Positions 1-64,000 of a stretch of 64,000 nucleotides of DNA are shown in pieces. The notes beneath the pieces were generated by a model. The model was not told where the DNA came from. It ran no database searches and worked only from the letters and a program-made list of their open reading frames with translations. Both the position numbers and the translations under genes were made by a program. How positions within the stretch are numbered: position 1 is the first letter of the stretch; each line of letters begins with the position of its first letter. Source of the DNA: Pseudomonadota bacterium (GTDB lineage: Bacteria; Pseudomonadota; Alphaproteobacteria; Rhizobiales; Beijerinckiaceae); the NCBI GenBank assembly GCA_021781815.1, contig JAJXWB010000002.1, forward strand, positions 164,964 to 228,963. The letters are read 5' to 3'.

Positions 1-64
1 CGGCGTCGAAGGGGCCGACGGCCGTCACTTCTGTTCTGTCGCCTGGCGCCGGCGGCCTTGTCAT
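1..64 (-). CDS. MaoC-like dehydratase, N-terminal fragment (runs off left edge)
   Basis: The start codon overlaps the stop codon of the upstream minus-strand gene (ATGA), which suggests translational coupling. Only about 21 residues are inside the window. They contain PGDRTEV...GPFDA, which resembles the beginning of MaoC-type hot-dog hydratases (a 'vGD...GPFdaa' start). It would be the fourth gene of the ACP/ketosynthase cluster. The call rests on a very short piece and on its neighbour, which has a similar GPFEV start, so it is tentative. Confidence 0.4.
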   Translation of the reverse strand, partial: MTRPPAPGDRTEVTAVGPFDA

Positions 65-465
65 CCTGCTCTTTCCCCGGCTGTCGCGACCAGGCGCATG
101 ACGCTGCGCATGGTCAACGCGACCGCTCCGTCCATCTCCGTCGCGCGCGCGACGATGACGAGCCTTGCGGGCGCCGCTTCCCGTTGGACCAACGCCGACA
201 GGGTATAGCAGCCTCCTGCGCGCAATGGGCGGTCATAATCGAAGGACTGGCTCTCATGAACCGCCAGATGGTCAGGACCGATCGCCGCGCGCAGCGCCTC
301 CTTCAGTTGTGGCGTCGACAGCCAGGACGCCGGAAATGTCGCCGATGGCGTCAACCCTCCAGCGCCTGTGGCCGCCGCGAAGGCCGCGATCGCGGCCGGA
401 TCGGCTGCAACCTCGAATGGACCGAGGGCGAGCGCCTCCGCCGGAACTGGCCGCTGGTCGGACAT
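61..465 (-). CDS. MaoC-like hot-dog domain protein (acyl-ACP/CoA hydratase-like)
   Basis: This 134-residue protein begins at the ATG of MSDQRPV, seven bases after the ketosynthase stop. The track's longer ORF only extends into the ketosynthase in another frame. It has a GPFEV segment near residue 15 and FDYDRPLRAGGCYTLSA near residue 75, typical of the MaoC/FAS1 dehydratase-like fold. The catalytic Asp/His pair of active hydratase-2 enzymes is not obvious, so it may be the non-catalytic partner of a heteromeric dehydratase formed with the next, truncated MaoC-like gene. Its position after an ACP and a ketosynthase suggests dehydration of a 3-hydroxyacyl intermediate in a dedicated acyl chain pathway (inference). 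Confidence 0.65.
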   Translation of the reverse strand: MSDQRPVPAEALALGPFEVAADPAAIAAFAAATGAGGLTPSATFPASWLSTPQLKEALRAAIGPDHLAVHESQSFDYDRPLRAGGCYTLSALVQREAAPARLVIVARATEMDGAVALTMRSVMRLVATAGERAG

Positions 466-472
466 GAGGCTC

Positions 473-1690
473 TCAGTTCGCCGCTTGGACGATGAGCGAA
501 GCATTGACGCCGCCGAACGCAAAGGAATTGGACATTGCGGTGCGGATGCGAACCTTGCGTGCGACATTGGGCACGCAATCGACCGGACATTTGGGATCGG
601 GTTCGAGGAAATTGATCGTGGGCGGCGCCACGCCATTGCGCAATGCGCCGATCGTGCAGATGAGTTCGAGCGCCCCCGCGGCGCCAAGGCCGTGGCCATG
701 CACCGGCTTGGTGGAGGATACCGGCAGCGAAGCGAGGCGCTCGCCAAAAATCCGACCCAGGGCCTCGGCTTCGGTCGGATCGTTGAGCGCGGTCGCAGTC
801 CCGTGCGCATTGACGTAATCAATTGAGTCCGCAGGGATTGCTGCGTCCTGGATCGCGCGTCGCATCGCCAGCGTGGCGCCGTCGGCGTCTGGCCGGATTG
901 GGTCGTGCGCGTCGGCGGATGTGCCGTAGCCTGTCAGACGGCACACGACAGGCGCGCCGCGAGCGGCCGCGGCCTCGGCGGTCTCCAGGATGAAGATGGC
1001 CGCGCCGTCGCCGATGCTCATGCCGTTGCGTCCCTTGGAGAACGGCCGGCATTTGTCGGGTGTCAGCACACGCAGGCCCTCCCAGGTCAACTGGGTGCCG
1101 ACTGACAGGCTGCCCTCGGCGCCGCCGACAATCGCCCGCTCGGCCATGCCTGAGCGCACCATTTGCATGCCCATGCCGATCGCCTGGCTCGCCGACGAGC
1201 AGGCGCTCGCCACCGCGAACACCGGGCCATGCGCGTCGAAACGGATGCTGAGCATCGAGGGGCCTGCGCTGGCGATCAGCTTGGGGATCGCCAGGATTTC
1301 AGGTTTGACGCCCTTGGCGTAGAGATCGAAAAGACCATCGTCGACGGTGCGTATGCCGCCAATGCCGGTGCCGAGGATGACCGCGCAATCGGGACCGCCG
1401 ACCGCTTCGCGGGTCAGGCCGGCTTCGCGCACGGCCTCGTCGGCGGCGACGATCGCGTATTGTGCGAAAGGGTCGCAATACATCAGCGTCGATCGCTCGA
1501 TAAGAGCGGACGCCTGGAAGCCCGGAACCTGCGCGCCGATCTTGATGCGGCCCGGATACTCGCGCGCGAACTCCAGGGGACGAATGGCGCTTCGCCCGTC
1601 GCGCGCGGCCTCCCAGAGCGACATCCACCCGACGCCGGCGCCGGACACGGCGCCCATGCCGGTGATGACGACCTGCCTGGCAGCCGTCAT
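473..1690 (-). CDS. beta-ketoacyl-ACP synthase II-like (FabF/NodE family)
   Basis: A 405-residue thiolase-fold condensing enzyme that would join malonyl-ACP to an acyl chain. The catalytic triad is complete: Cys in VASACSSASQAIG, His in NAHGTATALND, and the second His after the conserved Lys in SSTKPVHGHGLGAAG. The C-terminal SNSFAFGGVNASL motif is present. The start codon directly abuts the ACP stop codon, so the two are surely co-transcribed. Because it sits with its own ACP and MaoC-like proteins rather than with fabD/fabG, it is more likely a specialised elongation enzyme than housekeeping FabF. Its substrate cannot be read from sequence. Confidence 0.85.
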   Translation of the reverse strand: MTAARQVVITGMGAVSGAGVGWMSLWEAARDGRSAIRPLEFAREYPGRIKIGAQVPGFQASALIERSTLMYCDPFAQYAIVAADEAVREAGLTREAVGGPDCAVILGTGIGGIRTVDDGLFDLYAKGVKPEILAIPKLIASAGPSMLSIRFDAHGPVFAVASACSSASQAIGMGMQMVRSGMAERAIVGGAEGSLSVGTQLTWEGLRVLTPDKCRPFSKGRNGMSIGDGAAIFILETAEAAAARGAPVVCRLTGYGTSADAHDPIRPDADGATLAMRRAIQDAAIPADSIDYVNAHGTATALNDPTEAEALGRIFGERLASLPVSSTKPVHGHGLGAAGALELICTIGALRNGVAPPTINFLEPDPKCPVDCVPNVARKVRIRTAMSNSFAFGGVNASLIVQAAN

Positions 1691-1960
1691 TCAGCTCTTC
1701 TCTTTCTGGATGTGCGCTGCGAGCGCCTCGACCAGATCCTGAACGGTCTTTGCTTCCTGGAACGAACCGTCCATGGGGATATAGACGTCGAACTTCTCTT
1801 CGATCGCCGTCAGGATCATGACGATGTCGATCGATTTCAGATCGAGGCTTTCGATGGTCGCGTCCGGTTTCACCCGGTCCCGCTCCACCATGCCTTCCTT
1901 GCAGATAACGTCGACGATATCGTCGAACAGCTTGGCCTTGTCGTTGGCGACGGAGTCCAC
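1691..1960 (-). CDS. acyl carrier protein, dedicated
   Basis: An 89-residue acidic helical protein of acyl-carrier size. The phosphopantetheine-bearing Ser appears as LDLKSIDIV, so the usual Asp before Ser in the DSL motif is Lys while Ser and the following hydrophobic/acidic helix (MILTAIEEKFDVYIP) are kept. It is the first gene of a minus-strand cluster with a ketosynthase and two MaoC-like proteins. It is not the 92-residue AcpXL of lipid A synthesis as far as motif memory goes, and not the housekeeping AcpP, which has DSLD. It likely carries a special acyl chain for the cluster. Family call firm, role inferred. Confidence 0.8.
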   Translation of the reverse strand: MDSVANDKAKLFDDIVDVICKEGMVERDRVKPDATIESLDLKSIDIVMILTAIEEKFDVYIPMDGSFQEAKTVQDLVEALAAHIQKEKS

Positions 1961-2272
1961 GCATACCCCCGTTTGTCGGTGGTCGGAACGCCGCGCGAGG
2001 CTTTTGGGCCGGCGACGCGACGATAGGCGACGCCCGGTCGAAACCGGGCAAACGGCGATCTGGGATCGCGCGGGACTTGGTTACGGCAGACGCGGTCGGA
2101 AATAAAGCCTTTTCGACGCCCGGTCGTGCGGCATTGACGCGGCCGGCCGGAACTGGTCTACACGGCGCGGCCGGAGAATGACGGCTGTGGCGGGCCGGCG
2201 CACGGAGCCGGCGGGCCGGCGTCGGTTCGGCGTGTCGATCGCCAAACCAGAGATATCAGGCCGGGACAGGCA
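1961..2272. other. divergent intergenic region between ACP cluster and ABC exporter
   Basis: 312 bases without a credible gene. It holds the promoter-like pair at 2134-2162 for the rightward exporter. It also holds a perfect 7-bp stem with a CGAA loop at 2032-2049 (GCCCGGT/ACCGGGC) in the presumed leader of the leftward ACP operon. The stem lacks a T-run on either strand, so it is not a simple terminator. No clear promoter for the leftward cluster was found. Confidence 0.6.
2134..2162 (+). promoter_or_regulatory. candidate sigma-70 promoter for ABC exporter
   Basis: TTGACG, 17-base spacer, TCTACA. It lies about 110 bases before the permease start and reads towards it. The -35 is close to consensus and the -10 keeps the key A and final A positions. 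No experimental support. Confidence 0.45.
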
Positions 2273-3070
2273 ATGACGCTTATCGAGCCCTTCGAACGGG
2301 CGTGGCATCATCGCGAACTCATCCGCGCGGTCGTGCGCCGCGAGCTGACGTCGCGTTTTCGTGAATCGCTGCTTGGATGGGTGTGGGCGATCTTTGCTCC
2401 GCTCGCCATGCTGCTCGCCTATACGACGATCTTCTCGATCGCGGCGCCGGCTGTCGCCAAGGGCGTCAGCATCGTTGACTACGCCGCGGCGAGCTTCTGC
2501 GGGCTCATCCTGTTCAATGTCTTCGCCGAGCTGATGGCGCGCGCCCCCACGTTGCTGCACGAGCACGCACAGTTCATCAAGAAATCGATCTTCCCGTCGG
2601 AGACGATCGCCTGGACCTCGACGATCCGCGCCATGGTCTATGGCTCGATCAGCTTCGGCACGCTGCTTGCCGTGCGCCTGATCACGGTCCATTCGATCCC
2701 CTGGACCGCCCTGCTCACGCCGATCGTCGTGATTCCCTTCGCGCTTCTGATGCTCGGCACGAGCTGGTTCCTCATGGCGCTGGGCGCCTTCACGCGCGAC
2801 GTGTCGCATCTCATGGTGTCGATCGTCCCGCTCTTGATGTTCGGTACGCCTGTGTTCTTCTCGATCGAGCAATTGCCCGCGAATTTCCAACCCTGGGTCC
2901 GGCTCAATCTGGTCGGCGATTTCATAGGCATGCTGCGCGATCTCGTGATCTACGCGCGGCTGCCCGATCCGCTGCTGTACGCCGCCTGCTGCATCGCATC
3001 CTATGCGGTGTTCCTGTTCGGTTATCGCTTTTTCAACGAATACAAGACGGTCATCGTCGATGTCATCTGA
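2273..3070 (+). CDS. ABC-2 type permease for polysaccharide/glycolipid export (Wzm/KpsM-like)
   Basis: A 265-residue integral membrane protein with about six membrane segments. The N-terminal amphipathic part (YTTIFSIAAP region onwards, preceded by SRFRESLLGWVWAIFAPL) is typical of the ABC2_membrane family that exports O-antigen, teichoic acid or capsule. It overlaps the downstream ATPase by 11 bases, so the two form one exporter. Likely cargo is a lipid-linked polysaccharide or glycolipid moved across the inner membrane. It stands beside FAS-like genes and 4-8 kb from several glycosyltransferases. Cargo is inferred. Confidence 0.85.
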   Translation: MTLIEPFERAWHHRELIRAVVRRELTSRFRESLLGWVWAIFAPLAMLLAYTTIFSIAAPAVAKGVSIVDYAAASFCGLILFNVFAELMARAPTLLHEHAQFIKKSIFPSETIAWTSTIRAMVYGSISFGTLLAVRLITVHSIPWTALLTPIVVIPFALLMLGTSWFLMALGAFTRDVSHLMVSIVPLLMFGTPVFFSIEQLPANFQPWVRLNLVGDFIGMLRDLVIYARLPDPLLYAACCIASYAVFLFGYRFFNEYKTVIVDVI

Positions 3071-3818
3071 TGTGGCGGTCGCCTGCCGCAACGCGGGTAA
3101 GGCCTTCCAGCTCTATATGCGCCGCAACGACCAGCTCATGCAGGCGCTGTTCGGCTGGGCGAAAACCTTCTACCGGGAGCACTGGGTGCTCGCCGACGTG
3201 TCCTTCGAGGTCAAGAAGGGCGAGTGCGTCGGCATCATCGGACGCAATGGCGCGGGCAAGACGACCTTGCTCCAGATCCTCTGCGGCATAACGCGGCCGA
3301 CGCGCGGCAGCGTAGAGATCAGCGGGCGCATCGCCCCCATTCTGGCGCTCGGGGCCGGCTTCGACGGCACTTTGACGGGCCGCGAGAACGCCATCATCGG
3401 CGGCGCCATCCTCGGGCTGAAGCGCAGCGAAATCATCGCGAAACTCGACGCGATCGCCGATTTCGCCGAAATCGGCATGTTCTTCGATCAGCCCATGAAG
3501 CTCTATTCGAGCGGCATGGTGGCGCGCCTTGCCTTTGCGATCTGCGCGCACGTCGATGCCGACATTCTCATCGTGGACGAGGCGTTGTCGGTCGGCGACG
3601 AGGCCTTCGCGCAGAAATGCGAAAATTTCATCGCCGATTTTTCCAGGCGCGGCACCATCCTTGTCGTGTCGCACGGGCTCGACTACCTGAAGACGCTGTG
3701 CAACCGCGTGATCTGGATCGACGCCGGAGCGGTGCGCGAGATCGGCGATCCGAACAAGGTGATTCCGAACTATATCGCGACCGTGCGCAAGGACGCAGAG
3801 GACGAGGCGGCGGCCTGA
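3060..3818 (+). CDS. ABC transporter ATPase for polysaccharide/glycolipid export (Wzt/KpsT-like)
   Basis: The start chosen is ATG at 3060 (MSSDVAVACRN), overlapping the permease end; the track's upstream start lies inside the permease. The 252 residues show Walker A GRNGAGKTT, signature LYSSGMVARLAF, Walker B ILIVDEALSVGDEAF and the H-loop VVSHG. The ALSVGDEAF string is characteristic of the KpsT/Wzt/TagH group. It has no C-terminal carbohydrate-binding domain, unlike O9a-type Wzt, so export is probably coupled to chain completion or to an undecorated lipid carrier substrate. Confidence 0.88.
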   Translation: MSSDVAVACRNAGKAFQLYMRRNDQLMQALFGWAKTFYREHWVLADVSFEVKKGECVGIIGRNGAGKTTLLQILCGITRPTRGSVEISGRIAPILALGAGFDGTLTGRENAIIGGAILGLKRSEIIAKLDAIADFAEIGMFFDQPMKLYSSGMVARLAFAICAHVDADILIVDEALSVGDEAFAQKCENFIADFSRRGTILVVSHGLDYLKTLCNRVIWIDAGAVREIGDPNKVIPNYIATVRKDAEDEAAA

Positions 3819-3833
3819 GCCCCACGGCCGCGG

Positions 3834-4226
3834 TCAGTCGCCGCGATCTGGCGGCGGCACAATGTCGAGCGCGCGCAATTCCGCGCTGCTGAACGTCCGC
3901 GACCTCGTGAGAAAGCGCCACTCCGTGCCATTCTCCAGCGAGAACATGCCGCCCCGGCCCGGAACGACGTCGATCGTCAACTGGGTATGGCGCCAGACCC
4001 CGAATTGCTGCGCGCTGATGTAGACGGGCGCGCCGGCGATCTCGCCCAGCTTCACGTCATGGTCGCCGACGATGAAATCGGTCTGTTGGTAGCACATGGG
4101 CGAGGAGCCGTCGCAGCATCCGCCGGACTGATGGAAAAGGACGGGGCCGTACTGCTGCTGCAACCGGAAGATCAGGTCGAGCGCCGCGGGGGTCGCCGTG
4201 ACGCGCCGGGGCTTGTCTGCGCCCAT
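3834..4226 (-). CDS. DUF779 protein, aldehyde dehydrogenase partner
   Basis: A 130-residue cytoplasmic protein of the DUF779 family. The signature HQSGGCCDGSSPMC lies near residues 33-46, and Cys/His residues suggest metal or redox chemistry. It is encoded about 100 bases after the aldehyde dehydrogenase on the same strand, an association that recurs in many proteobacteria and actinobacteria. Its biochemical role is not known. A protective or accessory role for the dehydrogenase is only a guess from context. It ends 16 bases from the convergent ABC ATPase gene. Confidence 0.85.
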   Translation of the reverse strand: MGADKPRRVTATPAALDLIFRLQQQYGPVLFHQSGGCCDGSSPMCYQQTDFIVGDHDVKLGEIAGAPVYISAQQFGVWRHTQLTIDVVPGRGGMFSLENGTEWRFLTRSRTFSSAELRALDIVPPPDRGD

Positions 4227-4326
4227 ATTTCGCCTCGCATCGCCAGTGGAGCGCCGAAGGCCCGGCGCAGCCGCCGAAAGGCCGCCGCGCCGGGAGGTTG
4301 CCCGTGGGAGACCCGGGCGTTCCGCG

Positions 4327-5844
4327 TCAGAAGAAGCCGAGCTTCTTCGGCGAGTAGCTCACCAGCATGTTCTTGGTCTGCTGATAGTGATCGAGCATCA
4401 TCTTGTGCGTCTCGCGCCCGATGCCGGACTGCTTGTAGCCGCCGAAGGCGGCGTGCGCCGGATAGGCGTGATAGCAGTTTGTCCACACGCGGCCGGCCTG
4501 GATCGCGCGGCCGAAGCGGTAGCAGCGGTTGGCGTCGCGGCTCCACACGCCGGCGCCCAGCCCGTAGAGCGTGTCATTGGCGATTGCGAGCGCGTCAGCG
4601 TCGTCCTTGAACGTCGTCACGGACACGACCGGACCGAAAATCTCCTCCTGGAAGACCCGCATCTTGTTGTGACCCTTGAACACGGTGGGCTTGACGTAGA
4701 AGCCGCCGGCCAGGTCGCCAGGGAGCATATTGCGCTCGCCGCCGGTCAGCACCTGTGCGCCTTCCTGCCTGCCGATGTCGAGATAGCTGAGGATCTTTTC
4801 GAGCTGCTCGGTGGAGGCCTGCGCGCCGATCATCGTCGACATTTCGAGCGGATTGCCCTGCACGATCGCGTTCACGCGCGGAATCACGCGCTCCATGAAT
4901 TTCTCGTAGATCGATTCATGGACGAGCGCGCGGCTCGGACAGGTGCAGACCTCGCCCTGATTGACCGCGAACATGACGAAGCCTTCGACCGCCTTGTCGA
5001 AATAGTCGTCGTCCTCGGCGGCGACGTCCTGGAAGAAGATGTTCGGCGACTTGCCGCCGAGTTCCAGAGTTACGGGGATGAGGTTCTGACTCGCGTATTG
5101 CATGATGAGCCGGCCGGTCGTGGTCTCGCCGGTGAAGGCGATCTTGGCGATGCGCGGCGAGGAGGCGAGCGGCTTGCCAGCTTCGAGCCCGAAGCCGTTG
5201 ACGATGTTGAGAACGCCGGCAGGCAGCAGGTCGGCGATCAACTCGGCGAGCACGAGCACGCTCGCCGGCGTCTGTTCCGCGGGCTTCAGGACGACGCAAT
5301 TTCCGGCGCCGAGCGCCGGCGCGAGTTTCCAGACTGCCATCAGGATCGGGAAGTTCCACGGAATGATCTGCCCGACCACGCCGAGCGGCTCATGAAAGTG
5401 ATAGGCGATCGTGTCGTGATCGATTTCGCCGATCGAGCCTTCCTGTGCGCGGATGCAGCCCGCAAAATAGCGGAAATGGTCGATCGCCAGCGGGATGTCG
5501 ACGAGGCTCGACTCCCGGATCGGTTTGCCATTGTCCCAGGTTTCGGCCCGCGCCAGCAGATCGAGGTTCGTTTCCATCCGGTCGGCGATCTTGTTCAGAA
5601 TGTTGGCGCGCTCGGCCGGGCTTGTGCGCCCCCAGGCGTCCTTGGCGGCATGCGCCGCATCGAGAGCCGCCTCGATGTCGTGAGCGTCCGACCGCGCGAC
5701 CTCGCACAGAACCTGGCCGTTCACGGGCGAGACATTGTCGAAATACCTGCCGTTGATCGGCTCGGCCCAGCGACCGTTGATGAAATTGCCATAGCGCGGC
5801 TTGAATGGCGCGGCTGACATGCGAGCGAATTCCGGCTTGTTCAT
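4327..5844 (-). CDS. NAD-dependent aldehyde dehydrogenase (AcoD/ExaC type)
   Basis: A 505-residue enzyme oxidising aldehydes, probably acetaldehyde or another short chain, to acids. The start at MNKPEFARM is preceded by AGGAGG at good spacing; the longer track ORF starts inside the regulator. Visible are the NAD-binding [13 protein letters not shown], the general-base motif [11 protein letters not shown] and the catalytic Cys in [14 protein letters not shown], with the double-Cys pattern seen in ExaC/AcoD enzymes that associate with DUF779. A 26-bp palindrome upstream and an AcoR-like gene before it imply induction by an aldehyde or its precursor. Confidence 0.92.
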
Positions 5845-5937
5845 CGATTCCTCCTGAGTGCGCGTCTTTGCTGCGCGCGTCGGACATTCGCCGCATCGGG
5901 CGCCGCTGTCAGGATGGAGGCTGGATTTTCGGGAGCG

Positions 5938-5963
5938 GATGTGTCGCAAGGTTGCGACACATC
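5938..5963. promoter_or_regulatory. long perfect inverted repeat, likely operator of the adjacent AcoR-like regulator
   Basis: Two perfect 12-base arms (GATGTGTCGCAA and its complement) flank a GG spacer. It lies in the 133-base gap between the regulator stop and the aldehyde dehydrogenase start, about 94 bases before the latter. A Fis-type HTH protein binds as a dimer to such sites, so it is most simply the activator site for the dehydrogenase/DUF779 operon. It could also form an RNA hairpin, but no T-run follows. Confidence 0.7.
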
Positions 5964-5977
5964 GGGACCAGGACGCT

Positions 5978-6967
5978 TCAGGTGGCGCGATCGAGGCCGA
6001 AGCGGGTGAGTTTGCGATGCATGGTCGCCCGGCTGACGCCGAGCAGGCGGGCGGCGGCCGAGACATTGCCGCGCGCTCGCGACAGCGCGCGTCGCACCGC
6101 GCCACGCTCGGCCGCAATCAGATCCTCCGCCGGCGCCCCCGCCGCGCCGTCCAGCAAATCCGAGGCGGGGAGGGGCCGCGCCAGACGTTCGTCGGTCAAT
6201 CCATACGCCAGCCGCGCCGCACGGTTGGCGCCAGCGACGAGATCCTCGCGATCGACCGCCAGAAGCCCGCCGCCGCCGCCGACGACGATGCGCGCATCGC
6301 GGTACGCTTCGCGGAAATACGCGGTCTCGATCCTTTGCGCGGCGTCCATGGTCGCGACGGAAACCAGTTTCAGCATGGCGGGAGTGAGGTCCGAGCGCCC
6401 GGTTGACACGTCCAACGCTGCGCAGAGGCGACCTTGTGCGTCCCAGATCGGCGCGGCCGTGCAACTCAGCGCGATGTTGCGCGTCAGGAAATGCTGGTCG
6501 CGGTGTATGGTCAGCGCCCGCCCTTCCGTCAGGCAGGCGCCGACGCCATTGGTGCCCTCGCTCGCCTCGCTCCAGACCATACCGGTCCATAGTCCGAGTC
6601 TGCGGAAGTCCGCATCGTCGCCCGCCACGCCGCGCCGGTCGAGCGGGATGCCGTCGCGGTCGGTCAACAGGACGCAACAGCCCGCCTCGCCGACAGACTG
6701 GAACAGGCGATCGAGCGTTGTGTGCGCGAGACGGACCAGCAATTCCATGCGCTGGAACGCGGTGTCGAACTCATGCTGGTCGAGCCGGCGCGGCGGTCGC
6801 CGATCCTCAGGGTTGAGGCCGTATTTCGTCGCCGACCGCGACCACGACGCGACGATCGCCGATTGCGCGGCGGACGCCCCGTCTCTTAGCGCCGCGTAGA
6901 CGCGCTCGGCGTGATGCGTCCTGCAATTTTCGCCCATCCGGACACCTGGTTGAATCCCCTCTGGCAT
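5978..6967 (-). CDS. AcoR-like GAF/HTH_8 transcription regulator lacking the AAA+ domain
   Basis: The ATG at 6967 has AAGGA six bases upstream; another ATG at 6973 is too close to it. In the 329-residue protein, residues about 60-200 resemble the GAF sensor of AcoR-type regulators ([33 protein letters not shown]). A PAS-like stretch follows ([23 protein letters not shown]). The C-terminus is a Fis-like HTH ([21 protein letters not shown]). The central sigma-54 AAA+ domain with GAFTGA is absent, so it should act with sigma-70 or as a repressor. It probably senses a metabolite for the downstream aldehyde dehydrogenase. Confidence 0.82.
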
Positions 6968-7117
6968 CCGCATTCCTTATCCGGGGCCGCGCGCGCGAAT
7001 GGAGCGCAGGCGACGCGATACGACGCGGTTGATCGCATCGTCCGCGCGCCACGAACAAAATCAATTGGACTTACGGTCAGGCCGGTCCGGGCGTCTTGGG
7101 GACGAAGCCCGGTTCCG

Positions 7118-8272
7118 TCAGATCCGTGCGACGGTCAAAGTCGCCTGCCGATGGCGGGCGCCGGCTTCTCCGCGCTGCTGGCGCTGGATGAGAAACGCGC
7201 CGGTGGCGATTTCGCCCAGCACGAGCGCCACGACGAGGATAGCAAAGGCGGGATTGACGCGGATCAGCGCTTCCGCTGCGATCAGAACGCCGATGTGAAC
7301 CGCGGGCAGCACGGCGATGATGGCGCTCGCCGCAACCGATCGGCGTCCCGTGGCGCTGGCGACATTCAGCACCAGTCCGATTCCGAGCAGCGTATGGGCG
7401 AGCGCGAGGAGCGGAATGGCGAAACGCTTGACTGCTTCCGACGCCCACGCCGCAAAAATCTGCCGGTCGTAAATGGCGAATTTCGCATAGTCGATGAATT
7501 CGAACATGGGCAGTTCGAACACGCCCCGCCACGCGCGCGGCGGCAGTCCTTTTGAGCCCTGCATCGGCAGCGAGATCGCATATTCGTCGAAATCCGACAC
7601 GCGGACACGAGCGCCGCCGTCCGGGCGGCTCTGGATTTGCCCACGGCTGAGCACCATCACGACGTTCGAGTCGTTGCGGCGGAATTCGGCCTTGTCCGCG
7701 GTGATCGTCTCCTCGGTCTTCTTCTCTTCGGAATATTGGCGAATGAAGACATTGGCGGCGATGTCCGGCGTATCCCAGCGTTCGAAATAGACGGTGCGCT
7801 TGCCGTCTTCGAACGTATAGAACTGGCCGGGCTCAAGCATGCGGTGATTGAGCGAGTGCCGGATGACGTTGAGCACGTCATGCATGGTGCCCACGTATTT
7901 TGGCGCGAGCCAGCACGAGCAGAGATAGCCGAACGCTGTCGCGCCGAGCGCGCAGATGATCGCCGGCCGCGCGATCGCCCATGTCGACAGGCGCAGCGAA
8001 TAGAGGACGGCGATCATGCCTTCCGAAGCCATACGCGAAAATTCGAGCGCGGCGGCGACGCCGAACGCCATTGGCAGCGCGATATAGGTGACAGTCGGCA
8101 GCGTGCCGATCAGCGCCGGGGCGACCAGGCCGCCGCGCATGGCCGCTGGAGGCAATTGATGGAACAGCGCCGACATGACGACCGGGATCGTTAGCGCGAT
8201 CTGCACGACCAGCGCGCCGGCGAGCACGCGCTTGCCGAGATAGATCGAGAGCAGTTTCGGAGTCGAGTCCAT
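7118..8272 (-). CDS. LptF/LptG-family permease, solitary
   Basis: 384 residues with the arrangement of the YjgP/YjgQ family: N-terminal membrane helices, a periplasmic beta-jellyroll part (about residues 120-270, including LEPGQFYTFEDGKRTVYFERW) and C-terminal helices. LptF and LptG normally come as an adjacent pair that extracts LPS from the inner membrane with LptB. Here only one family member is present, 13 bases downstream of a GT-A glycosyltransferase. It may be the genomic LptF separated from LptG, or a paralog for another glycolipid. The glycosyltransferase context favours an LPS or glycolipid role. Confidence 0.8.
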   Translation of the reverse strand: MDSTPKLLSIYLGKRVLAGALVVQIALTIPVVMSALFHQLPPAAMRGGLVAPALIGTLPTVTYIALPMAFGVAAALEFSRMASEGMIAVLYSLRLSTWAIARPAIICALGATAFGYLCSCWLAPKYVGTMHDVLNVIRHSLNHRMLEPGQFYTFEDGKRTVYFERWDTPDIAANVFIRQYSEEKKTEETITADKAEFRRNDSNVVMVLSRGQIQSRPDGGARVRVSDFDEYAISLPMQGSKGLPPRAWRGVFELPMFEFIDYAKFAIYDRQIFAAWASEAVKRFAIPLLALAHTLLGIGLVLNVASATGRRSVAASAIIAVLPAVHIGVLIAAEALIRVNPAFAILVVALVLGEIATGAFLIQRQQRGEAGARHRQATLTVARI

Positions 8273-8285
8273 CGTTGCGTCCGGA

Positions 8286-9140
8286 TCAGCGCCCGACCTT
8301 GGTCCAGGCGGCGCTCGACAGGTCGCGCCAGGCGTCGTCGAAGGCGAGTTTGCCGGGAAGACTCTGCAATCCCGCCCAATGGCAGAAATAGATCTCGCGT
8401 CCGGCCTGATCGAGCGGCGCGCCGTCCTTGAAGGTCACGCCGGCGGCCTTGTAGAAAGTCTCGTGTGAGGCGTGGGGAACGAGGTCGGACATCAGTCTGA
8501 TTTTCAGGTGGTTGCGGTGGCAGGTGAAATTGACCACCGGCTGCGCAAACAGCATGCCGCGCTTGCGCACCTTGTGGAACAGCTTGGCGTCGCGCGCCAT
8601 TGTATCCACGAACATGTCGAGATTCAGGATCTTGTTCGACGTGACGAAATAGCCGTCGTTGAACAGCATCGCGTCCTTGAGGTCGGGGTAGTCGTCTTTT
8701 TTCTTGTTATAGACGTACTCGAAGCTCGGCGAGGCGATGATGAAGTCGGTTTCCCCCTTCTTCAGGAGCCCGAACATCGGCGAGAAATCGCGGAACAGCA
8801 CGACATCGACGTCGACATAGACCACCTCGTCGAGCGGCAGGGCCAGCGATTGCAGCTTGCGCAGGCGCCGACGGTGACCGGGAAACAGCGGATAGAGGTC
8901 GGCCGCCAGCCTGTCGATTTCCTTCGCCACCTCCTCGACCATGGTCACGCCATAGGCCTTCGCGGCCTTGCGCGTGATCGCCAGATTGTCGTCGTAGGGG
9001 ATGAGATAAAGCGGGATATGGGCGTTGGTGCGCTTCCAGCTTTCCAGAAAGGGGAGAAGCCAGTCTGCGATCTTGTCATTGGCGACGATCGCCATACCGC
9101 GGCTCCGGCCGCCGGCCGCCGTTTGCGCTGGATTCGACAA
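8286..9140 (-). CDS. GT-A fold glycosyltransferase-like protein
   Basis: A 284-residue protein with a nucleotide-sugar transferase layout: MAIVANDKIADWLLPFL at the first strand, the acidic metal-binding DxD in YVDVDVVLF near residue 120, and FNDGYFVTS plus HWAG later, as in GT8-like enzymes. The listed start is TTG with AAGGA upstream. An ATG at 9095 (MAIVAND) with GGAG upstream is an equally good start and would give 269 residues. It is encoded directly before the LptF-like permease, likely as an operon. Donor and acceptor sugars cannot be read. Confidence 0.72.
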   Translation of the reverse strand: MSNPAQTAAGGRSRGMAIVANDKIADWLLPFLESWKRTNAHIPLYLIPYDDNLAITRKAAKAYGVTMVEEVAKEIDRLAADLYPLFPGHRRRLRKLQSLALPLDEVVYVDVDVVLFRDFSPMFGLLKKGETDFIIASPSFEYVYNKKKDDYPDLKDAMLFNDGYFVTSNKILNLDMFVDTMARDAKLFHKVRKRGMLFAQPVVNFTCHRNHLKIRLMSDLVPHASHETFYKAAGVTFKDGAPLDQAGREIYFCHWAGLQSLPGKLAFDDAWRDLSSAAWTKVGR

Positions 9141-9172
9141 GCAAGAGTCCTTATGAAGTCGCGTCGGCCCAC

Positions 9173-10543
9173 ATGGGCCGGAAAGAGGCGCGCCTTCCTC
9201 TCATATCCGGGGCCGCCAAGACAATAGGCCTCAGAAAACCGTTCCGGAACAAAGTATTGGCGCAATCTGCTTCGCAGACGGCTGGATCGTCCGATCATGA
9301 GGCCACGGGCTGCCCGCTCGCTGGCCGCACGGTCGCGGTGGTGCATGCGGCCTGGCATTCCTGCGGCTCCTATCAGGTCAATGTCGGCCAGGCCGCGGTC
9401 TACAAGGCGCTCGGCGCCCATGTGATCTCGCTCGCCGTCCGCGAATGGCCGCCGGGCCAATCCGATCTCGGCGCGCCGCGCTGGCGCGATTACATCGAGC
9501 ACACCCGCGACATGCCGGCCGACGAGCGCTTCTACGCCAACATGCCCGGCGCGGTTCTCGCCAAGCCCGCCTTCTGGCGGCAGGTCTACTGGCCATTGAT
9601 CCACGGCCAGCACGCGCGGGCGACCGCCGCCATGACCGGCCTGGCCCGCCTGCCGGACCAACTCGTCGGCCGCAGGATCGACCTCATCCATTGCAATCAC
9701 TTCTTCTGTATTCCCGCCGCCCGCAACCTGTCGCCCGTCGCGCCGCTCGTCGTCGAGACGCAGGATGTGCAGGCGTTGCAATACGACCTGCGCAACGACG
9801 GCCTCTTCCTCGTGCCCCCGCGCGCAACCTACGGCGAACTGCTCACGGCCGAACTCGACTGGCTGCGCAGGGCCGATCTGCTCGTGCACCTCAACGCCGA
9901 GGAATGCGGCGCATTCGAGAAACTCTTGCCCGACATGCGCAACGCGCTCGTCTATCCGGCGGTCGAGGAAGCTCCCACAGGCCCCGGCGGCGACGACATC
10001 GTCATTGTCGCGAGCGGCAATCTGCCGAACGTGCTGAGCGTCGAGTGGTTTCTGGAGCATGTCGCGCCCCGCGCGCCGCGGGCGAGCGTCAAAATCGCCG
10101 GGAATGTCGACGGCGCGCTGAAGGCGCGCAACCCTGTCCTCCACGAGCGCTGGCGTTCCCTGTTCCTGGGCCGTGTCGACGACATCGGCGCCATCTATGC
10201 CCGCGCTGGCCTTGTACTTCTGCCGACGAGAGAAGGGCACGGGCTGTCGATCAAGGCGGTCGAGGCGCTGTCGAGCGGCGCGCCTCTCATCGCCACGCCA
10301 CAGGCGTTTCGCGGCATGCGCATCGATCCAGCGAGATTGGGTAATGTCACGCTCTGCTCGGATGCGGAGAGCTTCGCCGCCGCGCTCGACGACGCGGCGG
10401 CGCGCGGTCCCGGCGGCGATTCCCGCGCGAAGGGCGCTGCGCGCGAACAAAGCGACACGCGAAAATTCTACCAGGCGAATTTCAGCGCGGCGGCCTATGA
10501 ACGCGCGATCCGCGACCTTGTCCTGCCGCTGGTGAAGGCATGA
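9173..10543 (+). CDS. GT-B glycosyltransferase (GT4-like), first of a tandem pair
   Basis: Up to 456 residues; the true start may lie further in, since the paralog lacks the first 40 or so residues and no Shine-Dalgarno is visible at 9173. It carries VVHAAWHSCGSYQVNVGQ at the N-terminal domain, IDLIHCNHFFCIPAA, HLNAEE, and a C-terminal donor-site motif with GHGLSIKAVEALSSG. The stop overlaps the next gene's start (ATGA). The next gene is a clear duplicate sharing all these blocks. It probably adds sugars to the surface glycan of this locus. Confidence 0.75.
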   Translation: MGRKEARLPLISGAAKTIGLRKPFRNKVLAQSASQTAGSSDHEATGCPLAGRTVAVVHAAWHSCGSYQVNVGQAAVYKALGAHVISLAVREWPPGQSDLGAPRWRDYIEHTRDMPADERFYANMPGAVLAKPAFWRQVYWPLIHGQHARATAAMTGLARLPDQLVGRRIDLIHCNHFFCIPAARNLSPVAPLVVETQDVQALQYDLRNDGLFLVPPRATYGELLTAELDWLRRADLLVHLNAEECGAFEKLLPDMRNALVYPAVEEAPTGPGGDDIVIVASGNLPNVLSVEWFLEHVAPRAPRASVKIAGNVDGALKARNPVLHERWRSLFLGRVDDIGAIYARAGLVLLPTREGHGLSIKAVEALSSGAPLIATPQAFRGMRIDPARLGNVTLCSDAESFAAALDDAAARGPGGDSRAKGAAREQSDTRKFYQANFSAAAYERAIRDLVLPLVKA

Positions 10544-11784
10544 GCGACCAGCCCGCGCCTTTCGCCGAAAGGCCATTTCCTGGCCGGACGGTCGCGATCG
10601 TCCACCCGGCCTGGCATTCCTGCGGCACCTATCAGGTCGTGCTCGGCCAGATCGACGCCTGGACCGCGCTCGGCGCGCGCGTCGTCACGGTGGCCTGTTC
10701 CGACCAGCCCGGCTTCCGGCCGGAACGCAAATGGATCTGGAACGCATACCGCAAGGCGACGCCCGAACTCGACGCCCATTCGCGCGCCTTCGCCGGCGCG
10801 CCGCTGCGCGCTGTCCTCGCGCCGACGTTTCTGCGACGCGTGCTCTGGCCCTATGTGCATGGCGACCAGGCCGTCATCCGCGCCGGCATGATTGCGCGCG
10901 CCGAACTCTCAACCGAGCTCGCGCGTGAAAAGATCGACATCGTTCACTGCAACCACTTCTTCTGCATGCCTGTCGCGTTGCGTCTCGCACGCGGTCGCGC
11001 GAAAATTCTGCTCGACAGCCATGACCTGCAGGCCCGCCAGTTCACGATCATGAACGAAGGCATGCCGTGGCTCAGGCCGCTTGCGAGCTACGAGCGGATG
11101 CTTGCGCAGGAGCTTGCCTGGATGCGCAAGGCCGATGCGCTGCTGCACCTCAACGCCGAGGAGGACGAGGCGTTCCGGGCGCTGCTGCCGGAGAAGGATC
11201 ACGCCCTCGTCTATCCGCCGGTGCCTCCCGTTCCGACCGGCCCCGGCGGCGCGGAAATCGTGCTGGTGTCGAGCCGCAATCGCGCCAATGTCGAGAGCGC
11301 GCTGTGGTTTTTGCGCGAGGTCGCGCCGCGCGCGCCGGAAATCGTTGTCCGCATCTACGGTTCGGTCGACGCTGGCGTGCGCGCCGCTGATTCGGCGTTG
11401 TACGAGAAATATCGGGACTGGTTCGCCGGCCGCGTCGATCGGATCGAGGCGGTTTACGCGGGCGCGCGGCTCGCCCTGTTGCCGACGACGAGCGGCACCG
11501 GGCTTTCGATCAAGACGGTCGAGGCGATGGCGAGCGGCATGCCGCTGGTGGCGACCAGCCATGCATTCCGCGGCATGAATCTCGATCCGCGCGCGCTCGG
11601 CAACCTCGTGCTCGCCGACGACGCGGAACATTTCGCGGCGGCGTTGCGAGCGGCGGCGGCCGCCGTCGCGCCAACCGAGGCCGAGCGCCGTTCGAGCGCG
11701 ACGCGCCGCGCCTATGACGCGCAATTCAGCGAGGCTGCCTACGCGGCGCGGCTCGCGGCGATCGCCACACCCCTGATCGGTTGA
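10540..11784 (+). CDS. GT-B glycosyltransferase (GT4-like), second of a tandem pair
   Basis: 414 residues, paralogous to the preceding gene. Shared blocks in order are VHPAWHSCGTYQVVLGQ, IDIVHCNHFFCMP, HLNAEE, ALVYP...PTGPGG, GLSIKTVEAMASGMPLVATSHAFRGM. The EAxxSG...PLxAT block is the nucleotide-sugar site of GT4-type enzymes. The two genes overlap by four bases and must be co-translated. They may work sequentially or as a complex. The N-terminal HSCG and HCNHFFC motifs are not ones I associate with well-studied GT4 families. Confidence 0.77.
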   Translation: MSDQPAPFAERPFPGRTVAIVHPAWHSCGTYQVVLGQIDAWTALGARVVTVACSDQPGFRPERKWIWNAYRKATPELDAHSRAFAGAPLRAVLAPTFLRRVLWPYVHGDQAVIRAGMIARAELSTELAREKIDIVHCNHFFCMPVALRLARGRAKILLDSHDLQARQFTIMNEGMPWLRPLASYERMLAQELAWMRKADALLHLNAEEDEAFRALLPEKDHALVYPPVPPVPTGPGGAEIVLVSSRNRANVESALWFLREVAPRAPEIVVRIYGSVDAGVRAADSALYEKYRDWFAGRVDRIEAVYAGARLALLPTTSGTGLSIKTVEAMASGMPLVATSHAFRGMNLDPRALGNLVLADDAEHFAAALRAAAAAVAPTEAERRSSATRRAYDAQFSEAAYAARLAAIATPLIG

Positions 11785-11830
11785 GCGTCACGCCGATTTG
11801 TTCCTGCGCGCCAGCGGTGTACAAATCTCC

Positions 11831-12457
11831 ATGACCTTTTCGATCAACGCCGCCGGCCGCGCACGACTCGTGGCGCTCTGCGCCCCATTCCATCGTCTGC
11901 CGCCGCCGGAGACGGCCGGTCTCAAACATGCGGCGGTCGCGCTGGTCGCGACCTCGGGCGCCGATGACGACGACCCCGCGCTGATTCTGACACGCCGTTC
12001 GTCCAACCTTCGGACCAATCCGGCGCAATGGGCGCTCCCCGGCGGTCGCTGCGACGCCGGCGAAACGCCAGATGAAACAGCATTGCGCGAATTGCGCGAG
12101 GAAGTCGGCCTGGCGCTGACGCGCGATCACGTGGTTGCGATCCTGGATGATTACGTGACCCGTTCCGGCTACGTCATCACGCCGGTCGTCATCTGGGGCG
12201 GGCGCGCCGAGGGTCTGATCCCGAACCCGACCGAAGTGGAATCCATCCACCGGCTGCCGATCGCGCAGATCGCCGACGACGCCCGCGTCGAATTCGTGAC
12301 GATCCCCGAGAGCGACCGACCGGTGATCCGTCTGCGCATATGGGACAACACGATCCATGCGCCGACGGCGGCGTTCCTCTTTCAGTTTCGCGAATTGCTC
12401 GCCGGCCGCACGACTCGCGTCGCCGATTTCGAGCAGCCGGTATTCGCCTGGCGCTGA
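11831..12457 (+). CDS. Nudix hydrolase, CoA pyrophosphatase-like
   Basis: 208 residues from MTFSINAAGR. The Nudix box is complete: GGRCDAGETPDETALRELREEVGL. The preceding LRTNPAQWALPGG and the LPLP-type location (TRRSSNLRTNPAQ) fit the NudL/CoA diphosphatase group (UPF0035 region), which splits CoA into 3',5'-ADP and 4'-phosphopantetheine. Exact substrate is uncertain. It follows the glycosyltransferases by 46 bases but is probably not functionally tied to them. It converges with the SulP gene. Confidence 0.85.
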   Translation: MTFSINAAGRARLVALCAPFHRLPPPETAGLKHAAVALVATSGADDDDPALILTRRSSNLRTNPAQWALPGGRCDAGETPDETALRELREEVGLALTRDHVVAILDDYVTRSGYVITPVVIWGGRAEGLIPNPTEVESIHRLPIAQIADDARVEFVTIPESDRPVIRLRIWDNTIHAPTAAFLFQFRELLAGRTTRVADFEQPVFAWR

Positions 12458-12473
12458 ACGGGGACTGCGCCGG

Positions 12474-14105
12474 CTAGGCCGGAGGCGCGTCCTGCCCGAG
12501 CGCCGCGCTGGCCGCATCCCATGCGTCAGCGACGCTCCAATGGCTGATCTGCGCCGTTGCGAGCGCCGCTGCGCCGCCGGCGGTCAGGGTCGTCGTGATT
12601 GAATCCTTCACCCGCGCTAGAAAGAGCCTGCGGCCTGACGCCCGAAGCCGTGCGTCGCACTCGATCAACCCGTCGAGCGCAGTCGAATCGAGGCTTGTCG
12701 TCTCCTCCAGACTGAGAATGACGGCGCGCGCCTCCGGCGAGGCGTTGGCGAGCTTGATCACATCAGCGAAGACCGTTTCGGCATTGGCGAAGAACAGCGG
12801 CTGTGACGGCCGCAGCACGAGAACGCGCGAATCGAGCGCGGTCTCCGCATGGCTTGAATCTACGAAATCATGCGTGTCGCGCAGCCGTCCGAGACGGGCC
12901 ACTTTCGGTCGGGCCATGCGCTCCATCGTGGCGGCGATCGACAGCGCGACCGCGAGCAGCATGCCGTCCACCAGGCCGAAGACCATCACGCCGAGCGCGG
13001 CGGCCAGCGCGATATATTGATCGCGGTCGATCTTCCAGAGCCTTACGAACGGCGCGGGATCGAGCGGATGGGTCAGCGCCGCAATCACGACCGCGGCGAG
13101 GATCGCCTCCGGCAGGCGTGCGATCAGCGGTCCGCCAACCGCCATCAGCACGATCACCGCAGCCGCCGAGACGAGTCCGGCCAGGCGCGTGCGCGCGCCG
13201 GCCGCCTCGTTTGCTGAGGAGACGGAAAAGCCCGCGCCCACCGGCATGCCCCGAATGAGGCCAGCCGCGATATTGGCGAAGCCGAGCGCAAGCAATTCGC
13301 GATTGGGATCGAGCGTGTCGTTGTGCCTGAGCGCCAGATTGCGCATGGAGCCCCAGGATTCCGCGAAAACGATCAGAAAGATCGGCGCCGCCACTTCGCC
13401 GAGTCTTGTCCATTCGCGCCAGTCGAGCGTCGGCAGGCCGGGGCGGACCGGCACGACATCGATCACGCCGACGAGGCGCACTCCGTGCGCGGCCAGATCG
13501 ACGCCAAGCGACAACGCGACGCCGGCGACCAGCACGAGAAACGCCCCCGGCAGGGCTGGAAACCGCTTCAGCGCGAGCAGCGCGAGCAGCGCAACGGCGC
13601 CGATCGCCAGACTCGGCAGGTTCCATTCGGACCATCGCTGCGCCAGCGCGAACACGATTTCAAACGGCCCGCCGGACAGGCCCTGCGCCGCGACCAGCGC
13701 TGGCAACTGCTTGGAAACGATTGTCACGGCGAGTCCGAAGCCGAAGCCGCGCAGGACGGGACGCGAGATGAAATTCGACAGCGCGCCGAGCCGCGCCGCG
13801 CCTGCGACGACGAAGATCAGGCCGGTGAGGCAGACCGCGCCATAGGCCAGCGCCTCGCGATGCGCGGGGCTTCCATCCGCGACGATGGCTGCGATCGCCG
13901 CCCCGAGGATGGCGGCGGAGGAGGAGGTCGGCGAGACGACGGCGAAGCGCGACCGCCCCGCTGCGGCATAGACGATCAGTCCGACGACGGTCGCAAACAG
14001 CGCGTGTTGCGGCGCGAGCCCGGCGATGGACGAATAGGCGATCGATTCCGGCAAGAGTAGCCCTGCGACGGACAGGCCAGCGACGAGATCGAATCGAGGC
14101 GCCAT
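12474..14105 (-). CDS. SulP (SLC26) family anion transporter with STAS domain
   Basis: 543 residues starting at MAPRFDLVAGLSVAGLLLPES; the track's longer start would run into lysK. Residues 1-400 contain about 12-14 hydrophobic segments with the SulP hallmarks LLPESIAYSSIAGL and FAVVSPTSSSAAIL. Residues about 420-540 form a STAS domain (VLRPSQPLFFANAETVF, LDSTALDGL). Family members carry sulfate, bicarbonate or dicarboxylates by symport. The ion moved here is not determinable. No cysteine or sulfate genes are adjacent. Confidence 0.88.
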   Translation of the reverse strand: MAPRFDLVAGLSVAGLLLPESIAYSSIAGLAPQHALFATVVGLIVYAAAGRSRFAVVSPTSSSAAILGAAIAAIVADGSPAHREALAYGAVCLTGLIFVVAGAARLGALSNFISRPVLRGFGFGLAVTIVSKQLPALVAAQGLSGGPFEIVFALAQRWSEWNLPSLAIGAVALLALLALKRFPALPGAFLVLVAGVALSLGVDLAAHGVRLVGVIDVVPVRPGLPTLDWREWTRLGEVAAPIFLIVFAESWGSMRNLALRHNDTLDPNRELLALGFANIAAGLIRGMPVGAGFSVSSANEAAGARTRLAGLVSAAAVIVLMAVGGPLIARLPEAILAAVVIAALTHPLDPAPFVRLWKIDRDQYIALAAALGVMVFGLVDGMLLAVALSIAATMERMARPKVARLGRLRDTHDFVDSSHAETALDSRVLVLRPSQPLFFANAETVFADVIKLANASPEARAVILSLEETTSLDSTALDGLIECDARLRASGRRLFLARVKDSITTTLTAGGAAALATAQISHWSVADAWDAASAALGQDAPPA

Positions 14106-14127
14106 GGTCAATCCCGTTGATCCTCGA

Positions 14128-15840
14128 CTACTTCCGATGCGAGAGGAACGCCGCATGGCGGGACAGAAGATCGCCGGCGAGCGCGTCGGCGATCAGCTTG
14201 CGCGTTTCCGCGACCCCGTACAGCGCCACGAACGAGCCGAAACGCGGGCCCCGGTTCTCTCCGAGCAGGATCTGGTAGAGCATGTTGAAGAAATCATTGG
14301 ATACGCCCGGACGCTCCGGCGTCGCAGTCTTGGCTTTCATGTCCTGATAACGCGGGATCGCGCGGCCGATGTCGTAGAGATGCGTCTGGATGTCCTCGGC
14401 GGTCGCATCCCCGCCGAGCCGTTCGAGCAGGACGGATATGCGCGACAGCGCTTCGCTTTCGGTGTCGTCGGGGAGTCGATAGGTCTTCGACGGCCGTACG
14501 AAATCCCGAAAGTAGGCGACGGCGTACCCGACGAGCCTGTCGAGCCGCGGATGGTTCTGTGGCGAGGCGCCTGGCGCATAGCGGCGCAGGAAGCCCCACA
14601 GCACCGACGGATCTTCGCTGTTGGCGACAGCGGCCAGGTTCAGCAGCATGCCAAACGACACCGTCGTTCCATGCGCATCGCCCTCGCCGGGATGATGCAG
14701 GACTTCGGCTTGCGGCGGATTGCCATTGTGGATGTGCCAGACGGGATTGCCGAGCCGCTCCTTCCATTGCTGCTGCGGATAGCGGTCGAGGAAGGTCAGG
14801 TACTCGTCCACCGTGCGCGGGATCACGTCGAAATAGAGCCGCTTCGCCGCGCTCGGTTTCTGGAACATGAACTGCGCTAGGCTTTCCGGGCTTGCATAGG
14901 TCAGCCATTCCTCGATCGTCAGGCCGTTGCCCTTCGACTTGGAAATCTTCTGGCCATTCTCGTCCAGGAAGAGCTCATAGTTGAATCCCTCCGGCGCCTC
15001 GCCGCCCAGCGCCCGCACGATCTGACCGGAAAGTTTGACGGAATCGATCAGATCCTTGCCGGCCATTTCGTAATCGACGTTCAGCGCATACCAGCGCATC
15101 GCCCAGTCCGGCTTCCACTGCAGCTTGCAATGGCCCGCCGTGACGGGCGTCTCGAACAACTCGCCTGACTCGGGATCCTTCCAGGAGATCGTCCCCTTGA
15201 CGGCGTCATGGCCTTCGAGGGAAACCTGCATGACGATCCCGGTGACGGGATGCACCGGGAGAAACGGCGAGTACGTCGACGCCCTTTCCTCGCGAAAGGT
15301 GGGCAGCATGATCTTCATGACGCCGTCGTAGCGCGCGAGCATGTGCAGCAGCGCGGCGTCGAACCTGCCGGACCTGTAGTAATTCGTCGAGGAAGCGAAT
15401 TCGTAGTCGAAGCCGAAGGCGTCGAGGAAGGCGCGCAGCCGCGCGTTGTTGTGCGCGCCGAAGCTGTCGTGTGTGCCGAAAGGGTCGGGAATCTGCGTCA
15501 GCGGCTTGCCGAGATGGCTGGCGAGCATGGCCTTGTTGGGGACATTGTCGGGAACCTTGCGCAATCCGTCCATGTCGTCGGAGAAGGCGATCAGGCGAGT
15601 CTTCACCCTTCCTTCGGTCAGGGTCTCGAACGCGCGCCGCACCATCGTCGTGCGCGCCACCTCGCCGAACGTGCCGATGTGCGGCAGGCCCGACGGGCCG
15701 TAGCCCGTCTCGAACAGGATCTCGTCTTTGGGGCGTCGCTCAAGTCGCGCGACCAGTTTGCGCGCCTCCTCGAATGGCCATGCCTGCGACACGCGGGCGG
15801 CTTCGAGGAGTTCGGGCGCGAAGGACTGACCGGCGGACAT
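14128..15840 (-). CDS. lysK: lysyl-tRNA synthetase, class I
   Basis: 570 residues charging tRNA-Lys. It is the class I type found in archaea, spirochaetes and most alphaproteobacteria rather than the class II LysS. The HIGH-type motif appears as [11 protein letters not shown] near residue 50 and the KMSKS-type motif as [10 protein letters not shown] near residue 290. Length fits the alphaproteobacterial family. No second LysRS is in the window. It sits upstream of the SulP gene with a 22-base gap. Confidence 0.95.
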
Positions 15841-15910
15841 GGGATTTGCGATCCTCTCTGCGGGAAGGCCGCGGACACTAGAGCATGAAGGCTTTCGGGG
15901 GAACCGCTTT

Positions 15911-16714
15911 TCAGTTGCCCGTGAAACGCGGTTTCCGCCGCTCCAGGAACGCCGCCACGCCCTCGGCGTGATCCTCCGACAGGCTTGTCAGCGCGAACTG
16001 GTCGCGATCCATGTGGCTGGCGAGATCGTCGTGCGCGCCGGCCAACCGGTTGACGGTCGTCTTGGTCATCATGGTCGGGATCGGCGGCTGCGCGGCGATC
16101 TTTTCGGCAAAGGCGTAGGCCGCGGCGAAGGCCTGTCCATCCTCCGCCACTGCCTCCACCAGCCCCCACCCGCGCGCGTCGCCGGCGGTGATTCGGTCCG
16201 AGGCCAGGATCACCGCCTGCTTCGTGCGCGCCGGACCGATCAATTGCAGCAGGCGGGGGATCGAGCCCCAGCTCATGTTCATGCCAAGCGCGACTTCAGG
16301 AATGCGGAAGAAGGCGCCGCGGCCGCAGAAGCGAAAATCGAGCGAGACCGCGAGCGCCGCGCCGCCGCCGATGCAATGGCCCTCGATCGCGCAGATCGTC
16401 ACCTGTTCCATCTCGTACCAGGCCCGGCACATGCGCGGCCCGGCCGACAGCGCCGCCCGGCGCGCGCCGAGCCCGAGCGTTTCGCGCTCGCGACCCTCGG
16501 CGTCCCGGAGGTCAAAGCCCGCGGAAAAGCCCTGTGCGCTGCCCGTCAGGATCACGACGGAAATCGTTGGGTCGTCTTCGAACGACTGCGCCGCCGCGCG
16601 CAGTTCGCGTATGGCGGCGGCGGACAGGGCGTTGATCCTGTCGCCGCGGTCGAAACGGACGGCGGCGATGCGGCCATCCGGCCCAAGGCCCCTTTCGATC
16701 TTGACGAAGTTCAT
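15911..16714 (-). CDS. enoyl-CoA hydratase/isomerase family protein
   Basis: 267 residues from MNFVKIERG; crotonase fold. The oxyanion-hole segment [21 protein letters not shown] is intact. The first catalytic Glu position is present ([20 protein letters not shown]), but the second is Gln/Ala (TKQAVILAS). Hydratase activity is therefore not assured, and an isomerase or other acyl-CoA reaction is possible. It stands alone between lysK and the lytic transglycosylase. It is one of two single crotonases in the window besides the FadB fusion. Confidence 0.82.
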
Positions 16715-16778
16715 GATTGGCCTCGAGCGACCTGAGTTGAGCACGCAAGCATACCCCTCCCGTCCCAGGAGGAGGGAA

Positions 16779-17957
16779 TCATCTCTCTCGCAATCGCGTC
16801 AGAACCTCGGGCGTCAGGAGCCCGTCGGCCGGCAGCATCCCGCGCGCAATCTGGAAATCGTGGACGGCGACGCGCGTCGCGCGGCCGACCTTGCCGTCCG
16901 TCGCGCCGGAATAGAAGCCCGCGGCCAGCAGCAGCTTTTGCGCTGCGCTGCGCTCGATCAGCGATAGCGGCGTCATTTTTTTCGGCCAGGGACGCGCCGG
17001 TATGTTCGATCCGGCGATCCGGTCCGCGAGCAGCGCAACCGACAGCGCATAGGAATCGGATGTGTTGTACTGGCGGATGACTTCCCAGTTTCCGGTGATG
17101 AGGAAAGCCGGTCCGGCTGCGCCCTCCGGCAGGAACAGGCTTGCGGCGCCCGCCGGCGGCAGCGCCTGGCCGTCGGCGCGGCGAAAGCCGAGACGCTGCC
17201 ATTGCGCGAGATCGAGATCGAGAGGCTTCCAGTCGAAATCGTTTGGAACGACAACCTCGATCAGCGCCGGCAATTCCGGGCGCCAGCCCGATTCCTTCAT
17301 GAAATTCGCGATCGATGCGAGCGAATCCGGCGCCGAACGCCAGATGTCCGGCGCCTCGTTTCCAGCGTAGCTCACGGCATATTTCAAATATGACGAGGGG
17401 AGGAATTGCGGCTGCCCCATACCGCCCGCCCACGAGCCGACGAGAGTCTCGCGGCGGGCGTAACCCTTTTCGAGCATGACCAGCGCCGCCACGAATTCAT
17501 CGCGAAACGTGTCGGCGCGAGTCTGGCGCGCGGCGAGCGTGGCGAAGGAGCGGAGCACCAAACTCGATCCCTGCCCGCCGCCGAAATTGCTTTCGACCGC
17601 CCAGATCGCGACGCAGATTTTGGGCGGGACGCCGGTGCGCCGTTCGATTGTGGCGAGCTGGTCGGCCAGCGCTGCCGCCCTGGCGCGGCCTGTCGCGACG
17701 CGCGACGGGGTTACGACCTGCGCCAGATAATCGTGGATCGGCAGCGTGAATTCGCCCTGCTTCGCCGGCCGCGCGCGGATGGCGGGATCGGGCGTCAGCC
17801 CCGCCGTCGCCCGCTCGAATGTCTCGCGCGTAACGCCTGCGGCTTGGGCCGGCGCCCATGTCGAGGCGACGAAAGCATCGAAGACGGCGTCGCCCGATTG
17901 CGCGCGGACGTGCGGGACGGCGAGAAGGCAGAGCAGGGCGGAAATCACGAGTCGCAT
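16779..17957 (-). CDS. lytic murein transglycosylase, MltB family with peptidoglycan-binding domain
   Basis: 392 residues from MRLVISALLCLLAVPHVRAQ, a clear signal peptide. The SLT_2/MltB catalytic domain follows, with the catalytic Glu in AIWAVESNFGG and the MGQPQFLPSSYLKYA segment. A C-terminal PG_binding_1 domain (residues about 335-390, AQKLLLAAGFYSGATDGKVGRATRVAV) anchors it to the cell wall. It cleaves glycan strands in the periplasm to form anhydromuropeptides. No lipobox Cys is seen, so it is a soluble secreted form. Confidence 0.9.
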   Translation of the reverse strand: MRLVISALLCLLAVPHVRAQSGDAVFDAFVASTWAPAQAAGVTRETFERATAGLTPDPAIRARPAKQGEFTLPIHDYLAQVVTPSRVATGRARAAALADQLATIERRTGVPPKICVAIWAVESNFGGGQGSSLVLRSFATLAARQTRADTFRDEFVAALVMLEKGYARRETLVGSWAGGMGQPQFLPSSYLKYAVSYAGNEAPDIWRSAPDSLASIANFMKESGWRPELPALIEVVVPNDFDWKPLDLDLAQWQRLGFRRADGQALPPAGAASLFLPEGAAGPAFLITGNWEVIRQYNTSDSYALSVALLADRIAGSNIPARPWPKKMTPLSLIERSAAQKLLLAAGFYSGATDGKVGRATRVAVHDFQIARGMLPADGLLTPEVLTRLRER

Positions 17958-18058
17958 GGCGGCATCCTGCACGGATTGAAGCCGTTCGCCATGCCCCACC
18001 CTTCCGTCTGTTGGAGGAATGCCGCTATTGTGCCGCCCGGCAGGCGGAAGGACGACTC

Positions 18059-19039
18059 ATGGCGGCGCGAAAAGAGCTTTCGGCACAGACCGGCTATTCG
18101 GCCAACGACCTGGACCGGCAGTCCGACAAGCGGGACGATGCGGCCTATGTCGCCGCGCTGAAAGCCGACCGCGAGGCGCGCGCCTTCGTGCTCGCCGGCG
18201 ATACTATCGTGCTGGAGCGCGACAGCGCAGGCTATCGCTCCCTGTTCACCTTCGCCGAAGCCGCGGCCAAAGGAGCGGCCCGCGAAACGGCGTTTCTCGG
18301 CCATGACGGCGTCGGCGGAGTCTTCGCGGTCCTGCTCGAGGACGCGCCGCAGGATTTCGGTCCCTCCCGCGAACAGCTCGCGCGCATCTACAAGAACGAA
18401 GCGCCCGCTCAGGGCAAGACGGCGGAAGTCCGTGTCGACCTGCGCTCGATCCTCATGCAGGGCATGGTCTCGGACAAGGTCGCGGGACGACTCGCCCAGG
18501 CCAAAAGCCTGATGTACTGGCACGCACGCCACAGGTTCTGCTCGAATTGCGGAACGCCGACGGAGGTCGGCGCCTCCGGCTGGAAGCGCACCTGCGCCGC
18601 ATGCAAGGCCGAGCATTTTCCGCGCACCGATCCGGTCGTCATCATGCTGGCGGTGGACGGCGACAATTGTTTGCTCGGCCGCCAGCCGCGCTTTCCCAAG
18701 GGGATGTATTCGGCGCTCGCGGGCTTCGTCGAGGGCGGCGAGACGCTGGAGGACGCCGTGCGCCGCGAGATCAGGGAGGAGTCGGGCATTACGTGCGGCC
18801 AGGTGACCTACATGGCCTCGCAGCCCTGGCCCTTTCCCTGCTCTCTGATGATCGGCGCTCTGGCGCAGGCCGAGGATTCGAAGATCACCATCGACCGCAC
18901 GGAACTCGACGACGCCCGCTGGTTCTCGCGCGCCGAGGCTTTGGCGCTGGTGGAGGGTAAGCTCGACGGCTTGTTCTGTCCGCCGAAAATGGCCATCGCC
19001 CATCACCTGATCGCGGCCTGGGCGCGAGGCGAGGCATGA
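18059..19039 (+). CDS. nudC: NAD(H) pyrophosphatase
   Basis: 326 residues from MAARKELSA. It has a zinc ribbon (CSNCGTP ... CAACKAEHFPR), a Nudix box GGETLEDAVRREIREESGI and the NudC-specific SQPWPFPCSLM after the box. The enzyme hydrolyses NADH to NMNH and AMP and, in known members, removes NAD caps from RNA. It is divergent from the lytic transglycosylase and followed by queC after 42 bases. Confidence 0.93.
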   Translation: MAARKELSAQTGYSANDLDRQSDKRDDAAYVAALKADREARAFVLAGDTIVLERDSAGYRSLFTFAEAAAKGAARETAFLGHDGVGGVFAVLLEDAPQDFGPSREQLARIYKNEAPAQGKTAEVRVDLRSILMQGMVSDKVAGRLAQAKSLMYWHARHRFCSNCGTPTEVGASGWKRTCAACKAEHFPRTDPVVIMLAVDGDNCLLGRQPRFPKGMYSALAGFVEGGETLEDAVRREIREESGITCGQVTYMASQPWPFPCSLMIGALAQAEDSKITIDRTELDDARWFSRAEALALVEGKLDGLFCPPKMAIAHHLIAAWARGEA

Positions 19040-19081
19040 AGCCCGTCATTGATTGATGGGATGACGGCACAGAGAAACGTC

Positions 19082-19786
19082 ATGAATAACACCAGCGCCC
19101 TTGTCCTCTTTTCCGGTGGGCAGGATTCCACGACCTGTCTCGCCTGGGCGCTCGAACGCTATGGCCGCGTCGAGACGATCGGTTTCGATTATGGCCAGCG
19201 CCACCGGGTCGAACTCGACCAGCGCGCGATCGTCCGCGAACGGCTTGCTGCGCTGAATACGACATGGCGCGACCGCCTCGGTGCGGACCACATGCTCGAC
19301 CTGCCGGCGCTGGGGGCAATCTCCGACACCGCCATGACCCGCGACATCGCCATCGAGTCCGACGCAAAGGGTCTGCCCAATACCTTCGTGCCCGGCCGCA
19401 ATCTCATCTTTCTCGTCTTTGCCGCCGCGCTCGCCTTTCGGCGTGGTCTCGCCCGCATCGTCGGCGGCATGTGCGAGACGGATTTTTCCGGCTATCCCGA
19501 CTGCCGCGACGACGCCGTCAAGGCGATGCAGGTCGCGCTCAACATCGGCATGGACAGCCGCTTCGTTCTCGAGACGCCGCTGATGTGGATCGACAAGGCC
19601 GCGACCTGGGCGCTGGCGCATGACCTCGGCGGCGCGCCTCTCGGCGATGTGATCGTGAACGATACGCATACGTGCTATCTCGGCGAGCGCGGCGCGCTGC
19701 ACGACTGGGGGCGCGGCTGCGGACAATGCCCGGCCTGCCGGTTGCGCGCCGACGGATATGCGAAGTGGAAATCGTCTCGTCCGTAA
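19082..19786 (+). CDS. queC: 7-cyano-7-deazaguanine synthase
   Basis: 234 residues from [20 protein letters not shown]; the SGGQDS PP-loop binds ATP. The [16 protein letters not shown] block and the C-terminal zinc site [14 protein letters not shown] are diagnostic. It converts 7-carboxy-7-deazaguanine to preQ0 in queuosine synthesis. Other queuosine genes are not in the window. A small 7-bp hairpin (CCGTCAT/ATGACGG) lies in the short leader, but it has no preQ1 riboswitch features I recognise. Confidence 0.95.
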
Positions 19787-19800
19787 ATGCTGGAGGACCA

Positions 19801-20193
19801 ATGCCGCACTGGACCGCGCTCGTCACAATCCTGTCGATCCTCGTTTATATCGGGGCGGACATGCGCGTCGGCCGCGCCCGCGGGACATACAAGGTCAAGG
19901 CGCCGGCGACCACCGGAGATCCGGCCTTCGAGCGCATCTTCCGCTCGCACCAGAACATGCTGGAATGGATGGTCATCTATCTGCCGGTCCTCTGGCTCTT
20001 CGCCCTTTACATAGGCGACAGATGGGCGGCGGCGATCGGCCTCGTCTGGATCGTCGGCCGCATTCTCTATCTCGCGCAATATGCCCAGGCCGCAGAAAAG
20101 CGCGGCCCAGGCTTCAGCATCCAGGCGCTTGCGGCCGGCGCGCTCGTTGTCGGTTCGCTGATCGCGATCGTGAAGACGCTGATCGCCGGATAG
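19801..20193 (+). CDS. MAPEG family membrane protein
   Basis: 130 residues with four hydrophobic segments. The MAPEG signature is visible as RIFRSHQNMLEWMVIYLPVLW. Relatives include microsomal glutathione transferase-like proteins; bacterial members are mostly uncharacterised. It follows queC by 14 bases and is probably co-transcribed. It converges with the Ada-like gene with a one-base gap. Confidence 0.85.
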   Translation: MPHWTALVTILSILVYIGADMRVGRARGTYKVKAPATTGDPAFERIFRSHQNMLEWMVIYLPVLWLFALYIGDRWAAAIGLVWIVGRILYLAQYAQAAEKRGPGFSIQALAAGALVVGSLIAIVKTLIAG

Positions 20194-20194
20194 G

Positions 20195-21070
20195 TCAGCC
20201 GGCCCGCCCAGCCTCCCAGCCGATGATCGCCTGTTTTCGCGCAAGGCCCCAATGATAGCCGGTGAGCGCGCCCGAGCGCCCGAGCACGCGATGGCAGGGC
20301 ACGACGAAGGAAATCGGGTTCTTGCCGACAGCGGCGCCGACCGCGCGCGCGGCCTGCGGTTTGCCGAGTTTTCGCGCGATGTCCGAATAGGTGGTCGCGC
20401 GTCCGAGCGGAATAGCCAGCAGCGTCTCCCAAACGCGCAGTTCGAAATCGGTGCCGATCAGGACGAGCCGCAGCGGGCGGTCCTGCCGCCATTCCTGCGG
20501 ATCGAACGCGCGATGCGCATAGGGCGCCGTGGCGGCCTGATCCTCGACGAATTGCGCGTTCGGCCAACGCCGGACCATATCGGCGAGCGCGGCGGCGCGA
20601 TCTCCATCGTCGACCCAGCCGAGGCCGGCCAGACCGCGCGGGGTCACGACCGCCAGCGCCTCGCCAAATGGCGACGGGTGAAAACCATAGGCGAGAGAAA
20701 GCCCCCCGCCGCCGCGCTTGAAATCGCCGGGCGTCATCGCCTCGTGCGCGACGAACAGATCGTGCAGCCGGCCCGGCCCGGACAGGCCGACCTCGTAGGT
20801 TGCGTCGAGCACGCTGGCGCTGTCGCGCAGCAACGCCCGCGCATGGTCCAGCGTCAGCGCCTGCAGGAAGGCCTTGGGCGTCAATCCCGCCCACCGCTTG
20901 AACAGATGATGGAAATGCGAGGCCGACAGTCCGACATGGGCCGCGATGTCCTCGATCTCCGGCTGGCGGCGCCAGCGGTCCGACATGTATTCGATTGCCG
21001 CGCGCACGCGCTCGTAATCGTCGCTGGGAGCAGGGGCCGCGAATTTTCCGGGCGAAGGGCGTTCGAGCAT
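20195..21070 (-). CDS. AraC-type HTH fused to O6-methylguanine-DNA methyltransferase (Ada-like, no sensor domain)
   Basis: 291 residues. Residues about 15-120 are an AraC HTH (VGLSASHFHHLFKRWAGLTPKAF). Residues about 200-285 are the methyl-acceptor domain with FVVPCHRVLGRSGALTGYHWG, where Cys takes the alkyl group from O6-alkylguanine. The N-terminal Ada domain with four zinc cysteines, which senses methylphosphotriesters in E. coli Ada, is missing. It repairs alkylated DNA. Whether it still regulates transcription, and what triggers it, is open. Confidence 0.88.
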   Translation of the reverse strand: MLERPSPGKFAAPAPSDDYERVRAAIEYMSDRWRRQPEIEDIAAHVGLSASHFHHLFKRWAGLTPKAFLQALTLDHARALLRDSASVLDATYEVGLSGPGRLHDLFVAHEAMTPGDFKRGGGGLSLAYGFHPSPFGEALAVVTPRGLAGLGWVDDGDRAAALADMVRRWPNAQFVEDQAATAPYAHRAFDPQEWRQDRPLRLVLIGTDFELRVWETLLAIPLGRATTYSDIARKLGKPQAARAVGAAVGKNPISFVVPCHRVLGRSGALTGYHWGLARKQAIIGWEAGRAG

Positions 21071-21127
21071 TGTGTCCTCGTTCTGCCCGCAGGATGCAGC
21101 CGCCGGCGCCCTCGCGCCACCCGATTC

Positions 21128-21619
21128 CTACGACAGGTCCGGTCCCCGGCGCGCCCGCGCCAGCGCCCGCGCAAGGTCGCTCGCGACCTCCGCCTTCTGG
21201 TCCGGCCCGAGAAAGCTGCCGAACTCCACGCTGCGGCCGTGCGAAACCAGCGCCAACCGCTGCAAGCCGAATTCCTCGTGATCGGACCTGTCGATCCGCA
21301 CCCATGCCGGATTGAAACGCCATTCCCGCCGCGTTCCGCGCGCGGCGACTTTGGCCAGCAGCAGTTCGAGCGGCGTCACCCGCACGTCCTCGTAAGCGCG
21401 GGCGGCGCGAAACGACATCTCGAAGGCGAGCCACAACCCCGCGGCGTCGAGCCCGAGGAAGCCAATGATCGGCCATGCGCCCACGAGAAAGAACGGCATG
21501 CTGATCGAGGCGATCGCCGCGCTGACGGCGACAACCAGAATCCTGGCCTGCCCGCGCGTGAGCGAGCGGTGCGGCGTGAGCCGCACGGCATAGAGCGCCT
21601 GTTCGTATCCCTCCGCCAT
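21128..21619 (-). CDS. DUF2244 membrane protein
   Basis: 163 residues from MAEGYEQALYAVRLTPHRSLT. Two adjacent membrane segments (residues about 28-75) are followed by a soluble part with REWRFNPAWVRI and HGRSVEFGSFLGP, which marks DUF2244. The family is common in alphaproteobacteria and of unknown function. It lies 57 bases upstream of the Ada-like gene on the same strand and is divergent from nth. Confidence 0.8.
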   Translation of the reverse strand: MAEGYEQALYAVRLTPHRSLTRGQARILVVAVSAAIASISMPFFLVGAWPIIGFLGLDAAGLWLAFEMSFRAARAYEDVRVTPLELLLAKVAARGTRREWRFNPAWVRIDRSDHEEFGLQRLALVSHGRSVEFGSFLGPDQKAEVASDLARALARARRGPDLS

Positions 21620-21670
21620 AAGCCCGGCCGAACCTTTGCGAGATGCTGGTCGGAATTCTATAACGATCCC

Positions 21671-22390
21671 ATGATTGGAAAAAAGGGCGGCGTCGCTGCG
21701 CGGCAAGGCGTGGCGACGAAAAAAGGCGGGCGCAAAGGCGCGGCGCCGAAGACATTCGCGGACGCTGCGACCGTGCGCGAAATCTTTTCACGCCTGCGCG
21801 CCGCCAATCCCGAGCCGAAGGGCGAACTCGAATACATCAATCCCTATACGCTGCTCGTCGCGGTCGTGCTGTCGGCGCAGGCGACCGACGCCGGCGTCAA
21901 TAAGGCGACACGCGCGCTGTTCGCCGCCGCCGACACGCCGCAGAAGATGCTTGGTCTCGGCGAGGAGCGCGTGCGCGACTACATCAAGACGATCGGCCTG
22001 TTTCGCAACAAGGCGAAGAACGTGATTGCGCTCTCGGAGAAACTGGTCGCCGAGCACGGCGGGCAGGTTCCACGCGACGCGGCTTCGCTCGAAGCCCTGC
22101 CCGGCGTCGGCCGCAAGACGGCGAATGTCGTGCGCAACATCGCGTTTGGCGAACCGACGATCGCGGTCGACACGCATCTGTTCCGGGTATCGAACCGCAT
22201 CCCTCTGGCGCGCGGAAAAACGCCGCTGGAGGTCGAGCAGGGACTGATGAAGATCGTGCCGCCGGAATTTCTGATCCATGCGCATCACTGGCTGATCCTG
22301 CACGGCCGTTACGTCTGCAAGGCGCGCCGGCCCGAATGCGAGAAATGTGTGATTGCGGATTTGTGCGCGTCGCCGGAGAAGACGGTTTGA
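21671..22390 (+). CDS. nth: endonuclease III
   Basis: 239 residues, a DNA glycosylase/AP lyase that removes oxidised pyrimidines. The helix-hairpin-helix LEALPGVGRKTANVV, the catalytic Asp in AVDTHLFRVSNR and the 4Fe-4S cluster ligands C-x6-C-x2-C-x5-C (CKARRPECEKCVIADLC) are present. A Lys/Gly-rich N-terminal extension of about 25 residues precedes the core. The start ATG lies just after the track's upstream shadow. Confidence 0.95.
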   Translation: MIGKKGGVAARQGVATKKGGRKGAAPKTFADAATVREIFSRLRAANPEPKGELEYINPYTLLVAVVLSAQATDAGVNKATRALFAAADTPQKMLGLGEERVRDYIKTIGLFRNKAKNVIALSEKLVAEHGGQVPRDAASLEALPGVGRKTANVVRNIAFGEPTIAVDTHLFRVSNRIPLARGKTPLEVEQGLMKIVPPEFLIHAHHWLILHGRYVCKARRPECEKCVIADLCASPEKTV

Positions 22391-22416
22391 GTGGCGAAAC
22401 CGCCGGCCGGAGCCGC

Positions 22417-22437
22417 AAGGACAGGGCGCCTGTCCTT
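22417..22437. terminator. hairpin between convergent nth and lepA
   Basis: Perfect 9-bp arms AAGGACAGG/CCTGTCCTT with a 3-base loop between two converging genes. Neither side has a clear T-run, so it may be a weak bidirectional terminator or a 3'-end stabiliser. Confidence 0.5.
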
Positions 22438-22478
22438 GGATTCGTCGATGAAGATGGCGCGTCCGGGATCGAACCCGC

Positions 22479-24284
22479 TCAACTGTCCATCTTCAGCGCG
22501 GCGATGAACGCCTCCTGCGGAATTTCGACCTTGCCGAACTGGCGCATGCGCTTCTTGCCCTCTTTCTGCTTCTCCAGCAGCTTGCGCTTGCGCGTGGCGT
22601 CGCCGCCGTAGCATTTTGCGGTCACGTCCTTGCGCAGCGCGCGCACCGTTTCGCGCGCGATGATCTTGGCGCCGATCGCCGCCTGGATCGGTATCTGGAA
22701 CATGTGCGGCGGGATCAGTTCCTTGAGCTTCTCGACCATCGAGCGGCCGCGCGAGTCGGCGCGCGTGCGGTGGACGAGCATGGAGAGCGCGTCCACGGGC
22801 TCGGCGTTGACGAGAATGTTCATCTTCACCAGATCGCCTTCGCGATAATCGGTGATGGCGTAGTCGAAGCTGGCGTAGCCCTTCGAGATCGACTTCAGCC
22901 GGTCGTAGAAATCGAACACGACCTCGTTGAGCGGCAGATCGTAGGTCACCATGGCGCGCTTGCCGACATAGTTCAGATCGACCTGTGTCCCGCGTCGGTC
23001 CTGGCAGAGTTTCAGCACGGCGCCGAGATAATCGTCGGGGGTCAGGATCGTCGCCCTGATCCACGGTTCCTCGATGTGGTCGATCTTGACCACGTCGGGC
23101 ATGTCGACGGGGTTGTGCATCTCGAACACGTCGCCGTTGGTCATGTGGATTTTGTAGATGACCGAGGGCGCGGTCGCGATCAGGTCGAGATTGAATTCGC
23201 GGTGCAGGCGTTCCTGGATGATTTCGAGATGGAGAAGTCCAAGAAAGCCGCAGCGGAAGCCGAAGCCGAGCGCGGCGGAGGATTCCATCTCGTAGGAGAA
23301 GCTGGCGTCGTTGAGGCGCAGCTTCCCCATCGCCGCGCGAAGCTCCTCGAAATCGGCTGCGTCGACCGGGAACAGGCCGCAGAACACGACGGGCTGCGCA
23401 GGTTTGAAGCCCGGCAACGCCTCGGCGCAATGCCTTTTTTCGTCGGTGATCGTGTCGCCGACGCGGGTGTCGGCGACCTGCTTGATCTGCGCGGTGATAA
23501 AGCCGACCTCGCCCGGACCCAAAGTCTCCACAGACTCCATCTTCGGCCGGAACACGCCGATGCGATCGATGTCGTAATGGGCGTCGGCCCCCATCATCAT
23601 GATCTTCTGGCCCTTCCGGAGCGAGCCGTCGATCACGCGCACCAGCACGACGACGCCGAGATAGGAATCATACCAGCTATCGACCAACAGGGCCTTCAAG
23701 GGCGCGGTCTCGTCGCCCTTGGGCGGCGGCAGGCGGGTCACGATCGCCTCGAGCACGTCGGGAATGCCGAGGCCGGTTTTTGCGGAAATCGGGACGGCGT
23801 TGGAGGCGTCGAGACCAATGACGTCCTCGATCTGTTGCTTGATTCGGTCGGGCTCGGCCGCTGGCAGGTCGATCTTGTTGAGAACGGGCACGATCTCGTG
23901 GCCGGCGTCGAGCGCATGATAGACGTTGGCGAGCGTCTGCGCCTCGACGCCCTGGCTGGCGTCGACCACCAGCAGCGAGCCCTCGCAGGCCGCCAGCGAC
24001 CGGGAGACCTCGTAGGCGAAGTCGACGTGGCCGGGCGTATCCATGAGATTGAGGATGTAGGTCTTGCCGTCCTTCGCCTTGTAGTCGAGGCGCACGGTCT
24101 GGGCCTTGATGGTGATGCCGCGCTCCCGCTCGATCTCCATGGAATCGAGCACCTGCTCCACCATGTCTCGCTCGGCGAGCCCGCCGGTGGTCTGGATCAA
24201 ACGGTCGGCCAGCGTCGACTTGCCGTGGTCGATATGGGCGACAATCGAGAAATTGCGGATGTTGGCGATCGGGTGCGTCGTCAT
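22479..24284 (-). CDS. lepA: elongation factor 4
   Basis: 601 residues, a translational GTPase that can back-translocate ribosomes. G1 AHIDHGKST, switch region RERGITI, G3 DTPGHVDF and G4 NKIDLP are present, and the LepA-specific C-terminal domain ends in [15 protein letters not shown]. Length matches the family. It is solitary, convergent with nth and divergent from trxA. Confidence 0.97.
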
Positions 24285-24751
24285 GGCCGGGAGATAACAG
24301 CGCGGGGCGCTGAAGGAAAGGATGGAGGGGCCGCAAATCGTTAACCCTGATCGAAACCGGCGGCGGCAGGAGCAAGGGCGCTCGATCCCCGTTCATTTTA
24401 TCGTGGCCTCCGTCCCGGACCCGGCGGAAATTGCGCTCGCGCGACCAGTTCGACACTGGTCACCGATTAACCCGTTGGCGTCTCGTGATTAATTTGCGGC
24501 GAAAAATGCCTGTGCAGCCGGCCCGGTCGCCGAGGCCGGTCCGGCCGGGCCGTGAGGGCGGCCGAGAAAACTTCGCTGGTGGCGCGGGGACTTGCGGCGG
24601 GCGCAGGCGCAACCAGGGCGTCCGAAATCGGCGACGGCCATCTCCGACGAAGTCCGGCCGTAGCGGGCGCGCGGCTTGACGGAATCATAGACGGTTCATA
24701 CGTTTCCTGCTGACCGCGCGGACATTTCCGCGCCCCCCCGGTGAGGCAGAC
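24285..24751. other. intergenic region between lepA and trxA
   Basis: 467 bases without a convincing gene. ORFs here are Arg/Gly-rich reading-frame noise. It should hold the lepA promoter on the minus strand (none recognised) and the trxA promoter on the plus strand (candidate at 24676-24703). No repeat or tRNA was found. Confidence 0.6.
24676..24703 (+). promoter_or_regulatory. weak candidate promoter for trxA
   Basis: TTGACG at 24676-24681, then 16 bases, then ATACGT. It lies about 50 bases before the trxA start and reads towards it. The -35 is good and the -10 is poor. Confidence 0.35.
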
Positions 24752-25072
24752 ATGTCCAGCTCCAAAGTTACCGACGCCAGCTTCGAGGCCGACGTCCTGA
24801 AGTCCACTGAGCCCGTCGTCGTCGATTTCTGGGCCGAATGGTGCGGCCCGTGCAAGATGATTGGCCCTTCGCTCGAAGAAATCGCCACCGAAATGAAGGG
24901 CAAGGTCAAGATCGCCAAGCTCAACGTCGACGAGAACCCCGGCGTCGCAGGCAAGCTCGGCATTCGTTCGATCCCGACGCTCATGCTGTTCAAGGATGGC
25001 AAGCTTGCCGCTCAGAAGGTCGGCGCGGCGCCGAAGGGCGAACTGGTCAAGTGGATCAACGGCGCGATCTGA
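24752..25072 (+). CDS. trxA: thioredoxin 1
   Basis: 106 residues with the canonical redox site [11 protein letters not shown] and cis-Pro in [11 protein letters not shown]. It is a general cytoplasmic disulfide reductase. GTGAGG precedes the start. It lies next to folC, as in many Rhizobiales, but converges with it here. Confidence 0.96.
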
Positions 25073-25076
25073 TCCG

Positions 25077-25108
25077 GCTCAGGCGCGACCGCCATGGGCC
25101 GCCTGAGC
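25077..25108. terminator. hairpin between convergent trxA and folC
   Basis: 9-bp arms GCTCAGGCG/CGCCTGAGC with a 14-base loop, starting just after the trxA stop. No T-run follows, so termination strength is uncertain. Confidence 0.45.
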
Positions 25109-25147
25109 GGCCCTCCCGGATTTCTCAGCGCAACCATCGGGGCGGTT

Positions 25148-26485
25148 TCATTCGATCGCCCCGCCGTTGAACGCCAGCGCGTCGCCTGCGAGGTAGAGCG
25201 AGCCGCAGATCAGGATGCGCGGCGGTTTACGCCAGTTCATCCCCGCCAAGGTGTGCAGGGCGGCTTCGATCGACGGCGCTTCGACCGCAAAGACGCCGAG
25301 ATCGCGCGCCGCCGACGCCACGTCGGCGGCCGGGCGGCCGTAATGGTCGCCGGAGATCGGCACGGCGACGACGCAGCGCGCAATGTCCGTGAAATGCGAC
25401 AGCAGCGAGCGCGTGTCCTTGCTGGCGAGCGTACCGCAGATCAGCGCGAGCGGGGCATCTACGCGCGAGCCCAATTCCCCCATCGTCTCGGCGACGACGC
25501 GCGCGCCATCCTCGTTGTGTCCGCCATCGAGCCAGATTTCCGCGCGGGGGGGAGCGAGGTCGGCAATCCTGCCGTGTGAAATCCGCTGGAGCCGCGCGGG
25601 CCATGAGACGAGCGTCATGGCGGCTTCGCAGGCTTTGGCCGGAATGTCCGGCGCAATCGAGCGCAGGGCGGCGATGGCCGTCGCCGCGTTCTGGTGCTGG
25701 TGGCGCCCGGCCAGCCGCGGCAGTGGCAGGTCGAGCAGGCCGCGCTCGTCCTCGTACACGAGGCGGCCGTTTTCCTCGCGCACGTCGAAGTCGCGGCGCG
25801 CCGTAATCAATGGCGCGCCGGCGCGACGAGCGCCGGCGTGCAGCGCGCGCTCGGCCGGCTCGGTCTGGAAACCGAGCACACCCTGCGCGCCGCGCTTGAA
25901 AATGCCGGCCTTTTCGCCTGCGATGCTTTCGATTGTGGCGCCGAGAAACTCCGCATGGTCGATTGAGACCGGCGTCACGATCGACGCCGCCGGGCGTTCG
26001 ATCACGTTGGTTGCGTCGTAGCGACCGCCAAGGCCGACTTCCAGTAGCAGCCAATCCGCCGGCGTGTCCGCAAACAGATGGAATGCGGCGGCTGTCGTGA
26101 TTTCGAAGAAAGTGATCGCCGCGCCGGCGTTCGCCCGTTCGCAGTTTTCCAGCGCGGCGATCAGCGTCGCATCGTCGACCAGCCGGCCGGCGAGACGAAT
26201 GCGCTCGTTGAAGCGCACGAGATGCGGCGAGGTATAGACATGCACGCGCTGGCCGGCGGCTTCGAGGATTGCGCGCAGGAAGGCGACCGTCGAGCCTTTG
26301 CCGTTGGTGCCTGCGACATGGATGATCTTCGGCAGTTTCGTGTGCGGATCGCCGAGCCTCGACAGGAGCCGTTCGATCCGGTCCAGCGACAGGTCGATCT
26401 TTCGCGGGTGCAGGTCGAGCAACCGCGCGAGAACGGGAGCTGGGCCGCCGTCATGCCCGGCTTCAGGAGCGTGCCCCATTGTCAC
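25148..26485 (-). CDS. folC: bifunctional folylpolyglutamate/dihydrofolate synthase
   Basis: 445 residues of the Mur ligase fold. The P-loop HVAGTNGKGSTVAFL, the dihydrofolate-side YTSPHLVRFNERI and the metal-binding LEVGLGGRYDATNV are present. It adds glutamate to folates and, in most proteobacteria, also makes dihydrofolate. It is the last gene of the minus-strand run trpFBA-accD-folC, 90 bases after accD. Confidence 0.95.
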   Translation of the reverse strand: MTMGHAPEAGHDGGPAPVLARLLDLHPRKIDLSLDRIERLLSRLGDPHTKLPKIIHVAGTNGKGSTVAFLRAILEAAGQRVHVYTSPHLVRFNERIRLAGRLVDDATLIAALENCERANAGAAITFFEITTAAAFHLFADTPADWLLLEVGLGGRYDATNVIERPAASIVTPVSIDHAEFLGATIESIAGEKAGIFKRGAQGVLGFQTEPAERALHAGARRAGAPLITARRDFDVREENGRLVYEDERGLLDLPLPRLAGRHQHQNAATAIAALRSIAPDIPAKACEAAMTLVSWPARLQRISHGRIADLAPPRAEIWLDGGHNEDGARVVAETMGELGSRVDAPLALICGTLASKDTRSLLSHFTDIARCVVAVPISGDHYGRPAADVASAARDLGVFAVEAPSIEAALHTLAGMNWRKPPRILICGSLYLAGDALAFNGGAIE

Positions 26486-26575
26486 TCGGTTTCGTCATTC
26501 ATGGAGCGCATCCTCCCGCAGTTATGCCTGCGCCTCTTGCGGGCATCCGCGCCGCGAGGGCCGCCACCGCGGCCG

Positions 26576-27442
26576 CTACGCCGCCTGCGACCGTGCAGAC
26601 TGATTGGTGAGCAGCGCGACGATACGCGCGAGCGTGTCGCGCATGTCCCTGCGGGCGACGACCATGTCGACCATGCCGTGCTCGACCAGATATTCGGCGC
26701 GCTGGAATCCGTCCGGCAATTTTTCGCGAATGGTCTGCTCGATGACACGCGCGCCGGCGAAACCGATGACGGCGCCGGGTTCGGCGATGTGGATGTCGCC
26801 GAGCATGGCGTAGGAGGCGGTGACGCCGCCGGTCGTCGGGTTCGTCAGCACGACGATGTAGGGCAGCTTCGCCGCGCGAAGCCGCTGCACGGCGACAGTC
26901 GTGCGCGGCATCTGCATCAGCGAGAACATGCCTTCTTGCATGCGCGCGCCGCCTGATGCGGTGAAGATGATGAAGGGCGTCTTGCGCTCTTTCGCCGCCA
27001 TCATGCCGGAAATGATCGCTTCGCCCGCAGCCATGCCGAGCGAGCCGCCGAGAAAGTCGAAATCCTGCAGCGCGACGACGACATTCATGCCGTCGAGCTT
27101 GCCTGCCGTCAGCCGCACCGCATCGGCGACGCCGGTCCTGGCGCGATATTCCTTCAGCCGGTCAGTATAGCGCTTTACGTCGCGGAACTTCAGCGGATCG
27201 AGCGGAACCTCCGGCGTCGCGAGCGTCTCGTAGTGGCCGCCGTCGAACAGGGCTTTGAGCCGCGCCTCGGCGGGCATGCGCATGTGGTAGCCGGATCCCG
27301 GCACAACCCAGAGATTGGCTTCGAGATCCTTGTGGAAGACGAGTTCCCCGCTCTCCGGGCATTTGACCCAGAGATTGTCGGGTGATTCCCGTTTGAGGAT
27401 CGACCGGATTTTTGGCGGAACGACGTTGGATATCCAGTTCAT
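26576..27442 (-). CDS. accD: acetyl-CoA carboxylase, carboxyltransferase beta subunit
   Basis: 288 residues; with AccA it moves CO2 from biotin to acetyl-CoA, giving malonyl-CoA. [19 protein letters not shown] and [16 protein letters not shown] mark the carboxyltransferase. The N-terminal zinc-ribbon region is degenerate: only one Cys ([10 protein letters not shown]) remains where E. coli AccD has four. I recall this as common in alphaproteobacteria. It lies between trpA and folC on the same strand. Confidence 0.95.
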
Positions 27443-27496
27443 GTCGGGTCCGTTGTGTGTCCCACTCCCCGCTCGCGGAGAGAGGGAGTTGGCTGG

Positions 27497-28335
27497 TTAC
27501 TCCGCCGCGACCTTGCGCGCCGAACGCACGCCGGCCGCAAGATCGCGCACGAGCGAGGCGACGGCCTCGACTGTTTTCGTCGTCGCGCGATTGTCCTTGT
27601 CGAGCGAATTTTTCAGCGCGTCGACAATCGCGGTGCCGACCACGACGCCATCGGCTTGGCCGGCGATGGCCCGCGCATTGTCCGCGGTCTTGACCCCGAA
27701 ACCCACGGCGACCGGCAAATTCGTGTGACCTTTGATCCGCACGACCGCTTCGCCGATGCGCGAATAGTCGACGATGGCCGCGCCAGTCACGCCGGTCAGC
27801 GAGACATAGTAGATGAAACCCGACGTGTTCGCGAGCACGTGCGGCAGGCGCCTGTCGTCGGTGGTCGGCGCCACCAGGCGAATGAAATTGAAGTTCGCCT
27901 TCAGCGCCGGCAGGCAGAGTTCGTCGTCTTCCTCCGGCGGCAGATCGACGACGATCAGCCCGTCGACGCCGGCAGCCTTCGCCTCGATCAGAAATTTGTC
28001 GACGCCATGCACGTAGATCGGATTGTAATAACCCATCAGCACGATCGGCGTGTCGTTGTCGGTCTTGCGGAATTCCGTCACCAGCGCGAGCGTCTTGTTC
28101 AGCGTCATGCCGGCGTGCAGCGCGCGCAGGCCCGCCGCCTGGATCGAGGGGCCGTCGGCCATCGGATCGGTGAAGGGCATGCCGATCTCGATCACGTCGG
28201 CGCCGGCCAGCGGCAGCGCCTTGACGATCTCCAGCGAGGTCTCGGGATCAGGGTCGCCGCCCATCACGAACGTGACGAGGGCGGCGCGATTCTGACGCGC
28301 GAGATTGGCGTAACGGCGGTCGATTCTCGTCGTCA

Positions 28336-28336
<1 letters not shown>
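27497..28336 (-). CDS. trpA: tryptophan synthase alpha subunit
   Basis: 279 residues from [12 protein letters not shown]; the start shares one base with the trpB stop (TGATG), so the two are coupled. The TIM barrel has the catalytic Glu in [16 protein letters not shown] and Asp in [10 protein letters not shown]. It cleaves indole-3-glycerol phosphate to indole, channelled to TrpB. Confidence 0.97.
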
Positions 28337-29586
<1,250 letters not shown>

Positions 29587-29602
29587 ACCCCGTCAGGGCG
29601 CC

Positions 29603-30253
29603 TTAAGAAAGGCTGCGCGCGGCGGCGATGAAACTCCGGATCAGCGCCTCGTCCTTGACGCCCGGCGCCCGTTCGACGCCGGACGAGACATCGACGCCCG
29701 GCGCGCCGGTTTTCGCCAGCGCCTCTGCGACATTGGACGGGGCGAGACCGCCGGACAGCAGCCAGGGCCTGCCCGGATTGAAACCGTCGAGTATCGACCA
29801 GTCGAAAGCCATTCCGTTGCCGCCCGGCCGGGTCGCGTCCAGCGGCGGTTTCGCATCGAACAGAAGGTAGTCGACGACCGGCGCATAGGCTTGCGCGGCG
29901 GCGAGATCGGCGCGCGAAGAGACCCCCAGCGCCTTCATGACCAGGCAGCCGCTGCATGCGCGCAGCGCCGCCGCCCGCTCGGGCGTTTCGCGCCCGTGCA
30001 GTTGCAGAATGTCGGGCGCGAGCGCCGCGATGATCGTCTCGATCGCCGCATCGTCGGCATCGACCGTGAGCGCGACCTTTTTTGCGCGATCGCCGATCTG
30101 CGCGGACAGGGCCTTGGCTGCGTCGAGCGGCAGATTTCGGGGGCTCGGCGCAAAAAAGACGAAGCCGAGCATGTCCGCGCCGGCGTCGAGCGCGGCCGCT
30201 ACGGTCGGCGACGTGGAAAGTCCGCAGATTTTTATGATCGGCTGGGAACGCAT
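29603..30253 (-). CDS. trpF: phosphoribosylanthranilate isomerase
   Basis: 216 residues, a TIM barrel with the catalytic Cys in KICGLSTSPTV and Asp in LTVDADDAAI. LQLHGRETPE and LLSGGLAPSNV are family motifs. It is the first of trpF-trpB-trpA, 16 bases before trpB. Confidence 0.96.
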   Translation of the reverse strand: MRSQPIIKICGLSTSPTVAAALDAGADMLGFVFFAPSPRNLPLDAAKALSAQIGDRAKKVALTVDADDAAIETIIAALAPDILQLHGRETPERAAALRACSGCLVMKALGVSSRADLAAAQAYAPVVDYLLFDAKPPLDATRPGGNGMAFDWSILDGFNPGRPWLLSGGLAPSNVAEALAKTGAPGVDVSSGVERAPGVKDEALIRSFIAAARSLS

Positions 30254-30301
30254 GGAGTCCCGGACATCGGTTGAAACCGGGCCCCGGTCAAGCGCGAAAC
30301 G

Positions 30302-30661
30302 TTACGCAGCGGTCTGGCGCGGCGGGGCGAGCGCCGTCGTGGCGCGCGAGTCCATGGCGGCGACCCGGTCGCGCAGATCAGACGCCTGACCGCGGGCTTC
30401 CGCCGCCTCCGCCCGGGCTTCCCGCACCTGGCGTCGGAAGCGACCCTGGCGAAGCCAGACGACCGCGCCGCCGGCGAACACGCCGAGCGCGCCGCTGAGG
30501 AACATCAGCAGAAACAGCGGCAGCTTGATCTCGGGACCAGCTATATCGTTCCCCGGAAACGGATCGAACGACACCGTGACCCAGTGCCGGTTGGCGACCG
30601 CGAAAACCAGAATCAGGATCGCAATCGGGACAACGATCACGAGACGGAACAGGGTGCGCAT
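30302..30661 (-). CDS. LapA/DUF1049 domain inner-membrane protein
   Basis: 119 residues from MRTLFRLVIVVP; the track start six bases earlier is TTG. Two membrane helices (residues about 5-25 and 45-68) are followed by a charged coiled-coil tail rich in Arg/Ala/Glu (REARAEAAEARGQ). This is the LapA domain architecture. E. coli LapA works with LapB in LPS homeostasis, but small DUF1049 proteins after ihfB are common in alphaproteobacteria and not proven to do the same. Confidence 0.75.
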   Translation of the reverse strand: MRTLFRLVIVVPIAILILVFAVANRHWVTVSFDPFPGNDIAGPEIKLPLFLLMFLSGALGVFAGGAVVWLRQGRFRRQVREARAEAAEARGQASDLRDRVAAMDSRATTALAPPRQTAA

Positions 30662-30670
30662 GGACAACCT

Positions 30671-30958
30671 TCAGAATTCGCCGTCGTTCAGGCGCTCGCG
30701 CATTTCCTTGCCCGTCTTGAAGAACGGCACGGATTTCTGATCGACGGCGACGGGCTCGCCGGTGCGCGGATTGCGGCCGAGACGGGCGTCGCGCCGCTTG
30801 ACGGAGAATGCGCCGAACCCACGCAATTCAACCCGGTCGCCGCGCGTCAGCGCATGCGTGATTTCATCGAGAATCGCATTGACGATGTTCTCGACGTCGC
30901 GCTGGTAGAGATGAGGATTGCGTGTGGCGATACGTTGGACGAGTTCCGATTTGATCAC
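30671..30958 (-). CDS. ihfB: integration host factor beta subunit
   Basis: 95-residue HU/IHF-fold DNA-bending protein. The start is GTG ([11 protein letters not shown]). The signature [10 protein letters not shown] of the beta-arm and [14 protein letters not shown] are present. It pairs with IhfA for site-specific DNA bending in recombination and promoter control. It lies 55 bases after sppA and 9 bases before the LapA-domain gene. Confidence 0.95.
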
Positions 30959-31013
30959 TTCAGGGCCTCGCGGGAAGCGCGATTGAACGGTCTGGCCGGT
31001 ACGAAAAACTACT

Positions 31014-31970
31014 CTAATCTAAAGATGAACCCTGCCAAATCGCCGTCAGACCGTCAAGTTCGCGAGACAGGGCGGCCGCGGCGGGAAGGAGCGTTCGCGC
31101 CAGTTCCGGATGGCCGAGCCAGCCGGCGGCAGCGCCAAGCAAGCCGAACGAGTCGAAATCGTGCGGCTTTTTCCAATCTCGTATCGACAGTCCGGTCGGC
31201 ACGCCGCGCTCCGATTCGAGCCAGGCGATGGCCTCGCGTTCGCCGCCGATCTTGTCGACGAGCTTCAACGGCGCGCCCTGCCGGCCGGTGAAGACGCGAC
31301 CATCGGCCACGGCGGCCAATTCCGCATCGCTCATGCGGCGGCGCTCTTGCACGAGCTTTTTGAACCAGTCGTAGGAATCGGCGATCAGCGCCGCCATCGC
31401 GGCTTTGGCCTCGGGGCTCGTCGGCTCATACGGGTTGGGCGATGCCTTGAGCGGCGAGGACTTGATCGTCTCGACCTTCACACCGACAGTGTCGAGCAGC
31501 TTTGCGGCGTTGGGCATCTGCATCAGCACGCCGATCGAGCCCACCAGGGAATTCCCGTGGACGACGATCTCGTCCGCCCCCAACGCGGCGATATAGGCGC
31601 CTGACGCCGCCATGCCGTCGACGACCGCGACGGTAGGCTTCCTAGCGGCAAGACGCCGCAGTTCGTCATAGAGGCTTTCGGCGCCGGTGGTCGTGCCGCC
31701 GGGGCTGTCGATCGAGAGGATGACGGCCGAGGCCGAGGATTCCGCGACATCCTTCACGAGTTTCAGGAGCGGTCGGTCGTCCGTGATCACGCCATCGATC
31801 CTGATGCGCGCGATATGCGGCCCAAGCAGCGAGCCGCCCGCGCCGCCGAAACGCAGGCCTATTGCCAGGATCGCGCCAAGAGCGACGAGCGCGGACGCCG
31901 CCCGCCAGAACGACAGCTTGCGCGTCAGCAGGCGGCGCTCGGCGAGATATTCGGGAGAGGGAGGCCGCAT
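31014..31970 (-). CDS. sppA: signal peptide peptidase SppA, short 36K type
   Basis: 318 residues from [13 protein letters not shown]; the longer track ORF runs into rpsA. One membrane helix lies near residues 20-45. The serine protease domain has the nucleophile in [12 protein letters not shown] and the general-base Lys in [12 protein letters not shown], the short-form Ser-Lys dyad. It degrades cleaved signal peptides in the inner membrane. It is downstream of rpsA on the same strand. Confidence 0.92.
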
Positions 31971-31990
31971 GTCGCTTTCGTTTCGGTCCA

Positions 31991-32015
31991 GCCCGCGCGA
32001 AAAATTCGCGCGGGC
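31991..32015. terminator. perfect hairpin between rpsA and sppA
   Basis: 11-bp arms GCCCGCGCGAA/TTCGCGCGGGC with a 3-base loop, 26 bases after the rpsA stop and 20 bases before sppA. No T-run follows the stem on the minus strand. It may partly terminate, or stabilise the rpsA mRNA end so that sppA is expressed less than rpsA. Confidence 0.5.
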
Positions 32016-32040
32016 CGGTTTTGCCGCAAGAAGGCGAGGA

Positions 32041-33786
32041 TTATTCCTCGTCCTTCTTGGCCTTCTTGCCATCGTTCTCGCGGGCCTTGAGGGCCGCGCC
32101 GAGAATGTCGCCGAGCGAGGCGCCGGAATCGGCCGAGCCGTACTGGGCGATCGCCTGCTTCTCTTCAGCGACTTCGAGCGCCTTGATCGACACGGCGATC
32201 TTGCGCGCCTTGCGGTCGAACAGGGTGACGCGGGCGTCGATCTTCTCGCCGACCGCGAACCGCTCAGGCCGCTGGTCGCCACGGTCGCGGGCCAGTTCGT
32301 TGCGCTTGATGAAGGCGTTGAGATCCGTACCGGAAATCTTCACCTCAAGACCGCCGTCCTTGACCTCGATGATCTCGCAGGTCACGACGCCGCCCTTGCG
32401 CACCTCGCCCGGACCGCCCTCTTCGCCGGACTTGGCCTGGAACGGATCGGTCGCCATCTGCTTGATGCCGAGGGAAATGCGCTCCTTCTCGATGTCGACG
32501 TCGAGCACCTTCGCCTGGATCATCTCGCCCTTCTTGAACTCGTCGATGACCTGTTCGCCGGGACGGTTCCAGTCGAGATCGGACAGGTGGACCATGCCGT
32601 CCACGTCGCCTTCGAGGCCGAGGAACAGACCGAATTCGGTCTTGTTCTTGACCTCGCCCTCGACCGTCGAACCGACCGGATGCTTTTCGGCGAAAGCCTC
32701 CCACGGGTTCTGCAGGGTCTGCTTGAGACCGAGCGAGATGCGGCGCTTGACCGGATCGACTTCCAGCACCTGCACATCGACTTCCTGGCTCGTCGAGACG
32801 ATCTTGCCAGGATGGACGTTTTTCTTGGTCCACGACATTTCGGAGACGTGGACGAGGCCTTCGATGCCCGGCTCCAGCTCCACGAAGGCGCCGTAGTCGG
32901 TGATGTTGGTGACGCGGCCGTGCAGGCGGGCCTGCAGCGGATACTTCGCCTCGATGCCGTGCCACGGATCCTCGAGCAGCTGCTTCATGCCGAGCGAGAT
33001 GCGGTGCGTCTCGTGATTGATCTTGATGACCTTCACCTTCACGGTCTGGCCGATATTCAGCACTTCCGTGGGGTGGTTGACGCGACGCCAGGCGATATCG
33101 GTCACATGCAGCAGGCCGTCGATGCCGCCGAGATCGACGAACGCGCCGTAATCCGTGATGTTCTTCACGACGCCCTCGATCACCTGCCCCTCTTCGAGGT
33201 TGGCGACGATCTCGTGGCGCTGTTCGGCGCGGCTCTCTTCCAGAACCGTGCGGCGCGACACGACGATGTTGCCGCGGCGGCGATCCATCTTGAGGATCTG
33301 GAAGGGCTGGGCGACGCCGATCAGCGGGGTGACGTCGCGGATCGGACGGATGTCGACCTGCGAACGCGGCAGGAAGGCCACGGCGCCGTCGAGATCGACG
33401 GTGAATCCGCCCTTGACCTGATTGAAGATGATGCCATCGACCTTCTCGTTGGCTTCGAAGGCCTTCTCGAGCTTGACCCAGCTCTCTTCGCGGCGGGCCT
33501 TGTCACGCGAGATGACGGCCTCGCCGAGCGCATTCTCGACGCGCTCCAGATAAACTTCCACGGTGTCGCCGACGACGGGCGCCGGATCGCGGCCGTGGCC
33601 GGTGAATTCCTTGAGGGCGACTCGCCCTTCGGTCTTGAGGCCGAGATCGACGACGGCGACGTCCTTTTCGATCGCGACGACGATGCCCTTGATGACCGAA
33701 CCTTCGAAAGCCTCGTTATCGCCGTAGCTCTCTTCCAGCAGAGCGGCGAAATCTTCGCGCGTGGGCGCGTGTTGCGTAGCGGACAT
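32041..33786 (-). CDS. rpsA: 30S ribosomal protein S1
   Basis: 581 residues from MSATQHAPTREDFAALLEES, with AGGAGA seven bases upstream. Six S1/OB repeats follow one another, seen by recurring ITDYGAFVDLG, NITDYGAFVELE and EFGLFLGLEGDVDGMVH segments. The Lys-rich acidic tail (NDGKKAKKDEE) is typical of alphaproteobacteria. It binds mRNA and promotes initiation on structured leaders. S1 is known to autoregulate through its own leader in E. coli. Confidence 0.97.
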   Translation of the reverse strand: MSATQHAPTREDFAALLEESYGDNEAFEGSVIKGIVVAIEKDVAVVDLGLKTEGRVALKEFTGHGRDPAPVVGDTVEVYLERVENALGEAVISRDKARREESWVKLEKAFEANEKVDGIIFNQVKGGFTVDLDGAVAFLPRSQVDIRPIRDVTPLIGVAQPFQILKMDRRRGNIVVSRRTVLEESRAEQRHEIVANLEEGQVIEGVVKNITDYGAFVDLGGIDGLLHVTDIAWRRVNHPTEVLNIGQTVKVKVIKINHETHRISLGMKQLLEDPWHGIEAKYPLQARLHGRVTNITDYGAFVELEPGIEGLVHVSEMSWTKKNVHPGKIVSTSQEVDVQVLEVDPVKRRISLGLKQTLQNPWEAFAEKHPVGSTVEGEVKNKTEFGLFLGLEGDVDGMVHLSDLDWNRPGEQVIDEFKKGEMIQAKVLDVDIEKERISLGIKQMATDPFQAKSGEEGGPGEVRKGGVVTCEIIEVKDGGLEVKISGTDLNAFIKRNELARDRGDQRPERFAVGEKIDARVTLFDRKARKIAVSIKALEVAEEKQAIAQYGSADSGASLGDILGAALKARENDGKKAKKDEE

Positions 33787-33936
33787 TTGTTCTCCTAAAC
33801 GGCCCAGACGGGCGGCGCCGGCAAGGGTTGGAGTGACGGGGCTCGCTTTCGCCAGCGGACATCCGAGGCGCGAGCCTCGCATTCCCACCGTTGCGAAACG
33901 GGCCGGCGCGGGCCGGCGAAACCGAGCGGTTCATGC

Positions 33937-33963
33937 AAAAAGGCGCCCGGACGGACCGGACGC
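33937..33963 (-). terminator. intrinsic terminator-like hairpin upstream of rpsA
   Basis: Read on the minus strand, GCGTCCGG pairs with CCGGGCGC (one G-U pair), followed by C and five T. It lies 60 bases after the stop of the exported hypothetical gene and about 150 bases before rpsA, so it may end that gene's transcript. A promoter-like pair sits just upstream of the hairpin, which makes leader attenuation possible. Confidence 0.6.
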
Positions 33964-33979
33964 GCGTTTCACGTGGCTG

Positions 33980-34008
33980 CATATAGCGGCAAGGCGCAAC
34001 GGCGGCAA
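33980..34008 (-). promoter_or_regulatory. candidate rpsA promoter
   Basis: On the minus strand TTGCCG, 17-base spacer, TATATG. It lies 14 bases after the stop of the upstream gene. It is the best promoter-like sequence I find between that gene and rpsA. The predicted start is only about 10 bases before a terminator-like hairpin. Confidence 0.45.
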
Positions 34009-34022
34009 GACGAAGCAGGGGA

Positions 34023-34400
34023 TCAGAATTTGTAATTGACCGCTGCGCCGCCGCTCACGTCCTGAGTGTGCGGGTTCGGGTTCGGGATGTTCAGGTGGAT
34101 CGGCGCCTTGTCCGACGATTTGACGTCGGTCGAGCCCTGGATTGACAGGGAATCGTTGACGCGGATGTCGCGCTTGTCGTCCTTGCCCGGGACCGCGCCG
34201 GCAGACGGCGTCGGCAGGTCGTCCGACGCGTCCCAGCCGATGCAGACGGGATCGCCGTGATAGGCCGCGCGCGGGCAATCGGGCGTCTGCGTGGTCGGGG
34301 CGGGCCTCGCGTGCTTCGCACGAGAGTTTTGCGTCTGCGCGCTCGCCGCGCCCGAAAAGGCGATGCAGAGCGCGGCGATGGTCAGAATCGGTCTTGTCAT
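34023..34400 (-). CDS. exported hypothetical protein
   Basis: 125 residues from MTRPILTIAALCIAFSGAASAQ, a clear signal peptide. The mature part is polar, Pro/Asp/Asn-rich and probably disordered, with two Cys (TPDCPRAAYHGDPVCIGW) and an end SGGAAVNYKF that looks beta-rich. No known domain recognised. It is likely periplasmic or outer-surface. The track's start is six residues earlier. Confidence 0.65.
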   Translation of the reverse strand: MTRPILTIAALCIAFSGAASAQTQNSRAKHARPAPTTQTPDCPRAAYHGDPVCIGWDASDDLPTPSAGAVPGKDDKRDIRVNDSLSIQGSTDVKSSDKAPIHLNIPNPNPHTQDVSGGAAVNYKF

Positions 34401-34460
34401 GGGCTGGACCTCGGACATGAGAGCGCTTGAACCCGGCCGGTGTGGCGAAATTCAGTTATC

Positions 34461-34634
34461 CTAGGCCGCGGCGCGCGCGGGCGCGCATTTACGGGCGGCG
34501 ACGAAGACGCCAGGAGCGGCGCGGACTGGCGCTCCCGGGCTATCCAGCGTGCGCCGCACGACCATTTCGAGGATCATGAACCAGAAATGTTCGAGCCCAA
34601 CAAGCGCGACGAGGCTGGTTGCGAGCATGGCCAT
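34461..34634 (-). CDS. 57-residue membrane protein resembling the DUF1304 N-terminus
   Basis: The ATG at 34634 is preceded by AGGAAGGA at good spacing. Residues 3-30 (MLATSLVALVGLEHFWFMILEMVV) match the first helix of DUF1304 proteins (LVALVALEH...LEM), but the remaining roughly 90 residues of the family are replaced by a short basic tail. It is either a truncated DUF1304 gene or a distinct small membrane protein. The good Shine-Dalgarno and a promoter-like pair upstream suggest it is still expressed. Confidence 0.5.
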   Translation of the reverse strand: MAMLATSLVALVGLEHFWFMILEMVVRRTLDSPGAPVRAAPGVFVAARKCAPARAAA

Positions 34635-34710
34635 GCGATCCTTCCTGAAAATGTAGTTTATGCCGGAGCGGGCCTGCGATGCGCTCACCGACGACGCAGC
34701 GGCGGCGGGA

Positions 34711-34739
34711 TTAATCTTATTCGCAACTGTCACGCTCAA
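34711..34739 (-). promoter_or_regulatory. candidate promoter for the small DUF1304-like gene
   Basis: On the minus strand TTGAGC, 17-base spacer, GATTAA. It would give a leader of about 70 bases before the ATG at 34634. Confidence 0.35.
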
Positions 34740-34809
34740 GTCATTGCGCGTTCATCTTGAATGCTGTCTTGATCCCGGCGGTCGTTCTGGCCGCTGGAGG
34801 GATTGCTTT

Positions 34810-35490
34810 ATGAAAAAACTGGTATTGACCGCGGTAGCCGTTTTGCTGGCCGGCCCCGTCTGCGCGCAGACTGCGCCTGGCGTTCCCGCGATGCCCTCGC
34901 TCGGGCAGGCGGCCGGCGCCGCCAGGGACGCGGTCGACGCCGGCGCGACCAAGGCGCAGGGCGCGGTAGACACGTTGAAAGGCGCGGCTGCGACCGCCAC
35001 TGACGCCACGAAGGACGCTGCAACCGCCGGAGCCGCCAAGGTACAGAGCGTGATCGATTCGCTGAAGGGGAAGACGGGCGCGGTCTCGGACGCCGCCACC
35101 AAGGCCGGTTCCGACGCGAAGGCCGCCGGAGCTGCTGCGGTCGATGCGGCGAAGGGCGCGGCCGCGACCGCCAAAGACGCCGCCAAAGACGCCGCCAAGG
35201 GCGCGGCCGCCGCTGGCGCGGCCAAGGCGCAGGGCGCGGTCGATGCGACCAAGGGCGCCGCGACCGCCGGCGCTGCTGCAGCGACCACGACCGCGGCCAA
35301 GGGTGCGGTCGCGAGTGGCAAGGCCAAGGGCGCCGCAGCGATCAGCCATGTGTCCTCCGCCGGGCAGCGCTATATGCAGCGCTGGCGCGCCCGCAACGCC
35401 GTCTGCAACCGGCGCGCCAACGCGCGCGCCTTGAGCGGCTGGGCCCGTCGCAAGTTCAAGGTCGCCTGCCGCGCGCACGCCGGCTTCTGA
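34810..35490 (+). CDS. exported Ala/Lys-rich repeat protein, LEA-like, with basic C-terminus
   Basis: 226 residues from MKKLVLTAVAVLLAGPVCAQ, a signal peptide with GGAGGG upstream. Residues about 30-180 are nearly all Ala, Lys, Asp, Thr and Gly in irregular 11-residue periods, for example AGATKAQGAVD, AGAAKVQSVID and AGAAKAQGAVD, plus KDAAKDAAKGAA. This resembles group 3 LEA proteins or apolipoprotein-like amphipathic helices. The last 40 residues are Arg-rich with two Cys (NAVCNRRANAR, FKVACRAHAGF). Likely a periplasmic, disordered, stress or envelope protein. No homologous family is recognised with confidence. Confidence 0.7.
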   Translation: MKKLVLTAVAVLLAGPVCAQTAPGVPAMPSLGQAAGAARDAVDAGATKAQGAVDTLKGAAATATDATKDAATAGAAKVQSVIDSLKGKTGAVSDAATKAGSDAKAAGAAAVDAAKGAAATAKDAAKDAAKGAAAAGAAKAQGAVDATKGAATAGAAAATTTAAKGAVASGKAKGAAAISHVSSAGQRYMQRWRARNAVCNRRANARALSGWARRKFKVACRAHAGF

Positions 35491-35511
35491 TCGACGGACG
35501 AAGAAAACACG

Positions 35512-35543
35512 AGGCGGCGCGTTCATCGCGCCGCCTTTCGTTT
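35512..35543. terminator. strong bidirectional intrinsic terminator
   Basis: Perfect 10-bp arms AGGCGGCGCG/CGCGCCGCCT with a TTCAT loop, followed by TTTCGTTT on the plus strand and preceded by GAAGAAAACA, which gives a U-rich tract on the minus strand. It sits between the converging LEA-like and VOC genes. Confidence 0.85.
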
Positions 35544-35555
35544 GCGTTGTACCCG

Positions 35556-36347
35556 CTATCTCGCCGCCACCGGCCGCACATGCACGCCCGCAATGTGGAA
35601 CGCGCCAGCGAACGGCTGGTAGCCGCGGGCGCGGGCGCGGGCCAGCGTGGCGTCTGGGTCGACGCAATCGAGCGCCAGCGCGCCGATGCATTCGGGCGAA
35701 TCGTCGGGCGCGCGCACGAAGCGGATGTCGGCCTCGGTGAATCTCAACGCGGGTTCGCCGTCAGCGTCCGCCTCGATACGGCGCTGGACGATCTTGCCCC
35801 AGTGCGCGGCCAATTCCAGCGGCGTGGGCGTCTCGACCTCGATCGCGCGGATGCGGCGCGTCTGGTCGTTCCGCACGTGGCGGCGCCAGTCGGGACCGGC
35901 CGGCGCATAGAGCGCGTGATCAATGTCGCCGCCTGCGGTATGGTTGAACTCGATCATGGCGGCGTGGCAATCGCGCGGGTGCAATTGCACGCCCGTATAG
36001 GCGCCGTGCGTGTGATCGACGATCGTGTGGACGCCGATCGCTGCGCACGCCGCCCCCCTCGCGTGCGGATCGTCGCAATCGAAGATCGCCATATAGCCGC
36101 CGTGGCCCCTGCTGCGCGCGAGATAGCGCCCGGCGGCGGTTTCCGCCTGCGTGGGCGCCACGATTTCGAGGAACATGTCGCCGATCGACCACAGCGCGTT
36201 CTCGAGCCCGTATTTCGCGACGGCCGTATCGCGAAAGCAGATCTCGATTCCGAGGATGTACGAAAGATCGCTCGCGACAGGTTCGAGCGCAGGAGCGACG
36301 AGCGCAACCTGCCGGAAGCGCAGATAGGGCGCCGGGACGCCGGACAT
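35556..36347 (-). CDS. VOC-fold (glyoxalase-like) protein
   Basis: 263 residues from MSGVPAPYLRFRQVALVAP; the track ORF begins far upstream in the crotonase gene. Two repeated VOC modules are suggested by LRFRQVALVAPALEP...LGIEICFRD and later IRAIEVETPTPLELAAHWGKIV. IVAPTQAETAAGRYLARSRG and IEFNHTAGG are typical of the glyoxalase_3-like group. It could be a dioxygenase, isomerase or lyase. It follows the PaaG-like crotonase by two bases, so both probably act in one acyl-CoA or aromatic pathway. Confidence 0.7.
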   Translation of the reverse strand: MSGVPAPYLRFRQVALVAPALEPVASDLSYILGIEICFRDTAVAKYGLENALWSIGDMFLEIVAPTQAETAAGRYLARSRGHGGYMAIFDCDDPHARGAACAAIGVHTIVDHTHGAYTGVQLHPRDCHAAMIEFNHTAGGDIDHALYAPAGPDWRRHVRNDQTRRIRAIEVETPTPLELAAHWGKIVQRRIEADADGEPALRFTEADIRFVRAPDDSPECIGALALDCVDPDATLARARARGYQPFAGAFHIAGVHVRPVAAR

Positions 36348-36349
36348 GG

Positions 36350-37144
36350 TCAGCGCCCCTTGAACGCCGCCGCGCGCTTTTCGACGAAAGCCGCCGACGC
36401 TTCCTTGTGATCCTCGGTCGCCGAGGCCAGCGAGTGATGCAGCGCCTCGGCGTCGAAGGCTGTTTTGAGCGCGCCTGCTTCGGCGGCGATGAAATTTTTC
36501 TTGATCAGGCCATAGGTGACGGTCGGACCGCTGGCGAACTGCTGGGCCAGCGCGCGCGCTTCCTTCATGACGTCGGAATCCGGCGCGGCGCGGCTGACGA
36601 TGCCCATTTTCTCGGCCTGCGCGCCGGAGAGGACGGGCGAGCTGAGATAGAGCTCTTTTGCTTTTGCAGGGCCGACGAGTTGCGACAGGAAGTAAGTGCC
36701 GCCGAAATCGCCTGACAGCCCGACCTTGGCGAAAGCGGTGGTGAGCTTGGCGGTCTCGCCGGCGATGCGGAAGTCGCAGGCCATCGCGAGCGACAGACCC
36801 GCGCCGGCCGCCGCGCCTTCTATCGCGGCGATGGTGGGCTTGGGCATTTCGTGCAGCAGACGCGAGCATTCCATGCTGTTGCGCAGGCCCGCCGCGCGCT
36901 GGTCCATCGGCAGTCCGCCGCCTGCGCCGCCGCCGGCGGCGAAGGCCTTCACGTCGCCGCCCACGCAGAAACTGCCCTCCGCCCCGGTCATCAGCACGCA
37001 GCGCACGGCCGGATCAAGCGCGGCGCGCTGCAGGGCGGCGAGCAGCAATTCGAGCATCTCCTGATTGAGCGCGTTCTTCCGCTCGGGGCGGTTGAGCGTG
37101 AGCGTCAGAACGCCGTTTTCGAACTTTTCGACGAGCGCGGCCAT
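36350..37144 (-). CDS. enoyl-CoA hydratase/isomerase, PaaG-like
   Basis: 264-residue crotonase. The oxyanion hole AIEGAAAGAGLSLAMACDFRIA is intact. At the active site it has FAKVGLSGDFGGTYFLSQLVG: the hydratase Glu is absent, but an Asp is in the position used by PaaG-type 1,2-epoxyphenylacetyl-CoA or delta-enoyl-CoA isomerases. An isomerase role is therefore more likely than hydration. Its start is clean (MAALVEKFENGVLTLTLNRPERKN), and it is coupled to the VOC gene downstream. Confidence 0.83.
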   Translation of the reverse strand: MAALVEKFENGVLTLTLNRPERKNALNQEMLELLLAALQRAALDPAVRCVLMTGAEGSFCVGGDVKAFAAGGGAGGGLPMDQRAAGLRNSMECSRLLHEMPKPTIAAIEGAAAGAGLSLAMACDFRIAGETAKLTTAFAKVGLSGDFGGTYFLSQLVGPAKAKELYLSSPVLSGAQAEKMGIVSRAAPDSDVMKEARALAQQFASGPTVTYGLIKKNFIAAEAGALKTAFDAEALHHSLASATEDHKEASAAFVEKRAAAFKGR

Positions 37145-37218
37145 ATTTCCTCTCCATGATCTTTTTGTCGGACATGATCATAGAACGGGAATTGCCGGAT
37201 GCGCCAGTGGTCAGCCCG

Positions 37219-37629
37219 TCACATCGCCTTGGGACAGTTGACGATCCACGGCGTGCCGAAGCGATCGACCAGCATGCCGAACCGCCTCGCCCAGAAGGTC
37301 TCGGACATCGGCGTGTTGATCTGTCCGCCCTCGCCTAGCTCCCTGAAGATGCGCTCGGCCTCGGCTTCCTCGTCGACATGAATTGAAACGCAGAAGCCCG
37401 CGGGCTTTTGATGCATGTGTGACGGCGCATCGCCGCCCATCAGGCTTTGGTCCCCGATTTTCATGTGCGCATGCATGATCCGGGCGCGCTGTGCGGTAGG
37501 CGTCTGATCGGCCATTGGCGATTCGCCATAGGTCATCATCATGTCGATCTTTCCGTGCAGCGTCCGTTCATAGAAGTGGAACGCCTCGGCGCACTGGCCG
37601 TCGAATCCGAGGTAAGGCGCGATCTTCAT
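37219..37629 (-). CDS. PhnB-like VOC family protein
   Basis: 136 residues. KIAPYLGFDGQCAEAFHFYERTLHGKI at the N-terminus and FWARRFGMLVDRFGTPWIVNC at the C-terminus mark the PhnB/YjdN (3-demethylubiquinone methyltransferase-like) VOC family. Function in these proteins is unknown despite the name. It lies 74 bases upstream of the crotonase gene on the same strand. Confidence 0.82.
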   Translation of the reverse strand: MKIAPYLGFDGQCAEAFHFYERTLHGKIDMMMTYGESPMADQTPTAQRARIMHAHMKIGDQSLMGGDAPSHMHQKPAGFCVSIHVDEEAEAERIFRELGEGGQINTPMSETFWARRFGMLVDRFGTPWIVNCPKAM

Positions 37630-37675
37630 TTCATTGTCCTCCCGATGCGGCGTTGAGTCCGTCGCGGGGCGAAAC

Positions 37676-38191
37676 TTAGTGCGGCGGAGCAGGATCGTGG
37701 GCGGCGGCGCGGTCGGACAGCGCGAGCGCCAGGGCGGATGTGACGAAGGCGAGATGGATGCCGACCGACCAGGCGAGCGAGCGGTCGGTCTGGTTCTCGA
37801 TGTCCATGAAGGCGCGCAGCACGTGAATCGCGGAAATCGCGACGATCGACGACAACAGTTTGAGTTTGAGGCCGGCGAAATCGATCTTGCCCATCCATTC
37901 AGGCCAGCTCTTCGGCTCGTCCAGATTCACCGGCGAAACGAAATTTTCGTAACCCGAGAAAATGACGATGATGATGAGCGATCCCACCAGCGTCATGTCG
38001 ATCAGCGACAGAAGATCGAGCGTCACCGAGATTTCCGTCGCCTCGGCCAGATGGGACACGAGATGAAAGGCGTGTTGCGCGAGCTTGAACAGTAGCGCGA
38101 GCAAGCCGACGACGAGCGCGAAATAGAAAGGCGCCAGCAGCCAGCGGCTGGAAAACAGGACGATCTGAATCAGTCGCGGCAGCTTTTTCAT
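37676..38191 (-). CDS. UPF0114 (YqhA-like) inner-membrane protein
   Basis: 171 residues from MKKLPRLIQIVLFSSRWLLAPFYF with about four membrane helices. SSRWLLAPFY, LIDMTLVGSLIIIVIFSGYENFVS and DFAGLKLKLLSSIVAISAIHVLRAFM are the UPF0114 signatures. Function unknown. The ORF track start lies upstream in noise. Confidence 0.85.
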   Translation of the reverse strand: MKKLPRLIQIVLFSSRWLLAPFYFALVVGLLALLFKLAQHAFHLVSHLAEATEISVTLDLLSLIDMTLVGSLIIIVIFSGYENFVSPVNLDEPKSWPEWMGKIDFAGLKLKLLSSIVAISAIHVLRAFMDIENQTDRSLAWSVGIHLAFVTSALALALSDRAAAHDPAPPH

Positions 38192-38247
38192 GCGCCCTCC
38201 ATCCGCCGCAGGGATGCCACATGCGCCTGCCGCCTCGCAAGCCGCGT

Positions 38248-38907
38248 TCAGGCGCCCGCCGAGGCGACGCCGATCGGGCAGGCGACGCCCGAGCCGCCGA
38301 GGCCGCAATAGCCGGCGGGATTCCTGGCGAGGTACTGCTGATGCAGCTCCTCCGCGAAATAGAACGCCGGAGCCGGCTCGATCTCGGTCGTGATCGCGCC
38401 GTAACCGGCGGCGGCCAAGGCTGCAGCATAGAGGTCTTTCGACCGCTTCGCTTCCGTCAGATCGGTGTCGGACGCAGCATGGATCGCCGAGCGATATTGC
38501 GTGCCGATGTCATTGCCCTGGCGCATGCCCTGGGTAGGATCGTGGTTTTCCCAAAACGTCTTAAGCAGCCGCGCATAGGAAATTTTTGCGGGATCGTGGA
38601 TGACGAGGACGACCTCCGCGTGGCCGGTGAGGCCGGAGCAGACCTCCTCATAGGTCGGATTCGGCGTGTAGCCGCCGGCATAGCCGACCGCTGTGATCCA
38701 GACGCCGTCGCCGAGCTGCCAGAACTTGCGCTCTGCGCCCCAGAAGCAGCCCATGCCGAATATCGCCGTGCGCATATTTTCGGGCCAGGGGCCCTTCAGC
38801 GGCCGTCCAGAGACGAAATGCCGGTCGGCGGTCGGAATCGGGGCGTTGCGGCCAGGCAGCGCCTGGGCGGCGGTCGGCAGCGCGGTGCGTTTGCGGAGCA
38901 GGAACAT
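38248..38907 (-). CDS. msrA: peptide methionine sulfoxide reductase A
   Basis: 219 residues from [15 protein letters not shown]. The catalytic Cys is in [23 protein letters not shown] and [12 protein letters not shown] follow, and a recycling Cys pair is near the end ([13 protein letters not shown]). It reduces methionine-S-sulfoxide in oxidised proteins. The 45-residue N-terminal extension ([21 protein letters not shown]) is as in many rhizobial MsrA. Confidence 0.95.
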
Positions 38908-39011
38908 GGCTTTCTCCCTGTCAGCCAATCTAGGCGCGCCTGCGCGCCCGCACAGCCCGTCTCGCAATCAAATTCAGGCGCCAGACCGGGGCCGCCGCGC
39001 CAGAATGCCCT

Positions 39012-39332
39012 CTAACGACTGGAATAACCGACCGGAATCGCGCGACGGCGCGTCGCCATAAAGATGAGCGCGCCCAGGCCGCCGGCGACGAACCAGGCCG
39101 GCAGCGCGAGAAGCGCTGCGGCGGCATGAGTCCATGCCCACGGACCGAAACGGCTTTCAATCGCGGCTTGCAGCACAGGCAGCCTGGATGGCGACAATTG
39201 CGCGATGGTCTCCCCGAGCGAGGTCAGAACGATGGCGTTGGAGGCGATGCTGCGCGCGCCATCGACGACCAGCGCGGCGAAGCCGGCGGCGAGCAGCATC
39301 AGACCGATAAACCGGATGAGAATGCGAAGCAT
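39012..39332 (-). CDS. small two-helix membrane protein
   Basis: 106 residues from MLRILIRFIGLMLLAAGFAALVVDGARSI. It has one helix at the N-terminus and one near residues 70-95 (HAAAALLALPAWFVAGGLGALIF), ending in a basic tail. SNAIVLTSLGETI between the helices is recalled from conserved hypothetical proteins of Rhizobiales. No function known. Confidence 0.65.
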   Translation of the reverse strand: MLRILIRFIGLMLLAAGFAALVVDGARSIASNAIVLTSLGETIAQLSPSRLPVLQAAIESRFGPWAWTHAAAALLALPAWFVAGGLGALIFMATRRRAIPVGYSSR

Positions 39333-39428
39333 CGGATCACCGCCGCGAAAAAGAGGCTGGCCGGCAGGCCTGCGGCCGGTCGCGGTCGGGAGCGACGCCA
39401 TAGAAGGGCGTGTTGGTCAAGCCGCATG

Positions 39429-41057
39429 TCACGGGCGCGCGCGCCCCATGTGCAGCATGTCCCACGGGCTGGGCATTTCGCCGCAGGGCACATGCACCAG
39501 CGCGGGCTTGCGCAGCGCGAAGGCCTTCTGGAGCGCGACCTCCAGTTCGTCGGCCGTCTTCGCGCGAAAAGCGGCGGCGCCAAAGCTCTCGGCGAGCTTG
39601 CAGAAGTCGGGGTTGTGCAGGTCGCAGCCGATGAAGTGGCTGTCGAAGCGCTCCTTCTGCAGAAGCTTCACATTGCCGAAGGCGCCGTTGTCGAACACGA
39701 CGGCGACGACCGGCAGGTTGTGCAGGATCGCCGTGGCGATCTCCTGGACCTGGTACATGAAGCCGCCGTCGCCGGAGATCGACATGACCGCGCGGTCGGG
39801 CATGGCCGCCTGCGCGCCGAGCGCCGCGCCGTAACCCCAGCCGAGATTGTCCTGATAGCCCGGCGACAGGAAGGTGCGCGGCGCATAGACCGGAAAGGCG
39901 ACGCGACTGGCGAAGCCGACCTGCGTCACATCATCGACCAGAATGCCGTCGTCCGGCAGCGCGCGGCGGATGGCGCGGACGAAGCCGTTCTGCGGTTCGA
40001 GCTGCGCGATCCGCGTGTTGAAACCGGCGCGATGACGGGCGATTTCCTCGTCGCGGTTTTGCGGCTTGCCCATGTGCTTCGGCAGGCGCGCCAGCAGCGC
40101 GCGAAGACCCTCGGCCGCGTCGGCGACGATGGCCGCATCGGCGCGCGCGAACCTGTTGGGTTCGCCGGCATCGATGTCGATGCGCAGGATTTTGAGGTCT
40201 TTGTCGAGGCCCCATTCGCCCATCCCTATCAGCATGCGCGTGCCGATGCCGATGACGACGTCGGCGATCCGCCACATGCGATGGGCGATCGGCAGATTGA
40301 CTGAAAGCCGGTGCCGGGCCGAGACGATGCCCTGCCCGCGGCGATAGCCGACGACAGGCGCCTCAATCATTTCCGCGAGCGCGATCACCTCGGGGCTCGC
40401 ATCCTGCGCGCCGCCGCCGACGACGATCAGCGGCCGTCTGGCTCCGCCGAGAATTTTGGCGAACCGTTCGACGGACTCGTCATCGACCGGCGGGCGCAGC
40501 GGCTTGGCCATCAGGGGAGCGGCCGTCGGCGTGCGCTTGCCCCACACGTCCATTGCGCATTCCAGCATGACCGGGCGCTGGCGGCCGGAGAGCGCGGCGC
40601 TCAGCGCCTGCTGCGTCAGTGGGCCGGCCTCGTGCGGCGCCAAAATGCGCGCGGCGAACTTCGTGATGTGGGCGGCGAGCCCGACCTGATCGTGGATCTC
40701 GTGCAACTGACCGAGGCCGCGGTCGATCATGTCGTTGAAAATCTGGCCGACGATCGCCAGCACCGGCGCATTCATGCCGTAGGCGGTCAACAGCGCGGCG
40801 CCGGCGTTGAGGAAGCCTGGCCCAGGCACAACTGCGAACGCCTGCGGCTTGCCGGTGGCGAGCGCCGCGCCCAACGCCATATAGGCCGCGCCCTGCTCGT
40901 GGCGCGCGTGCAACATGCGCAGGCGGTCTTTGGCATGCCAGAAGGCGTCGAACAACGGATCGTTGTGGACGCCCGGCACGCCATAGACCGTATCGAGACC
41001 GTTGGCGATCAGCGTGTCGACAAGGGATTGCGCGGCGGTCTGATGCGTGTCGGTCAT
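39429..41057 (-). CDS. thiamine-diphosphate-dependent enzyme, acetolactate synthase/benzoylformate decarboxylase-like
   Basis: 542 residues from MTDTHQTAAQSLVDTLIANG. The ThDP activation Glu region (GVPGVHNDPLFDAF, HARHEQGAAYMALG), a central Rossmann-like domain (PLIVVGGGAQDAS) and the C-terminal ThDP-binding GDGGFMYQVQEIATAILHNLPVV...N motif are in order. No regulatory small subunit or ilvC is adjacent, so it is probably not the biosynthetic acetolactate synthase. It may be a 2-oxoacid decarboxylase or a carboligase of catabolism. Confidence 0.83.
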   Translation of the reverse strand: MTDTHQTAAQSLVDTLIANGLDTVYGVPGVHNDPLFDAFWHAKDRLRMLHARHEQGAAYMALGAALATGKPQAFAVVPGPGFLNAGAALLTAYGMNAPVLAIVGQIFNDMIDRGLGQLHEIHDQVGLAAHITKFAARILAPHEAGPLTQQALSAALSGRQRPVMLECAMDVWGKRTPTAAPLMAKPLRPPVDDESVERFAKILGGARRPLIVVGGGAQDASPEVIALAEMIEAPVVGYRRGQGIVSARHRLSVNLPIAHRMWRIADVVIGIGTRMLIGMGEWGLDKDLKILRIDIDAGEPNRFARADAAIVADAAEGLRALLARLPKHMGKPQNRDEEIARHRAGFNTRIAQLEPQNGFVRAIRRALPDDGILVDDVTQVGFASRVAFPVYAPRTFLSPGYQDNLGWGYGAALGAQAAMPDRAVMSISGDGGFMYQVQEIATAILHNLPVVAVVFDNGAFGNVKLLQKERFDSHFIGCDLHNPDFCKLAESFGAAAFRAKTADELEVALQKAFALRKPALVHVPCGEMPSPWDMLHMGRARP

Positions 41058-41132
41058 GATTGCCTCGTTTGCGGGGCGCAAGCTAGCAGAGTGCGCCTGC
41101 ACTTGAAATCAGGCTGCGGCCCTGCGCCGCGC

Positions 41133-41906
41133 TCAATCGTCCGCCGATTGTGGGCCGGGGACTTCGCGATCCACCGGCGTCGTCATGATCGCTTCAAGGA
41201 AGGCGGCCAGATCGTCTGTCACGAAGTCGACATGCTGCTCGGCGCCGCTCGAAATTTCCCATTTCTCGCGTTTGACGTCTTCGCCGGCGCGCGGCGTGAC
41301 CAGAGTCGTGATCATGCCGCGGGCATGCGGAACCACGAGATTGTGCGCGATATCCTCGAACATGGCGGCGCGAGACGGATCGACGCCGTGGCGCTCGAAG
41401 AACAATTCGTAGGTTTCCGCGTGCGGCTTCGGCAGCAGGTTGGCTGCGACGATGTCGAATATGTCCTCGAACAATTCGTGAATGCCAAGCCGTTCGGCCG
41501 TGCGCAGCGCATGGTCGCGCGACCCGTTGGTGAGAATGAGCCTGCGGCCCGGCAGAGCGGCGATTGCGCCCGCCAGCGTATGATCGGGCGCGAGCGAGGA
41601 GCGGTCGATGTCATGGACGAAAGCCAGAAACTCGTCCGCCGTCACCTCATGCTCGCTCATCAGGCCGCGCAGGGTCGTGCCGTAACGCTCGTAGTAATAT
41701 TTCTGCAAGGCGCGCGACGACATGCCATCGAGGCCGAACATGTGCGCCATGAACAATGTGATGCGCTGGTCGATCTTCGGCCACACATCGCTGCCAGCCG
41801 GATAGAGCGTGTTGTCGAGGTCGAACACCCAGGTGTTCACGTGTGAAAACCGCTGCGCGACGGACGCCGGGAGATGCGGCGAGACGACGGGGAATTCCTG
41901 CTTCAC
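41133..41906 (-). CDS. HAD pyrimidine 5'-nucleotidase-like phosphatase (Sdt1 type)
   Basis: 257 residues. HAD motifs: [32 protein letters not shown]...MFEDIAHNL. It belongs to the pyrimidine 5'-nucleotidase subgroup with a helical cap. It overlaps argB by four bases (ATGA), an arrangement conserved in alphaproteobacteria. It likely dephosphorylates a small nucleotide or sugar phosphate. Confidence 0.87.
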
Positions 41907-42802
41907 CGCGTGATCAGCGTTCCCGCGCCGTGGTCTGTCAGCAATTCGACGAGAACCGCGTGCGGAATCTTGCCGTCAACGATGACGACGCCCTCGACCC
42001 CCTGCTCGATCGCGTAGATGCAGGTCTCGACCTTCGGGATCATGCCGCCGGTGATCGTGCCGTCGGCGATCAGCGAGGGAATGTCGGCGACGCGCAATTC
42101 CTTGATGAGAGTCTTGTTCCTGTCGAGCACGCCCGGCACGTCCGTCAGGAAAATCAGACGCTTGGCCTTGAGTGCGCCGGCGATGGCGCCGGCGAACGTA
42201 TCGGCGTTGATGTTGTAGGTCTGGCCGTCGGCGCCCTGCGCGACCGGCGCCAGCACGGGAATGAGTTCACGGCCGAGAACCTGGTCGAGCACGGTCGTGT
42301 CGACCCTCGACGGTTCGCCGACGAAGCCGAGATCGACATGGCGCTCGATGTTGGAATCGGGATCCTGCACGGTTCGGGCGACCTTGGTCGCCAGAACCAT
42401 GTTTCCATCCTTGCCGCACAGGCCGATGGCCCGGCCGCCCTCGGCGTTGATGAAGCCGACGATCTGTTTGTTGATCGAGCCGGCCAGCACCATTTCGACG
42501 ATCTCGACCGTCGCCTTGTCGGTGATGCGCAGACCGCCCGCGAACTGCGACTTGATGCCGAGCTTTTCCAGCATGCTGCCGATCTGCGGGCCGCCGCCGT
42601 GGACGACGACCGGGTTCACGCCGGATTGTTCGAGCAGCACCATGTCGCGAGCGAAGTCGCGCGCCACTTTCTCGTCGCCCATTGCGTGACCGCCGTATTT
42701 CACGACGACGATGGCGTCGTCGTAGCGCAGCATGTGCGGCAGCGCCCGCACGAGCGTTTCCGCCTGGGCGTGTGCGGCTTCATGATGGGTCATGTCGGTC
42801 AT
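41903..42802 (-). CDS. argB: acetylglutamate kinase
   Basis: 299 residues of the amino-acid kinase fold. [25 protein letters not shown] and [13 protein letters not shown] are family motifs. It phosphorylates N-acetylglutamate in arginine synthesis, and an N-terminal helix ([14 protein letters not shown]) fits the arginine-sensitive hexameric form. It is between engB and the HAD gene on the same strand. Confidence 0.96.
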
Positions 42803-42877
42803 GTCGATTCCGGTTGACTTGGGCCGGCTTATCTAACGTTCCGTTGCGACGATCTCAATGCGGACGATGCGAGGTCT

Positions 42878-43516
42878 TTACGCCCCCCGCTCAACCAGCA
42901 GTTGCGCGACCGCGGCGCGAAGCTCCGGCACGCCCGCGCCCGTCTGGCTGGAGGTGAACAGGACGTGCGGATAGGCTGCCGGGCGCTTGGCGATGCCGGC
43001 GAGCACGCCTGATATGCGGCCGTCGACATCGCCCTTCTTCACCTCATCCAGCTTGGTGAGGACGATCGCATAGGATACGGCCGAGGAATCCAGCGTGTCG
43101 AACATGACTTCATCCGGCGCCGTCAGTCCGCGGCGGCCGTCGACAAGGACATAGACGCGCAGCAGATTGGCGCGCCCTCGCAAATATCCCCGCATCAGGC
43201 CGTCCCAAGAGGCGGACTTCTCCTTGGAGACGGCCGCATAGCCGTAGCCGGGCATGTCGACGAGGCGGGCGCGCCCGCCGAGGTCGAAGAAATTGAGCTG
43301 CTGGGTGCGGCCGGGCGTGTGGGAGACGCGCGCGAGCGTCTTGCGTCCGGTCAGCGCGTTGAGCAGCGAGGACTTGCCGACATTGGAGCGTCCGGCGAAG
43401 GCGAATTCCGGCGCGCCCGGCGGCGGCAGGTCGCCCGCCTTCGCCGCGGCCCAGATGAAATCGCAGGGACCGGCGAACAGCTTGCGGCCAATTTCCGCGT
43501 AGTCGGGTTCGCTCAT
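42878..43516 (-). CDS. engB: ribosome biogenesis GTP-binding protein EngB/YsxC
   Basis: 212 residues. G1 GRSNVGKSSLLN, G2 near SHTPGRTQQLNFF, G3 DMPGYGYA and G4 TKLDE are all present. It is required for assembly of the large ribosomal subunit. The start overlaps the stop of a 64-residue upstream ORF (ATGA). Confidence 0.95.
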   Translation of the reverse strand: MSEPDYAEIGRKLFAGPCDFIWAAAKAGDLPPPGAPEFAFAGRSNVGKSSLLNALTGRKTLARVSHTPGRTQQLNFFDLGGRARLVDMPGYGYAAVSKEKSASWDGLMRGYLRGRANLLRVYVLVDGRRGLTAPDEVMFDTLDSSAVSYAIVLTKLDEVKKGDVDGRISGVLAGIAKRPAAYPHVLFTSSQTGAGVPELRAAVAQLLVERGA

Positions 43517-43707
43517 GGGCGCGGCTCTTTCCGCTCGACATCGCCGGGCGATGGCTGGCGAAAGACGGCGTCGCGTCGCTGGCTTGCGTCCCGGCCGTCC
43601 ACGCCGATCTGCGCCTGCGGCTTCAGGCGAGAGAGTTCAGGTTTTCCGTCCTTTCGGCGAGGATGCCGCGACGTCGTGGCGTAGATGTCCTCCACAAGGC
43701 CGGGCAT
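43513..43707 (-). CDS. possible small ORF coupled to engB
   Basis: 64 residues starting with MPGLVEDIYATTSRHPRRKDG, 14 bases after the yidC stop and ending in an ATGA overlap with engB. It fills the only large gap in the yidC-engB block. It is polar and Arg/Asp/Pro-rich with no domain, no clear Shine-Dalgarno, and third-position GC a little lower than its neighbours. It is either a real small gene or a fortuitous open frame. Confidence 0.35.
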   Translation of the reverse strand: MPGLVEDIYATTSRHPRRKDGKPELSRLKPQAQIGVDGRDASQRRDAVFRQPSPGDVERKEPRP

Positions 43708-43721
43708 GACGGACAGGACCG

Positions 43722-45527
43722 TCACGCGGGCGTGCGGTGGAAGGTCTTGATGAGATTTTCCCACAATTCGAACTTCACGCCCGCGCGCTTCATGATGAAC
43801 CATTGTTGCGCGACCGACAGCAGGTTGTTCCAGGTCCAGTAGATGACGAGGCCAGCCGGGAAAGATCCCATCATGAACGTGAAGATCACGGGCATCCAGG
43901 CGAACATCGCCTTCTGCACGGGATCGGCCGCCTCCGGGTTCATCTTCATCTGAACCCACATCGACACGCCCATCAGCAGCGGCCATACGCCGAGCCAGAG
44001 GAAATGGCCGAAGAGAGGCATCTGCGTAGGATCGAATGGAAGCAGGCCGAACAGATTGAACACGTTGGTCGGATCGGGCTGCGACAGATCCCTGATCCAG
44101 CCATAGAACGGGGCCTGGCGCATTTCGATCGTGACGAACAGCACCTTGTAGAGCGAGAAGAATACCGGAATCTGGATCGCCATCGGCAGGCAGCCGGCGA
44201 CTGGATTGACCTTCTCGCGCTTGAACAGCTCCATCTGCTCCTGCTGCTGCTTCACCTTGTCGTCGGGATAGCGCGCCTGCAGTTCCTTGATCTGCGGCTG
44301 CAGCGCCTTCATCTTCGCCATAGACAGGTAGGACTTGTTGGCGAGCGGCAGGAAGGCCGTCTTGACGATGACCGTGACGGCGAGGATCGCCAGGCCGAAA
44401 TTGCCGAGCAGGCGATACAGGAAGTCGATCAACCGGAACATCGGCCGGGTGATGAAGTAGAACCATCCCCAATCGATCAGCAGATCGAAATGCGCGATGC
44501 CCGGGGTCTGCGAATAGCGGTCGAGCAGTTGCGTGATCTTTGCGCCGGCGAAGACATAGGTCCGCGTCTCGGACGATTTGCCGGGATCGATCGTGCGAGC
44601 CTGGCCGAGCGCGTCGGCTTGATACGACTTCTGGACCGCGCCGCCGCCCGACAGCCGGCCGTCGAAGGGAACGGACTGGTCGGGTGCGACCGCTGTGGCC
44701 CAGTATTTGTCGGTGAAACCGACCCAGCCGCCGACGCCCTTCAGGCTCTTCTGGCCGTTCGGCTCCTTTTCGATCTTGGCGTAGGTGTATTCCTGGACGC
44801 CGGAATCGCCGACGTCGCCGATCAACCCCTCGTGCAGGACCGAATAACCGGAGGTTGCGGGCGTGCCGTGCCGCGACACGAGCGAGAAGGGATAGAGCGT
44901 GATCGCCGCTCCGCCCCGGTTCTCGACGGTGTCGGTCACCGTGAAGAGATAATCGTCGTCGACCACGATTTTACGGTGAAAGACGAGGCCGTGGCCGTTG
45001 TCCCAGGTCAGATCGACCGGCGATGTCGCCGTCAGGCGCGGGCTGTCCGCTGTCCACAGCGTTTCAGGGCCGGGCAGGTCGATCTGCTCGCCGGCGCCGG
45101 GAACAAAGCCGATCTCTGCGTAGTAGGGCGCCGGAGCGCCCGAAGGCGACAGCAGCGCGATGATCGGGCTCTTCGGATCGACCGTCTCGCGGTAGTTCTT
45201 GAGCGACAGATCGTCGAGACGCGCGCCTTTCAGCGCGATCGAACCGGACAGGTTCTTCGTGTCGATAACGATTCGCGGGCTGGTTGCGAGCGCCGCCTCG
45301 CGCGTCATGACGATGGAAGGCGCGGCCGAGGGCAGCCCCGGCGCTTGCGGCGCAGGTTGCGCCTCTGGCCCGGACGCGGCGGCAGGGCGCGCCGGCAGGG
45401 TTTGCTGCTCGTGCAGGTCGGCGCGCTGGCGCTGCAGCTTCGGACCGCCGACAAAATATTCCCAGCCGACGAACACCAGGATCGAAAGGACGATCGCGAG
45501 AAAATAGTTCTTGTAGTCCGGGTTCAT
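43722..45527 (-). CDS. yidC: membrane protein insertase YidC
   Basis: 601 residues. N-terminal membrane anchor ([19 protein letters not shown]), a large periplasmic beta-domain (residues about 60-350) and a C-terminal five-helix insertase core with GLPIQ-like region [22 protein letters not shown] and [16 protein letters not shown]. It inserts and folds inner-membrane proteins with or without SecYEG. The start overlaps the rnpA stop by four bases. Confidence 0.97.
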
Positions 45528-45952
45528 GGATGGCTCGGCCTGTTTTTCGGCCGCGGCTCGCGAACTGGCGCGGCGAGGGCGGCGGCTATTTCTTCGCGCA
45601 GTCGCGCGAATGGCGTGCGCAGCGCCTCCGCCCGGGCGATCAATACGTAGTCATGATCGGGCGCGCCCGAAAGGGCTGCGCCGGCGCGCAGCGCCTCACG
45701 CAGCCGGCGACGGATGCGGTTGCGCTGAACGGCGAGGGGCACGGTCTTCTTGGCGACCGTGAGGCCGAAGCGCGGCGGGGAGCCTGCGCCATTCCCGGGC
45801 GCGTCGCGCCGCGTCCGGATCTGCAGCACGAAGGAGCCGGCGTGTCGCCGCGCGCCGCGAGCGACCGCGAGAAATTCCTTGCGCGTCTTGAGCCGCACCG
45901 GCGCCGCGTCGCAGATAGCGCCACTTGGCCTGTCTGCGCCGCCGGTCGTCAT
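45524..45952 (-). CDS. rnpA: ribonuclease P protein component
   Basis: 142 residues. The RNR motif ([15 protein letters not shown]) and RFGLTVAKK are present. It supports the RNase P RNA in 5' maturation of tRNA. It is downstream of rpmH and overlaps yidC, the usual order. The N-terminal 18 residues are variable, so a later start at VRLKTRKEF is possible. Confidence 0.92.
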
Positions 45953-46010
45953 GTCAGCTCCGATCGCCGAATGTCTCGCCCGCCCGGTCGGGCGCGGAGC
46001 GGGGTCAGTT

Positions 46011-46145
46011 TCAGGCCGAAAGCCGCTTGCGGCCGCGCGCGCGGCGGGCGGCGATGACCTTGCGGCCCCCGACTGTGCCCATGCGGGCGCGAAAGCCGTG
46101 GCGGCGCTTGCGCACGATCTTGGAAGGTTGATAGGTCCGCTTCAC
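46011..46145 (-). CDS. rpmH: 50S ribosomal protein L34
   Basis: Too short for the ORF track. A GTG start gives 44 residues, [18 protein letters not shown] and onward, ending ARGRKRLSA, the full L34 sequence. It is followed by rnpA after 58 bases. A near-consensus promoter lies 85 bases upstream. GGAG precedes the GTG. Confidence 0.97.
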
Positions 46146-46229
46146 GGGTCGTCTCCGAAAATTGCGCGGCTCCATTCAGACGCGCCATTACGCGCGCCCG
46201 ACGCCGGCGCCGCCGAAATCGCTGCGGGC

Positions 46230-46258
46230 TTATAGGGGAAACGGGCGGATGAAGTCAA
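46230..46258 (-). promoter_or_regulatory. rpmH operon promoter
   Basis: On the minus strand TTGACT, 17-base spacer, CTATAA (or 18 bases to TATAAG). This is the closest match to sigma-70 consensus in the window, fitting a ribosomal protein operon. Confidence 0.7.
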
Positions 46259-46284
46259 CGCGGGCGCCGATGCAGGCTGGGCCG

Positions 46285-47394
46285 CTACCCGCCTCCGACG
46301 ATCCGGGCGATCACCCGCGCCGTATAATCAACCATCGGCACAATGCGCGCGTAATTGAGTCGGGTCGGGCCGATAACCCCGAGCACGCCGACGACGCGCT
46401 TGTCGCCGTCGCGGAAGGGTGCGGCGATCATGGACGAGCCGGACAGCGAAAACAGCTTGTTTTCCGAACCGATGAAGATGCGCACGCCCTCTCCGTTCTC
46501 GGCGCGCGAGAGCAGGTCGATCACCTCGGTCTTGGCTTCGAGATCGTCGAAGAGCAGACGGATGCGTTCCAGATCGCCGATCGCCGTCAGATCCTCCAGC
46601 AGATTTGCCTGCCCGCGCACGATCAGCTGACGGCGAAGTCCCGCGAGGCCGGCCCAACTCGCCAGGCCCTCCTCGACCAGGCGCGCGGCCAGTTCGTCGA
46701 GTTCCGCCTCGACCGCCTGACGCCCTGCGACGATGTCTGCCCGAACCTCCTGCAGAGTTCGGCCGCGAATGCGCGCATTGAGGTAATTTCCGGCCGACAC
46801 GAGCGCGGAATGCGGCAGGTCGGCGGGGATCGCCAGAATGCGGTTCTCGACGGAGCCGTCCTCGGATACGAGCACCGCCAGCGCGCGTTGCGGGTCGAGC
46901 CGGACGAATTCGATCTGGCGCAGCCGTCGGTCGTCCTTCGATGTCGTCACCACGCTCGCGCCGCGCGTCAGGCCGGACAGAAGGCTGGAGGCCTGCGCCA
47001 GCAGGCCGTCGATGCTGGCGTCGCCGGACCGGTCGCCGACCTGCGCCTCGATGCGGGCGCGCTCGTCGATTGACAGTTCGCCGACCTGGAGTAGCGAATC
47101 CACGAAGAAACGCAGGCCGATTTCGGTGGGCAGACGGCCGGCGCTGGTGTGCGGGGCATAGACGAGGCCAAGTTCCTCGAGATCCTGCATCACGTTGCGG
47201 ATCGAGGCCGGCGACAGCGTCATTGGCAGAATGCGCGACAGATGGCGCGATCCAACCGGCTCGCCGGAATCGAGATAGCTCTCGACGATCCGGCGGAAGA
47301 TTTCGCGCGAGCGCGCGTCGAGCGCCGCGAGCGCGCCTGCGCCGCGGGATCTTTCCCGCGTCGCCTCGCCGAAATTCCCGGACGCCCCTGTCAT
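46285..47394 (-). CDS. hrcA: heat-inducible transcription repressor HrcA
   Basis: 369 residues from [17 protein letters not shown] winged HTH at residues about 20-95 ([31 protein letters not shown]) is followed by a GAF-like/dimerisation part ending with [24 protein letters not shown]. It represses groESL-type genes through CIRCE elements. No CIRCE is seen in this window, so its targets lie elsewhere. It is divergent from a GntR gene. Confidence 0.95.
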
Positions 47395-47569
47395 TCCCCG
47401 AAAATGGCCGCGCCGCGCCTTGCTGGCAAGCCCGTTGGCGTCGACCATGCCGGGGCGGGCGCTATTGACGCCCGCGCCCGTGGCCTCTAGCGTCTGGCAT
47501 GCTAGTGCGATAATCGCGATGGGCGAGGCGTCCGCCCACGGCGCGTTTTGGGCTGGGGAAAGGCGCGGG

Positions 47570-48280
47570 ATGAACAGAAAGCCGCCGACAAGTCAGAAAA
47601 GGTTGGCGGGGAGCCGGGAGCGGCAGGCGTCGAAGGCCGATCAGGTCTATCGCGAAATCAAGCACTCGATCCTGTCCGGCGCGCTCTCGCCCGGCGCGGC
47701 CATCGACAAGATCGCACTGTGCGAACGGCTCGGCGTGTCGCGTTTTCCGGTGACGGCGGCGATCAACCGGCTCGCGTTCGAACGGCTGGTCGTGATCGAG
47801 CCGCAGCATGGCTCGTTCGTCGCCAGGATCGCGTCGCGCGACGTGCGCGAATGGATGCTGATCCGCCGCGCTCTTGAATCCGAGATCGCGCGCGAGGCAG
47901 GCCGCGCGCTTCCGGCCGAGATCATGGGCGAGATCGAGCGCAACCTGCGCTATCAGCAGGCCGCCGCCGCCGCCGGCGACGTGGCGGGCTTCTACGCGCT
48001 CGATGTCGACTTTCACAAGCTGATCGTCGATGGCCTCGGTCTGAAACAGGCGCGCGAAATTCTCGACGGCCTGCGCTCGCATCTCGAGCGCGTGCGCCGC
48101 ATCCTGCTGTCGCCGCCGGGGCGTCTGCCGAGCGCTTATAGCGAACACAGCCGCATCGCCGCGGCGATCGGCAGGGGCGATGCAGCCGGCGCCGCGGAGG
48201 CCATGCGCGCCCACCTCGACGAAACGACGGCGATCTTCGAGCGCATCGCCGCCGATCATCCCGAAACCTTCATCGGTTGA
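47570..48280 (+). CDS. GntR-family regulator with FCD ligand domain
   Basis: 236 residues from [12 protein letters not shown]. The winged HTH at residues about 25-90 ([43 protein letters not shown]) is followed by an FCD domain ([38 protein letters not shown]). FCD regulators sense organic acids or amino-acid-like ligands. It lies 127 bases before a periplasmic binding protein gene, and the gap carries palindromes with ATGGC/GCCAT half-sites. The likely target is that gene. Confidence 0.87.
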
Positions 48281-48365
48281 CGATGGTGACAGACACGAAA
48301 TCACCGCCGATGATGGCATGGACGCCATCGACGCATTTCGTTTGGGCTTCGCGCATGACAGCGCT

Positions 48366-48385
48366 ATGGCGCGTCATGACGCCAT
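48366..48385. promoter_or_regulatory. nested palindrome before the binding-protein gene
   Basis: A perfect 12-bp palindrome GCGTCATGACGC lies inside ATGGC...GCCAT. A second GATGGC/GCCATC pair lies at 48312-48329. They sit in the gap between gntR and the substrate-binding protein and may be operators for the GntR protein. Confidence 0.45.
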
Positions 48386-48407
48386 TCAGCATCTGGGAGG
48401 AACGCTC

Positions 48408-49604
48408 ATGCGCATGACACGGCTGGCCATTGGAGCAATTGCGCTGCTCGGCTCGACATCTGTTTTCGCCCAGACGCCGGTGAAGATAGGCATCCTCAAC
48501 GACCAGTCCGGCGTCTATGCCGACTTCGGCGGCAAGTCGTCGGTCGAAGCTGCGAAGATGGCGGTCGAGGATTTCGGCGGCAAGGTTCTGGATCGTCCGG
48601 TCGAGATCGTCAGCGCCGACCATCAGAACAAGCCTGACATCGCCACCGCGATCGCTCGCCGCTGGTATGACGTTGATGGCGTGGACGCGATCATGGAGCT
48701 GACGACGTCCTCGGTCGCGCTCGCCGTGCAGGATCTGTCGAAGGAAAAGAAGAAGATCGACATCGTCACCGGCGCGGCCTCGACGGCGCTGACGCAGAAG
48801 AACTGCTCGCCCTACGGATTCCACTGGGCCTATGACACGCATGCGTTGGCGGTAGGCACAGGCGGAGCGCTGGTCGAAAACGGCGGCGACACCTGGTTCT
48901 TCCTGACCGCCGATTACGCATTCGGCTACGCGCTGGAAGCGGACACTGCGAAATATGTGATGTCGAAGGGCGGCAAGGTGCTGGGCTCTGTGCGGCACCC
49001 GCTGAACTCGTCGGACTTTTCATCCTTCATTCTGCAGGCGCAGGCGTCGGGCGCCAAGGTGATCGGGCTCGCCGACGCGGGCCTGGACACATCAAACGCG
49101 ATCAAGCAATCCGCCGAATTCGGCGTGACGCAAGGCGGCAAGCAGCGCCTTGCCGCCCTGCTGTTCACCATGTCCGAGGTGCACGGCCTCGGCCTGAAGG
49201 CGGCGCAGGGGCTGGTGCTGACCGAGGGGTATTACTGGGACCAGAACGACGAGACCCGCGCATTTTCGAAGCGGTTCATGGCGCGCGCCGGGCGCATGCC
49301 GAACATGGTGCAGGCCGGCGTCTATTCCGCCGTGCTGCAATATCTGAAGGCGGTGAAAGCTGCCGGAACGACGGACACGGAGGCGGTGGCGAAAAAACTG
49401 CATGAAATGCCGGTCGACGATTCCTTCGCCCATCATGGCAAGGTGCTCGCCAATGGCAGCATGGTCCATGACATGTATCTCTTTCAGGTGAAGACCCCTG
49501 CGGAGAGCAAGGGGCCATGGGATTATTACAAGCAGCTCGCCACAATTCCGGGCGACGCCGCTTTCGAGACCGCGAAGGAAAGCGGCTGCCCGCTGGCGAA
49601 CTGA
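48408..49604 (+). CDS. ABC transporter substrate-binding protein, branched-chain amino acid type (Peripla_BP_6)
   Basis: 398 residues from MRMTRLAIGAIALLGSTSVFAQ, a signal peptide, with GGGAGGA upstream. The mature protein begins PVKIGILNDQSGVYADFGGKSSVEAAKMAVED, standard for the LivJ-like type I binding proteins that carry amino acids, amides, urea or aromatic acids. No permease or ATPase gene adjoins it, so it either works with a transporter elsewhere or as a sensor. Regulation by the GntR gene upstream is likely. Confidence 0.87.
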   Translation: MRMTRLAIGAIALLGSTSVFAQTPVKIGILNDQSGVYADFGGKSSVEAAKMAVEDFGGKVLDRPVEIVSADHQNKPDIATAIARRWYDVDGVDAIMELTTSSVALAVQDLSKEKKKIDIVTGAASTALTQKNCSPYGFHWAYDTHALAVGTGGALVENGGDTWFFLTADYAFGYALEADTAKYVMSKGGKVLGSVRHPLNSSDFSSFILQAQASGAKVIGLADAGLDTSNAIKQSAEFGVTQGGKQRLAALLFTMSEVHGLGLKAAQGLVLTEGYYWDQNDETRAFSKRFMARAGRMPNMVQAGVYSAVLQYLKAVKAAGTTDTEAVAKKLHEMPVDDSFAHHGKVLANGSMVHDMYLFQVKTPAESKGPWDYYKQLATIPGDAAFETAKESGCPLAN

Positions 49605-49623
49605 CGCGTCCTTCCTGCCGCGG

Positions 49624-50835
49624 TCAATCCAGCGTCGCGCCAGCCTTGAGCCAGGCGGCGAGCCGCGCCCGATCGGTATCGTTCATGCCGGTATCGACGC
49701 CGGGCGGCGGCATGGCGCGGGTCCAGACGGCCTGCCGGGCGATGTCGAGAGCATGCGCGCGGATGAAGGCCGGCGTGTCCAGCCGCACGCCCTTTGGCGG
49801 GGCGGCGAGACCGCTCCACGCAGGCTCGCGCGCGTGGCAGACGGCGCAACGCGCAGCGACGATGGCCTCGACTTGCGCAAACCGGGGCGCGACGGCGGCG
49901 GCGAGCGCTTCTGTCGCATCGCGCGGCGCGATGAGCGGACAGTCGCACCCGGAACCGAGCGTGGACGCCGCGACCATGGCGGCGGCGGCCATGGCGGCGA
50001 CGCCCCACGTCCACCACAGATCGCCCTGCCCGCGATGGCGCGCGATGAAGAAATGACGCGCGGACGCGCCGGCGATGAGCGCGAGCGATGCGACGATCCA
50101 GTTGTACCGGCCCGCGAAGGCCAGCGGATAATGGTTGGACAGCATGAGAAAGACGACCGACGGCGCCAGATAATTGTTGTGTAGCGCGCGCTGCCGGCTT
50201 GCAGCGAACCGCTTTTCATCCGGCGGCGCGCCGGCGCGCACGGCCGCAAGCATCTTGCGCTGATTCGGCACGAGCACATGCGCGACATTCGCCGCCATGA
50301 TCGTGCCGAGGATCGCGCCGAATTCGAGGAAGGCGCCGCGCCCGCTGAACAGACGCGAGCAGGCGTAGGCGACGGCGACGAGAAAAACGAAGATGGCTGC
50401 GCGCCGCGTCGTCTCGTTCCAGCCGAACGGCGCCTTGCACAGGAAATCATAGACGAGCCAGCCGACCGCAAGACCCGCGAGCGCGACGCCGACCGCCTGC
50501 GGCGGCGACATCGGGAGAAGCCGCAGGTCGACGAGGTAAAGGTCGGCATGGAGGAAGTATTGCAGGCTCATCAGACCGAAGCCCGACAGCCAGACGACGT
50601 AGGCCTCCCAGCGGAACCAGCCGATCTGCGGTTGCGAATCGGCGGGCGCGTTCATGTCGCGCGAAATGTGGAAGAAGCCGTCGTCGGCGGCGCGCCAGAC
50701 GTCGGCTCGGGATGATTTCAGGTTGAGATTGAGGCGCAGAAATCCGAGCGCCAGACCGACCCAGAAGATCGCGGCGACGACATGCAGCCAGCGCAGGCCG
50801 AAATCCAGCCAGTCCTGCAGGAGAGACCATGTCAT
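49624..50835 (-). CDS. puuD: membrane-bound cytochrome c urate oxidase PuuD
   Basis: 403 residues from MTWSLLQDWLDFGLRWLHVVAAIFWVG. About eight membrane helices of the DUF989/urate oxidase N-terminal domain (residues 1-300, including SFYF-like HISRDMNAP and LHWFRWEAY-like GWFRWEAYVVW) are followed by a periplasmic cytochrome c domain with heme site ARCAVCHAREP and an axial Met region (RAMPPPGVDTGMND). It oxidises urate to 5-hydroxyisourate and passes electrons to cytochrome c. No hydroxyisourate hydrolase or OHCU decarboxylase gene is in the window. Confidence 0.9.
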   Translation of the reverse strand: MTWSLLQDWLDFGLRWLHVVAAIFWVGLALGFLRLNLNLKSSRADVWRAADDGFFHISRDMNAPADSQPQIGWFRWEAYVVWLSGFGLMSLQYFLHADLYLVDLRLLPMSPPQAVGVALAGLAVGWLVYDFLCKAPFGWNETTRRAAIFVFLVAVAYACSRLFSGRGAFLEFGAILGTIMAANVAHVLVPNQRKMLAAVRAGAPPDEKRFAASRQRALHNNYLAPSVVFLMLSNHYPLAFAGRYNWIVASLALIAGASARHFFIARHRGQGDLWWTWGVAAMAAAAMVAASTLGSGCDCPLIAPRDATEALAAAVAPRFAQVEAIVAARCAVCHAREPAWSGLAAPPKGVRLDTPAFIRAHALDIARQAVWTRAMPPPGVDTGMNDTDRARLAAWLKAGATLD

Positions 50836-51128
50836 GCGGCGTTCCCCGATTTTGAAATCACGATCCGCGACCATGTTACGCCGGGCGCAGCGCGCTTGTC
50901 CGGCTGATCTCGCCGCAGCAGCTTTGGCGGCGGTCCCTCTCGCCCGGCAATGCGTATCGTCTCGTTCGTCGTCACGTCAAACATGCGCCGCTCCGCTGCA
51001 TCCCGTTCCGGCGCCGATGTCGAGAGCAAGGCGCGCGGAATGGATACCAAAGCATGATTGCGACGTGGACGGCGTGAAACGACAGGCTTTTGCATCGGCC
51101 GATTGACGCCGACCTCTCCGGAGCGGCG

Positions 51129-51953
51129 TTACTCCCCAAGCTTCACGCGATGCTGCGCAACCGGGATCATCGTGCGCACGCTCCGGACGCGCCTCGGGTC
51201 GATGCGCGCGGAGACGATTCCTGCGCCGTCGGAGGCCTTTGCAATCACGTGTCCCCATGGATCGGCGACCAGCGAATGGCCGTAGGTCTGCCTGACCTCG
51301 TTGCCGGCGGCATGCGGCCCGGTCTGCGCCGCCGCGCAGAAATAGGTCTCGGTCTCGATCGCGCGTGCGCGGCACAGCACTTCCCAATGGTCCTTGCCGG
51401 TCTGCATCGTGAAGGCGCTGGGCAATGCGATCAGTTCCGCGCCCTTGTCGGCGAGCGCCTGGAACAGATAGGGGAAGCGCACGTCGTAGCAGATGGCGCA
51501 GCCGACCGTGACGCCTTCGCAATCATAGGTGACGACCGCGTCGCCCGGTTTGAACGAGGCGCTTTCGCGGTAGGGCGTTCCATCCGGCGCCGTGATGTCG
51601 AACATGTGGATCTTGCGATAGCGCGCGATCTCCTTGCCCTCGCGGTCGAAGGCGACCGTCGTGTTGTGGATGCGCTCGTCGCCGGGAATCCTTTCGAGAA
51701 TGGAGCCGGCATGGATGAATACGCGATGCTTTTTCGCCAGCTCCTGCATCAGGCTATAGGCGGGGCCGCCGGGGATTTCTTCCGCCGCGTCCATCTTGCC
51801 GCGCCGATTGCCGCCGATGAAATCCCAGACCTCCGGCAGGCAGATCCAGTCGGGCCTTTCCTCCAGGACCGCCTGCTCGATCAGCTTTTTAGCGGCGTCG
51901 AGATTGGCCTGTTTGTCGCTGACCGAATTCATCTGTATGAGCGAGACTTTCAT
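51129..51953 (-). CDS. nitrilase-superfamily amidase (Nit2/deaminated glutathione amidase-like)
   Basis: 274 residues. The catalytic Glu-Lys-Cys triad is visible: LPEVWDF, YRKIHMFD and GCAICYDVRFP. HMFD and the SAFTMQTGKDHWEVLCRARAIE segment fit Nit1/Nit2 metabolite-repair amidases rather than nitrilases or beta-ureidopropionase. It probably hydrolyses deaminated glutathione or 2-oxoglutaramate. The 293 bases between it and puuD hold no convincing gene. Confidence 0.87.
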   Translation of the reverse strand: MKVSLIQMNSVSDKQANLDAAKKLIEQAVLEERPDWICLPEVWDFIGGNRRGKMDAAEEIPGGPAYSLMQELAKKHRVFIHAGSILERIPGDERIHNTTVAFDREGKEIARYRKIHMFDITAPDGTPYRESASFKPGDAVVTYDCEGVTVGCAICYDVRFPYLFQALADKGAELIALPSAFTMQTGKDHWEVLCRARAIETETYFCAAAQTGPHAAGNEVRQTYGHSLVADPWGHVIAKASDGAGIVSARIDPRRVRSVRTMIPVAQHRVKLGE

Positions 51954-52004
51954 CGATCAGCCCTGATGCGTGCAAGCGCCCGGCCGGAGGCCGCCCGGGC
52001 AATC

Positions 52005-52053
52005 GGCAATGGGCAGTCGGCATTCGACGATCGACTGCCGACTGCCTAATGCC
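52005..52053. repeat. long imperfect inverted repeat between fadB-like gene and nitrilase gene
   Basis: Two 18-base arms (GGCAATGGGCAGTCGGCA and TGCCGACTGCCTAATGCC) pair at 16 of 18 positions around a 13-base loop. It lies five bases after the FadB-type stop. It resembles the GCAGTCGGCA-rich intergenic palindromes seen in many alphaproteobacteria. It may act as a terminator or be a dispersed repeat. Confidence 0.6.
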
Positions 52054-52058
52054 CTCGG

Positions 52059-54158
52059 TCACTTCCCCTTCGCGTCGCCGGGCTTGATGTCGGCGAATTT
52101 CTTGTTGTTTGCGACCATCCATTCGAGCAGCGACGAGGGTTCGAACCCCTTGCCGGCTGTCTTGTAGACGTCCTTGACGGTCGCCAGCACCTTGTCGAGG
52201 CCGACGCGGTCGGCTTCCTGCATCGGGCCGCCGCGCCACACCGGGAAACCGTAGCCGTTGAGCTTGACGATATCGACGTCGAGCGGACGCGACACGATGT
52301 CCTCGGACAGGATGCGGCAGGCTTCGTTGACCATCGTCGCATGGATCCACGAGGTGATCTGCTCTTCCGACACGGGCTTGCGCGCGATGCCCTTGTCCTT
52401 CGAGACCTTGTCGATGATCTCGTTGGTCGAGGGATCGATGGTGCGCTTGCCTTCGACGTATTTGTAGTAGCCGGAGCCTGTCTTCTGGCCGTAGCGGCCG
52501 AGTGCACAAATGGCGTCCGCGATGGCGCCGGTGTCCCGCTTCTGGTTGTCGCGCAGATGCGCGAATTCCTTGCGCCGCCGCATGCCGATGTCGAGGCCCG
52601 CGAGATCGCCGACCGCATAGGGGCCCATCGCCATGCCCCATTTCTCCATGGCGGCGTCTATGTCCTGTGGATAGGCGCCCTCTTCCAGCATCATGTCGGC
52701 GACCTGACGCCAGGCGGCGAGAATGCGATTGCCGACAAAGCCGTCGCAATTGCCCATCACGACCGGCAGCTTGCCCATGCGCTTGCCGATGGCGACGCCG
52801 GTCGCCAGCGCGTCCTTGGCGCTGCGGCCGCCGTCGATCACCTCGACGAGACGCATGATGTTGGCCGGCGAGAAGAAGTGCATGCCGATCACGTCCTGCG
52901 GCCGGCCAGCCGCCTCGCCGATGGCGTCGATGTTGAGATAGGACGTGTTGGAGGCCAGCACCGCGCCCGCCTTGACGATCTTGCCGAGCTTGCCGAAGAT
53001 TTCTTTCTTCAGCGCCATTTCCTCGAATACCGCCTCGATCACGATGTCGACATCGGCGAGCGCCTCGAACTGCGTCGTCAGCGTCAACAGGGAGACCCGC
53101 TTGTCCATCGTCGCCTGATCGATGCGGCCGAGCTTCACGTCGCGCTCCCAGGTCGACTTGAAGCGCGTCATGGCGCGGTCGAGCGCCGCCTGATCATTCT
53201 CGACGACCGTGACCGGCATGCCGGAATTGACGAGTGAGATGGTGATGCCCGCGCCCATCGTGCCCGAGCCGATGACGCCGGCCTTGGTCACGGCGCGCGG
53301 CTCCACGCCTTCGAGAGACGGCACCTTCAGCACCTCACGCTCGGCGAAGAAGACGTAACGCATCGCCTTCGACTGGTCGGAGGCGAGCAGCTCCATGAAG
53401 TTCCTGCGCTCGACCGCCTCGCCTTCCTTGAAGTCGCCGTGGGTCGAGGCGCGCACGCATTCGATGATCTTCTCGGGCGCCATGGCGCCGCGCGCCTTCT
53501 TCATCACGTCGGCGGCGGCCTTGTCGAAGGCGGCTGCATCGAACGGTTGCTGCTGCTGGCTTGACCTCTTGAGCGGCTTTCCGACGAGCGAGCGAGCGTA
53601 GGCGATGGCTTCCTCGCGCAGATCGCCCTCGACGATCTTGTCGACCAGGCCGAGTTTCAGCGCCTCGGCAGCGGGAACCATGCGGCCCGACGTGCAGAGG
53701 TCGAGGCCGACGAGCGCGCCCGCCAGACGGGGCACGCGCTGTGTTCCGCCCGCGCCCGGCAGCAGGCCGAGCTTGACCTCTGGCAGGCCGACCCTGGCGT
53801 CCTTGACCGCGACGCGGGCATGGGTGGCGAGCGCGATTTCGAATCCGCCGCCCAGCGCGGTGCCATGGATGGCCGCGACGACGGGCTTGTCGCCGGCTTC
53901 CATGCCGTTCAACAGTTCCTGCAGCGAGGGGCCGGAGGGCGCCTTGCCGAATTCGCGGATGTCGGCGCCCGCGACGAAGGTGCGGCCTTCGCAGGCGATG
54001 ACGATCGCCTTGGTCGCTGGGTCGTTCATGCCCTTTTCGACGTGCTCCTTCAGGCCGGAGCGCACGGCCGAGGAGATCGCGTTGACCGGCGGATTGTCGA
54101 CGAGGACGAGAAGGACGTCGCCCTTCTGGACGGACGAGACAGCGGGCTTGTCGGACAT
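52059..54158 (-). CDS. FadB/FadJ-type enoyl-CoA hydratase/3-hydroxyacyl-CoA dehydrogenase
   Basis: 699 residues from MSDKPAVSSVQKGDVL; the 916-residue track ORF is an upstream extension. Residues about 10-190 are crotonase (IHGTALGGGFEIALATHARVAV, VGLPEVKLGLLPGAGGTQR). Residues about 295-475 are NAD-binding (AGVIGSGTMGAGITISL), and two 3HCDH C-terminal domains follow (NCDGFVGNRILAAW; NEACRILSED). It hydrates enoyl-CoA and oxidises 3-hydroxyacyl-CoA in beta-oxidation. No thiolase gene adjoins it. Confidence 0.94.
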   Translation of the reverse strand: MSDKPAVSSVQKGDVLLVLVDNPPVNAISSAVRSGLKEHVEKGMNDPATKAIVIACEGRTFVAGADIREFGKAPSGPSLQELLNGMEAGDKPVVAAIHGTALGGGFEIALATHARVAVKDARVGLPEVKLGLLPGAGGTQRVPRLAGALVGLDLCTSGRMVPAAEALKLGLVDKIVEGDLREEAIAYARSLVGKPLKRSSQQQQPFDAAAFDKAAADVMKKARGAMAPEKIIECVRASTHGDFKEGEAVERRNFMELLASDQSKAMRYVFFAEREVLKVPSLEGVEPRAVTKAGVIGSGTMGAGITISLVNSGMPVTVVENDQAALDRAMTRFKSTWERDVKLGRIDQATMDKRVSLLTLTTQFEALADVDIVIEAVFEEMALKKEIFGKLGKIVKAGAVLASNTSYLNIDAIGEAAGRPQDVIGMHFFSPANIMRLVEVIDGGRSAKDALATGVAIGKRMGKLPVVMGNCDGFVGNRILAAWRQVADMMLEEGAYPQDIDAAMEKWGMAMGPYAVGDLAGLDIGMRRRKEFAHLRDNQKRDTGAIADAICALGRYGQKTGSGYYKYVEGKRTIDPSTNEIIDKVSKDKGIARKPVSEEQITSWIHATMVNEACRILSEDIVSRPLDVDIVKLNGYGFPVWRGGPMQEADRVGLDKVLATVKDVYKTAGKGFEPSSLLEWMVANNKKFADIKPGDAKGK

Positions 54159-54350
54159 GGACGTTCCTTCGTTATTGGCCGCGTCCGGACGATCCGGCGC
54201 GGCCTGTCTGGTTCGGGCCGGAAATCTATCTGGCCGGGCGCGCCCGACGCAATGCCAAAGGCACGGCGCAAAGGCGCGTTGACCATGCCGGAAGCGCATG
54301 TCATCCAGCGGTGCAGCCGCCGCCGGGCGGACGGGGTGTGGATCGTCGCG

Positions 54351-54785
54351 ATGGAGCCAGTCGAACTTGCGCGCGCGTGCGCGGCCAAAATGTGGGAAGT
54401 CGACCAGACCAGCCGCAGTTTCGGCATGACGCTCGAGGCCGTTGGACCGGGGGTTGCGTCCGTGTCGATGACGGTGCGGCCGGACATGTCGAACAACCAC
54501 GGCGCGTGCCACGGCGGCGTGATCTTCACGCTTGCCGATTCCGCCTTCGCCTATGCCTGCAATTCCTATGACGCCGTGACCGTTGCGCAGCATTGTTCGA
54601 TCACCTTTCTGGTCGCGGGAAAGGTGGGCGACACGTTGACCGCCAGGGCGCGGGAAGCGCAGCGGACGGGGCGCTCCGGCGTCTACGATATTACCGTGAC
54701 CCGGCAGGACGGTGTGGCGATCGCGGAATTCCGCGGCCTGTCGCGGACGACCGGCGGCAGCTTTCTCACCCCGGACGGCGGTTGA
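54351..54785 (+). CDS. paaI: PaaI-family hot-dog thioesterase
   Basis: 144 residues from [19 protein letters not shown]; an upstream ATG at 54285 would add 22 residues unlike the family. The active-site block [25 protein letters not shown] is the PaaI signature. It hydrolyses hydroxyphenylacetyl-CoA or other aromatic acyl-CoAs. It is divergent from the FadB-type gene. No other paa catabolic genes except the distant PaaG-like crotonase are seen. Confidence 0.85.
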
Positions 54786-54843
54786 CCCGCCGCCCGAATT
54801 GTCGTGCATGGCGGCTTCCGCCCCTTTCGTTCAGCAGACCGCC

Positions 54844-55713
54844 ATGCCCGAATCCAACGCCCAATATGTTCTGACCCTGTCCTGCCCGAACCGGCCGGGC
54901 ATCGTAGCGGCCGTGTCGACGTGTCTGTTCGAGCACGGCTGCAACATTCTCGACGCGCAGCAATACGATTCGCTGGACACGGGCGCGTTTTTCGCGCGCA
55001 TCATGTTCGACCGGGTTGCGAATCAGGAGAAATTTGCGGCGCTGCGAACGGATTTCACAGGGGTCGCCGAGAAATTCGCGTTCAAATGGCAGATGCGCTC
55101 CCGCACGAAAAAGAAGCGGGTGGCCATTCTCGCGTCGAAATCGGACCATTGCCTGGCCGACCTGATCTATCGCTGGCGGATCGGCGAACTCGACATCGCG
55201 CCGGTTGCAATCATCGCCAATCACCCGCGCGCAGCCTACACTCATATCGACATGGAGGGCGTGCCCTTCCACTATCTTCCCGTCACGCGCGAAACCAAGA
55301 TGGAGCAAGAGGCCGAGGTCTGGCGCGTCATCCGCGAGGCGGAAGCCGACGTCGTCGTTCTGGCGCGCTACATGCAGGTGCTGTCGGACGGGCTGGCCGC
55401 CAAGCTCGCGGGTCGATGCATCAACATCCATCATTCCTTCCTGCCGGGGTTCAAGGGCGCGAAGCCCTACCATCAGGCGCATGCGCGCGGCGTGAAACTG
55501 ATCGGCGCGACCGCTCATTACGTGACGAGCGATCTCGACGAAGGCCCGATCATCGAGCAGGACGTCGAGCGCATTTCGCATCGCGACACGCCCGACGATC
55601 TCGTGCGCAAGGGACGCGACATCGAACGTCGCGTGCTGGCCCGCGCGCTGCGCAAGCACATCGAGGATCGGGTGCTGCTGGACGGGAAGAAGACGGTGGT
55701 GTTCGCGGATTGA
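54844..55713 (+). CDS. purU: formyltetrahydrofolate deformylase
   Basis: 289 residues from [20 protein letters not shown]; an ATG at 54808 is a possible earlier start. An N-terminal ACT domain (residues 1-85) is followed by the formyltransferase-like domain with [10 protein letters not shown] and [17 protein letters not shown], giving the catalytic Asn, His and Asp. It hydrolyses 10-formyl-THF to THF and formate, relevant to C1 balance. Confidence 0.94.
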
Positions 55714-55745
55714 TTTTGGACCGCGGGCCTTCAGGCGCGTGTTTT

Positions 55746-55828
55746 CCGTCATTGCGAGGGCGAAGCCACGCGGCGCTCCATCACCCGTCGCCCGGAGATG
55801 GATTGCTTCGCTTCGCGCGCAATGACGG
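55746..55828. repeat. REP-like palindromic intergenic repeat
   Basis: Outer arms CCGTCATTGCG/CGCAATGACGG, 11 bases perfect, enclose about 60 bases that include GCGAAGCCACGCGGC and GGATTGCTTCGCTTCGCGC. Intergenic elements with GTCATTGCGAG...GCAATGACG ends and TGCTTCGC cores are widespread multi-copy repeats in proteobacteria. Only this copy is in the window. Confidence 0.7.
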
Positions 55829-55851
55829 CTGGGGCCCGTCGGTCGGCAGAC

Positions 55852-56925
55852 CTATACCTTCGGCGCGCTCGCCCCTACTCTTTTCGCCGCCCCGCAGATT
55901 GCGCCCCACGTCTCGTCCGACAGCGGCGCGCCGTTCTTCATGCGCTCGGCCCGCATCGCGCGCTCGGGTTCGCCGGGGACCAGCACTTCCTTCACCCCCT
56001 TCACCGGCTTCGCCGATTTGAAATATGCGATGTATCTGCCGACGTCGGCGTCGAAGACATGCTCAGGATCGATGCGCTTTGGATCGACGTAGATCGAGAA
56101 CATGCCGTTCGCGAATTTTTTCCGCCCGACGTGGGTGGCCTTCGTGCCGGTGAGCGAGCCGCCGAGAATCTCGCACATGAAGGCGAGGCCCGAGCCCTTG
56201 TGCTCGCCGAAGGCGCGGATGGCGCCCCGCCCCTTGGTCGAATCGCGCGGACCGCCTTCGACGAGGGGGCCATAGAGCTGCGCGGGGTCGGTCGAGAGTT
56301 CGCCGTCCGGGCCAATCAGCGCCCCGGCGGGCAGTGTTTTGCCGCCCTGGCTCGCCACCATTACCTTGCCTTCCGCGACAATGGAGGTGGCGAAATCGAG
56401 AATGACCGCCTCGGCCTTCTCACGTGGGATTCCCACGCAAAACGGCGCGGTCGACAACCGGCGCTCGGCGCCGCCGAAGGGCGCGACGAGAATCGAACCC
56501 GACGCATTGACGAAATGAATGGAGACCAGCCCCTCGGCCGCCGCCATTTCCGCCCATTCGCCGACCCGGCCGATATGGCCGGCGTCACGCAGCGAAACCG
56601 CCGCCAGTCCGGCCGCCTGCGCCTTGGCGACGCCGATCCGCACCGCCTGCGGCGCGACCGTCTGGCCAAACCCGTAGCGGCCGTCGATGACGGCGAGCGC
56701 GGGCGTATCGACAAGCATCGCGATCGTCTGGTTCGGGACGATGTCGCCGGACTTCACCCAGTCGACGTAACGCGGCACGCGGATGACGCCGTGGCTGTCA
56801 TGGCCGGCGAGATTGGCGCCGATCAGCGAGCGCGCAACCCGCAGCGCCTCCTCGCGGGAGCATCCGACGCGCTCGAAGGTCTCGGCGCAGACAGCCTCGA
56901 GGACCGGGACCGGGATGTTCGGCAT
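55852..56925 (-). CDS. malate/L-lactate/ureidoglycolate dehydrogenase family oxidoreductase (Ldh2)
   Basis: 357 residues from MPNIPVPVLEAVCAETFE. GHDSHGVIRVPRYVDWVKSGDI, DGRYGFGQTVA, LSTAPFCVGIPRE and GLAFMCEILGGSLTG are Ldh2 hallmarks. This NAD(P)-dependent group acts on malate, sulfolactate, ureidoglycolate and delta-piperideine-type substrates, so the substrate is not fixed by sequence. A ureidoglycolate role would match puuD 5 kb away, but nothing else supports it. Confidence 0.87.
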   Translation of the reverse strand: MPNIPVPVLEAVCAETFERVGCSREEALRVARSLIGANLAGHDSHGVIRVPRYVDWVKSGDIVPNQTIAMLVDTPALAVIDGRYGFGQTVAPQAVRIGVAKAQAAGLAAVSLRDAGHIGRVGEWAEMAAAEGLVSIHFVNASGSILVAPFGGAERRLSTAPFCVGIPREKAEAVILDFATSIVAEGKVMVASQGGKTLPAGALIGPDGELSTDPAQLYGPLVEGGPRDSTKGRGAIRAFGEHKGSGLAFMCEILGGSLTGTKATHVGRKKFANGMFSIYVDPKRIDPEHVFDADVGRYIAYFKSAKPVKGVKEVLVPGEPERAMRAERMKNGAPLSDETWGAICGAAKRVGASAPKV

Positions 56926-56998
56926 GACCGCGACTCCTTGCTGTTCCTGGCGGCTGCTCGTCTGTCCGCACCGGAGCGGTCGGTCGTGCGCCTCGATC

Positions 56999-57592
56999 TC
57001 AGTAGCGAGCGGGATTGCGCTGCCAGGCGCCCATGCCAGGGCCGCGATAAACCGGCGCGTAGGCCATCGGCGTGTGATGATGGGCCGCAGCGGCATAGCG
57101 GTGATGACGCCAGTGTGCAGCGGCATAATGCGTGCGGTGGCTGTGCGCGCGGGCGAACATGCGGCCGCCGGGCGGCGAACCGGAAATCGAAATGCTCGCG
57201 CCTTCGTTACGAACCATCTCGAACAGGGCGGCGGCGTTGCCGGGCGCCAGCCGCACGCAACCGTGCGAGGCCGGGCGGCCGAGCTGGGCGGTCGAATAGG
57301 TGCCGTGGATCGCATAGCCGCCGCGGAAAAAGATAGAATAGGGCATGGGCGACATGTGATACTTGCGCGAATAATGCATGCGCTGCAGGCTCGTCGGCGC
57401 ATAGGCGCCGCGCGGCGTCGAATAGCCGGAGCGCGCCGTCGAGACCGGCCAGACGTAGGAGCCGGTCGAGGACTCTACGGTCATGCGCTGGGTGGACAGA
57501 TCGACGTGAATCCGAACGCGGGCCTGAGCTGCCGGCGCCTGAAATGCAAATGCGCCCGCCATGGCCAGAACGGCTATAATAAATCGTTTCAT
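56999..57592 (-). CDS. L,D-transpeptidase (YkuD) with His-rich tail
   Basis: 197 residues from MKRFIIAVLAMAGAFAFQAPAAQA, a signal peptide. The YkuD catalytic domain spans residues about 25-145 with the active site IHGTYSTAQLG...SHGCVRL, where Cys is the nucleophile. It forms 3-3 crosslinks in peptidoglycan or attaches proteins to it. The last 50 residues are rich in His, Ala and Tyr (HSHRTHYAAAHWRHHRY), which could bind metal. It is divergent from mepA. Confidence 0.9.
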   Translation of the reverse strand: MKRFIIAVLAMAGAFAFQAPAAQARVRIHVDLSTQRMTVESSTGSYVWPVSTARSGYSTPRGAYAPTSLQRMHYSRKYHMSPMPYSIFFRGGYAIHGTYSTAQLGRPASHGCVRLAPGNAAALFEMVRNEGASISISGSPPGGRMFARAHSHRTHYAAAHWRHHRYAAAAHHHTPMAYAPVYRGPGMGAWQRNPARY

Positions 57593-57637
57593 GATTTGAC
57601 CCCTGCAAAAAAAGCTACGCTGCAGCATCGGGACATG

Positions 57638-57666
57638 AATATTGATGGCGCCGGCCGGCTTGGCAA
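57638..57666 (-). promoter_or_regulatory. candidate promoter for the L,D-transpeptidase gene
   Basis: On the minus strand TTGCCA, 17-base spacer, AATATT. It gives a leader of about 40 bases carrying AGGGGT before the ATG. Confidence 0.4.
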
Positions 57667-57746
57667 CCGACAAGCTCCGTAAAGGTTGACAGGCGTCCGC
57701 GAATCGCGCGCTTGACAAGCTGGAAGTGGCTTCGGGAGGTTCCGCC

Positions 57747-58664
57747 TTGCGCTCGTTTTCGATCGTGTTGGGATTTCTTCTCGCGGCAGCCGGCGCTCCG
57801 GCGCGGGCGCAGGATGTGGGCTCGCTCGATCCCAGGCCTTTGCCGCCGCTCGCCGATCCCGATAGCCCGACGACGCCGGCGAAGGAATTGTTCGGCCGTG
57901 CGCGCAAGGCCGCGCCGATGGAGCCGGACTCGATCGGATTTTACTCGAAAGGCTGTCTGGCCGGCGCGGAGTCGCTGCCGGTCGACGGGGCGACCTGGCG
58001 GGTGATGCGGCTGTCGCGCAACCGCAATTGGGGCAATCCTGCGCTGATCGCCTTTCTGGAACGGCTCGCCGAGACCGTGCCGAAGGTGTCGCACTGGCCC
58101 GGCCTGCTGGTTGGCGACATTTCTCAGCCCCGCGGCGGCCCCATGCTGACCGGCCACGCCTCGCATCAGATCGGTCTCGACGCCGACATCTGGCTGACCC
58201 CCATGCCACGCCGTGAACTGACCCGCGAGGAACGGGAGCTCATGCCGGCGACCATGATCGTGCGGCCCGACCGGCTCGACGTCGATCCGAATTCCTGGAC
58301 CCCGGATCATCTCGCGGTCCTGCGGGCCGCGGCCAAGGCGCCGGAAACGCAACGCATTTTCGTCAACGCAGCGATCAAGAAGGCGCTGTGCCGGGACGCG
58401 GGGCCGGACCGCGACTGGCTTTCCAAGATCCGACCGATGTATGGCCACGACTATCACTTCCACATTCGCATCTATTGCCCGCGCGGCGAGGACAGGTGCG
58501 ATGGGCAGGATCCCGTGCCGCCGGGCGACGGCTGCGATCAACTCGCCTGGTGGTTCAGGCCCGCCGTGCTCCATCCGAAGCCGACCCCGCACGCCAAGCC
58601 CAGGCCGCCGCTGACCATGGCTGCGCTGCCGACTGAATGCCGGACGGTCCTCAAGGCGAAATGA
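57747..58664 (+). CDS. mepA: penicillin-insensitive murein endopeptidase MepA
   Basis: 305 residues. The TTG start at 57747 has GGGAGGT eight bases upstream and begins a signal peptide (MRSFSIVLGFLLAAAGAPARAQ). A GTG at 57726 is the alternative. The LAS metallopeptidase motifs are present: GHASHQIGLDADIW for zinc and HDYHFHIRIYCP for the second site. It cuts D-Ala-mDap and mDap-mDap crosslinks, the latter made by L,D-transpeptidases like its divergent neighbour. Confidence 0.93.
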   Translation: MRSFSIVLGFLLAAAGAPARAQDVGSLDPRPLPPLADPDSPTTPAKELFGRARKAAPMEPDSIGFYSKGCLAGAESLPVDGATWRVMRLSRNRNWGNPALIAFLERLAETVPKVSHWPGLLVGDISQPRGGPMLTGHASHQIGLDADIWLTPMPRRELTREERELMPATMIVRPDRLDVDPNSWTPDHLAVLRAAAKAPETQRIFVNAAIKKALCRDAGPDRDWLSKIRPMYGHDYHFHIRIYCPRGEDRCDGQDPVPPGDGCDQLAWWFRPAVLHPKPTPHAKPRPPLTMAALPTECRTVLKAK

Positions 58665-58678
58665 GAGCGCCGCGCCGG

Positions 58679-58888
58679 TCAGCGTGGCTTTGGCGTCCGC
58701 CAGCCCACGACCGCGGAGCCGATCGCCTCTCCCGTTTTTGCATTGGTCCAGCGACCCTCCCGCCACACGCACAGGAACGGCAACTTGTAAGTGCCCGACT
58801 GGTCCTGGCACAGCAGCTCCACCCGCTGGCCGTCGTCAGGCGGCGCGCCGCTGTTGAACTCGGCAAGACGGTGTTCGAGGGTCGTCAT
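58679..58888 (-). CDS. small conserved-type hypothetical protein
   Basis: 69 residues from MTTLEHRLAEFNSGAPPDDG. It reads as a compact beta-rich protein with VELLCQDQSGTYKLPFLCVWREGRW and two Cys. No domain recognised. GAGC before the ATG is a moderate ribosome site. It converges on mepA with a 14-base gap and is divergent from the MoxR gene. Confidence 0.6.
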   Translation of the reverse strand: MTTLEHRLAEFNSGAPPDDGQRVELLCQDQSGTYKLPFLCVWREGRWTNAKTGEAIGSAVVGWRTPKPR

Positions 58889-59032
58889 GTCGGCTCCTGA
58901 CTTTCGGCGGGGGACGCCCATGCGTATATTGCGCCGAAAACGCATGGCTTCAAAGCGCGCTGCGCGCTTGCATTTCAAGGGGAAGCGCGCGACACCGTCT
59001 CAAAGTCTGCAATCACAGTTCCGCGTGGTGAA

Positions 59033-60007
59033 ATGAACGAGCATTCCCGTAATGAGGCGCGGACCTCCGTCGCCGCCATCGCCGACATTCAGGCGCGGCT
59101 CGAACAGCAGGACTACATCTGCAATTCATCGATCGCGACTTCGCTGTTTCTTGCGCAACAGTTGGACAAGCCCCTGCTGATCGAAGGGCCGCCCGGCGTC
59201 GGCAAGACCGAACTGGCCAAGGCCGCCGCCGCCATGACCGGCAAGCCGCTGATCCGCCTGCAATGCTATGAGGGGCTGGACGAGACCAAGGCGCTGTACG
59301 AGTGGAAATACGGCAAGCAGCTTCTCTACACGCAGGTGCTGAAGGAGAAACTCGGCGACCTCCTGCAGGGCGCCGTCGGCCTCAAGGACTCGATCGCGCG
59401 GCTGCACGAATTCGACGACACGTTCTTCTCCGAAGAATTCCTGGAGCCGCGGCCCCTGCTGAAAGCTCTGTGGGAGCCCGGCGGGGCGGTGCTGCTGATC
59501 GACGAGATCGACAAGGCCGATGACGAGTTCGAGGCCTTTCTTCTGGAGCTGCTGTCGGATTACCAGATTTCTGTCCCGGAACTCGGCACGATCAAGGCGA
59601 AGTCGACGCCGCTGGTATTCCTGACATCCAACAACAAGCGCGAGCTCGGCGACGCGCTCAAGCGCCGTTGCCTGCACCTTCACATTCCCTTCCCCGACGC
59701 CGCGCTCGAACAATCGATCGTGCGCCGGCGCGTGCCGGAGGCCGAGGCGCGGCTCAACGCGCAGCTCGTCGGGTTCGTGCAGGCCCTGCGCAAGCTCGAT
59801 CTCAGGAAGGTTCCGGCGATCAGCGAGACGCTCGACTGGGCGCGCACGCTGGTGCTGATGCACGCGCGCGAACTCGACGCCGATCTGGTTCGCGCGACCC
59901 TCAACGTGCTGCTCAAATACCAGGACGACATCGAGTCGGTCGAATCCGAGATCCCCGCGCTGGTGGTCGGCGCGAAGAAGGAACCGGAGTGGCGTAGCCT
60001 CAAATGA
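59033..60007 (+). CDS. MoxR-family AAA+ ATPase (CoxD-like)
   Basis: 324 residues. Walker A EGPPGVGKTELAKA near residue 53, Walker B LLIDEIDKAD, sensor 1 FLTSNN and the Arg finger region RRCLHLHIPFP are present. It is a chaperone-like ATPase that works with VWA proteins to activate or load metal cofactors. The start is preceded by TGGTGAA, a weak site. It overlaps the VWA gene by four bases. CoxD, its closest named relative, matures CO dehydrogenase, but no cox structural genes are in the window. Confidence 0.9.
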   Translation: MNEHSRNEARTSVAAIADIQARLEQQDYICNSSIATSLFLAQQLDKPLLIEGPPGVGKTELAKAAAAMTGKPLIRLQCYEGLDETKALYEWKYGKQLLYTQVLKEKLGDLLQGAVGLKDSIARLHEFDDTFFSEEFLEPRPLLKALWEPGGAVLLIDEIDKADDEFEAFLLELLSDYQISVPELGTIKAKSTPLVFLTSNNKRELGDALKRRCLHLHIPFPDAALEQSIVRRRVPEAEARLNAQLVGFVQALRKLDLRKVPAISETLDWARTLVLMHARELDADLVRATLNVLLKYQDDIESVESEIPALVVGAKKEPEWRSLK

Positions 60008-61446
60008 CGGAGATGCTGTCAGACTTCATCCGCGCGCTTCGCGCAGCGGATGTCCGGGTTTCTCCCTCGGAGGCCATCGATGCGGGCGCGGCGCTGGAGC
60101 GGATCGGCTACGAGGATCGTCAAATCCTGAAGTTCGGCCTCTCCCAGGCGCTCGCCAAGACCATCGACGAGAAGCAGGCGTTCAACGAAACCTTCGAGAA
60201 GTTTTTCGAATTCCGCTCGTTTTCCGGCCGTGCGGGGAACGCCGTGTCGCAGGACGAGGACGCGCCTTCGCAACAAAACTCCGTCCGCCAGAGCGAGCAG
60301 GGCGGACAGGGTGCGCAGGCGGGCGGGGGCTCCTCCGGCCAGGGGCAGGGCGAGAGCGCGCAGAGGCAATCGCCCGGCGACGCGTCCGCCGCCGACCTGA
60401 TCGACGTCCTCGAACGCGGCGATCGCGCGGAGTTGCAGAGGCGGCTCGCCGAAGCCGCGCGAAAGACAGGCGTGACCGACATCCGCTTCTTCACCCAGCG
60501 TGGCCTGTATGCGCTGAAGATCCAGCGCGAGATGGGGGCGGAAAAGCTCGACGATATGATCGCCGAGGCGCGTGAGTCGAACGATCCCCGCCAGCAGGCC
60601 GAGGGCGACCGTTTGCGTCAGGTGCGCGAGGAATTTCGCGCGGAAGTCAGGGATTTCGTCGAGCGACGGTTAGCATTGTTCGCCGCCAATTCCGGCCGGC
60701 GATTGCGCGAGGAGATTCTGGAAAGCGTGCGGCTCAGCAATGTCGAGCGCACCGACATGAAGCTGATGCGCGACCTGGTCGCCAAGATGGCGAAGCGCCT
60801 CGTCTCGCTGCACTCGCGCCGCAGGAAAACGGCGCGACGAGGGCAGCTCGACATCCGTAAGACGATCCGCATCAACATCGAATACGATGGGCTACTGTTC
60901 CACACGATCTGGAAAAAGCGCAAGATCGACCGGCCCAAGGTGCTGGCGATCTGCGACGTGTCCGGCTCGGTGGCGCAGGTATCGCGATTCCTGCTGATGT
61001 TTCTCCATTCGCTTCATGAGGTGATCCCGCATGTGCGCTCCTTCGCCTTTTCCGGACAGCTCGGCGAAGTGACGGATCTTTTCGAGCGCGAAGACGTCGA
61101 GCGCGCCATCGCCGAGACGCTCGACCGCTTCGGCGGCTCGACGGATTACGGCGAGGCGTTCGAAACCTTCGAATCTCTGGCGCTGGACCAGGTCGACAGA
61201 CGCACGACGGTGCTCGTCCTCGGCGACGCCCGCAACAACAACGCCGAGCCGCGCGCCGACATCCTGCGCAAGATTCACGATCGCGCCCGACGCGTGATCT
61301 TCCTCAATCCGGAATCGCGCGTCTCGTGGAACACCGGAGATAGCGTGATGCGGGTCTATGAACCCTGTGTCGATCGCGCCATCGTCTGCGCGTCGCTGAA
61401 GGATCTGGAGCGCGTGGTGTCGGATCTCTTGCGCACCGCGGCGTGA
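60004..61446 (+). CDS. VWA-domain protein, CoxE-like
   Basis: 480 residues. The C-terminal VWA domain (residues about 300-470) has a complete MIDAS site: CDVSGSV, then a Thr in STDYGEAF and Asp in VLGDARNN. Residues about 80-130 are a Gln/Gly/Ser-rich linker (QGGQGAQAGGGSSGQGQGE), probably disordered. A charged helical region (REEFRAEVRDFVERRL) connects the two. With the MoxR ATPase it forms the pair seen in CoxD/CoxE and similar modules. Confidence 0.9.
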   Translation: MTEMLSDFIRALRAADVRVSPSEAIDAGAALERIGYEDRQILKFGLSQALAKTIDEKQAFNETFEKFFEFRSFSGRAGNAVSQDEDAPSQQNSVRQSEQGGQGAQAGGGSSGQGQGESAQRQSPGDASAADLIDVLERGDRAELQRRLAEAARKTGVTDIRFFTQRGLYALKIQREMGAEKLDDMIAEARESNDPRQQAEGDRLRQVREEFRAEVRDFVERRLALFAANSGRRLREEILESVRLSNVERTDMKLMRDLVAKMAKRLVSLHSRRRKTARRGQLDIRKTIRINIEYDGLLFHTIWKKRKIDRPKVLAICDVSGSVAQVSRFLLMFLHSLHEVIPHVRSFAFSGQLGEVTDLFEREDVERAIAETLDRFGGSTDYGEAFETFESLALDQVDRRTTVLVLGDARNNNAEPRADILRKIHDRARRVIFLNPESRVSWNTGDSVMRVYEPCVDRAIVCASLKDLERVVSDLLRTAA

Positions 61447-61471
61447 TCGCGCGCACCGCGCCGCGGCCGCG

Positions 61472-63166
61472 CTAGGGTTGGCCTGGCGGCGTTTCGCTGA
61501 TCGCCTCGTCGCGCAACTCGCGCCTCAGGATCTTGCCGACGTTGGTCTTCGGCAGCGTGGTGCGGAATTCGACGCGGCGCGGCGTCTTGTAGCCGGTGAG
61601 TCGCGCCTTGTAGAAGGAGGCGAGGGCGTCCTTGTCGATATTGGCGTCTTTCGGCACGACGTAGAGAACGACCGCCTCGCCGGAACCGGCGTCAGGCACG
61701 CCAACGGCCGCGCATTCGAGCACGCCCGGATAGTCGGCGACCACAGCCTCGATTTCGTTCGGATAGACGTTGAAGCCGGAGACGATGATCATATCCTTCT
61801 TGCGATCTACGATTCGCAGGTAGCCCCGCTCGTCGAGGGTTCCGATGTCGCCGGATTTGAAGAAACCGTCCGGGGTCATTGCGCTGGCCGTCTCATCGGG
61901 CCTGTTCCAGTAACCGACCATGAGCTGCGGCCCGCGGATTGCGATCTCGCCGGGTTGCCCCGGCGCGACGTCGCGGCCGGCGTCGTCGATGATGCGGATA
62001 TCGACGCCGGGCATCGGGAGGCCGACAGAACCGTTGAAAGCGGCCAGGTCCGCGGGGTTGCAGACGACGCCCGAACACGTCTCGGACAGCCCGTAGCCCT
62101 CGACGATCGGGACGCCCGTGACCTCCATCCAGCGGCGCGCGACGGAGTCCTGCACCGCCATGCCGCCTCCGTTCGCGACCAGAAGGTCGCTGAAGTCGAG
62201 CCTGACGAAATCGGGATTGTTGAGCAGGCCGTTGAACAGCGTGTTGACGGCCGGGAACATATGAAATCTGTGCCTGGCCAGCTCCTTGACGAGGCCGGGG
62301 ATGTCGCGCGGATTGGGGATGAGCAGGCACAGGGCGCCGGCGCGCAGCGCCAGCAGGGAGCAGGTCACGAACGCGAACACGTGATAGAGCGGCAGCGCGG
62401 TCACGAAGGTCGGCTGGCCATGGATCTGCTTGCGTTTGAACGCCGGTTGCAACCATGCCTCGGAGGCGAGCACCGCAGCGAGAAGCGCGCCATGGGTGAG
62501 CGTGGCGCCCTTGGAGACCCCGGTCGTGCCGCCGGTATATTGCAGCACCGCGGCGTCGGCATGGGTGAGGGGCGGCTCGACCAGCGGTCTGCCGGCGCCG
62601 GCGGCGACGGCCGCCTTGTAGCGGATCGCGCCCGGCAGCGAATAGGGCGGGACCATCCTGCGTCGAACGACCAGATTGACGATCGCGCCTTTGGGGAAAC
62701 CCAACAGGTCGCCCATGCTCGCAAGCACGATATGGCGGATGTCGGTTTTCGCGACGACCTGCTGAAGCGTGACGGCGAAATTCTCGAGGATGAAGATCGC
62801 CCGTGCGCCGGAATCCTTGAGTTGGTGTTCGAGTTCGCGCGGCGTATAGAGAGGGTTGACGTTGACGGCGATGAAGCCGGCCCGCAGGATGGCGGCGATG
62901 ACGATCGGATATTGCAGGACATTCGGCATCATGACCGCGACGCGGTCGCCGCGCGCCAGTCCCTGCGACTGCAGCCATGCGCCGAGATCGCGCGACATCG
63001 TGTCGATATCGCCGAAGGAGATCGTCCGGCCCATACAGATATAGGCCGGCAGGTCGTGAAACCGTTGGTAGCTTTCCGCTGCAAGCGCGACGAGCGAGGG
63101 ATATGCGCTGGTGTCGACCTCGGCCTTTACACCCTCCGGGTAACTGGCGAGCCAGGGCCGATCCAT
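61472..63166 (-). CDS. long-chain fatty acid-CoA ligase (FadD-like)
   Basis: 564 residues of the ANL superfamily. The ATP-binding YTGGTTGVSKGATLTH near residue 215, VEGYGLSETCSGVVCNP, YLRIVDRKKDMIIVSGFNVYPNEIE and the C-terminal catalytic Lys in LPKTNVGKILRRELR are present. It activates long-chain fatty acids for beta-oxidation or lipid synthesis. It is solitary and convergent with the CoxE-like gene. Confidence 0.92.
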   Translation of the reverse strand: MDRPWLASYPEGVKAEVDTSAYPSLVALAAESYQRFHDLPAYICMGRTISFGDIDTMSRDLGAWLQSQGLARGDRVAVMMPNVLQYPIVIAAILRAGFIAVNVNPLYTPRELEHQLKDSGARAIFILENFAVTLQQVVAKTDIRHIVLASMGDLLGFPKGAIVNLVVRRRMVPPYSLPGAIRYKAAVAAGAGRPLVEPPLTHADAAVLQYTGGTTGVSKGATLTHGALLAAVLASEAWLQPAFKRKQIHGQPTFVTALPLYHVFAFVTCSLLALRAGALCLLIPNPRDIPGLVKELARHRFHMFPAVNTLFNGLLNNPDFVRLDFSDLLVANGGGMAVQDSVARRWMEVTGVPIVEGYGLSETCSGVVCNPADLAAFNGSVGLPMPGVDIRIIDDAGRDVAPGQPGEIAIRGPQLMVGYWNRPDETASAMTPDGFFKSGDIGTLDERGYLRIVDRKKDMIIVSGFNVYPNEIEAVVADYPGVLECAAVGVPDAGSGEAVVLYVVPKDANIDKDALASFYKARLTGYKTPRRVEFRTTLPKTNVGKILRRELRDEAISETPPGQP

Positions 63167-63339
63167 CCTGTTTCACTCCCACTGGCCGTGCGGCGGCGTC
63201 CGCGCCTGCGCGCGCTCTGGTCCGGATCGGCATATTCGCTCGAATTGACAGCGGGTCAATGGTTCCGCTCAATCCCCCCGGGCGGCCGACGAACCGGCCG
63301 CCTGCGCCCTGTCTGTCCACCTCTCGCGAGGATCACGCC

Positions 63340-63717
63340 ATGAAAGCCGCAGCCTGTGTCCTGACGCTGCTTTGGTCCGTTTCCGCGGCCTCCGCTGCGG
63401 GCATTCCAAAATTCGACTATGCCCGGACGTGCCGCGACACCCCGCCGGTCGCCATGGACCAGAAGGCGACATTCAAGCAGTGCATGGCGGATGAGAAATC
63501 CGCGCGCGATTCGCTGCCGCAGGCCTGGGCGCACGCCTCGGCCGGCGCGCGCCAGCAATGTTCGGCGATGACGCAGATGGGCGGGCAACCGAGCTACGTC
63601 GAACTGCTCACGTGTCTGGAAATGGAAAACCCGAAAACCCGCACCGCGCCGGATGTCGGGATCAACACATTCCACAATCCGCATCCGCAACCCAGGCGGA
63701 CGCCGGCGGCCGACTAG
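63340..63717 (+). CDS. exported hypothetical protein with conserved Cys
   Basis: 125 residues from [21 protein letters not shown], a signal peptide, with GCGAGGA upstream. The mature part has four Cys in a helical pattern ([42 protein letters not shown]), probably two disulfides, and a Pro/His-rich end. I recall similar small secreted proteins in Rhizobiales, function unknown. Its TAG stop coincides with the edge of an IS630-type element, so the original C-terminus may have differed. Confidence 0.7.
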
Positions 63718-64000
63718 AGCGTTTTCCTCTCATGCTGGCTCGTAGCCGGCGGCAGCGCGCCGATCGTATTCCACAATCCATCGACCGTTCGCTCCGCAGC
63801 CTTGCGCAGTAGCGCCTTGAGCTTTGAGAAGGCGTCTCGATCGGATTGAAGTCGGGGCTGTAGGGCGGGAGATAGAGAAGGCTGGCCCCAGCCGCTTCGA
63901 TCGCGTCGCGCACGCCTGCGCCTTTGTGGCTGCCGAGATTGTCCATGATCACGATGTCGCCGGGCCGCAGTTCCGGAACCAGAACCTGATCGACATAGGC
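63714..64000 (-). pseudogene. IS630-family transposase, frameshifted 3' part
   Basis: The conserved DDE end is readable on the minus strand: [32 protein letters not shown] and [15 protein letters not shown], including the final catalytic Glu. Two codons later (near 63833) the frame changes. The normal continuation [20 protein letters not shown] and onward to HERKTL and a TAG stop is found in another frame, so one base has been lost or misread. The 5' part lies beyond the right edge. The stop codon TAG overlaps the TAG of the convergent hypothetical gene. Confidence 0.85.
63717..64000 (-). mobile_element. IS630-type insertion sequence, one end, continues beyond window
   Basis: The element end is placed at GAGCGTTTTCCTC right after a CTA/TA, because IS630 elements insert at TA and duplicate it. 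The exact terminal inverted repeat cannot be confirmed without the other end. The placement at 63717 is inference. Confidence 0.6.

Follow-up and report, generated by a model that had tools for sequence, protein, structure and literature searches.

A conserved palindrome upstream of exaC as the predicted operator of an AAA+-less AcoR-like regulator

What role might a 26-bp perfect palindrome play in the gap between the gene of an AcoR-like regulator and exaC, which encodes an acetaldehyde dehydrogenase? The window, a 64-kb stretch of DNA from a Beijerinckiaceae bacterium, carries the sequence GATGTGTCGCAA-GG-TTGCGACACATC at 5938–5963, and its 12-bp arms are exact reverse complements around the GG centre, as the original prediction had described. 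Among the perfect inverted repeats of the window with spacers of 0–20 bp, it is the longest. The accompanying claim that such arms far exceed chance expectation proved too strong, as arms of at least 12 bp are expected analytically 0.011 times with a spacer of 2 bp and 0.13 times with spacers of 0–10 bp, and the mean over 12 first-order simulations was 0.08. The length of the palindrome by itself is only moderately surprising and leaves chance possible; the case therefore stands on conservation. The window's longest repeats after this one include an inverted repeat at 52012–52046 with 11-bp arms and a 13-bp spacer. A hairpin at 31991–32015, GCCCGCGCGAA-AAA-TTCGCGCGGGC, has 11-bp arms followed by a short T run (GGTTTTG) and is possibly a terminator.

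The genes flanking the palindrome define its context (Table 1). The Pfam domains of the window regulator are GAF and HTH_8 only, with no PAS domain, and GAFTGA and Walker A motifs are absent from the AAA+-less regulators of 38 relatives, which bears out the expectation that this protein lacks an AAA+ domain. The regulator gene, exaC and the DUF779 gene, which is probably co-transcribed with exaC, all lie on the minus strand. The palindrome had been placed between the regulator and its presumed target; it does fall in the 133-bp gap separating them, but since the two genes run in the same direction rather than divergently, it comes after the regulator gene and before exaC in the direction of transcription.

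Table 1. Coordinates of the palindrome, neighbouring genes and putative promoter elements in the window
Feature	Position	Strand	Basis
DUF779 protein, 130 aa, downstream of exaC	3834..4226	-	PF05610
exaC, acetaldehyde dehydrogenase, 505 aa	4327..5844	-	NF050026, 941.1 bits vs cutoff 900
GAATGT, weak -10-like hexamer, 17-bp spacing	5884..5889	-	putative; nATCCT in most relatives
CTGACA, -35-like hexamer, starts 29 bp after core	5907..5912	-	
Perfect palindrome, 26 bp, 12-bp arms and GG centre	5938..5963	.	
Conserved 18-bp core TGTCKCA-N4-TGMGACA (TGT-N12-ACA), predicted operator	5942..5959	.	
AcoR-like regulator, 331 aa, GAF and HTH_8 (Fis type), no AAA+	5978..6973	-	Pfam

Conservation was assessed in a first set of 14 relatives and then extended to exaC loci across the order. 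The gap contains TGTCKCA-N4-TGMGACA in all 14 relatives, as an exact match in 13 and with a single mismatch in one, whereas the originally proposed core, TGTCGCAA-N2-TTGCGACA, occurs in none of them and has to be replaced by this motif. Absence of the palindrome from orthologous gaps between the regulator and the dehydrogenase gene had been named as the observation that would count against it; instead, the site is present at every one of the 38 sampled exaC loci that adjoin a homologous AAA+-less regulator (41–100% identity), exactly at 34 and with one mismatch at four. Across the 35 loci that are distinct, the seven-base half-sites hardly change; variation falls in the 4-bp centre and in the bulk of the outer flanks and of the 29 bp downstream, and the inner AA/TT and outer GATG/CATC of the window palindrome are unconserved in the relatives. 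The variable half-site position (G or T in one arm, C or A in the other) changes independently in each arm, yielding non-pairing combinations in 10 of the 35 distinct loci, which fits a protein-binding site rather than an RNA stem. One locus (L052), in which the regulator gene is divergent, still has a site with one mismatch.

The distribution of the site across genomes follows that of the regulator. Among 249 genomes compared from the order, those with the regulator have the exact site in 29 of 35 cases and those lacking the regulator in 13 of 214 (Fisher p 4.5e-22, uncorrected for relatedness, the counts not being phylogenetically independent), and a reversed control pattern occurred six times in the same comparison. 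Four of the six regulator-bearing genomes lacking an exact site (G093, G095, G186 and G247) have a one-mismatch site beside exaC. Three genomes of a single genus (G064 and G159, the remaining two of those six, and G245) encode the regulator with no site within two mismatches beside it; G245 has exact sites elsewhere in its genome, none of which adjoins the regulator. The site is missing where the neighbour of exaC is a full-length AAA+ regulator or where no regulator adjoins it; the exception is G045, in which the site is kept at exaC even though the regulator lies on a separate contig. Together, the 38 loci and the genome-wide co-occurrence support, by comparison, the proposal that the palindrome is the predicted binding site of the regulator. 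L140 and G187 have an additional site preceding the regulator, which suggests autoregulation there; the window has no such second site. Exact matches away from the regulator are partly due to chance, as illustrated by those inside a xylulokinase-like ORF (L131) and a 168-aa ORF (L115). The assembly containing the window holds a single exact copy of the motif, and a second match with two mismatches (L002) was set aside as probably fortuitous.

The core conforms to the 18-bp TGT-N12-ACA outline of HTH_8 (Fis-type) operators, an outline shared by the E. coli TyrR box. The palindrome of CrtJ is likewise TGT-N12-ACA (PMC5362033), and TGT and ACA 10–12 bp apart are common among the sites of Fis-type enhancer-binding proteins (PMC6615313). 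CrtJ/PpsR share with the present system an HTH_8 regulator working without sigma54, but they carry PAS rather than GAF domains, act mainly as repressors, and bind sites that overlap the -35 and -10 elements (PMC5362033), whereas the site described here lies upstream of a -35-like hexamer. The Clostridiales Fis-type sites (AorR, AdhR and others) resemble it in spacing and in their alcohol- and aldehyde-related targets, including aor, but their regulators are sigma54-dependent and their core bases distinct; for clostridial AcoR, too, a distinct motif has been reported (PMC6615313). The AcoR/DhaR-type sigma54 enhancer-binding proteins have in common with our regulator a GAF sensor, an HTH_8 domain and alcohol, aldehyde or acetoin targets, and those of this order also share the half-site TGTCGCA. 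They differ in that the present system has no AAA+ domain, no -24/-12 element and only a single site near a sigma70-like promoter.

A sigma54 -24/-12 element at -30 to -150 was found at 0/38 AAA+-less regulator–exaC loci versus 20 of the 22 exaC loci flanked by a full-length regulator in divergent orientation (GAFTGA and/or Walker A), and none of these 22 has the site at one mismatch or fewer. Because both the AAA+ domain and the -24/-12 element are lacking, the regulator is not a sigma54 activator, although it is AcoR-like in its GAF and HTH domains, and sigma54 control of exaC was rejected here on the count of 0/38. A tree of 51 regulators, in which long branches were flagged, separates the AAA+-less from the AAA+ proteins cleanly (100/99). 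The layout of the sites also differs: several exaC loci beside AAA+ regulators have clustered TGTCGCA-like half-sites about 200–260 bp upstream, in contrast to the single site that accompanies the AAA+-less regulator. At four AAA+ regulator loci (L034, L066, L056 and L064), at least three TGTCGCA/TGTTGCA half-sites cluster upstream of exaC with 2–3 bp spacers.

The exaC gap appears instead to contain a sigma70-type promoter at a fixed distance from the site in most of the order. The TGAC of CTGACA begins 29–30 bp past the site in 30 of the 35 distinct loci, and when the best -35/-10 pair was chosen in each gap with its position unconstrained, the offset was 28–29 bp in 31 of the 35, with 17–18 bp spacing and a -10 that is mostly nATCCT. 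The centre of the site is thus placed about 38 bp upstream of the -35 and at about -74 from the putative exaC transcription start, a position typical of class-I activators. In the window, the -10 matches TATAAT at two of six positions; a strict promoter scan returned no promoter, leaving GAATGT unscored. The register is lost in several more distant loci (L055, L065, L067, L069, L177, L179 and L181) and is weaker in loci of other orders.

Given these observations, we consider it likely, with a probability of roughly 85%, that the palindrome serves as operator for the neighbouring GAF–HTH_8 regulator, which would bind as a dimer and activate exaC–DUF779 through sigma70. The Fis-type HTH of each subunit is predicted to contact one of the 7-bp half-sites, TGTCKCA and TGMGACA, and the GAF domain may sense an inducer, probably an aldehyde, an alcohol or acetoin. 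At about -74, the inducer-bound regulator could then recruit sigma70 RNA polymerase in a class-I-like manner and switch on exaC–DUF779.

The same operator and regulator could also work in the opposite sense, the regulator repressing exaC until an inducer releases it. The sign of regulation is unreadable from sequence, and a precedent for repression exists in CrtJ, which combines an HTH_8 domain with a TGT-N12-ACA site; nevertheless, its sites cover the promoter elements, whereas the single site here precedes the -35-like hexamer in a fixed register, and the weak -10 resembles that of activated promoters. Repression is therefore considered unlikely, and activation is the probable function of the operator. 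A more distant possibility is that the site serves another regulator, such as a full-length AcoR encoded elsewhere, together with sigma54. One genome (G033) does encode a full-length AAA+ AcoR with a site of identical type, TGTCGCAAAGCTGCGACA, before acoABC, together with a sigma54-like promoter, TGGCAC-N5-ATGC. This explanation is nonetheless very unlikely, as -24/-12 elements are confined to the loci beside AAA+ regulators in the comparison above and the presence of the site follows the AAA+-less regulator genome by genome.

Alternatively, the palindrome might function at the RNA level, terminating transcription of the regulator gene or forming a leader structure, given that an 11-bp stem forms when the region is folded. 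Its folding is, however, just mildly better than that of shuffled sequences (z -1.68), and neither a T tract nor a terminator was found at the palindrome. Moreover, the non-pairing combinations at 10 of the 35 distinct loci, G/A or T/C, show that the symmetry is not maintained by compensation, and the site is retained where the regulator gene is divergent (L052) or unlinked (G045), so that a role in RNA is scarcely credible.

Comparison thus supports a Fis-type HTH operator that would serve a branch of AcoR-like regulators lacking AAA+ and linked to sigma70. In the open-access literature, we found no paper describing an AAA+-less regulator–exaC operator system, and for this widespread and apparently uncharacterized branch the present analysis proposes an operator, a promoter arrangement and a set of targets. 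Within the order, exaC is also controlled by AAA+ relatives, which offers a clean comparison of a joint change in regulator and promoter type. More tentatively, and at slightly less than even odds, the AAA+-less clade may have lost, or never had, the AAA+ motor while keeping the TGTCGCA half-site, as control of the same aldehyde-oxidation genes moved from sigma54 to sigma70 promoters through the fixing of one dimer site at a distance of about 38 bp upstream from the -35. If true, this would represent a natural conversion of an enhancer-binding protein into a simple activator.

The targets of this regulator type extend beyond the aldehyde dehydrogenase and DUF779 genes originally proposed, which hold for exaC–DUF779 but do not exhaust the set. 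At two loci (L144:1148-4728 and L145:5521-9098), an AAA+-less regulator and the site precede genes for a ferredoxin (4Fe-4S) and an aldehyde:ferredoxin oxidoreductase, an aldehyde-oxidizing enzyme non-homologous to the exaC product. Two further loci (L150:251-2849 and L152:339-2943) have a regulator of the same clade and the site before CoxG-like and 2Fe-2S molybdenum-hydroxylase-type genes, the CoxG label being a reading of the sequence and not a Pfam assignment. At L151:167-1057, the site precedes an apparently truncated exaC, the frame of which enters unrelated, transposase-like sequence. Finally, a genome without the AAA+-less regulator has an exact motif (L148:1876-1893) about 220 bp ahead of a gene for a PQQ alcohol dehydrogenase, and the intervening sequence contains a sigma54-like TGGCAC-N5-CTGC.
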